Virus record (IMG/VR): IMGVR_UViG_3300012920_000154
Location: 1 to 31,291 of that record
Direction: 5' to 3' (one strand)
Source of the DNA: a virus
DNA length: 31,291 nucleotides
The notes under the pieces are model-generated. The model was not told where the DNA came from. It worked only from the letters and a program-made list of their open reading frames with translations, and did not search any database. The translations under genes and the position numbers were made by a program. Of this stretch, positions 1-31,291 are shown piece after piece (the first letter of the stretch is position 1; every line of letters begins with the position of its first letter).

Positions 1-24
1 GAGGATGGGGTAAAATTAAAAACT
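1..24 (+). CDS. Possible 3' end of the preceding gene (frame unresolved)
   Basis: Two forward frames stay open from the window edge. One stops at TAA 22-24, seven bases before the next ATG. The other stops at TGA 46-48, overlapping the next gene. Either could be the tail end of the major capsid gene or of another gene between the capsid and the connector. The 22-24 stop fits the usual tight spacing here and is preferred. Too little sequence remains to name a product. Confidence 0.25.
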
Positions 25-31
25 AACTGCA

Positions 32-817
32 ATGCTACTGACAACTGATGACTTCATAAACAAGTGGGAACTATCCACTGGAATGTACGATACAAACAAG
101 ATAACCTCATACATAGAAATGTACGAGAAGAAGTATCTGGTGCATCTACTTGGTGCAGATTTGTACAAGGAGTTCATTGGTGATCTTGCAAACAATGTAC
201 CACAGAGTCCAAACTTTGTTAAGATATTCAACGCATTTAATCAAGATCTAAACACACTGACACCATTCTATGGTACTGGTGTAACATTTGGACATGGTCT
301 GAATAGGATTCTTGAGAGTGATGGAATACTTGACATGTTGAAAGGATTTATCTATTGGGAATATGTAAGAGATCTTTTGAATCAACAGACTCCATACGGA
401 GGAGTAAAACAGATGTCAGAGAATAGTGTTGTAGTTGACACACCACATTCCTTATTTTGGGAGCGATATAATGAATCCATTAAAACTTACCAGGCCATTC
501 AAGAGTATATTTACATAAATCAAAGTCCGACATTAGGACAGATTTTGACTTATACTTTAGTCGGTGGAACTGGATATGTTGATGGTGACAATAATTTGAC
601 TGGTGGATCTGGAACTGGGGGTGTAGTTACAATCGGCACAACTGCTGGAGTTGTTACATCCCTACAGATCAAATCGAGTGGTTCAAATTATGTAATTGGA
701 GATGTTCTCACAATTGATGGAGGTAATGGTGATGCAACAATCACATTGACCTATGTCGGTGTCGGTGATTACAATAAATGGAATGGAACTGAGAAAATAA
801 CTGCATACTGGATATGA
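32..817 (+). CDS. Head-tail connector (neck) protein with inserted glycine-rich beta domain
   Basis: This 261-residue protein is probably the first head-completion protein that joins the portal ring to the tail. The N-terminal 165 residues are helical and resemble the gp6-like connector family of Bacteroidetes phages, with a start rich in TDDF/YEKKYLxxLLG-like motifs. That matches its place just after the capsid module. Residues about 166-245 are different: Gly/Thr/Val-rich, with GTGYVDGD, GGSGTGG, SGSNYVIGD and GGNGDATITL, a GSGY-type beta repeat seen in virion surface proteins. The last residues (YNKWNGTEKITAYWI) look like the normal end of the connector family, so the beta segment appears to be an insertion and not a C-terminal tail. 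The gene overlaps the next one by ATGA, suggesting coupled translation. The family assignment is from memory of similar proteins. The insertion is an inference. Confidence 0.6.
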   Translation: MLLTTDDFINKWELSTGMYDTNKITSYIEMYEKKYLVHLLGADLYKEFIGDLANNVPQSPNFVKIFNAFNQDLNTLTPFYGTGVTFGHGLNRILESDGILDMLKGFIYWEYVRDLLNQQTPYGGVKQMSENSVVVDTPHSLFWERYNESIKTYQAIQEYIYINQSPTLGQILTYTLVGGTGYVDGDNNLTGGSGTGGVVTIGTTAGVVTSLQIKSSGSNYVIGDVLTIDGGNGDATITLTYVGVGDYNKWNGTEKITAYWI

Positions 818-1500
818 CAACAGAGATTGCAAATGTAGTCAGAAGTTTAGTCTCGCAAATAGACAACTCTGTCATAGGCGAATACAACGCAACTGATGGA
901 CGTACTTACATCTGTGACACTAAGTGGATCAGAGTCGGTAAAAAAGTTAGTGACGAGTCTGACAACGTTTATACGGTCACTGAGGTAGTTGAAGACAACT
1001 ATATAAATGTCACACCATTATTAGTATCTAATCCTCCTTTGGAGGGCAAGATATATATCCCAGCACCATTCTACATCTCTGGAACTAAGATGGCCACAAA
1101 TAGAGAATGGACTTTGTCTACAAACAATATGTCCGAGAAGACACCACTTACCTGGCTTTTGGAAATGATACGAATGACCAAGAGAGGGAGAGAGAGTGCA
1201 ATTGACTTTGAGAGTGAGATAAGATTATTTTTTCTTGATGAGACTGACATACGAAACTATTACACTTCAGACCATAGAGACAATGTTGTCTTTCCAATGG
1301 AGAGACTTGCTAAAGCATTCATGGAAAGTGTAAAGAATGATCGTAGTTTTCAGACCATTGAGGAATATCAACTTATCACATTTAGTCGGTTTGGTGTGGA
1401 GACAGATCGTGGAATGTTTGAGAACATCCTCGATGCAAATCTCTCTGGAGTCGAACTTAGAGTCAACTTAGTAAAATATAAACAGAATTGTAAATGTTAA
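814..1500 (+). CDS. Putative head-closure or tail-completion protein
   Basis: The 228-residue product is not recognised with certainty. Its start overlaps the connector stop by four bases (ATGA), and the tail-tube-like gene follows after 25 bases, so its place is that of a head-closure, stopper or tail-terminator protein. The first 90 residues look beta-rich with a compact barrel-like pattern (TYICDTKWIRVGKKVSD, YTVTEVVEDNYINVTP). The rest is mixed and ends in a Cys pair (CKC). No signal peptide or membrane segment is visible. The role is inferred from order only. It could instead be a minor tail protein. Confidence 0.4.
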   Translation: MTTEIANVVRSLVSQIDNSVIGEYNATDGRTYICDTKWIRVGKKVSDESDNVYTVTEVVEDNYINVTPLLVSNPPLEGKIYIPAPFYISGTKMATNREWTLSTNNMSEKTPLTWLLEMIRMTKRGRESAIDFESEIRLFFLDETDIRNYYTSDHRDNVVFPMERLAKAFMESVKNDRSFQTIEEYQLITFSRFGVETDRGMFENILDANLSGVELRVNLVKYKQNCKC

Positions 1501-1525
1501 ATACAATTCACAATACTTTAAAAAT

Positions 1526-2431
1526 ATGTCGTTAGGATGTAATTGTGATATGGGACTATCTAACACTGGAAGTCCATCATGCTTACCGATACAATCGGTG
1601 ACAAGCACGTTAATTATGGTTCCTCTAAAGTCTAACGCTGGAGTGGAGAATGCAATCGATTTGTCGAGTGCAGTTCCAAACTGGTCATCTTTAGTAAACC
1701 AAGCAGATGAAAGTCTTAGATACTTTCCTCTACCTCAGTTCGAAAATGTCGAACTACCAAAAGCAGACTCTCAATTTGAGGAAGCAAACTCTGGAAGAAA
1801 AGTATTCCTTCGTCAAGGAGTTCGATCTTTCTCTGGAGAACTATGGGCAGATGACTCATCACCTACATTGTTAAGCAAACTACAGAACAATCGTTGTGTA
1901 GAGTTTGGAGTCTACATTGTAGATGTAAATGGAAACTTAGTCGGTTCTAAAGTTGGTGACAAATTGTTGCCGATTGCCGTAGACAATCCGTCTTTTGATC
2001 CTAAGTTTATGTTTGCAACAGACTCAACTTGTAGCAAAATTATGATTGCTTTTGACTTTGATCGTTTATTCGATGAAGGTACAATGTACATGATCACACC
2101 AGAAGAGGCTGGAATCAACTTTAACGATCTTGAGGGATTAATTGATGTTAACTTCGCAGACTTGACTCAAGTTGCTAACACTTCAATCACGTTTGATGCA
2201 GAGTTTGATTATGGAACTGCATACAATCCAATTAAATTGAAGGGACTTGTAACTGGAGACTTTGCTTGTTTTGATAACACTGCTCAATCTTCATTGACAA
2301 TTAGTGCAAATGAGAATGTTCCACTTGAGGGTAACTACACTTTGACTGGATCGTTTGTGACTGGTAACTCTTACACTGCATCTATCAATAAGGATGGATA
2401 CAATGGTAGTGTGACTTTCACTGCATCATAG
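1526..2431 (+). CDS. Major tail (tube) protein-like
   Basis: The 301-residue product is beta-rich and acidic, lies between the neck genes and the chaperone and tape-measure genes, and is probably the subunit of the tail tube. The N-terminus is Cys-rich (GCNCDMG, SPSCLP). Residues 60-130 contain a conserved-looking stretch (FENVELPKADSQFEEANSG, GVRSFSGELWADD) that I associate with Bacteroidetes phage tail proteins. The last 45 residues (LTISANENVPLEGNYTLTG onward) look like an added small beta domain, as is common on tail tubes. The start has an AT-rich leader with ACTTTAAAAAT immediately upstream. A stable hairpin follows the stop, which fits a highly expressed structural gene. Family homology was not testable here. 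Confidence 0.55.
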   Translation: MSLGCNCDMGLSNTGSPSCLPIQSVTSTLIMVPLKSNAGVENAIDLSSAVPNWSSLVNQADESLRYFPLPQFENVELPKADSQFEEANSGRKVFLRQGVRSFSGELWADDSSPTLLSKLQNNRCVEFGVYIVDVNGNLVGSKVGDKLLPIAVDNPSFDPKFMFATDSTCSKIMIAFDFDRLFDEGTMYMITPEEAGINFNDLEGLIDVNFADLTQVANTSITFDAEFDYGTAYNPIKLKGLVTGDFACFDNTAQSSLTISANENVPLEGNYTLTGSFVTGNSYTASINKDGYNGSVTFTAS

Positions 2432-2452
2432 TATTTAGTTGATGGTTAATTG

Positions 2453-2479
2453 ATAGGGAGTGGTTTCGGCCACTCCTAT
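2453..2479 (+). terminator. UUCG-capped hairpin after the tail-tube gene (attenuator or mRNA stabiliser)
   Basis: GGAGTGG (2457-2463) pairs perfectly with CCACTCC (2470-2476). The stem extends by ATA/TAT across one bulged G at 2456. The loop TTTCGG can form a UUCG tetraloop closed by a U-G pair. No T-run follows, so this is not a classic intrinsic terminator. It is better explained as a 3' stabiliser or partial attenuator that keeps tail-tube mRNA more abundant than the downstream tape-measure message. Confidence 0.6.
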
Positions 2480-2497
2480 ATCAACAAAAGGATTGAC

Positions 2498-2971
2498 ATG
2501 GGATTTGACATTATGCAGACCGTACTTGGACAGAAGTTAAACCTTGTAAGTATAGGTTTATCCAGTAAGGTCATATGGTTTAGTGTAATGAGAAAGCAAA
2601 CATTAAAAACATTTATACTTGACATGGTCAGACAAGATCAATTGTTTGACAAAGGTATTGATGAAGATGGAGATGTGATCGGCACATATTCGGAGTTTAC
2701 AGAAGCCATAAATCCAGAAAAAGTGGCTGGTACTCATTACACTCTCAAAGATACTGGAGAGTTCTTTGATTCGTTTTTTATAGATGTATTTCCGACATAC
2801 TTTGAGATCAATGCAAATCCAATCAAAACAAACCAAGATGGAGACACAGAAAATCTATTCTTTAAATATGGTGAAGGTATTATGGGACTCACTGATGAGT
2901 CGATGGAAAAACTCTCAAGAGAAATCATCAGACTCTACACAATCGAAGTCAGAAGATTCCTCAAGATTTGA
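2498..2971 (+). CDS. Tail protein in chaperone position, Bacteroidetes phage family
   Basis: This 157-residue product lies between the tail-tube and tape-measure genes, where siphophages usually encode tail-assembly chaperones or tail-completion proteins. Motifs recalled from Bacteroidetes phage proteins are QLFDKGIDEDGD, TLKDTGEFFDSF, NLFFKYGEGIMGLTDES. The frame is open upstream to a TTG at 2450, but that start would lie inside the hairpin at 2453-2479. ATG 2498 has AAAAGGA seven bases upstream and is preferred. ATG 2513 and ATG 2588 are alternatives. The gene ends ATT TGA, and the next reading frame lies +1 relative to it, continuing in register across this stop. No membrane segment is present. 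Function is inferred from position. Confidence 0.55.
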   Translation: MGFDIMQTVLGQKLNLVSIGLSSKVIWFSVMRKQTLKTFILDMVRQDQLFDKGIDEDGDVIGTYSEFTEAINPEKVAGTHYTLKDTGEFFDSFFIDVFPTYFEINANPIKTNQDGDTENLFFKYGEGIMGLTDESMEKLSREIIRLYTIEVRRFLKI

Positions 2972-3434
2972 GGGGTACTACACAAGTATCGATGTGCTAC
3001 CATTACACAACTGGATAAAGTGTTCAGAAGGTGAACTGATATACTGCCGAATAGATAGCCAGGTAGGATCTGAAAAAAACGATTATAAAGTTTGGGATGT
3101 CATATACGATGACTACCTCAAAAAGAATGGACTTAACAAGATGTATGAAAAGATGTTAAAGACCATGATTAAAAAAGCAAAAGCAGAACTCGAATTTTGT
3201 ATCACTGGAGACAGATTTAAATTGACAGAGGCCGAGATGCAAGAAACAAAACTGGAAACCATGTTGTCGAACAAGGGATCTGGAATGACTATAAGTCAAA
3301 CACTGATTCACCTCAGTAAATGGATAGGCCACTGGCTTAATCCTAAAAACATTACAACTCAAGAATACTTTGACCTCTTGAGTGAATTTGAGAAACATAA
3401 CAAACCAAATAACAATGGCCAGGAAAATAAGTAG
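2895..3434 (+). CDS. Second gene of the chaperone position; possible +1 frameshift extension
   Basis: The frame codes for about 180 residues from the ATG at 2895, which lies inside the preceding gene. The part that looks like a real globular protein begins only at EGYYTSIDVLPLHNWIKC, right at the preceding stop codon, and no ATG is available there. The 25 residues before it are Ser/Lys-rich and look like an out-of-frame reading of the upstream gene. Either translation starts at 2895 (or at GTG 2992), or ribosomes shift +1 at ATT TGA so that the two genes make a fused product as well as the short one. The C-terminal part is helical (YEKMLKTMIKKAKAELEF). The 3' end overlaps the tape-measure start by 20 bases. 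The location matches the gpG/gpGT chaperone pair of other siphophages. Confidence 0.5.
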   Translation: MSRWKNSQEKSSDSTQSKSEDSSRFEGYYTSIDVLPLHNWIKCSEGELIYCRIDSQVGSEKNDYKVWDVIYDDYLKKNGLNKMYEKMLKTMIKKAKAELEFCITGDRFKLTEAEMQETKLETMLSNKGSGMTISQTLIHLSKWIGHWLNPKNITTQEYFDLLSEFEKHNKPNNNGQENK

Positions 3435-6400
3435 CAGAGACATATTCACACAAGAGGATATCTTCAAAGGCATCAGAGATAGTGCAAAGCAAACCATCAA
3501 GATGATGAATGATCTTCAGAAAGAGGTCACTGGAACTGCTAACGCATTAAAAAAGTCTATCGGTGGTGCAAAGTTTGACTCTGCAAAGTCAATCAAGAAA
3601 GTTGTTGATGTAACTCAAAAAGCAAACAAACTAAAAAAAGAATCGATCCAGATTGATAAGTTAAAGGCTCAAGCAGTCCAGCAAGAAGCAAAGGCAAATC
3701 AAGAACTGGAAAAAATAGAACAACAGAAGATCAAGACTGCACAACAACAACAAAGACTTGATTCACAAAATAGAAAGGAAAAAGAGAGATTACTAAAAGT
3801 TCAAGAGAAGCAAAAGAAAACAATCCAAGACGAGTCGAATGCATATAAAAAACTCGTAAAGGAAACACGAGAAGCAAAGAATGAATCGAAGAGACTCGGT
3901 GCAGAGATGTTAAATCTTGAAAGGTCTGGAAAGCGAAACACTAAAGAGTATAGGAGTCTGGCTCAAGCATACAACAAAATGAGTGCAGAAGCCAAGAGAG
4001 GAGACAAGGCACTCAAGAAACTTGACAAGTCAGTCGGTGACAATTTTAGAAATGTAGGTAACTACAAAGGAGCAATCACTGGATTGATATCCACACTTGG
4101 AACACTTGGTGCTGGTATTGGTATCGGTCAAATATTTAGAAATGTTACTGGTATCATGATCAACTTCGATCAAGCACAAGCCGATCTCTCTGCAATCACT
4201 GGAAAGACAAAACAAGAGTTGGCTGGTCTTACAGAACAAGCAAAGGAACTCGGAGCAACAACACAATTCTCTGCAACGCAGATCACAGAGATGCAGATCG
4301 AACTTGGTAAACTTGGTTTTACAACCGATCAGATAATCAAATCCACTGAGGCAGTTTCAAATTTTGCATCTGCAACTGGATCAGACTTAGCCAGTGCATC
4401 AAAGGTGGCTGGTGCATCCTTGAGAATGTTTAATCTTGATGCTACTGAAATGGATCGAGTCGTTTCAACTCTTGGAGTGGCTACCACAAAGTCTGCTCTG
4501 TCCTTTGCCGATTTCGAAAGTGCAATGTCTAATGTTGGGCCAGTGGCCAATTCCTTTGGTTTTACTATTGAAGACTCGGTGACACTATTGGCGAAACTCA
4601 AAGATGCTGGTTTTGAAGCATCAAAAGGATCTGTCGCAGTCAGAAACATATTCCTAAAATTAGCAGATGCATCATCACCATTGGCCAAGAGTATAGGTGG
4701 GCCAGTAAAAAGCATGGATGATCTTGTTCAAGCGTTTAAAAAATTAAAAGCAGAAGGAACAGATCTGGGTAAGGCATTGGAGTTGACAGATGCGAGATCA
4801 GTATCTGCATTCTCTGTTTTCTTAGAACAAGCAGACACTCTCACATCATTCAAAGATTCTATAACTGATGTAAATGCCGAACTGGAAATGATGGCCAAGA
4901 AGAGACTTGATTCGGTGCAAGGAAAGATCACACTTCTTTCATCTGCATGGGAAGGTTTTATTCTCGGAGTTGATGATTCAACTGGAGCATCAGAAAAACT
5001 AAAAGACATGATCGGTGGCCTGGCCGAAAATTTATCACAGATTATGAATGTTGTGATGACTGCAATAGAGGTCTTTGTAAAATATCAGATCATCATAAAA
5101 AGTTCGGCACTGGCCAATAGATTGTATACTGCATCACTGATGATGATGTCAACAGACATGAAAGGTTTGACTGGAGCATTGTCAGTTTTACGAACTGGAT
5201 TTCAAAGACTTGGTCAAGCGTTATCTAAAAACATTTTTGGTATTGTTTTAATTGTAGCAATGGAATTGTTTCAAGAGTTTTCCAAACTCAATGGGATCAT
5301 GGAAACAACGGAACGCAATGCAGAAAGACTGGCCGAAGCAGAATCCAAACTTGCTAACGAAACACAGAAGGAAGTTGACGAGGTCAATCTGTTGTTTGAT
5401 GCTTTAAAGAACACGAACAAGGAAAGCACTGATAGAAAGCAACTGATTGATGAAATCAATTCGAAGTATGGAACTACATTGAAAAATCTTGAAAATGAGA
5501 AAGACTTTGTCGATCAAATAAATGGAGCATACCAAGACTTGATGACTACCATACAAGCAAAGTCAGAACAAGAAGCAGTCCGAATGAGATTTGAAATGGC
5601 CTCACAAGACCTGGCCAAAGTTCAATTTGAAATGGAAAAAGCACAATCGAAACTTAGTCAGTTCAGAGAAAAATCAGAACTTGAGAAATTCGGAGCAACA
5701 TTATTCGACTTGTTCGGAGCAACATCTGAAAATGAATTGATAAAAATATTTAATGCTTACAAAGATCAAGTAAAAGAATCTCAAAAAGTTTTTGATAATG
5801 CTAAGAAGTCATATGACGAGATGAAACTTGCATCTATTGTAGATGGTGACGATGATCCGAACTTTCCTTCTCCTATTGGTGGCGATGCTGGTGAAACAAA
5901 AAAGAATATTACTGCAAATCTAAAGGAGTACAAACTTGGTGCAGATAAACTCTTTATGCTAAACCAAAAGTTAGCAAAACAACAAGAAAAAATTCGACAA
6001 GGCACAACAGATGATTTGATTTCTGGAGAGGTCATGAATGCTTTAAAAACTGCAAGAGAAACTGGTGAAGCCAGAGTCGAGATTGTTGAAGAAATGATGA
6101 CCAAAGAATCTGGTAAAAGAATTGACTTTTTGAAAAAGCAAAGAGATGAAGAATTGACCTTTGAAAAAGAGCAACTCAAAAAAATTCAAGAGGAGAGAAG
6201 AGCAGATCTTGAAAAAGAAGTCACTGACAAAATCAACAAAATAAACGCATCCAAATCAGAACAAAAACAAGCCGAAATAGATGCCTTAAATGAACTTTAT
6301 GAAGTAAGAAAAACAGAGATTAAAGCATTAGAGGAAAAAGAAAATGAAGAGTTTGAACTATCTCAAGATGTAAAAAATGGAACTCTCAAAGAATCCACTG

Positions 6401-7281
6401 ACAAGATCCTACAAACTACCGAAGGCCAGATTAATGACTACAACAATAAAATCAATGAGGCACTTGATCAGTATGCAGAGAGTCAAAATAAGGAAAGCCA
6501 AAAAATAAATGAGGATCAAATTGCAAAGGCAAAAGAGAACTCTAAACAAATTAATGACATTGTAAAAAGTTCGGCAGACTTTTTCATCCAGCAATCCGAT
6601 AAAAAGATAAGTCAGATTGAAAAAGAAATGAACAAAGCAGAAGAGCAATTTGATTACTTTAAGGAACTCGCTATCAATGGGAACATTGATGCAAAGGAAA
6701 GTCTCGCAGAACAACAGAAGATCATTAATGAAGCCAATAAAAGGAAACTTGAAGAGGAAAAGAAACAACAAAGAATCAGAATGGCCGAGTCGGTTTTTAA
6801 TACTTATTCAAGCAAAGTAGAATCTGGATCTAAGAATCCTATAGCCGAGACAATCCGAGACACATCTTTGTTGTTGCAATTTATTAACTCAATACCTACA
6901 TTCTTTGAGGGTACTGAAGACACTGGATCACATGGACAAGGAGTTGATGGTCGAGGTGGTTTCCATGCAGTTCTACATCCTAATGAGAGAGTAGTTCCAA
7001 AGTCATTGAATCAACAGATCGGTGATCTTACAAATGAAGAACTGACTAACATAGCAGTGGACTACAAAAATGGTCGAGTGGTTGAAGGTGCTACACAGAT
7101 GAAGTCTTCAATGGATTTGGCTATTTTAGTAAATGAATTGTCAGACATTAAAAGAACTATTCAGAACAAGCCAGAGACAAACATTGAACTCGGTGAGATT
7201 ACTCAGTCAATGATGGAAGTAGTAAAGTCAACCAAGAAAGGAAATACAATTGTTTACAACAGATTTAAAATAAAGAAATAA
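3415..7281 (+). CDS. Tail tape measure protein
   Basis: At 1,288 residues this is the longest protein in the window. It sets tail length and occupies the tail lumen. Residues 1-200 are Lys/Glu/Gln-rich coiled coil. Residues about 235-480 contain the TP901-type tape measure core: FDQAQADLSAITGK, ELGATTQFSATQITEMQ, ELGKLGFTTDQI, SFADFESAMSNVGPVANSFG, and DAGFEASKGSVAVRNIFLKL. Hydrophobic segments follow (VVMTAIEVFVKYQIIIKSS; KNIFGIVLIVAMELF), then a second long coiled coil to about residue 1130. A Gly-rich motif (GQGVDGRGGFHAVLHPNERVVP) near residue 1180 is often seen at the C-terminal end of these proteins in Bacteroidetes phages. The ATG at 3415 (preceded by AAATAACA) is chosen over ATG 3382, which lies deeper in the preceding gene. 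The stop abuts the next ATG (TAAATG). Confidence 0.93.
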   Translation: MARKISSRDIFTQEDIFKGIRDSAKQTIKMMNDLQKEVTGTANALKKSIGGAKFDSAKSIKKVVDVTQKANKLKKESIQIDKLKAQAVQQEAKANQELEKIEQQKIKTAQQQQRLDSQNRKEKERLLKVQEKQKKTIQDESNAYKKLVKETREAKNESKRLGAEMLNLERSGKRNTKEYRSLAQAYNKMSAEAKRGDKALKKLDKSVGDNFRNVGNYKGAITGLISTLGTLGAGIGIGQIFRNVTGIMINFDQAQADLSAITGKTKQELAGLTEQAKELGATTQFSATQITEMQIELGKLGFTTDQIIKSTEAVSNFASATGSDLASASKVAGASLRMFNLDATEMDRVVSTLGVATTKSALSFADFESAMSNVGPVANSFGFTIEDSVTLLAKLKDAGFEASKGSVAVRNIFLKLADASSPLAKSIGGPVKSMDDLVQAFKKLKAEGTDLGKALELTDARSVSAFSVFLEQADTLTSFKDSITDVNAELEMMAKKRLDSVQGKITLLSSAWEGFILGVDDSTGASEKLKDMIGGLAENLSQIMNVVMTAIEVFVKYQIIIKSSALANRLYTASLMMMSTDMKGLTGALSVLRTGFQRLGQALSKNIFGIVLIVAMELFQEFSKLNGIMETTERNAERLAEAESKLANETQKEVDEVNLLFDALKNTNKESTDRKQLIDEINSKYGTTLKNLENEKDFVDQINGAYQDLMTTIQAKSEQEAVRMRFEMASQDLAKVQFEMEKAQSKLSQFREKSELEKFGATLFDLFGATSENELIKIFNAYKDQVKESQKVFDNAKKSYDEMKLASIVDGDDDPNFPSPIGGDAGETKKNITANLKEYKLGADKLFMLNQKLAKQQEKIRQGTTDDLISGEVMNALKTARETGEARVEIVEEMMTKESGKRIDFLKKQRDEELTFEKEQLKKIQEERRADLEKEVTDKINKINASKSEQKQAEIDALNELYEVRKTEIKALEEKENEEFELSQDVKNGTLKESTDKILQTTEGQINDYNNKINEALDQYAESQNKESQKINEDQIAKAKENSKQINDIVKSSADFFIQQSDKKISQIEKEMNKAEEQFDYFKELAINGNIDAKESLAEQQKIINEANKRKLEEEKKQQRIRMAESVFNTYSSKVESGSKNPIAETIRDTSLLLQFINSIPTFFEGTEDTGSHGQGVDGRGGFHAVLHPNERVVPKSLNQQIGDLTNEELTNIAVDYKNGRVVEGATQMKSSMDLAILVNELSDIKRTIQNKPETNIELGEITQSMMEVVKSTKKGNTIVYNRFKIKK

Positions 7282-9063
7282 ATGAGACACTTTCTAAATG
7301 GTATAGAGATTGCACCTAAGAACTTAAATGACATAGGTGTGGTGTCTACTTTTGCAGATAACCCAGATATATTGTCTCTATCTGTGGACTCTGTAATACT
7401 TCCAAGAGAAGCCAATGTAATTGTCAAAACACACATAGAAAACGTAGGACTTTTTGAAGGTATACCATATTCTGTAGAGATGGATGACGGTGTGACTATT
7501 GAGTATTATGTTGACCTTATGGATGGAGTCAAGGTAAGGCAACATGAGATTGAGGTAAATCTAAAGAAGCGAAAGTCTAAAGACAATTTTTTAGAACGTG
7601 CCGAAGGTACATCTTTTGACATTATGATAAAAAATGGAGTAAGTTTTACCACTCATGATGTACCATATTTTGTAATCAAAGACAATCAATTTGAGACTGC
7701 ACTACAATTGGCCATCATGTCATACATAATTGGTGATGCAGTATATCAACAATCTCTCGCAGTAGGTACGGCAATAAACAATCTTGTTGAGGTGTCTGCT
7801 CCTATATTTGGTATTGCACCTATATCGACACCGCCATTTTTTACGGTGACCACTTCCTTTAACGTGACTGGTATTATTGTTCATTCTTTGAATTTAGTGT
7901 TACAACTTGTTTATCTTGGTCTGCTGGTAGTGTTGTTAATTGACCTGGCCACACAACTAATCTTGACAATATTTCCTCCAAAGCGTAAACTAAAAGGAAC
8001 GTATGTCAAAGAGATCATGGAAAAGTCTTGTGCATATTTTGGATATACTTTTGCATCCGATCTTTTAGATGCACATCCGTATTGGGCAATAGTTTCAGTT
8101 CCTTTGACACAAGAAAGAAAATCTCTGTGGAGCATACTTCCAGAAGAAATCTTTCCAGTGTTTAATTCACAAGCACCATCATCATCCGACACCACTCCAA
8201 CATTAATGTCGTTCATTGAAGGTTTGGAAACTATGTTTAACGGTCGTTTAATTGTCAGAGATAACGAGGTTAGGATTGAAAGACGAGACTGGCTACAAGA
8301 ACAAACTATTTTGCAATTAGAACCAGCCTTAAATCTACAGACCGATCGTGATGACGAGTTCACATACAATACAGAAGAGACATGGAAGAGATACTACATA
8401 CATTATCAGACAGATTTTCAAGATCTACACACTGCCGATGGTATAACGTACGACAAGAGTGATGCAGAATTTAGTACCGAGCCAACATTCCCAGTCACCA
8501 ATGAAGATTTGGTAACCATTAAAGGACTTAACGATGTTAACATTCCTTTTGCGTTGGGATCGAGAAAAAACGAATTGAACTGGCTTGAGAAATTGGCCAA
8601 AGAGGTGCTGGTTAACATTGACAATGTTACTGGTCTTTTTGGAGGAGGCACAAACTTTGCATCACAGATTGACTCACGAAAAGATTGTCTTCAGATCTCA
8701 CAACAATACTTCAGTATTACCAAAATGGTATATGGACAGAGTGGTGCAGTTAAGCCAGGAGAGATCATTCAAACGGAGTCTGACTTTAACAATGTTGTTA
8801 GTGCAAAAAGTCTCTGGGACAAATATCACTACATCAATGCAATACAAGACAATGACTACATTATTCGTGAAAATGTACGCATTCGGATATCGTCTTCAAA
8901 TTTTGTATCTTTGTTAGGCAATAATTTTGCATTTATAGATGGGAAACTTTGCGAGATACTAAGACTTGAATGGATGGATGAAAAATCATTTGCACAAATA
9001 TCATACAAAGAGCCACTTGACTGGGCAAATGGCAAAGTTGAAACCCTAACAATAAACGAATAA
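7282..9063 (+). CDS. Distal tail / baseplate protein, Bacteroidetes phage type
   Basis: The 593-residue product is encoded immediately after the tape measure, where Dit/Tal-type baseplate proteins are found. The N-terminus (MRHFLNGIEIAPKNLNDIG, SVDSVILPREA, GLFEGIPYSVEM) is the signature I recall for a family always placed behind the tape measure in Bacteroidetes phages. Unusual for a tail protein is a strongly hydrophobic stretch at residues about 190-235 (VTGIIVHSLNLVLQLVYLGL, LVVLLIDLATQLILTIF) that could form two membrane helices, perhaps a buried or membrane-penetrating element of the tail tip. The C-terminal half is beta-rich with an acidic ending. The stop overlaps the next start by one base (TAATG). 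Role in the baseplate is inference from order. Confidence 0.65.
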   Translation: MRHFLNGIEIAPKNLNDIGVVSTFADNPDILSLSVDSVILPREANVIVKTHIENVGLFEGIPYSVEMDDGVTIEYYVDLMDGVKVRQHEIEVNLKKRKSKDNFLERAEGTSFDIMIKNGVSFTTHDVPYFVIKDNQFETALQLAIMSYIIGDAVYQQSLAVGTAINNLVEVSAPIFGIAPISTPPFFTVTTSFNVTGIIVHSLNLVLQLVYLGLLVVLLIDLATQLILTIFPPKRKLKGTYVKEIMEKSCAYFGYTFASDLLDAHPYWAIVSVPLTQERKSLWSILPEEIFPVFNSQAPSSSDTTPTLMSFIEGLETMFNGRLIVRDNEVRIERRDWLQEQTILQLEPALNLQTDRDDEFTYNTEETWKRYYIHYQTDFQDLHTADGITYDKSDAEFSTEPTFPVTNEDLVTIKGLNDVNIPFALGSRKNELNWLEKLAKEVLVNIDNVTGLFGGGTNFASQIDSRKDCLQISQQYFSITKMVYGQSGAVKPGEIIQTESDFNNVVSAKSLWDKYHYINAIQDNDYIIRENVRIRISSSNFVSLLGNNFAFIDGKLCEILRLEWMDEKSFAQISYKEPLDWANGKVETLTINE

Positions 9064-9278
9064 TGCAAGACTTAAAAAAGGTATCCAAAGAACTAACAAA
9101 GAACATCGAGAAGATGAAAAAATTGACCGATGAAATTCTTTTAAAAGCACAAGAGAAAGAGCCAGAGAAAGTTCGTGATATCATGAAGGACAACTCGGAT
9201 GTTCTAAAAGCAATCAAGAACAAAGATGTCCAAAAATTAACAGATTTATACAAGAAGTATGCCGATATTAGTCACTAA
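9063..9278 (+). CDS. Small coiled-coil protein between tail genes
   Basis: The 71-residue product is Lys/Glu-rich and predicted to be almost entirely helical (MQDLKKVSKELTKNIEKMKK). It overlaps the preceding stop by one base and the following start by 20 bases, so it is embedded in the tail operon and probably translated by coupling. No known domain is recognised. A small assembly helper or tail-tip component is possible, but this is only a guess from place and coiled-coil character. Confidence 0.6.
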   Translation: MQDLKKVSKELTKNIEKMKKLTDEILLKAQEKEPEKVRDIMKDNSDVLKAIKNKDVQKLTDLYKKYADISH

Positions 9279-11451
9279 TCAATCGTTTCAAGATATGTTC
9301 GGAACGACAAGATCGTTTCTGAAAAGTAATGTCGGTGATCTACATACGGCCTCTATAAACATACAAGAAAGTATAGAAGTCGTTTCTGGTAATGGTAACA
9401 CTTTAACGAACAATGTTACAACTAACATAATCACATGGCTCGGTAATGACTTTGAAGAAGAAGGGTTCAGAGCAAATGATACGGTAGTAATTGAAGTATA
9501 TGATGTGACTTCTGGTTCAGTTTTATCTACAAAGACCACTACAATTGACTATGTAGTTGGTGACACAATGAAAGTAGCCTCAACATCTGCAAACTGGTAT
9601 GATCAACCAGATGAGGCAGTGTCAATCACTACATCAAGAATAAGACAATCAATGGTACTTGATGTCAATATGGTGGCCAATGGTTCTGCTGGTTCTGAGT
9701 TTAGTCTAATTGATGGTGAGGTAACTCGATTTAACTTTGATTTTACTGGGGGAGGTACTTCTTTTACTGGAGTGCAGATCGGCAACAAATCTGGATCATA
9801 TGATGTCTCTGCCTCTATGAGTTTAACATCATCTGTAGGTGTAAGTCCAAGAGAATACACGTTAACCGTCAACTTTACTCAGATAGGACTATATAATGCC
9901 GATTTATTTAGTTTTAATAATTGTGTAAAACTATATGCTGGAATGTCATGGTCAAGCCTGGCTGGTGAGCCATTTGGTCAAACAATAGATGTCTTTAATG
10001 ACGATGCAGACACTGGATGGTTCAATCAAGGTTTCAATTCATCTGTAATTGATGCAACACTTGTGCAAGGCATAAATACATTAGCATTTGACTCAGTGAC
10101 AACTGGTCAGTTTGTAATCGATTCGGCCTCCAATGATTATGCTATAGGATCGGCATACATTAGTGGATCGGATTCATATTTTAAGATACAACCAGAGTCA
10201 CAAACAAATCTGACAATGTTAGTACCATCGACAATACCAGTCAATGGAGTGGCTAATCAGTCGGCACTGAATCCAGATGGTGCTGGTTACACTATAGAAC
10301 TTACAAGTCTTGTAACGGTAGGAACTCAAAGAACCGTTGGGTTTACGTTTACACCGAATAGTGCATTCACATCATTTATGAGTTCGCAGACAGAAGGCAA
10401 TAGAACATTCTATGTATGGATGAAGTTTGGAAATGTAAATGTTCTTGTGTTTAGTGGTCAATTGTCATCTGCACCAGTGGTAGTCGGTACTATCAACATG
10501 AATGCAACAAACTACATAGACCACTCTCAAAATACAACTGCCGATCAAGACACTTCTCTGTCGGTTACTGGTTACGGTGGTAATGTTGAGGATGACTTTG
10601 GATTTGTTGCCAAGTGGTTATGGATAAAAAAAGCCGTTGTAACATATGTACGAGTAGGAATCAGAGCATACAACTCATCCACTGATGAGTCGTTTATGTT
10701 ACAACAAACAAGTTTTAGTCTAAACAACATACCTCAGACTGGGCCATTGGATAGTTATGTGTTGAACTTGACTGCTCCGATCAATACCGATCTTCCAACG
10801 ACATCAAACAAAATCGAGGCAATATTGATCAACGACAATACCATCAACACTGCTACAGAATACGGTGTCAGACTATACTATCCTTATCTGTACAATTGGA
10901 GATACTGGCTATCACAAGCCAATGCAAATGCAGACTTTTATCCAGATCAACAAACACAAAACTGGATTCCATATGGTACAAGTGCAAACTGGAATCTACA
11001 AAGCATTGTTGAATATGATCTTAATGGCTCTGCTTTTCGATACACTGATGACCTTGTAATAAAGGGTTACGATGCAGATGCTAATATTGTACAAGACATT
11101 CAACTTTTTAGAAACGATCCACTAACAAATGTCAATGTAATAATTGAAGGTGAGATGATGCGAGTAGTGGCCACACATACATTGACAACTGGGACATGGT
11201 CGGAATCCTCAGTCTGGGGAATGATAACGGTCGAGCCGACAGAGTCGAGTCCAAGATATATCAGTTCAACTGCCATTGATTTTGATGGTAACCTATCGAA
11301 TCCTTTGACACCACTTACTGGATTAAGATGTGACTTGACATTTCCATCTACAAACGTGGCCAGGTTAGAATGTTTCTTTGATCCTACAAAAATAAACTTA
11401 ACAAATGGAGTCAAGTTCACCACAAAGATAAAGGGGTGCATCTGGCCATAA
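9259..11451 (+). CDS. Large beta-rich tail tip or receptor-binding structural protein
   Basis: The 730-residue protein is Ser/Thr/Asn-rich with short alternating hydrophobic strands throughout, the pattern of a beta-sandwich or fibre protein exposed on the virion. It has no signal peptide and no membrane helix. Repeated small-domain style is visible (NGSAGSEFSLIDGEVTRFNF; TSVGVSPREYTLTVNFTQ; NGVANQSALNPDGAGYTIEL), suggesting several Ig-like or jelly-roll modules. No enzymatic motif is recognised. It lies between the baseplate gene and a second fibre-like gene, so it is likely part of the adsorption apparatus. The start ATG 9259 lies within the end of the preceding gene. The exact role, such as receptor binding or upper baseplate, cannot be decided from sequence alone. 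Confidence 0.6.
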   Translation: MPILVTNQSFQDMFGTTRSFLKSNVGDLHTASINIQESIEVVSGNGNTLTNNVTTNIITWLGNDFEEEGFRANDTVVIEVYDVTSGSVLSTKTTTIDYVVGDTMKVASTSANWYDQPDEAVSITTSRIRQSMVLDVNMVANGSAGSEFSLIDGEVTRFNFDFTGGGTSFTGVQIGNKSGSYDVSASMSLTSSVGVSPREYTLTVNFTQIGLYNADLFSFNNCVKLYAGMSWSSLAGEPFGQTIDVFNDDADTGWFNQGFNSSVIDATLVQGINTLAFDSVTTGQFVIDSASNDYAIGSAYISGSDSYFKIQPESQTNLTMLVPSTIPVNGVANQSALNPDGAGYTIELTSLVTVGTQRTVGFTFTPNSAFTSFMSSQTEGNRTFYVWMKFGNVNVLVFSGQLSSAPVVVGTINMNATNYIDHSQNTTADQDTSLSVTGYGGNVEDDFGFVAKWLWIKKAVVTYVRVGIRAYNSSTDESFMLQQTSFSLNNIPQTGPLDSYVLNLTAPINTDLPTTSNKIEAILINDNTINTATEYGVRLYYPYLYNWRYWLSQANANADFYPDQQTQNWIPYGTSANWNLQSIVEYDLNGSAFRYTDDLVIKGYDADANIVQDIQLFRNDPLTNVNVIIEGEMMRVVATHTLTTGTWSESSVWGMITVEPTESSPRYISSTAIDFDGNLSNPLTPLTGLRCDLTFPSTNVARLECFFDPTKINLTNGVKFTTKIKGCIWP

Positions 11452-11461
11452 ATAGAACAAC

Positions 11462-12646
11462 ATGTGTGATTGCATAAAAGTACAAATAGAAGCAAATAAT
11501 GATACATCGGTAACTACTTATCAATTAGAGAAGAGTGGTGTTTTTGATGGGTTTTCGTATTGGGAATGGACTCATGGAGGTGTGACATATTTTATGTGGT
11601 TTAGTGCTGGTGCATCAACATGGTTTATTACAAGTGTATTGGGATCATTGTCTTCTGGTATACAATATTCAAGATATGCTTTCTCTGGTGCTTGTCCATT
11701 AGCATCTTTGACTGGTAGTCCAGCAACTGGATGGAACGACATACAAAGTGTTTGGAAGACATTGACAACATCGGCACAAACTTGTCCAACGTGTGACCAG
11801 CAAGATCGAACAAAAAAGTCCTACAATTCAATAAAACTACCTACAGACTTTGTGGAAGATGACAGAGGATTAAAAGAATGTTGTTGTGTATATAAGGTTC
11901 TTTCTGATCCTGGCTCAGACACATGGAAAAACGACAAGACATCTGCATGGATCAAAGTATCCGATCCTTCAGATACATTCACTTTCGTACTCAAAAAAAA
12001 TGGAGTGGCTACAACATACACTCCGACATCTGTTCAGTTTCCAAACGAGCCAAATGCATACTACACAACCATTAACTGGAATGATGTTATGGTGACTGAT
12101 GGTATAGGGTGCTATGAGTTAAAAATATCGTACTCAATCAGTGGGATCACTGGAGAATTGTCATGGGGCAAGTACGACATGGACAGATATTCCATCGAGA
12201 ATGCTTTAAACACTGCAAGGATTAGAGCAATATTTAATGGTTATCAAGAAGAGGAACAAATTGATTTTAGTGGTTCTGATGTGGAGTCAACATTTAGGTT
12301 TCATGGATACATTGGTAACAGACAACCAAACCAAGAGACTGACAATATAATATACAACAATCGAGAGATGAAAAGAGTAATCAGAGAGAACTTAAACTCT
12401 TACGAGATTATAACAGAACCATCTGATGACTGCATTATAAGACCTCTCGTGGACACTTTTCTGTTAAGCGAGAATCAACTATTTATTTCAGATTACAATG
12501 CACACAATCCATCGTATAGATACCAAGATCTACCAGTTATAGTGTCAGAGAGTCCGACATTAGAATACTATGACTTTAGTCGAAAGGTCAAACTAACTTG
12601 CATTGTATCTGACAAGTTTAAAAATAAACGCACATACTTTAAATAA
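11462..12646 (+). CDS. Cys-rich tail fibre / tip protein with modular N-terminus
   Basis: The 394-residue product has two visible parts. Residues 1-110 form an aromatic-rich small beta domain (GFSYWEWTHGGVTYFMWFS, GASTWFITSVLGS, YSRYAFSGACPL) resembling sugar-binding-like modules in tail fibres. A Cys-rich linker follows (TCPTCDQ, ECCCVYK). Residues 150-394 form a second beta-rich region ending in YRYQDLPVIVSES and YYDFSRKVKLTCIVSDKFKN, a C-terminal signature I recall from Bacteroidetes phage proteins at this position. It is the last structural gene before the lysis cassette, which is typical for an adsorption protein. Ten bases separate it from the upstream gene. The host-recognition role is inferred, not shown. 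Confidence 0.55.
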   Translation: MCDCIKVQIEANNDTSVTTYQLEKSGVFDGFSYWEWTHGGVTYFMWFSAGASTWFITSVLGSLSSGIQYSRYAFSGACPLASLTGSPATGWNDIQSVWKTLTTSAQTCPTCDQQDRTKKSYNSIKLPTDFVEDDRGLKECCCVYKVLSDPGSDTWKNDKTSAWIKVSDPSDTFTFVLKKNGVATTYTPTSVQFPNEPNAYYTTINWNDVMVTDGIGCYELKISYSISGITGELSWGKYDMDRYSIENALNTARIRAIFNGYQEEEQIDFSGSDVESTFRFHGYIGNRQPNQETDNIIYNNREMKRVIRENLNSYEIITEPSDDCIIRPLVDTFLLSENQLFISDYNAHNPSYRYQDLPVIVSESPTLEYYDFSRKVKLTCIVSDKFKNKRTYFK

Positions 12647-12647
12647 A

Positions 12648-12956
12648 ATGAAAGGATTAGAACAATTTACAGACCTCCTGGCTATGGGAATAGGAATGAC
12701 TGGCGCATTAATGAAAGGTCTAAAAAAAAGAATGAGAATGCAGTCTATTTTGATTGCTTGTGTTGTGGCTGGGATTCTGTCCTTTTCACTTATTGGAGTG
12801 ATAGAATTGTTCTATCAAGATTTAACTCCAAGACTAACAATTTTAGTGGCCTTTGTAGTTGGATGGTTAGCAAACGAGATCACCGAGAAAATTGATCTTA
12901 TATTTGAGGATGTCTGGGATTACATAGAAGGACTAATAAAAAAGAAACTAAAATGA
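12648..12956 (+). CDS. Putative holin
   Basis: The 102-residue protein has an amphipathic N-terminal helix, a basic segment (KKRMRM), a transmembrane helix at about 33-52 (SILIACVVAGILSFSLIGVI), a second at about 63-75 (LTILVAFVVGWLA), and a charged C-terminus ending KKKLK. Two membrane helices, small size and location directly upstream of the endolysin-like gene fit a holin that permeabilises the inner membrane at the end of infection. ATG 12648 is preceded by AAATAAA and sits just after the upstream stop. An ATG at 12603 in the same frame would overlap the fibre gene and add no membrane segment. The holin call rests on topology and context. Confidence 0.65.
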   Translation: MKGLEQFTDLLAMGIGMTGALMKGLKKRMRMQSILIACVVAGILSFSLIGVIELFYQDLTPRLTILVAFVVGWLANEITEKIDLIFEDVWDYIEGLIKKKLK

Positions 12957-13204
12957 ATGAAGATAGCACATACACTCAAGTGATTCATGTCGATACTACA
13001 ATCGAAGGGAAACACACAATAATTGATACTATTATTAAAACGGATACTTTAATTATTGAGAAAGTTACTTTTGACAAAGAGATACAGATCATTGAAAAAT
13101 TAATGGATAGGCCAGACTTTGGTAAGTCGGCAGTCAGTATCTTGATTATGGTATTTGTCATATATTCTGTTTGGAAAAAATGGAATTGTAAATCTACAAA
13201 GTAA
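12953..13204 (+). CDS. Small C-terminally anchored membrane protein of the lysis cassette
   Basis: The 83-residue product begins within ATGA of the holin gene and its stop overlaps the endolysin start (TAATG), so it is coupled to both. Residues 1-55 are polar, with repeated IxDTxI patterns (HVDTTIEGKHTIIDTIIKT). One transmembrane helix is at about 59-74 (SAVSILIMVFVIYSVW), followed by a short basic, Cys-containing tail. There is no N-terminal signal and no lipobox, so it is not a standard o-spanin. It may be an antiholin, a second holin or a spanin analogue. The polar domain before a C-terminal anchor suggests a tail-anchored topology. Confidence 0.55.
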   Translation: MNEDSTYTQVIHVDTTIEGKHTIIDTIIKTDTLIIEKVTFDKEIQIIEKLMDRPDFGKSAVSILIMVFVIYSVWKKWNCKSTK

Positions 13205-13812
13205 TGGTCAGAAAGTATACAGACAAGGAACTTCTTGATCGAGTTAAAAGTTTAGATTCATTTAAGGGATATCCGAAAGGTCGATGGATTATAGGAGTCA
13301 GATCAAAGGATGATCTTGTTAACAAGTTCGATGATAAGTTCTACATATATGAGGGAACAAAGTTCATTGATGTAATGACTGGAACAACTCATCCTGGCCT
13401 TACAATTTTAAAAGGTCAATTTAAGAAGTTTAACTCTAAAGGAGCCGCAGTTTTAAAATCAGACATGTGGTATCACAAAGTTTGGATGTATGGATTGCAT
13501 CGAGGCCGAATGCCCTCACTTAAACAACTGGGATCTCAAGTCATGGTGTACAGAGATGGTGACATGGATGGAAAGTCTGAAGAGATTGGAAAGTGTTACA
13601 TCGGATGGTATGGTATAAACTTCCACTCCAACACATATGACTTCAGTAAAAAGAATGTACAAGTACATCGAGAAGACATTAATTCATGGTCTGCTGGATG
13701 TCAAACGGTGAACTCCAGATCCAAATACATCAAGCACATGCGATGGTTTGAACATGCAAAAAATAAAGGGATACAAAAATTCGTATCTTATTGTCTAATT
13801 AAAGAATTTTAA
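13204..13812 (+). CDS. Putative endolysin, L,D-transpeptidase/YkuD-like fold
   Basis: This 202-residue protein probably degrades or remodels peptidoglycan during lysis. The key motif is in the C-terminal third: INFHSNTYDFSK followed by INSWSAGCQTVNSR. The spaced His and SAGCQ resemble the active-site His and S/TxGC of YkuD-type L,D-transpeptidases, and WSAGCQ-containing proteins are frequent in lysis loci of Bacteroidetes phages. Upstream, the sequence holds a strand-rich region (PSLKQLGSQVMVYRDGDMDG). There is no signal peptide, so export would rely on the holin next door. The gene starts on the stop of the preceding membrane-protein gene and abuts the phosphoesterase gene. The exact cleavage chemistry cannot be stated. 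Confidence 0.6.
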   Translation: MVRKYTDKELLDRVKSLDSFKGYPKGRWIIGVRSKDDLVNKFDDKFYIYEGTKFIDVMTGTTHPGLTILKGQFKKFNSKGAAVLKSDMWYHKVWMYGLHRGRMPSLKQLGSQVMVYRDGDMDGKSEEIGKCYIGWYGINFHSNTYDFSKKNVQVHREDINSWSAGCQTVNSRSKYIKHMRWFEHAKNKGIQKFVSYCLIKEF

Positions 13813-14681
13813 TGATATTATCAAGATCTTCAAAAAATGTACATCAGTTAGATATAAAGGGTAACTCCTTGCAACTCGCAGTCATTGGAGATATCCACTG
13901 GGATAATCCAAAATGTGACCGAGAAAAACTAAAAAAAGATCTTGATTATTGTCTTGAGAACAATATTCCCATTCTGGGAATAGGTGACTGGTTTTGTATC
14001 ATGCAAGGTCGAGGAGATCGCAGAGGAAACAAATCTGATGTCAGACCAGAACACAACAATGCAAGATACTTTGATTCAATAGTTGAAACGGCCGTCGAAT
14101 ATTTCTCACCATATGCTCATTTGATCCAAGTGGTCGGTTATGGAAACCATGAGACTGCGATCATTAAATTCCAGGAGACAGATATCTTGTCAAGATGGGT
14201 AGATCTTATGAATTACAAGAACGGAAGCCAGATTCAACTTGGTGGATATGGTGGATGGTTTTGTGTTCGCATGGTCAGAGGTTCTTCTGTCATTAATTTT
14301 AGAATAAAATACTTTCATGGATCTGGTGGAGGTGGGCCAGTGACTCAAGGTGCTATAAACTTGACCAGGGCATTAGGCAAGATGGAAGGTGCAGATGTTT
14401 ACTGCATGGGACACATTCACGAAAATTCTGCAAGAGTAAATGTAAGAGAAACTTTGCGTAAATGTAAAGGTGGTTATGAGATAGTACATCAAGAAATCCA
14501 TATGATGGTATGTGGATGTTACAAAGAAGAATGGGATGGTGGTCATTCTGGATGGCATGTCGAAAGAGGTGCTGGAATAAAACCTATTGGAGCAAGAATT
14601 TTAGACCTAAGCATTGAACGAAATCGCAAAGATGGAAGGGACACAACTATGAAAAAGGTTGATTCTCGCAGATTCCCATAG
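13812..14681 (+). CDS. Calcineurin-like metallophosphoesterase
   Basis: The 289-residue protein carries the full set of metallophosphoesterase motifs in order: GDIHWD (Asp27, His29), GIGDWF (Asp59), GNHE (Asn112-His113), a downstream His in YFHGSGGGGP, and GHIH near residue 200. These residues normally bind two metal ions and hydrolyse phosphomono- or diesters, including nucleic acid ends and cyclic nucleotides. The start overlaps the endolysin stop by one base, so it is expressed with the lysis genes. A lysis role is not obvious, and DNA processing or an anti-defence function is equally possible. The Gly-rich GGGG segment beside a metal-binding His is unusual. The gene is the last of the late block, before a long non-coding region. 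Confidence 0.88.
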   Translation: MILSRSSKNVHQLDIKGNSLQLAVIGDIHWDNPKCDREKLKKDLDYCLENNIPILGIGDWFCIMQGRGDRRGNKSDVRPEHNNARYFDSIVETAVEYFSPYAHLIQVVGYGNHETAIIKFQETDILSRWVDLMNYKNGSQIQLGGYGGWFCVRMVRGSSVINFRIKYFHGSGGGGPVTQGAINLTRALGKMEGADVYCMGHIHENSARVNVRETLRKCKGGYEIVHQEIHMMVCGCYKEEWDGGHSGWHVERGAGIKPIGARILDLSIERNRKDGRDTTMKKVDSRRFP

Positions 14682-14902
14682 AACGCATTTAGAAGCGATT
14701 TAAGGCACTTTAGTGTCTCTCTGGTATCCTACTATCAAAAAACAAAGTTATGCGATTCGCCTATAAACAAAGGGATACAGAAGGGGTAATCAAAAAACGT
14801 GATTAATATCTAATCAAAACACAATTATAAAAAAAATTTGCCTCTGTATTCCAGTGCTGGTGGGACTTTCAGAAATCAGAAAAAATTATTTTCACTTTAT
14901 GC
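14682..14902. other. Non-coding region with competing helices between late and early blocks
   Basis: No convincing gene lies here on either strand. The stretch contains segment A CTGGTATCC (14721-14729), segment B GGATACAGAAGG (14773-14784) and segment C CCTCTGTATTCC (14841-14852). B can pair with A (eight pairs, one bulge) or with C (about eleven pairs, two bulges), so the two helices exclude each other. A separate hairpin TAATCA/TGATTA (14787-14805) lies between B and C. This could be a terminator or attenuator at the end of the late transcript, or the site of the switch to the early block. No T-run terminator was seen. Confidence 0.4.
14693..14717 (+). repeat. 25-base hairpin repeat, copy 1
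   Basis: This segment matches 23056-23080 at 22 of 25 positions (both contain AAGCGATTTAAG, then R-CACTTT, then TGTC). The right half can fold as GGCAC/GTGTC around TTTA. It is located just after the last late gene, in non-coding sequence. A binding site or processing signal is possible. Confidence 0.5.
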
Positions 14903-14934
14903 TTGTTTATATTAAATTAAATATATTATATTTG
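14903..14934 (+). promoter_or_regulatory. Bacteroidetes-type promoter for the early block
   Basis: The -7 box TATATTTG (14927-14934) matches TAnnTTTG exactly, and TTG at 14903-14905 lies 21 bases upstream as the -33 element. Between them is TATATTAAATTAA (14908-14920), a 13-base sequence also found upstream of the same -7 box at two other sites. Transcription would start near 14940 and give a short A/C-rich leader (TCAACAACAACG) before the ATG at 14957. Confidence 0.8.
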
Positions 14935-14956
14935 TATCAACAACAACGAGAAAGAG

Positions 14957-15121
14957 ATGACAATTTTAAAAGCAAGTAAAGAATTAAACGAGAGAGGAAT
15001 CATTAACTCAATCAAAGGAGAAAAAGGTAACTGGTACATTGATGTAACATATTGTAGAGATACAGAGATCAGATACGCAAAAATGACATATCCTAATATA
15101 ACTTTTAAAAAAGAAAAATAA
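14957..15121 (+). CDS. Small early protein of unknown function
   Basis: A 54-residue product (start MTILKASKELNERG, end TFKKEK) is the first gene after the early promoter. It is basic and has a plausible small beta pattern (GNWYIDVTYCRDTEIRY). The ATG follows the leader AGAAAGAG. The codon pattern is clean, with no internal stop, and the gene ends before another AT-rich leader. As the first gene of an early transcript it is a candidate host-takeover protein, but no family is recognised. Confidence 0.6.
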   Translation: MTILKASKELNERGIINSIKGEKGNWYIDVTYCRDTEIRYAKMTYPNITFKKEK

Positions 15122-15154
15122 TAAAGTAATAAAAAACAACGAAAAAAAAACACA

Positions 15155-15355
15155 ATGAAAAACCTAACAAACAGACAAAACCAACTTGTAGAAGCAATCA
15201 AAAAAGCAGAAGATCAATTCCTTTATGTAGAGATAGGTAAGATATTTAAACAAAACACTATTGACTCTTTGCTTAAATATAACATTATTGAGATTCATGA
15301 TTTAGAACTCGGTGGTGCTTGGGGAGATGATACTTGTTTTATAACTTTAAAATAA
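15155..15355 (+). CDS. Small early protein of unknown function
   Basis: The 66-residue product begins MKNLTNRQNQLVEAIKKA and has a helical N-terminal half followed by a short strand region (HDLELGGAWGDDTCFITLK). The first half reads like a short helix-turn-helix (LVEAIKKAEDQFLYVEIGKI), but no motif is definite. It is preceded by AAAAAAACACA, the A-rich leader typical of Bacteroidetes starts, and 33 bases separate it from the upstream gene. Confidence 0.6.
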   Translation: MKNLTNRQNQLVEAIKKAEDQFLYVEIGKIFKQNTIDSLLKYNIIEIHDLELGGAWGDDTCFITLK

Positions 15356-15361
15356 AACACA

Positions 15362-15793
15362 ATGAAAAACGTATTCACAATCACAGATCTCAGAAGAGAC
15401 ACAACAGAAGAGATGATCACATTCACTCTTGAAGTCAAAGACAAGCCAGGTTTGATTCAAGGTCAGATCAAGTACGAACTCAAAAAAGGTATAGAGACAG
15501 AACTTAGTTCTTTTAGTGGCCTTAATGACTCACATGGATATACAGAGTTCACAACCTTAGACTTGATCCTTGATGCCGAGACTATGAAGTTCTATTGTGA
15601 GAGTTTTGATCAATATCTTAGGATTGACCAATATATGAACAAAGCAATCAAAGAGGCCATACTCGATGTTTACTCATCAATACCAGAGTTTGATGGATGG
15701 GATGCAGTTTGTCATGTCGATCAAGAGATATTTGAGGCAGTAGATGAGGCAGTAGAGAACAATGTCACAGAGTTATTGGAGGGCGAATCATGA
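15362..15793 (+). CDS. Acidic early protein of unknown function
   Basis: The 143-residue product is strongly acidic, especially at its end (DQEIFEAVDEAVENNVTELLEGES), and has a mixed alpha/beta start (FTLEVKDKPGLIQGQIKYEL). Acidic early proteins of this size are often inhibitors or DNA mimics, but nothing beyond composition supports that here. The start lies six bases after the previous stop, and the stop overlaps the next start (ATGA), so it is part of a coupled set of small early genes. Confidence 0.6.
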   Translation: MKNVFTITDLRRDTTEEMITFTLEVKDKPGLIQGQIKYELKKGIETELSSFSGLNDSHGYTEFTTLDLILDAETMKFYCESFDQYLRIDQYMNKAIKEAILDVYSSIPEFDGWDAVCHVDQEIFEAVDEAVENNVTELLEGES

Positions 15794-15945
15794 AAACAAT
15801 CTTTACAAAATACCCAAAGAGGATCATCAAGATTAGAGACAACTGGATGCAATCTTGTAAAGCATCTAAAGTAGTCATCAGATCAACATTTGATGTCGAT
15901 TTATATCTTGACTATCTCAACACGTTAAAATCTAAAAACCAATAA
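15790..15945 (+). CDS. Small basic early protein
   Basis: A 51-residue ORF starts in the ATGA overlap with the upstream gene and stops two bases before the next ATG. The N-terminus is basic (MKTIFTKYPKRIIKIRDNWM), and the end contains a helix (DVDLYLDYLNTLKSKNQ). A GGAGGG sequence at 15778-15783 is six bases before the ATG and is a convincing Shine-Dalgarno site. The exact packing between two neighbouring genes supports it as real. No function is recognised. Confidence 0.65.
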   Translation: MKTIFTKYPKRIIKIRDNWMQSCKASKVVIRSTFDVDLYLDYLNTLKSKNQ

Positions 15946-15947
15946 CA

Positions 15948-16166
15948 ATGAACAGAAAGGAAACCTTAGAACTACTTATTAAAATTCAAGAAGCAATTGA
16001 ACAATTTGAAGGAAGAATAATGCAATGCGAATGGTCAAACACGTTGGGTATGGGTTTAGAAATACCAGAGATAAGAGATAAAAACGAGCAGAACATAATA
16101 ATATACGGTATGTGCATCGGCAGACTTAACGAACGATTTACTAAACAACTTAACGCACTTAAATAA
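15948..16166 (+). CDS. Small helical early protein
   Basis: The 72-residue product is mostly helical (KETLELLIKIQEAIEQFEG; YGMCIGRLNERFTKQLNAL) with a short polar loop, consistent with a helical hairpin. The start is preceded by AACCAATAACA. The next gene begins seven bases after its stop. Its codons differ from the upstream neighbours: no GATC occurs in this gene or the next one, while GATC is common nearby. No known family is recognised. Confidence 0.6.
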   Translation: MNRKETLELLIKIQEAIEQFEGRIMQCEWSNTLGMGLEIPEIRDKNEQNIIIYGMCIGRLNERFTKQLNALK

Positions 16167-16173
16167 ATAGATT

Positions 16174-16374
16174 ATGAACCTTATATATATGACAAAAGAT
16201 TCTTTAGTAAATAAATTGACAAGGTTAGATGTTTCCTTTTATCGTAAAATAGGATTATTGGAAACTGGCAAGTATAAACACGAACCGCCAAAGTATAGAA
16301 TTGAATTAAAGCAAGTTTATGACAAACTTGACAAAGAAGATATTATACAATTGATAAATTTAAAAACTAAATAA
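16174..16374 (+). CDS. Small early protein of unknown function
   Basis: The 66-residue basic product (MNLIYMTKDSLVNKLTRLD, then KYRIELKQVYDKLDKED) is helical and may start at ATG 16174 or ATG 16189. It is followed three bases later by another gene. Like its upstream neighbour it lacks GATC and uses AT-rich codons, suggesting the pair arrived together. No function can be suggested. Confidence 0.55.
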   Translation: MNLIYMTKDSLVNKLTRLDVSFYRKIGLLETGKYKHEPPKYRIELKQVYDKLDKEDIIQLINLKTK

Positions 16375-16377
16375 ATT

Positions 16378-16638
16378 ATGAAAGCAAACGAAACAGAAGT
16401 ACAAGGAGCAGATATATTGATCGGACAAAAAGGAGAGATCCTGGCTAATATGAAGATCACTAAGGAGGTGACAGATCATCTCTTTATCTTTAGACTTTGG
16501 ATCGATGGCCAGGTCATTAGAGAGACAAAACTGATCAACAATAATGGAGTGGCTGGACAATTTTTTTCTGCTATCAAATACAAGATTGAAAAAAAAGAGC
16601 CATATTTGTTGTTCACTGATGCCGAAATTATTAATTGA
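16378..16638 (+). CDS. Small early protein, beta-rich
   Basis: The 86-residue product looks beta-rich (LIGQKGEILANMKITKEV; HLFIFRLWIDGQVIRETKL) with an acidic end. It might be a small OB-fold or barrel protein, but no signature residue confirms this. The start follows AAATAAATT. A 45-base AT-rich gap (16639-16683) separates it from the next gene. GATC-rich codon use resumes here. Confidence 0.6.
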   Translation: MKANETEVQGADILIGQKGEILANMKITKEVTDHLFIFRLWIDGQVIRETKLINNNGVAGQFFSAIKYKIEKKEPYLLFTDAEIIN

Positions 16639-16683
16639 CATCAGATATCAAAACCTATTTACACACCTTTAAAACGCATTAAA

Positions 16684-16914
16684 ATGCCTAAAGCAAACAA
16701 AAAACTGAACATCACTATCTTCTTTTGTGATCGATTTGAACTTTACAATATATTTAGACGAATCATCAAGATCATCCACAACGGAACGCAACACAAATTT
16801 GAGGAGATAAATGGATCTTTTTATGAATTTGACTTTGAATACTCACCCAGATATGACTACGAGGAAGAGATCATCAATGGGAATGTTTGTTACACTTACA
16901 AGTCGAAGGTATAA
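16684..16914 (+). CDS. Small early protein upstream of the replication organiser
   Basis: The 76-residue product (MPKANKKLNITIFFCDRFEL and an acidic, Tyr-rich end EFDFEYSPRYDYEEEIING) is of unknown function. Its stop overlaps the start of the replication organiser by one base (TAATG), so the two are translationally coupled. The leader AAAACGCATTAAA before the ATG resembles one at 24403-24415. Confidence 0.6.
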   Translation: MPKANKKLNITIFFCDRFELYNIFRRIIKIIHNGTQHKFEEINGSFYEFDFEYSPRYDYEEEIINGNVCYTYKSKV

Positions 16915-17582
16915 TGAATGGATGGATCAAGATTGAGAGAGACATAACATCACACTGGATATTCCAAGACTCGTGGAAGTTTAGAAACTGGATCGATCTA
17001 TTGACTATGGTCAACTATCAAAAAAAGAAGATCGAGCTCAATGGTCAGTTATTTGTCTGTAAACGTGGCGAAACTTTGAGATCAATTCAGACACTTGCTA
17101 ACAGATGGAGATGTTCAAAATCGAAGGCCAGGAGGTTTCTGAAGTTATTAGAAAGTGATCAAATGATTGTTCTAACTAATGAAACAAAAACGACACGAAT
17201 AACTATCTGTAATTTTGATAGTTACCAAGAAGACCGAAACGATAATGAATCGCAGACGAAACGCAGACGAAACGCAGACGAAACGCAGACGAACCCAAAC
17301 AAGAAAGATAAGAAAGATAAGAAGGATAAGAAAGAAGGATTTAAGTCAGATCTTTCTCCTTTTTTAGAAAAGTATGGATCTGATATGTTGAATGAGTTTT
17401 TTATGTATTGGACTGAGAAGACTCCTAATGGAAAGATGAGGTTTGAAACCATGAAAGCATTCAGTCTTTCGAGAAGACTTTCTACATGGGCAAAGAATCA
17501 ACCAAAGTTCTCCAACGATGATGACAAGTTCATGAGCCACATTAAGGAACAAATCAAGAGAGGAGGTGACAATGTCAATTGA
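16914..17582 (+). CDS. Replication organiser, winged-helix DnaD/lambda O-like
   Basis: This 222-residue protein probably binds the phage origin and recruits the helicase. The N-terminus (MNGWIKIERDITSHWIFQD) is the classic start of phage replisome organisers. Residues about 52-105 hold a winged-helix region (GETLRSIQTLANRWRCSKSK, ARRFLKLLESDQMI). Residues 113-127 are encoded by 11-bp tandem DNA repeats, and residues 130-141 (KKDKKDKKDKKE) by 9-bp repeats, forming a charged linker. The C-terminal domain (YGSDMLNEFFMYWTEKTPNGK; MRFETMKAFSLSRRLSTWA) is the helicase-contact-like module. ATG 16914 is preferred over a TTG at 16887 because it starts at the conserved MNGWIKI and overlaps the upstream stop. 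The helicase-like ATPase gene follows with an 11-base overlap. Confidence 0.85.
   Translation: MNGWIKIERDITSHWIFQDSWKFRNWIDLLTMVNYQKKKIELNGQLFVCKRGETLRSIQTLANRWRCSKSKARRFLKLLESDQMIVLTNETKTTRITICNFDSYQEDRNDNESQTKRRRNADETQTNPNKKDKKDKKDKKEGFKSDLSPFLEKYGSDMLNEFFMYWTEKTPNGKMRFETMKAFSLSRRLSTWAKNQPKFSNDDDKFMSHIKEQIKRGGDNVN
17251..17336 (+). repeat. Iteron cluster plus purine-rich tract: candidate replication origin
   Basis: Four head-to-tail copies of the 11-bp unit CGCAGACGAAA lie at 17251-17261, 17262-17272, 17273-17283 and 17284-17293 (the last lacks its final A). Seven bases later come four 9-bp units, AAGAAAGAT twice, AAGAAGGAT and AAGAAAGAA (17301-17336), which form a purine-rich, easily melted tract. 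Because 11 is not a multiple of three, the iterons are read in successive frames. Iterons plus an AT-rich tract inside the initiator gene is the arrangement of the phage lambda origin in gene O. Confidence 0.7.
17561..17566 (+). promoter_or_regulatory. Strong Shine-Dalgarno site deciding the ATPase start
   Basis: AGGAGG stands five bases before ATG 17572 and supports that start over the GTG at 17566, which overlaps the site itself. Such perfect sites are unusual in Bacteroidetes, where most starts have only an A-rich leader. Confidence 0.65.
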
Positions 17583-18465
17583 GAGTCATGGATCATCAAT
17601 GAAGTACCTTCTGGACTATCACTCTGGAAAGATTAAGCCAGGTCTTGGTATCGGATGTCAACTTGATGATTATCTGAGGTTAAAAAAATCATCGATGACG
17701 ATTGCGTTGGGACATGATAATGTCGGAAAAACGGCCTGGCTGATATGGATGCTAACTTGTCACATAATCATAAACAAAAAGAAGGTGATCATGTGGTCTG
17801 GAGAGAACTCCAAAGGTCAGATCATGAGAGACATGATTCAGTGGTTTGCTGGTGTACCATTTAAGCAATTGACAACCACTCAGATCACAAAAATTCACAA
17901 TCATCTTGAGAACTATGTTGAGTTTGTAGACAACAAAAAACTATACAAACCAGACGAGCTCAATGACATCTATGGATCATCAGATGCAGACATTTGTCTA
18001 CTTGATCCATTCACTGGTCTTGATCGAGACATGACATATGAAGGCAACTATCGATTTTTGAATGACATGAGGCAGTTTGTAAACACTACTCAGAAATCTG
18101 TATACATCACAACGCATCCGACATCTGCAAGTGGTCGATCTGGAGCAGTGTATACTGATGGTGATTTCAAGGGACATTTGAAGATGCCTATGAAAAGTGA
18201 ATGTGAAGGAGGCAAGGCATTTGTCAATAGATCATGTGATGTGCTGGTCATCCACAGAATGCCTGGCCATCCGACAATGAAATACTACACAATGGTATCT
18301 ATTGAGAAGATTAAAGACAAGGAGACTGGTGGTCAGATTAGTGAATATCAATCTCCTTTGCTATTTTCGTGGAACTCTGGTCTGGGATTCACGATTGCTG
18401 CAGTAGATCCACTCCAGAAACATAGACCGAATTTAAACAAGTTAAACAAACCTATATTATTATGA
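17572..18465 (+). CDS. RecA/DnaB-like ATPase (replicative helicase-type)
   Basis: The 297-residue protein consists of one RecA-type ATPase core. Walker A is GHDNVGKT (47-54). A Walker B-like strand is DICLLDPF (around 140). The KIKDKETGGQ segment near residue 255 resembles the loop region of hexameric SF4 helicases. It lacks the N-terminal primase-binding domain of full DnaB (which would make about 450 residues), so it is either a minimal helicase or a helicase-loading ATPase. It follows the replication organiser, so the pair likely acts at the origin inside that gene. The start overlaps the upstream gene by 11 bases, and its stop overlaps the next start. Confidence 0.8.
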   Translation: MSIESHGSSMKYLLDYHSGKIKPGLGIGCQLDDYLRLKKSSMTIALGHDNVGKTAWLIWMLTCHIIINKKKVIMWSGENSKGQIMRDMIQWFAGVPFKQLTTTQITKIHNHLENYVEFVDNKKLYKPDELNDIYGSSDADICLLDPFTGLDRDMTYEGNYRFLNDMRQFVNTTQKSVYITTHPTSASGRSGAVYTDGDFKGHLKMPMKSECEGGKAFVNRSCDVLVIHRMPGHPTMKYYTMVSIEKIKDKETGGQISEYQSPLLFSWNSGLGFTIAAVDPLQKHRPNLNKLNKPILL

Positions 18466-18764
18466 GTCAAGAACTATATCTATTTACGATCAAGACAATG
18501 ATTGATCACAACTATCTGAAGGTGAAAATAAGCCGAGAGGAGATCGAACAAAATCATCCAGATCGAACTGATCTGATCAAGAGCATGAAGGAAACTGAGG
18601 AAGATCTACTTCACATCAAGTCTGGCTGGTCAATAGTCACCACTGAGATGAAAGACTTTGCAAGGAGATCAATGGTGCTTGAGACAGAAGCCAATGGTCT
18701 AAGATTAGAAAACAGAGATCTCAAAGAAAAATATCAACGTATCCTGGCCGAAGTGGAACTATGA
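18462..18764 (+). CDS. Coiled-coil protein of the replication block
   Basis: The 100-residue product is helical, and its second half is a clear coiled coil (RRSMVLETEANGLRLENRDL). It overlaps both neighbours by four bases (ATGA), the tightest coupling in the replication block, so it is probably made in step with the ATPase and the NinG-like protein. No enzymatic motif is visible. A helicase accessory or structural partner is possible. Confidence 0.6.
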   Translation: MSQELYLFTIKTMIDHNYLKVKISREEIEQNHPDRTDLIKSMKETEEDLLHIKSGWSIVTTEMKDFARRSMVLETEANGLRLENRDLKEKYQRILAEVEL

Positions 18765-19324
18765 AGAGGTGCAAAAATTGTGGATCGAAGTTCAAACCAA
18801 GATACAAGACAACAGAGAAGTTCTGCTGGAATACCGAATGCAAAACACAAGAGGCACTTCTTAATCTTGAGAAGATTAAAAACAAACAAAAGGCAAAGCA
18901 AAGCAAGGAACTCAGACAACGAAAGAAGGATCTGGAAACAATGCAACAGATGGCTAAAAGAGTCCAGAAGGTAGTCAATCAGTTCGTAAGACTCCGAGAT
19001 GCTGGTAAGAAATGTATATCATGTCACAAGATCCTTAAAGGCAAATTTGATGCTGGTCATTATTATAATGCAAATAACCACTGGAATGTCAGATTCAATG
19101 CTCATCTAAACATTTTTGGCCAGTGTGTCACTTGCAATAGACATCGACATGGAAACCTCATCGAGATGCGTAAAGGACTACTTCAGAGGATCGGAGAGAT
19201 TGGCCTGGATCATCTTGATACTATTGCACATGAAACTCGTAAATTCAACAAGATTGAACTCCAAGAGATCATGAATATCTACAAGGAAAGAATACAAGAA
19301 ATAAAGGATCAGAAAAAAAATTAA
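18761..19324 (+). CDS. ninG: NinG/Rap-like recombination nuclease
   Basis: The 187-residue protein matches the lambda NinG (Rap) pattern, a nuclease that acts on branched DNA and Holliday junctions during phage recombination. A zinc-ribbon begins the protein (Cys4, Cys7, Cys22, Cys27). A long basic helix follows (residues 35-75). The core then shows KKCISCHKI, FDAGHYYNANNHWNVRFN, FGQCVTCNRHRHGNL, with paired Cys and His residues typical of the family. The end is helical. It closes the replication block and is followed by an AT-rich promoter region. The gene symbol is given by family resemblance. Confidence 0.85.
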   Translation: MKRCKNCGSKFKPRYKTTEKFCWNTECKTQEALLNLEKIKNKQKAKQSKELRQRKKDLETMQQMAKRVQKVVNQFVRLRDAGKKCISCHKILKGKFDAGHYYNANNHWNVRFNAHLNIFGQCVTCNRHRHGNLIEMRKGLLQRIGEIGLDHLDTIAHETRKFNKIELQEIMNIYKERIQEIKDQKKN

Positions 19325-19339
19325 TATTATATATAATGA

Positions 19340-19364
19340 TATATTAAATTAATCTTTATATTTG
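19340..19364 (+). promoter_or_regulatory. Second early promoter with shared 13-base upstream element
   Basis: TATATTAAATTAA (19340-19352) is followed after four bases by the -7 box TATATTTG (19357-19364). The same 13 bases and box occur at 14908-14934 and, on the - strand, at 26946-26922. No TTG -33 element is evident. It would drive the recombination block from 19385 to the terminator at 22039. Confidence 0.75.
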
Positions 19365-19384
19365 CATAAATTAAAACCTATAAA

Positions 19385-19825
19385 ATGAATAAAATCAGAA
19401 ACCCAAGAGAAGGAGTAGTCCAGAAGTATCTAAACTTTTTAATGGATCTTAGACATGAAATTAATGAAGAACCAACATATCCAGTGCATGATGTTGTTAA
19501 AAAGCACAAGGTAGGTCATTCAATTATAGCGAGACTAACTGAATTAAACATAATTTCTGGAACTGGCCCAAGAGGTAGAAAATGGACTGGTAGATTTCCA
19601 GATTATCAAATGATTCAAGACCTCAGATTGCAAGTAAGAAAAGTAAATGAATCAAAACTAAAACCATTTAAGAGATGGAAACCATCTGACCTTGTACATC
19701 CGACATCTGGTAAACAGATGGGAGTCGGAAACGTACATTATCCAAAATCAAGATCAAGAACATGGTCATTGATTAAGTCATTAACAATCTTTAAATACAA
19801 GTTTAGAATCTATAAATTGAAATAA
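19385..19825 (+). CDS. Basic protein, possible DNA-binding regulator
   Basis: The 146-residue product is strongly basic. The N-terminal half could hold a winged-helix or HTH domain (YPVHDVVKKHKVGHSIIARL, TELNIISGTGPRGRKWTG). The C-terminal part is Lys/Arg/Ser-rich (HYPKSRSRTWSLIKSLTIFK). It is the first gene behind its own promoter, a common place for a regulator. No exact family is recognised, so DNA binding is inference from composition and pattern. Confidence 0.55.
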   Translation: MNKIRNPREGVVQKYLNFLMDLRHEINEEPTYPVHDVVKKHKVGHSIIARLTELNIISGTGPRGRKWTGRFPDYQMIQDLRLQVRKVNESKLKPFKRWKPSDLVHPTSGKQMGVGNVHYPKSRSRTWSLIKSLTIFKYKFRIYKLK

Positions 19826-19827
19826 AA

Positions 19828-20085
19828 ATGCAACACAAAAGAATTTATATTCATTCAGAATTACAAAGTAAAAAATTTGGATTACTTAAATCGTCTCAAT
19901 GGTCATATCTCACAAGTGATTCAGAAATGCACAAAAAAAGTATCCGAGAGGCTTGTGTTGAAGAAATTTACACATTCGTAAATGAATGGTCACTGGATCA
20001 ATGTTGGGGTGTAAAAAAACACGAATCTTTTACACGAAAATTTAGTGATGAATTGGAAAAAAATGCAAAAATTATAATTAAATAA
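19828..20085 (+). CDS. Small protein of unknown function
   Basis: The 85-residue product (MQHKRIYIHSELQSKKFGLL, then KKSIREACVEEIYTFVNEWS) is mixed alpha/beta and close to both neighbours (2 and 4 bases). No domain is recognised. It belongs to the transcript that encodes the annealing protein and exonuclease, so an accessory role in recombination is possible. Confidence 0.6.
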   Translation: MQHKRIYIHSELQSKKFGLLKSSQWSYLTSDSEMHKKSIREACVEEIYTFVNEWSLDQCWGVKKHESFTRKFSDELEKNAKIIIK

Positions 20086-20089
20086 TAAA

Positions 20090-20695
20090 ATGGGCGAAAC
20101 AACCACAAAAAGAAAGACTCCAGTAAGAGCAAAGATACGCAAAGAGATCGGAATCTATGAGGCACTCATGAACTTCCAGAGTGATATGCCGACACTTCCA
20201 CAGAACACGAAAGGATATGGATACACATACACAGATCTGTTGACAATCATCAACACTGCACAACCGATCCTGGCTAAACATGGTCTTGTGATCACACAAC
20301 CAATCTCTGGAACAAAGATCACAACCATACTGCATCACATACCAAGCAAAGAAGAGATTCAGTCATATGTAGATATTCCACAAGATGTCAATCTCAAAGG
20401 TCAAAATACCTTTCAAGTTTATGGATCGGCCTTGACATATTTTAGAAGGTACTCATATATCTCAATACTATCTATTGTCAGTGATGCCGATCTGGATGCA
20501 TCTGGTACAGAAGTAAAACCATCAAAAGTATCAAACGCACTTCCAACATTGTCAGATACAGACTTTAATAAATTACTTGCAGCATTAGGTAATGAAGACA
20601 AGAATGGAAACCTCATTGATGAGTATTATGCAGTGAGTAGATATTCATTGAGTCCAATTCAATCCAAAAAAATAAAGGAGGTATTCAATGGATAG
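20090..20695 (+). CDS. erf: ERF-family single-strand annealing recombinase
   Basis: The 201-residue protein belongs to the ERF superfamily. The N-terminal half has the family pattern (IYEALMNFQSDMPTLPQNTK, YGYTYTDLLTIINTAQPILAK, HGLVITQPI), and residues about 108-135 hold the signature YGSALTYFRRYSYISILSIVSDADLD in split form. ERF proteins anneal complementary single strands and promote recombination and genome circularisation. The next gene overlaps it by eight bases and encodes an exonuclease, giving the usual annealase-nuclease pair. The N-terminus is Lys/Thr-rich. Confidence 0.9.
   Translation: MGETTTKRKTPVRAKIRKEIGIYEALMNFQSDMPTLPQNTKGYGYTYTDLLTIINTAQPILAKHGLVITQPISGTKITTILHHIPSKEEIQSYVDIPQDVNLKGQNTFQVYGSALTYFRRYSYISILSIVSDADLDASGTEVKPSKVSNALPTLSDTDFNKLLAALGNEDKNGNLIDEYYAVSRYSLSPIQSKKIKEVFNG
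20676..20681 (+). promoter_or_regulatory. Shine-Dalgarno site for the exonuclease gene
   Basis: AGGAGG lies six bases before ATG 20688, inside the end of the annealing-protein gene. It fixes the exonuclease start in an overlap where no A-rich leader can be present. Confidence 0.65.
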
Positions 20696-21425
20696 ACCGT
20701 CAGACAATTGGTATGTCAGAGCATCCTCAGTGGGTGCTTTGATGTCCAAAGGCAGAGGAAAGGGCCATGAGTGGGGTGCAACTGCAATGGGAGTAATTCA
20801 AGAAGCAGTCCTATTCAATAAGTATGGTGTAAAAACTCAGATACAATCAAAGTATCTTGACAAAGGCATCATTAATGAGCCAGTGGCCTTAGAGATGTTT
20901 TATCGAGCAATGGACATGGATGTGACATCCACAGATCAGAATACAAAGACAAGAATATTTAATGACTATATAACTGGAGAGCCAGACATATACATTGATG
21001 GAGTTCTCGGTGATGTCAAATGCTCATTTAATGCATCGACATTCCCATTCCTACATGATGGTGATCTTAAGTCATTGAACAAGTCCTATCATTATCAAAT
21101 GCTTTGTTATATGTGGCTTTTTGATTGCTCAGAGTCTTACCTGGCTTATTGTCTCACAGACACTCCAGACCACATGATTGAGGATGATGTACAAAGGAGA
21201 ACATTCAAAGCAATGACATATCCAGAGAACGCACACAAGGACATGAGTCAGATCGAGGATGAGATCAGAGATCAAGTCAATAAAGAAATGAGATTCAATC
21301 ATATCCCAGAGAAGTCAAGGATAAGAATGTACAAAGTAGACAGAGATCTGGATGAGATAGAATTGATTAAGGCCAGAGTCATCGAGGCCAGAAAAAAGTA
21401 CGATGAAATTTATGAACTTCTATAA
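20688..21425 (+). CDS. YqaJ-like PD-(D/E)XK exonuclease
   Basis: The 245-residue protein is probably the 5'-3' exonuclease partner of the annealing protein. Motifs follow family order: WYVRASSVGALMSKGRGK at the start, KGIINEPVALEMFYRA (catalytic Glu region), GEPDIYIDG, then GDVKCSFN (Asp and the E/QxK-like catalytic segment), and YHYQMLCYMWL. Here the usual E/QxK is DVK, with Asp as the acidic residue. It would resect double-strand ends to give single strands for ERF. The gene is flanked by the annealing protein and the SSB-like protein. Confidence 0.85.
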   Translation: MDRPSDNWYVRASSVGALMSKGRGKGHEWGATAMGVIQEAVLFNKYGVKTQIQSKYLDKGIINEPVALEMFYRAMDMDVTSTDQNTKTRIFNDYITGEPDIYIDGVLGDVKCSFNASTFPFLHDGDLKSLNKSYHYQMLCYMWLFDCSESYLAYCLTDTPDHMIEDDVQRRTFKAMTYPENAHKDMSQIEDEIRDQVNKEMRFNHIPEKSRIRMYKVDRDLDEIELIKARVIEARKKYDEIYELL

Positions 21426-21434
21426 ACTAAAAAA

Positions 21435-21800
21435 ATGAACGTAGAGGGAAAAATACACAAGATAGGTGAGACACAACAGATCTCACAGAAATTTCAAAAG
21501 AGAGAGATCGTCATAAAGACAGAAGGAGACTATCCTCAATTCATAGGATGTCAATTGACACAAGACAATTGTTCAATGGCCGATCAGTTTGTAGTGGGCC
21601 AGGAGGTCAATGCATCTATCAATCTGAGAGGTCGAGAATGGAAAAGTCCACAAGGTGAGGTCAAATACTTCAACACTTTGGAGATCTGGAAGATGACATC
21701 AACTCAAGAGATGGGATCTGCTCAAGGAGGTATCGACAGAAACTTCCAAGAGGATGCGATAAATGATTTACAGAATCAACAAGACGATTTACCATTCTAA
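21435..21800 (+). CDS. DUF3127 single-stranded DNA-binding-like protein
   Basis: The 121-residue protein matches the DUF3127 family of Bacteroidetes and their phages: GKIHKIGETQQISQKFQKRE, QLTQDNCSM, GREWKSPQGEVKYFNTLE. The body looks like an OB-fold, and the end is acidic, finishing QQDDLPF, similar to the DDIPF tail through which SSB proteins recruit partners. It probably coats single strands produced by the exonuclease. The stop overlaps the next start by one base (TAATG). Confidence 0.85.
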   Translation: MNVEGKIHKIGETQQISQKFQKREIVIKTEGDYPQFIGCQLTQDNCSMADQFVVGQEVNASINLRGREWKSPQGEVKYFNTLEIWKMTSTQEMGSAQGGIDRNFQEDAINDLQNQQDDLPF

Positions 21801-22033
21801 TGAAAGCGAAGGAACTAAAGGACATTAATCAGTCCACGAGAAAGATGATCTTAGATTTTTTACAAGACCATGACATGACACTCAATGCTTTCTGTAAAGA
21901 AGCCAAACTGCACCAAAATCAGATATGGCTATATCTGTATAGCGGTGACGAAAATAAAGGAGTTCACTCTCGAACTTTGCAAAAATTAGGCGAGTATATG
22001 TCCAGCAAAAAGTTGGTCAAATCTAAAAAGTAA
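21800..22033 (+). CDS. Small HTH DNA-binding protein
   Basis: The 77-residue product has an HTH-like region (MTLNAFCKEAKLHQNQIWLY followed by SRTLQKLGEYM), as in XRE-type phage regulators. It is the last gene before a strong terminator and is coupled to the SSB-like gene. With no other obvious repressor in the window, it may control the early promoters. Confidence 0.65.
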   Translation: MKAKELKDINQSTRKMILDFLQDHDMTLNAFCKEAKLHQNQIWLYLYSGDENKGVHSRTLQKLGEYMSSKKLVKSKK

Positions 22034-22038
22034 AGAAC

Positions 22039-22067
22039 AAGCACTCAGATATGGGTGCTTTTTTTTT
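22039..22067 (+). terminator. Rho-independent terminator
   Basis: AAGCACTC (22039-22046) pairs with GGGTGCTT (22053-22060) over a six-base loop, followed by seven T (22061-22067). It ends the recombination transcript six bases after the HTH gene. Confidence 0.9.
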
Positions 22068-22078
22068 AACTTTACAAT

Positions 22079-22480
22079 GTGAGACAGATAATTTTCAACG
22101 AGTTCAATGTAATACTTTCGCCAGAAGTAAGTGATTTATTCAAATGGTTTGGAGTCAACTCACTATCTGGTGTAACATTTGCAGAGGCTAAGTTCATGGA
22201 TGACACTAACGAGCAATTTGACTCAATGGTCAACTATCATCCAGAAGATATAAACAAAGATCTAAGATGTAAACCATATATATATTTAAATAGTCATGTG
22301 CTATCTAACAAACCAATACACGAATCTACAATGGTGGTGCATCATGCCTCGATGAAATTGTCAAGAATATTAGTCGAAGGTTCAGATGTTAATTATGATC
22401 AGATCTACAAGTTTGGCGAGGCCATTTGTTTAGATTTACTTGACGAGTTAAAATACCCCAAAGTATATCATCGTGTCTGA
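22079..22480 (+). CDS. Protein of unknown function with GTG start
   Basis: The 133-residue product starts at GTG 22079. The nearby ATG at 22077 would be followed at once by TGA. The sequence has a helix with HESTMVVHHASMKLSRIL in the C-terminal half, reminiscent of but not equal to a zincin metal site (HExxH is absent). The gene lies 11 bases after a strong terminator without room for a promoter, so it must rely on read-through. Its end overlaps the next gene by eight bases. Confidence 0.6.
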   Translation: MRQIIFNEFNVILSPEVSDLFKWFGVNSLSGVTFAEAKFMDDTNEQFDSMVNYHPEDINKDLRCKPYIYLNSHVLSNKPIHESTMVVHHASMKLSRILVEGSDVNYDQIYKFGEAICLDLLDELKYPKVYHRV

Positions 22481-22733
22481 ACTTCATCATATATCTGGAT
22501 ATCCTAAACAGAAACTAATTATAAAACTATTTAAGGAGTTCGGTATAGATGAGAAACTTATTGTATTCAATGCAGACTATGGAGTTAAACGTGCTGGATT
22601 TTTGTACAGAAGATTGTCTATGGTCGAAAGCATAAAAGAATGGATCGAATTTGCACAAACTCATGGTGTTGAAATTAAACACACAAAATTCTATGGTCAA
22701 ATACATTCGGTATGGTTCAAAAATAAATTGTAA
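22473..22733 (+). CDS. Small protein of unknown function
   Basis: The 86-residue product starts at GTG 22473 and reads SELHHISGYPKQKLIIKLFK with a conserved-looking C-terminal half (SIKEWIEFAQTHGVEIKHTK, YGQIHSVWFKNKL). It is coupled to the preceding gene. No domain is identified. Its stop codon TAA lies inside the candidate promoter box TAATTTTG. Confidence 0.6.
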   Translation: MSELHHISGYPKQKLIIKLFKEFGIDEKLIVFNADYGVKRAGFLYRRLSMVESIKEWIEFAQTHGVEIKHTKFYGQIHSVWFKNKL

Positions 22734-22738
22734 TTTTG
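22731..22738 (+). promoter_or_regulatory. Candidate -7 promoter box before the hairpin
   Basis: TAATTTTG matches TAnnTTTG and overlaps the stop codon of the preceding gene. A clear TTG -33 element is absent. Transcription would begin near 22745 and quickly enter the hairpin at 22759-22811, so a short RNA or an attenuated transcript is possible. Confidence 0.4.
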
Positions 22739-22758
22739 CACAATAGGTTTTAACACGA

Positions 22759-22811
22759 GCCAGGAGGGTACACTTTTTTTCGTTTGACCTTGATCCTCCC
22801 TCCTGGCTTTT
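22759..22811 (+). terminator. Long-stem hairpin terminator
   Basis: GCCAGGAGGG (22759-22768) pairs perfectly with CCCTCCTGGC (22798-22807), ten pairs, followed by TTTT. The 29-base loop includes a T-run and a second TCCTCC that can also pair with GGAGGA-like parts of the left arm, so the stem can slip. It lies in an 89-base gap between two genes. Confidence 0.75.
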
Positions 22812-22822
22812 AAACAAATAAA

Positions 22823-23035
22823 ATGAAAAAGTTTTTACTTGGTGTAGTCGGTGTGATATTGACTCCCATCCTTATTGCTATTTTTATTATGGACAGATTG
22901 ATTATGTCATTTTTGTTCTGGTCTTCGTTTGACAATCTAAACAATTGGCTGGAGAATCATGAAGGTATTTTTGTCAGTACAATCAGAGTGATTGTTGTGT
23001 TTGCAATATATTCTATACTAAAAATATGGATATAA
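22823..23035 (+). CDS. Small membrane protein
   Basis: The 70-residue product has two hydrophobic helices: residues 4-24 (FLLGVVGVILTPILIAIFIM) and about 50-68 (VSTIRVIVVFAIYSILKIW), joined by a polar loop (SSFDNLNNWLENHEG). It is probably an inner-membrane protein. Superinfection exclusion or lysis timing would be typical roles for such a phage protein, but there is no direct support. It follows the hairpin terminator with an A-rich leader (AACAAATAAA). Confidence 0.6.
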   Translation: MKKFLLGVVGVILTPILIAIFIMDRLIMSFLFWSSFDNLNNWLENHEGIFVSTIRVIVVFAIYSILKIWI

Positions 23036-23115
23036 TGCACACAGACATGAAAATAAAGCGATTTAAGACACTTTTATGTCAAAGTGGATATATTATATCA
23101 AACATACAAAAATAA
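23035..23115 (+). CDS. Possible 26-residue micro-ORF
   Basis: An ORF MHTDMKIKRFKTLLCQSGYI... starts on the last base of the previous stop (TAATG) and stops at TAATG where the next gene would start (23115). The double coupling is suggestive, but most of it overlaps the hairpin repeat at 23056-23080, and its codons could be accidental. Confidence 0.3.
   Translation: MHTDMKIKRFKTLLCQSGYIISNIQK
23056..23080 (+). repeat. 25-base hairpin repeat, copy 2
   Basis: Near-identical to 14693-14717 (22 of 25 bases). The right part can form GACA/TGTC. The copy covers an ATG at 23076, which is another reason to place the next gene's start at 23115. Confidence 0.5.
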
Positions 23116-23405
23116 TGCCTCAGACAGAAACAAACTCAGAAACAATACTTGATCAGATCATCGAGAGATACGGTGACGAGCTCGATCTTTACATCTTAGA
23201 TGGATTCAATAAGTCAATCATTGGTATCGATGAAAACTCTGGGAGGATAATTTATTCTACTGCAAAGATAATTGAGGAGATAATAGAAGAGTCAAAAAAC
23301 TTAGAAGAGTTAACTTATGAAGAGGCATTTAAACACTTTGCTTATAATATACGAGGAAATTCATGTGGAGACAAAACTCCAATAATTTGCTATGACATAT
23401 TCTAA
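23115..23405 (+). CDS. Acidic protein of unknown function
   Basis: The 96-residue product (MPQTETNSETILDQIIERYG, then IGIDENSGRIIYSTAKIIEE) is acidic and mixed alpha/beta. ATG 23115, preceded by ACAAAAATA, is chosen over ATG 23076, which lies in the hairpin repeat and would add a segment of poor coding quality. Nine bases separate it from the next gene. Its central sequence resembles phage middle proteins of unknown function. Confidence 0.6.
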   Translation: MPQTETNSETILDQIIERYGDELDLYILDGFNKSIIGIDENSGRIIYSTAKIIEEIIEESKNLEELTYEEAFKHFAYNIRGNSCGDKTPIICYDIF

Positions 23406-23414
23406 ACTTACAAT

Positions 23415-23663
23415 ATGATAAAAAAAATACTACTATTAAAAAAAATACTGACCTGGATTCCAAGATTAATTACCAAGAAAAAAAACAAATCCAGATTCAA
23501 AGGTTTAGATCAGAAAGACCTAAAAATCTTAGGACTTGGATCAATGGTGCTGGAGGAGTACATCACATCCAGAAAGTTCAGAAGGCAGTTCAGAGACTCG
23601 GACATAGCAAAATATATTAAAGGAATGATGATTGAGTGGGGTGAAAACATTGAAGAGAAATAA
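23415..23663 (+). CDS. Small basic protein
   Basis: The 82-residue product has a basic, partly hydrophobic N-terminus (MIKKILLLKKILTWIPRLIT) that could be an amphipathic membrane-contact helix, then KKKNKSRFKG, and a helical C-terminal part (EYITSRKFRRQFRDSDIAKY). No family is recognised. Confidence 0.6.
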   Translation: MIKKILLLKKILTWIPRLITKKKNKSRFKGLDQKDLKILGLGSMVLEEYITSRKFRRQFRDSDIAKYIKGMMIEWGENIEEK

Positions 23664-23684
23664 TAACAAATAAAAACCTAAAAA

Positions 23685-24383
23685 ATGAAAGTGTTAAACC
23701 TATATTGTGGAATCGGAGGAAACCGAAAACTTTGGAACTCACCAGGCCTTGATGTTACTGCAATAGAATACGATGAAACTATTGCACAAATTTACCAAGA
23801 TTACAATCCAAAGGATAAAGTCATTGTAACAGATGCACATCAATACTTATTAGATCATTACGAAGAATTTGATTTCATATGGTCATCACCTCCATGTCCT
23901 ACACATTCAATCACAAATCACTTTTTGAATGCTCAAGGAATAAAAAGATATCCAGATATGGCCTTGTATGAAGAGATTATCCTATTACAAACTTTTTTTA
24001 AAGGTAAATACATTGTTGAAAATGTTAAAAGTTACTACAATCCATTAATTAAGCCGCAAATAAGTGGTAGACATTACTTTTGGGCGAACTTTAAAATACC
24101 AAATTTGGAGTACAAAAAGCAAATTGGTAGAATGAACGGTAAGAAAAAAACAATTGGCGAAACTCAATACAATGTTAGATTCAACAACCACAAAAAATTG
24201 GGTTTTGACCTATCTAAATATAAGTATAAAAACAAAGATAAATTACTAAACAATTGCGTGGCTCCAGAGATTGGAGATGCAATATTTAAGTGTGCATTAG
24301 GAATATATAAAGCAAACAATGTAAAACAAACAAATTTATTGGATGCTATAGCCAGAGAAGAAAAACCAAAACAAAAGAGATGA
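23685..24383 (+). CDS. DNA (cytosine-5) methyltransferase
   Basis: The 232-residue enzyme transfers a methyl group from S-adenosylmethionine to C5 of cytosine. Motif I LYCGIGG (6-12) binds the cofactor. Motif IV is SSPPCPTHS with catalytic Cys71, motif VI is IVENV (112-114 ENV), and a motif X-like VAPEIGDAI lies near residue 200. The protein is short (typical enzymes exceed 300 residues), with a small target-recognition region between motifs VI and X. No restriction enzyme gene is adjacent, so it is probably an orphan that protects phage DNA against host restriction. Only one GATC was seen in the gene, unlike the surrounding genes, suggesting recent acquisition. Confidence 0.88.
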   Translation: MKVLNLYCGIGGNRKLWNSPGLDVTAIEYDETIAQIYQDYNPKDKVIVTDAHQYLLDHYEEFDFIWSSPPCPTHSITNHFLNAQGIKRYPDMALYEEIILLQTFFKGKYIVENVKSYYNPLIKPQISGRHYFWANFKIPNLEYKKQIGRMNGKKKTIGETQYNVRFNNHKKLGFDLSKYKYKNKDKLLNNCVAPEIGDAIFKCALGIYKANNVKQTNLLDAIAREEKPKQKR

Positions 24384-24463
24384 GCAAACCAGTGTATGAA
24401 GTAAAACGCATTATAAAGTTTTTTAGATATAAACTAATTCTGTTTAAAAGAATAACATCATGA
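24380..24463 (+). CDS. 27-residue coupled micro-ORF
   Basis: An ORF starting MSKPVYEVKRIIKFFRYKLI begins in the ATGA overlap with the methyltransferase and ends in an ATGA overlap with the next gene. It is basic and amphipathic. The exact four-base overlaps on both sides support translation by termination-reinitiation, perhaps only to couple the flanking genes. No function is known. Confidence 0.45.
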   Translation: MSKPVYEVKRIIKFFRYKLILFKRITS

Positions 24464-24729
24464 ATAATCAAATATTTGACTACTACCGAGAACTACAAAC
24501 AAAGTTAAAAGAAGCCAGGCAACTGCTGGAGGAACATGGATATCTTGTAAGTGTAAAAATATCAGACATGAATGATAAAACAGAAGAAGAGATGTCTAAG
24601 ATCGACAAGAAAGCAATGTTGCAAGAGATCCGAGCATTAGAATCAAAACTTACTGGAGATGTAGCCAAAGACACAGAAACAACCGAAGAGATATACAAAC
24701 TCAAAAGACTATACTTACACAATGAGTAA
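24460..24729 (+). CDS. Coiled-coil protein upstream of the terminase
   Basis: The 89-residue acidic product is helical (YYRELQTKLKEARQLLEEHG; KKAMLQEIRALESKLTG) with two coiled-coil segments. It lies in the coupled chain leading to the terminase genes and overlaps the following micro-ORF by eight bases. It may be a packaging or regulatory accessory, inferred only from location. Confidence 0.6.
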   Translation: MNNQIFDYYRELQTKLKEARQLLEEHGYLVSVKISDMNDKTEEEMSKIDKKAMLQEIRALESKLTGDVAKDTETTEEIYKLKRLYLHNE

Positions 24730-24799
24730 AGAGACTACAATATTCATTTGCTTTACTTTGTCTGTTATGTTGTATCTTTACATAAAGCAACACAAATGA
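24722..24799 (+). CDS. 25-residue single-helix membrane microprotein
   Basis: An ORF reading MSKETTIFICFTLSVMLYLY then IKQHK consists of a short polar start, one hydrophobic helix and a basic end. It overlaps the preceding gene (8 bases) and the terminase small subunit start (ATGA, 24796-24799). The composition is that of a genuine membrane microprotein and not random sequence. It could tune lysis or inhibit superinfection, which is speculative. Confidence 0.5.
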   Translation: MSKETTIFICFTLSVMLYLYIKQHK

Positions 24800-25206
24800 A
24801 ACAACAATACCACAAAGAAGATCTGGAAAGACTAAGTCTTGAAGCAATCAAAGAACACAATCTGATCTTTGTTGATGACATTGCAACTTATTTACCATGC
24901 TCACGAAGTACATTCTACAATAGAACTTTGCACAAATTGGACACTATAAAAGATGCCTTGATAGAGAATAGAGTCAAATTAAAAGTCTCACTGAGAAACA
25001 AATGGTTTCAATCAGACTCACCTCCATTACAGATCGCATTGATGAAACTTGTATCCACTGATGATGAGAGACGGTCAATGTCTACTTCGTTCATGGAGAC
25101 AAAGCAAAAGCACAAAGTAGAAGACCTCAGAGAGTTTACTGATGAACAACTACTTGACATGATGAAAGATGAACAAGAAGATCAAGAGGAGACAGATAAT
25201 ACTTGA
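24796..25206 (+). CDS. terS: Terminase small subunit
   Basis: The 136-residue protein lies directly upstream of the large subunit and probably recognises the packaging start site. Residues about 25-55 contain an HTH-like region (DDIATYLPCSRSTFYNRTLH, KLDTIKDALIENR). Then comes KVSLRNKWFQSDSPPLQIALMK, a signature I associate with small terminase subunits of Bacteroidetes phages, and an acidic C-terminal tail (EDLREFTDEQLLDMMKDEQE). ATG 24796 has the leader AAGCAACACAA and starts the conserved part. An upstream ATG at 24748 would only add the sequence of the micro-ORF in another frame. The end overlaps the large subunit gene by 38 bases. Confidence 0.75.
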   Translation: MKQQYHKEDLERLSLEAIKEHNLIFVDDIATYLPCSRSTFYNRTLHKLDTIKDALIENRVKLKVSLRNKWFQSDSPPLQIALMKLVSTDDERRSMSTSFMETKQKHKVEDLREFTDEQLLDMMKDEQEDQEETDNT

Positions 25207-26524
25207 ACTAAGTAGAAGAAGATTCTGGATCTTTTGCAATCAGATGGATCATGAGTTCTTTTCGGCCAGGCCATTCTTAAAGGATGTAGCACTTGCATTC
25301 CAAAAGGTCGAGGAAGGATCATTAAAGTCATTGTCGGTATCAATGCCTCCTCGTGCTGGTAAGTCTTACATCACATCATTGTTTTGTGCATGGACACTCG
25401 GAAGAAATCCAAAGGAGTCGATCATGCGTAATACTTGCACTGCAACATTGTATCTGAAGTTCTCCTATGATGTCAGAGCCATAATCAAGAGTGACAAGTT
25501 CACAGAGATATTCCCAGACATAAGACTATCAGATGACAAAAAGAATCTGCAAGGATGGAATCTCCAGCAGTCAAAACAAGTAGGATACTTCGGTGCTGGT
25601 GTTGGTGGTACGATCATTGGATTTGGTGCATCAAAGATAGGGATTACTGATGACCTATACAGAGGTATTGAGGATGCAATGTCAGACACTACCAACGACA
25701 GAATCATCCAATGGAAACAAGCCACACATGACTCACGATTCGAGTCTGGATGTTCACGAATAGACATAGGAACAAGATGGAGTCTCAAGGATGTTATAGG
25801 ACAGAATACAGAGCAAGGTATATACCAGAAGAGTATAGTGATTCCAGCACTAAATGATCAAGGAGAATCTTTCTGTGATGAGGTTATGACCAGCCAGGAG
25901 TATCAAGCCAAAAAGAAACAGACTGCACCAGAGATCTGGAGTGCCGAGTATATGCAAGAGCCAGTGGATATCGGTGGCCGATTATTTGCAGACATGCAGT
26001 ACATAGATCCAGAAGAGTACAAAGAAATCTCACAAGCCAAAGGAGTTGAAGGATCAATCGCATACATTGATGTGGCCGATCAAGGTGCAGACTATACGGC
26101 AATGGCTGTCATCTCAGTGGTCGGTGGTCAGTTTTATCTGGTGGACTACATATACAACCGAGACAACACAGACATCACAATCCCATTGTGTGCTGGTATG
26201 CTGGAGAAGTACAAGGTGTCTTATTGTAGAGTAGAATCCAATTCGATGGGAGCAATGTTCTCAAGACATCTCCAGAGGATTACAAGTTCGAAGATCCTTC
26301 AAGTCTCAAACACCACAAACAAAGACACCAGGATCATCATGCAATCGGCCTGGCTACAAAACATGGTCACCTATCTGAGAAGGGACACAAGAGACTGCAA
26401 CCTATTCCTTGAGTCTGTCCTATCTTATTCGAAGGATGGTAAGAACAAGAATGACGATGCACCAGATTGTCTTGCTGGTCTAAGCATATTCACTCAATCC
26501 ATGTTCAAGAAGATCTCACGATAG
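25169..26524 (+). CDS. terL: Terminase large subunit
   Basis: The 451-residue motor packages DNA into proheads and cuts it. The N-terminal ATPase has Walker A MPPRAGKSY (59-67), preceded by the basic FLKDVALAF region. The segment KIGITDDLYRG holds the Walker B acidic residues. The C-terminal RNase H-like nuclease shows IAYIDVADQGADYTAM (first catalytic Asp), YCRVESNSMG (Glu) and NDDAPDCLAG (last Asp), all in correct order. The start within the small subunit gene suggests translational coupling. The stop is followed immediately by the terminator of the opposing gene. Confidence 0.95.
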   Translation: MNKKIKRRQIILELSRRRFWIFCNQMDHEFFSARPFLKDVALAFQKVEEGSLKSLSVSMPPRAGKSYITSLFCAWTLGRNPKESIMRNTCTATLYLKFSYDVRAIIKSDKFTEIFPDIRLSDDKKNLQGWNLQQSKQVGYFGAGVGGTIIGFGASKIGITDDLYRGIEDAMSDTTNDRIIQWKQATHDSRFESGCSRIDIGTRWSLKDVIGQNTEQGIYQKSIVIPALNDQGESFCDEVMTSQEYQAKKKQTAPEIWSAEYMQEPVDIGGRLFADMQYIDPEEYKEISQAKGVEGSIAYIDVADQGADYTAMAVISVVGGQFYLVDYIYNRDNTDITIPLCAGMLEKYKVSYCRVESNSMGAMFSRHLQRITSSKILQVSNTTNKDTRIIMQSAWLQNMVTYLRRDTRDCNLFLESVLSYSKDGKNKNDDAPDCLAGLSIFTQSMFKKISR

Positions 26525-26528
26525 GCCA

Positions 26529-26555
26529 CAAAAAAAGGGAGACTCTCGCCTCCCT
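26529..26555 (-). terminator. Rho-independent terminator of the - strand gene
   Basis: On the - strand AGGGAG (26555-26550) pairs with CTCCCT (26541-26536) and is followed by at least seven T (26535-26529). It ends the - strand transcript a few bases beyond the terminase stop. On the + strand the T-run is missing, but the hairpin could slow + strand read-through into the opposing gene. A second weak hairpin (ACAAC/GTTGT) lies beside it. Confidence 0.8.
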
Positions 26556-26588
26556 CACACAACAAAAAAAGTTGTTAGTGTTTTAAAC

Positions 26589-26891
26589 TTATATTGTTTC
26601 TATAGAAAAGTAGTTTGAAATAGTTCCGTTTTTAGTAGTGTTAGTCATATTCATAACATCGATATCTCTAATGTCTTTTACTTGGTCTATGTCTATTATT
26701 TTTTTAAGTCCAAACTCATTGATGTTTTGTTGTCTTAGTTGATAGAAATTATCTTCACAAGAAACTAAACAAACTAACTCACCACATATATTGACTTTAT
26801 CTTGTAATACTTTTAAGACCATTGTCTTAGGTGGGGTTAGATTCTCTCTTTGTTTTTTAGTTCTGTTAATTCTGAATTTTAAATCTTTCAT
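26589..26891 (-). CDS. Lone opposite-strand gene, possible regulator
   Basis: The 100-residue product is the only supported gene on the - strand. It starts MKDLKFRINRTKKQRENLTP, a basic N-terminus, has two Cys in a central strand region (CGELVCLVSCEDNF), and ends in a Thr/Asn-rich part. ATG 26891 with an A-rich leader is chosen. The in-frame TTG at 26924 lies in the promoter -7 box and cannot be the start. It has its own promoter and terminator and faces the head-operon promoter, so a regulator of the early/late switch or an anti-defence protein is plausible. No family is recognised. No GATC occurs in the gene. Confidence 0.7.
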   Translation of the reverse strand: MKDLKFRINRTKKQRENLTPPKTMVLKVLQDKVNICGELVCLVSCEDNFYQLRQQNINEFGLKKIIDIDQVKDIRDIDVMNMTNTTKNGTISNYFSIETI

Positions 26892-26921
26892 AATATTTTT
26901 TTTTCGTTGTTGATTACATGA

Positions 26922-26946
26922 CAAATATATAAGTTAATTTAATATA
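26922..26946 (-). promoter_or_regulatory. Promoter of the opposite-strand gene with shared 13-base element
   Basis: Read on the - strand, TATATTAAATTAA (26946-26934), then CTTA, then the -7 box TATATTTG (26929-26922). Element and four-base spacing are the same as at 19340-19364. The leader ATCAACAACGAAAAAA resembles that after the promoter at 14903-14934. Confidence 0.78.
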
Positions 26947-27025
26947 ATACACTTTTGTTATATTTTTTTTTCTGTGATCTAAATGGTTAGAATCTAATCA
27001 CTCAAAATGTTTAGAAAATAATCAT

Positions 27026-27033
27026 TATCTTTG
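27026..27033 (+). promoter_or_regulatory. Promoter -7 box of the head operon
   Basis: TATCTTTG matches TAnnTTTG and lies 25 bases before the portal ATG. The 13-base element of the early promoters is missing, as is a clear TTG -33, which fits a different (late) class of control. A direct or inverted repeat pattern, GGTTAGAATCTAATC (26984-26998), sits upstream and could be an operator. Confidence 0.55.
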
Positions 27034-27058
27034 TAGGATGAGAAAGTAATTCTACATA

Positions 27059-28273
27059 ATGGCCAACAATTTTTTAAGTAACTTTTTCGGAACGAATCAG
27101 AGCAATCATCTTGGTAGATTTATAAACCAAGTCACTGGAAGGTTACCAATAGCAAACCAGATCTGGGGAAAGAAGGAAGCAGTCTGGGTAGATACCAATG
27201 ATGCCTGGAGACTCTTTATTGAGATACCAGAACTTAGAGCAGTAATTGACAAGAGAGCATCAATGATGGCCTCAAACATTCCATGTCTATACGATATGAA
27301 TGGAGACAAGGTAGAGAGTCATTGGATACTTGATCTGTTTAAAGATCCTAACGCAATGCAATCATGGTCAGATGTGGTCTACTCGCTATCAGTACAAGAT
27401 GCATTGTACTCTAATGCATTTGCCTATTGTCCTAAGAGATCGTTTGACATTCGCAATCTAATCGTTCCACTACCAGCAAACAAGATCGAGATTCAACTAT
27501 CTGGTAAAAAACTCCAGGCTATGGACTCAGAAGACATGATCACCAAGTTTTGCTTTGAGTACGATGATGACTCAAAAGAAAATATTGATTGGCCAGATAT
27601 GTTGTACCTTACCACTGATGATGGTATGAATTTAGTTAAGCCAATATCGAGAATAGACTCATTGAAGTTTCCTTTGTCGAACATTAAAGCACAATATCAC
27701 AAGCGTAATGTATTGCTTGAGAACATCGGATCAATAGGTATACTGACCACAAGCCAGAACGACATGGGAGGAGCAATTCCAATGACTCCAGAAGAGAAGA
27801 GACAGATCCAGCAAGATTGGTTTAAACGATCTAAGGATGAACTGATCATCACTGAAAGCAATGTTGACTGGAAGCCGATGTCATATCCCACAAGAGATCT
27901 CATGCTATTTGAGGAACTTACTGCCGACAAGATGGCCATTATCGATACATATGGACTCAATGCAAATCTATTTAGTTCAGAACGTGGTGCTACATTTACA
28001 AACGTAAGGGACTCGATCAGACTTGTATATACAGATACGATCATCCCAGAGACACAATCCATGTACGATTCAATGATTAAACAATGGGGACTCTCAGATG
28101 AATACTATCTAAAAGCAGAGTTCCATCATCTTCCAGCATTGCAAGAAGATGAAAAAGAAAAGGCAGATGTCCAAAAGACAAAAGCAGAAACATTGGAAAA
28201 GATTGCTGGACTTGGAGTCGAACTTACAGAGGAAGAGATAAGAATATTAACCGATTTAAATAATCAAGAATAA
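27059..28273 (+). CDS. Portal protein
   Basis: The 404-residue protein forms the dodecameric portal ring through which DNA is packaged. The pattern is HK97-type: RAVIDKRASMMASNIP near residue 65, LYSNAFAYCPKR near 120, YLTTDDGMNLVKPISRIDSL near 190, ELTADKMAIIDTYGLNANLF, then a helix-rich C-terminus (EDEKEKADVQKTKAETLEKI). Length is normal for the family. It follows the terminase genes, as in most tailed phages, though here the opposing gene intervenes. The stop overlaps the next ATG (TAATG). Confidence 0.88.
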   Translation: MANNFLSNFFGTNQSNHLGRFINQVTGRLPIANQIWGKKEAVWVDTNDAWRLFIEIPELRAVIDKRASMMASNIPCLYDMNGDKVESHWILDLFKDPNAMQSWSDVVYSLSVQDALYSNAFAYCPKRSFDIRNLIVPLPANKIEIQLSGKKLQAMDSEDMITKFCFEYDDDSKENIDWPDMLYLTTDDGMNLVKPISRIDSLKFPLSNIKAQYHKRNVLLENIGSIGILTTSQNDMGGAIPMTPEEKRQIQQDWFKRSKDELIITESNVDWKPMSYPTRDLMLFEELTADKMAIIDTYGLNANLFSSERGATFTNVRDSIRLVYTDTIIPETQSMYDSMIKQWGLSDEYYLKAEFHHLPALQEDEKEKADVQKTKAETLEKIAGLGVELTEEEIRILTDLNNQE

Positions 28274-28554
28274 TGGGTAATTCACAATTGAATGCTATCG
28301 AAGAGATGGCTCTACAAAATGGAACTCATGTTGTTAATAACACAACAGAGTACACTGCCGAGATCGATGCACTATATGTAGCAGAGGATACGGTGTTTTC
28401 ATCAATAAAAATAGAAGGATCAGATGTCAAGTCAACATACCTGGCCGATGCAACTGCAACGATTAAAGGTGGTGTCATAATTTCTCCAGTAAGAGGATCA
28501 AAGTTCTCTGGAGTACAATTGACTTCTGGATCTGTTGTTGCAATATTAATGTAG
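28273..28554 (+). CDS. Small beta-rich virion-associated protein
   Basis: The 93-residue product (AEIDALYVAEDTVFSSIKIE, GGVIISPVRGSKFSGVQLTS, GSVVAILM) is beta-rich and resembles small proteins that lie among the structural genes of marine phages. It is coupled to the portal gene (TAATG) and is followed after three bases by the LamG protein. A head decoration or minor capsid role is possible, with no proof. Confidence 0.6.
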   Translation: MGNSQLNAIEEMALQNGTHVVNNTTEYTAEIDALYVAEDTVFSSIKIEGSDVKSTYLADATATIKGGVIISPVRGSKFSGVQLTSGSVVAILM

Positions 28555-28557
28555 TAT

Positions 28558-29340
28558 ATGTCGTTCTATTCACTGACATCATATAGTCAACTTAGAGTAA
28601 ATCAAGTACCTCTGTCCAGTGGTGGTGGTGCTTTTAGCAACACAAAATCCACAAGGTTTGACGGAATTGATGAATTTTGCGAAACGGCATCAACTTACTC
28701 AGAATTAGACGGTAAGACTAAGGCAAGTTTTTCGATGTGGATTAATCCAACGTCAAGCACTACAATACGGAGAACGGTTTTCCAAATTGGAGACGGTAAT
28801 ACATCTGGTTATAAAGGTGTTTGTCAATTAGTTTTAATGGAGGGCATAAGAATAGAATTTTCTTTGCAGACACAAAGTTATTATGGCAGAGCAGATATTT
28901 CTTCAATAACATACGGTAGTTGGAATCATTTACTTATAACCGTTGATTTAGATACAAACCCAGAATTTAAATGCTACGTTAACGGTGTAGATGCTACAAC
29001 CAACGACAATATGGGAAGTCGACATAGTTTTATAAATGCAAGTCAAGGTTTAATGATTGGCGAATGGCACACAAGTCATTATGACCCATTTTTAGGTGCA
29101 ATAGATGAGTTTGCGATTTGGAGTGGTACGGCCTTAACATCAAGTGATGCTACGGCCATATATAACAACGGCCAACCCAATAATCTCAATGATAGTAACA
29201 TTGTTGCAACTGCACCAACGACATGGTATCGCATGGGAGACGGTGATACGTTCCCGACCTTGCAAGATACAAACGGAAGTGCAGACTTGACAATGAACAA
29301 CATGACAAGCGGTAATATTATAACTGATGTGCCAACATAA
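28558..29340 (+). CDS. LamG/concanavalin-like lectin domain protein in the head module
   Basis: The 260-residue protein carries a laminin-G-like jelly-roll fold at residues about 30-205: RFDGIDEFCETASTYSELDG, KASFSMWINPTS, YGSWNHLLITVDL, KCYVNGVDATTN, FLGAIDEFAIWSG. Such domains bind carbohydrate or other surface ligands. In phages they are usually on virion surfaces. Here it lies between the portal and the protease, which suggests a head decoration that helps the virion stick to glycans, or a misplaced adsorption gene. It and the next gene contain no GATC, unlike both flanking genes, so the pair looks recently acquired. Confidence 0.8.
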   Translation: MSFYSLTSYSQLRVNQVPLSSGGGAFSNTKSTRFDGIDEFCETASTYSELDGKTKASFSMWINPTSSTTIRRTVFQIGDGNTSGYKGVCQLVLMEGIRIEFSLQTQSYYGRADISSITYGSWNHLLITVDLDTNPEFKCYVNGVDATTNDNMGSRHSFINASQGLMIGEWHTSHYDPFLGAIDEFAIWSGTALTSSDATAIYNNGQPNNLNDSNIVATAPTTWYRMGDGDTFPTLQDTNGSADLTMNNMTSGNIITDVPT

Positions 29341-29353
29341 AAACGAATAAAAA

Positions 29354-29614
29354 ATGAGTAAGAAAATAGCAGAAACATACGCAACAATTAGCATAACAGA
29401 TTTAGGATTAATTGACTTTTCACAGATACACGAAACTTCAGCAGAAACAATTCGCAAAAGTTTAGATGAAACCGAGTTTGTAATTAAATACGATGCAGTA
29501 CCTTCCTTTATTAGTGATGGTAGTGTTGTTGAATTAGAAACTCTTACTCATGAAGAAGCACTTACACTGATGGCCACAGATAAATGGTCAGAACCAATAC
29601 CAGAAGAGATATGA
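29354..29614 (+). CDS. Small protein following the LamG gene
   Basis: The 86-residue acidic product (TISITDLGLIDFSQIHETSA; ETIRKSLDETEFVIKYDAVP) reads as mixed alpha/beta and shares the GATC-free, AT-rich composition of the LamG gene, so they may be a unit. The start has the leader ATAAAAA. The stop overlaps the protease start (ATGA). No family is recognised. Confidence 0.6.
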   Translation: MSKKIAETYATISITDLGLIDFSQIHETSAETIRKSLDETEFVIKYDAVPSFISDGSVVELETLTHEEALTLMATDKWSEPIPEEI

Positions 29615-30669
29615 ACATAAGAAACAATCTATATAATCAAAAAGGGGCCTTTGAGATCAAGGATATTGATACTCAAAAGAGGGAAGTCTCGATCTATCTG
29701 TCAAAGTTCGACACAATAGATTCAGACAAAGATGTTATCAAGAAAGGTGCATTTAGTAAATCTATTAAAGAACGTGGGCCAGAATCAAGTTCAAATCGAA
29801 AGATTGCATTCTTGAGACATCATGATTGGGAAAAACAAATCGGAAAGTTTTTGAAACTTGAGGAGGATGATTATGGATTGTTTGCAGTCGGTCAACTGGG
29901 CCGATCTACTGATGGTGAGGATGCATACAGAGACTATGAAGATGGTATCATCAAGGAGCATTCAATAGGTTTCCAATACATAAAAGACAAAGCAAAGTTT
30001 ATAGAAGATAAAAACATCGATGGAGGTGGTTTCTATGAGATAAGCGAAATAAAACTATTCGAGGGATCGGCAGTGACCTTCGGATCAAACGAGTTTACTC
30101 CAGTAGTCGATGTCAAAGGAGAACAAAAGACAGACTACATAGAGAAACTTACAAGAGAATTGAATGTCTGCATCAAGGCACTATCCAATGGGAAAGGAAC
30201 TGATGAGAGACTTCATGGAATTGAAATGAAAGTGAAACACTTGACAAGTCAATTGGTACTACTTGCTGGGCAAGAGTCGGAGATTATCCACTCTATTCCA
30301 AGTGAGCCAGTCATAGTAGATGAGTTCAAGTGGGACAACGTGATCAGTGGACTGACACATAAACAAGAGACTTATTCTGATTATCCACAGAAGGCCAAAG
30401 ACAATGCAAAAAAAGGCATTAGGCTAAATGAGGCAGTAGGGAATAAGTGTGCAACACAGACTGGAAAGTTGAGAGCGCAACAGATCAGTAGTGGTGAGAG
30501 TTTAAGCCTGGATACAATAAAGAGGACTTTCTCCTTTTTGTCAAGAGCCAGGACATACTACAAACCATCTGATGAGAAAGCATGTGGGACAATCTCTTAT
30601 CTACTCTGGGGAGGTGATGCAATGCTTAACTATTGTGAAAGAAAACTTGATCAATTAGATGATCAATAA
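29611..30669 (+). CDS. HK97-type prohead protease with extra C-terminal domain
   Basis: The 352-residue protein has two parts. Residues 1-180 are the prohead protease: SKFDTIDSDKDVIKKGAF, FLRHHDW (catalytic His70 or 71), and IIKEHSIGFQY (catalytic Ser118), then EIKLFEGSAVTFGSN. It matures capsid proteins in the prohead. After a helical linker, residues about 250-345 form a second module (YSDYPQKAKDNAKKGIRLNE; KCATQTGKLRAQQISSGE; FSFLSRARTYY; ACGTISYLLWGGD) that I recall as a frequent partner of head genes in Bacteroidetes phages, of unknown role. ATG 29611 (ATGA overlap) is chosen over ATG 29584 inside the preceding gene. Confidence 0.88.
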   Translation: MNIRNNLYNQKGAFEIKDIDTQKREVSIYLSKFDTIDSDKDVIKKGAFSKSIKERGPESSSNRKIAFLRHHDWEKQIGKFLKLEEDDYGLFAVGQLGRSTDGEDAYRDYEDGIIKEHSIGFQYIKDKAKFIEDKNIDGGGFYEISEIKLFEGSAVTFGSNEFTPVVDVKGEQKTDYIEKLTRELNVCIKALSNGKGTDERLHGIEMKVKHLTSQLVLLAGQESEIIHSIPSEPVIVDEFKWDNVISGLTHKQETYSDYPQKAKDNAKKGIRLNEAVGNKCATQTGKLRAQQISSGESLSLDTIKRTFSFLSRARTYYKPSDEKACGTISYLLWGGDAMLNYCERKLDQLDDQ

Positions 30670-30701
30670 ATTGAATTATTAATTTTTTAAACGTAGAAAA
30701 C

Positions 30702-31291
30702 GTGGAAAACACAAATCTAACAACTGAAGAAGTCATCGAAAAATTAGATGGCTTATTCACAGAAAAGATGCAGAATGTCCCTACACAAGAGGATGTCGCT
30801 GGTCTAAAAAGTGAACTCGATTCACTTAAAGGTCTTGAGGAAAAATCTCAAGAGATCGAGAAAGCAATCGCAAAATTCGAAGGTCGAATTGAAGCAATGT
30901 CTGAGAAGGCAATCACTCCAGAAGTGAAAAAATTATCTTTGTCAGAGTCTTTGATAAAGTCTTATGCAGACAACATCGAAGCGATCAAGGATGCAGTTGA
31001 GAAAGGTGGTAAGTTAAATCTTGAAGTGAAAACTACAACGATAACAAACGACTGGACTGGAGACTACGCATTGACTGACTTTGATACAGAAGTAAACAGA
31101 ACTGTTCGCAAAAGATTTGGGATCTTAGAGAACGTTAACACTGGGGCAACTACTGGAAAGTTTGTTACATATGTACAACAAACTGCAACCAGTGACACTA
31201 AATTTACTGCCGAAGGTGGTGCAAAAACAGAAGGTGAGCCAGAGTGGGCAGAGATTTCTGAAGAAGTGAAGAAGATTGCATCTTATGTAAA
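30702..31291 (+). CDS. Major capsid protein, HK97 type (5' part)
   Basis: About 196 residues are seen before the right edge. The first 110 are acidic coiled coil (ELDSLKGLEEKSQEIEKAIA), the delta/scaffold region cut off by the protease. The fold itself starts near residue 115 with KTTTITNDWTGDYALTDFD, RKRFGILENVNTGATTGK and AEGGAKTEGEPEWAEISEE, typical of HK97-type subunits. The GTG at 30702 with leader AAACGTAGAAAAC is the likely start. No ATG is in frame nearby. The rest of the gene (perhaps 200 residues) lies outside the window. Confidence 0.87.
   Translation, partial: MENTNLTTEEVIEKLDGLFTEKMQNVPTQEDVAGLKSELDSLKGLEEKSQEIEKAIAKFEGRIEAMSEKAITPEVKKLSLSESLIKSYADNIEAIKDAVEKGGKLNLEVKTTTITNDWTGDYALTDFDTEVNRTVRKRFGILENVNTGATTGKFVTYVQQTATSDTKFTAEGGAKTEGEPEWAEISEEVKKIASYV

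Follow-up and report, generated by a model that had tools for sequence, protein, structure and literature searches.

An SPP1 oriL-like candidate replication origin within the replisome organiser gene of an uncultured phage

RESULTS

A replisome organiser gene with a candidate origin in its linker

The viral DNA analysed here (IMG/VR record IMGVR_UViG_3300012920_000154, positions 1 to 31,291; hereafter, the window, 31,291 nucleotides in length) very probably carries a replication origin inside the gene for its own replisome organiser. A head-to-tail array of five 11-bp iterons (17240 to 17294) and the purine- and AT-rich tract that follows it (17297 to 17345), both located in the linker-encoding part of this gene, are best read as a phage origin of the SPP1 oriL kind. 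We put the probability of this reading, which is based on sequence comparison, at roughly 0.88.

The organiser gene (16914 to 17582, forward strand) encodes a 222–amino acid protein of the G38P/DnaD-like helicase loader family. The protein matched phrog_2514 (DnaD-like helicase loader) with an E value of 8e-32 and, in a tblastn comparison, SPP1 gene 38 with 35% identity over residues 3 to 126 (E = 7e-16); a match to the O-like phrog_391 was weak (E = 6e-4). Among annotated phages, DnaD-like replication genes of staphylococcal, Listeria, Bacillus, and Vibrio phages were matched as well. A sequence search of solved structures gave no close relative of the organiser, and a Foldseek search with its AlphaFold model returned general winged-helix matches (best E = 0.009, none below 0.001). 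In the model, a winged-helix DNA-binding domain occupies residues ~7 to 105 (16932 to 17228, forward strand; pLDDT of about 80 to 94 for most of the domain) and contains a predicted recognition helix at residues 69 to 81 (17118 to 17156, forward strand). Residues 106 to 131 are predicted to be disordered (pLDDT mostly below 50), and the C-terminal part (17346 to 17579, forward strand), which is exchangeable among relatives, is predicted to be helical up to residue 195. The array encodes residues 109 to 127, which fall within the disordered segment. Since this linker appears to be unstructured, the DNA could carry an origin there at little cost to the protein.

Directly downstream of the organiser lies a gene for a DnaB-like helicase ATPase (17566 to 18465, forward strand; DnaB_C, E = 1e-5; primase/helicase phrog, E = 2e-15). 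The same order was observed in 29 of the 32 loci where such an ATPase was found and could be placed. A preliminary description of this DNA, made from its letters, had put the repeats in the middle of a winged-helix organiser gene just before a helicase-like ATPase, and the matches of both genes bear this out. No gp39-like helicase loader was recognised next to the organiser. Further downstream, the region from 18761 to 21800 encodes a recombination module consisting of NinG (2e-35), Erf (8e-20), a YqaJ-like exonuclease, and a DUF3127/SSB-like protein. Elsewhere in the window, ~680 bp of AT-rich DNA without a long forward open reading frame (14682 to 15361) separates a metallophosphoesterase-like gene from the early region and is a possible control region. 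An open reading frame at 23685 to 24383 begins like a cytosine methyltransferase and contains an SPPC motif (MKVLNLYCGIGGNRKLW...SSPPCPTHS).

Five head-to-tail iterons and an AT-rich tract

Positions 17251 to 17294 consist of three exact copies of CGCAGACGAAA (unit 2, 17251 to 17261; unit 3, 17262 to 17272; unit 4, 17273 to 17283) and a fourth copy ending in C (CGCAGACGAAC; unit 5, 17284 to 17294), all on the forward strand. The longest exact run at lag 11 is 32 bases, compared to a maximum of 12 when the whole window was dinucleotide-shuffled 200 times, and elsewhere in the 31.3-kb window, lags of 6 to 30 yield no run that reaches 18 bases. The four tandem units of the preliminary description are thus real and far beyond chance, but their count has to be raised to five: a degenerate first unit, CGATAATGAAT (17240 to 17250, forward strand), had been missed. 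It shares the register of units 2 to 5, and a unit 1 is found at the same position in relatives. No inverted repeats were found between 16801 and 17800, and the units are head-to-tail 11-mers without dyad symmetry. The suggestion that all proteins bound to the array would face one side of the DNA holds approximately, since 11 bp per unit against about 10.5 bp per helical turn gives a drift of roughly 17° per unit.

The tract downstream of the array (17297 to 17345, forward strand) contains the purine-rich 9-bp repeat noted in the preliminary description: Tandem Repeats Finder (TRF) detected about four copies of AAGAAAGAT, encoding KKDKKDKKDKKE, at 17301 to 17336. At 17297 to 17341, the purine fraction reaches the 99.99th percentile of the window, and low duplex stability of the tract is at about the 95th percentile. 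A 9-bp period is also present in the equivalent tract of relatives, and in 52 loci mean GC content is lowest directly after the array (0.27 to 0.29 versus 0.47 within the array). Low GC content fits the role of a DNA unwinding element, and from its composition we regard the tract as a candidate for one.

Repeats of this kind may also serve regulation. The array could be an operator, by means of which the organiser represses its own operon or blocks transcription, with no replication starting there; winged-helix proteins, to which the Foldseek matches belong, are often repressors, and repeats within a gene could give autoregulation. We consider such a role in place of an origin improbable: the array is located ~330 bp inside the gene, away from a promoter, the GC minimum always follows the array, and the equivalent segment of SPP1 is a proven origin. 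Autoregulation could, however, accompany origin function.

A second array, as would be expected for an SPP1 oriR-like site, was not found within the 31.3-kb window; the record is classed as linear and may be incomplete. GC skew, a check named in the preliminary description, was monotonic, without a turning point at the array, which is weak evidence against an origin because all genes are on one strand.

The 11-bp period is widespread among related organisers

The exact 22-mer formed by a tandem pair of units is present in 11 IMG/VR contigs, and a looser pair (two consecutive CGCANNYGAAA units) was found in at least 119 stretches of IMG/VR. Among the annotated phage records listed, there was no cultured Bacteroidota phage with a CGCANNYGAAA array. 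Of 124 contigs collected, 121 have the tandem pair in the linker part of a gene from this organiser family (109 identified by script and 12 by reading); the exceptions are L038, L100, and L109. In L038, two such iterons in tandem (7000 to 7060) are located in the gene of a different protein, which starts with MAKIYYLPLNCKDWL and is unmatched by the organiser profile; this protein possibly represents another initiator family using the same sites. The L100 record (11.2 kb), where no organiser was found, has the same iterons outside any long open reading frame (1195 to 1300), after a remnant resembling the end of an organiser domain (T-V-R-F-N-I-C-..-S-Y-K) and before a very AT-rich stretch. This looks like an organiser gene that has decayed while its origin persisted. 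In L006, a relative 95% identical to the window, the unit corresponding to window positions 17251 to 17261 reads CGCAAGTGAAA instead of CGCAGACGAAA; the three changes are adjacent, and the rest of the array is identical, suggesting that whole units are exchanged while their number stays at five.

Since these 124 contigs were chosen by the pattern itself, organisers were collected again by protein alone. For 65 protein-found organisers with less than 60% pairwise identity, self-match at lag 11 was calculated in the 90 nt following the conserved domain, with codon shuffling as a control. The lag-11 self-match was 0.47 compared to 0.31 after shuffling (z = 27), with further peaks at 22, 33, and 44, and the DNA of the conserved domain of the same 65 organisers had no lag-11 peak. 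Individually, the 11-bp period was significant (p < 0.05) in 50 of the 65 organisers and not in the remaining 15. The letters of the unit differ widely between lineages (for example, CGCAGATGAAA, CGATTGCCAAA, CAACATCAAAA, and CGGGCAAACAA). Some divergent organisers prefer lag 12, which rivals lag 11 among distant members, so the 11-bp rule is firmest near the window’s own family. The stronger period is 22 bp, with two alternating units, in L135, L134, L137, and L138; the bound unit in such lineages may be a pair of half-sites.

Both the position and the size of the array are largely constant. In most loci, unit 1 begins 11 nt after conserved YQ codons, and 24 of 29 protein-found loci have five units. 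Six pattern-found loci for which the automatic count was seven also have five by reading. According to the preliminary description, a change by one or two copies would cut off the C-terminal domain. This is true for the window, where each of the other two frames runs into a stop (14 and 70 nt past the array) ahead of the C-terminal domain; in the few relatives with three or four units, however, the downstream frame is still open. Loss of frame can therefore be compensated and does not present an absolute evolutionary barrier. L149 has eight units, and a gain of three keeps the frame.

Selection acts on the DNA of the array

A repeat inside a coding region may reflect its protein product, in this case a flexible charged linker grown by slippage that has no role as DNA. 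The predicted disorder of the segment agrees with such an explanation, but the length of the unit does not: because 11 is not a multiple of three, a protein repeat, which would give a period of 33, fails to explain the array. To hold the protein fixed, synonymous codons were redrawn from each gene’s own usage in 29 loci. The lag-11 match dropped from 0.629 to 0.424 (z = 19); for the window alone, p was 0.0005. As most of the periodicity is lost when synonymous codons are redrawn, selection acts on the DNA. Synonymous sites also show much stronger conservation in the array than in the domain: in pairs among 43 organisers, a shared amino acid had a shared codon in 77% of array cases, compared with 47% of those in the domain. 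We therefore regard a purely protein-level origin of the 11-bp repeat as very unlikely.

The array also bears the mark of the reading frame. In the window, the first base of unit 3 is also the first base of a codon, and a T at the seventh position of this unit would create a TGA stop codon. In the CGCANNYGAAA group, T at this position was found in none of 21 third units, where it would produce TGA, versus 52 of 84 units starting at codon position 2 or 3. Avoidance of the stop is thus confined to the one unit whose register would place it in frame, which indicates that the array obeys both codes.

The 9-bp tract behaved differently in the same analysis. Its independent selection as a DNA repeat was not supported in the window (p = 0.27 under synonymous redrawing), where a KKD protein repeat fully accounts for the period. 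Across the family, the 9-bp period shows a small excess over the protein-fixed expectation (z = 4).

Comparison with SPP1 and other known origins

The direct repeats of SPP1 oriL, located within gene 38, are binding sites of gp38, with an AT-rich region serving as the unwinding element (PMC6316719). A 350-bp fragment, 35801 to 36151, is in use as SPP1 oriL (PMC5615212). At the corresponding place in SPP1 gene 38, we found 4.6 copies of an 11-bp unit and, after them, 3.6 copies of a 9-bp AT-rich one. Converted via the published gene 38 position (35,580 to 36,350), the 11-bp array maps to ~35,939 to 35,989 and the 9-bp repeats to ~35,997 to 36,028, and both therefore fall inside the oriL fragment. 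The two phages thus share a homologous N-terminal domain, 11-bp direct repeats at the same site of the gene, 9-bp AT-rich repeats after them, and a replicative helicase gene close downstream. They differ in the letters of the iterons (SPP1 units are close to CGACACGAAAA, those of the window are CGCAGACGAAA) and in the C-terminal domain of the organiser; in addition, no gp39-type loader between organiser and helicase and no second origin were found in the window.

Comparable layouts occur in other organiser genes. PVL orf 46, also a G38P-/DnaD-like organiser gene, has 11-bp units together with 9-bp AT-rich repeats, but its unit is CAACATCAAAA and is present in about eight (7.9) copies. ORF20 of 80alpha is a G38P-like organiser 26% identical to G38P; supplying the gene in trans fails to complement its deletion, and the origin is therefore believed to lie inside the gene (PMC5499656). 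Unlike the phage studied here, 80alpha recruits a host-encoded helicase through a DnaC-like loader. Iteron plasmids (P1, F, RK2, and others) likewise have head-to-tail direct repeats in helix phase beside an AT-rich region (PMC5043065), but their iterons are usually about 20 to 22 bp long and lie outside the rep gene, and their initiators are different.

The preliminary description compared the layout to that of lambda and proposed that it had arisen independently, with unrelated iterons. In lambda, too, iterons and an AT-rich tract are located inside the initiator gene, between the DNA-binding and helicase-recruiting parts. The lambda iterons, however, are longer inverted repeats that bind O dimers (PMC5043065), in contrast to the 11-bp head-to-tail units of the window, and the initiators are unrelated or only remotely related, the window organiser not being a member of the lambda O family. 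An origin of lambda O type that converged on this arrangement with no relation to SPP1 is hardly credible, the general likeness of layout and the weak phrog_391 match being outweighed by much stronger DnaD-like/G38P homology, by an identically placed 11-bp array in the SPP1 family, and by the lack of an inverted repeat in the window. The claim of independent origin is thus abandoned: given homology to G38P and the same in-gene position and order of 11-bp and then 9-bp repeats as in oriL, shared ancestry with SPP1-type origins is a better account than convergence with lambda.

Iteron letters vary with the recognition region, and C-terminal domains are exchanged

Organisers with more similar recognition regions also tend to have more similar arrays, once the remainder of the domain is corrected for (partial r of 0.31, permutation p = 0.0005), a correlation confounded by common descent. 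The best covariation windows fall in the winged helix. R at one position of the helix goes with G at unit position 8 in 26 of 28 cases, and N at the same position with C in 4 of 6; the corresponding helix segments read KVRRF and KARNF. This covariation is suggestive of recognition specificity and of nothing firmer, because organiser and array are inherited together and descent alone could produce it.

Organisers L231 and L073, as well as L215 and L250, have N-terminal domains up to 94% identical and similar arrays, followed by unrelated C-terminal domains. C-terminal domains are thus exchanged while the winged-helix domain and the array stay together, which places the origin at the swapping joint.

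DISCUSSION

The claim made at the outset of this analysis, an origin of iterons and an AT- and purine-rich tract inside the organiser gene, is strengthened by the selection detected on the DNA of the repeats. By analogy with SPP1, the winged-helix domain of the organiser would bind all five head-to-tail 11-bp iterons; the bound copies, lying side by side at intervals of roughly one helical turn, would make up a nucleoprotein complex. Strain from this complex would open the adjoining AT-rich tract, and the complex would recruit and load the product of the adjacent downstream gene, the DnaB-like helicase. Organiser binding, tract opening, and helicase loading in this order are the likely course of events in this phage.

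Beyond a single contig, we lean toward a general arrangement, in which G38P/DnaD-like organisers of phages from several bacterial phyla have the origin at a fixed site of the gene as an 11-bp head-to-tail array, usually of five units, whose letters change together with the recognition region and which forms the joint for C-terminal swaps. No description of a general 11-bp rule was found in the literature searched, which did not extend to the SPP1 origin papers of 1994 and 1997 or to a key review; the family-wide rule may be new.

For an uncultured phage, and likewise for well over 100 related contigs, the analysis supplies an origin that is precisely located and can be tested. What was the case of SPP1 becomes an apparent rule of the family, an 11-bp rhythm kept by DNA-level selection in a coding linker while its letters change, and a clean example of one stretch of DNA that would serve both as an array of binding sites and as protein code. 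The specificity of origin recognition, i.e., which residues read which bases, becomes testable by swaps of domains and arrays. If the general origin grammar is true, sequence could suffice to locate the origins of many uncultured phages.
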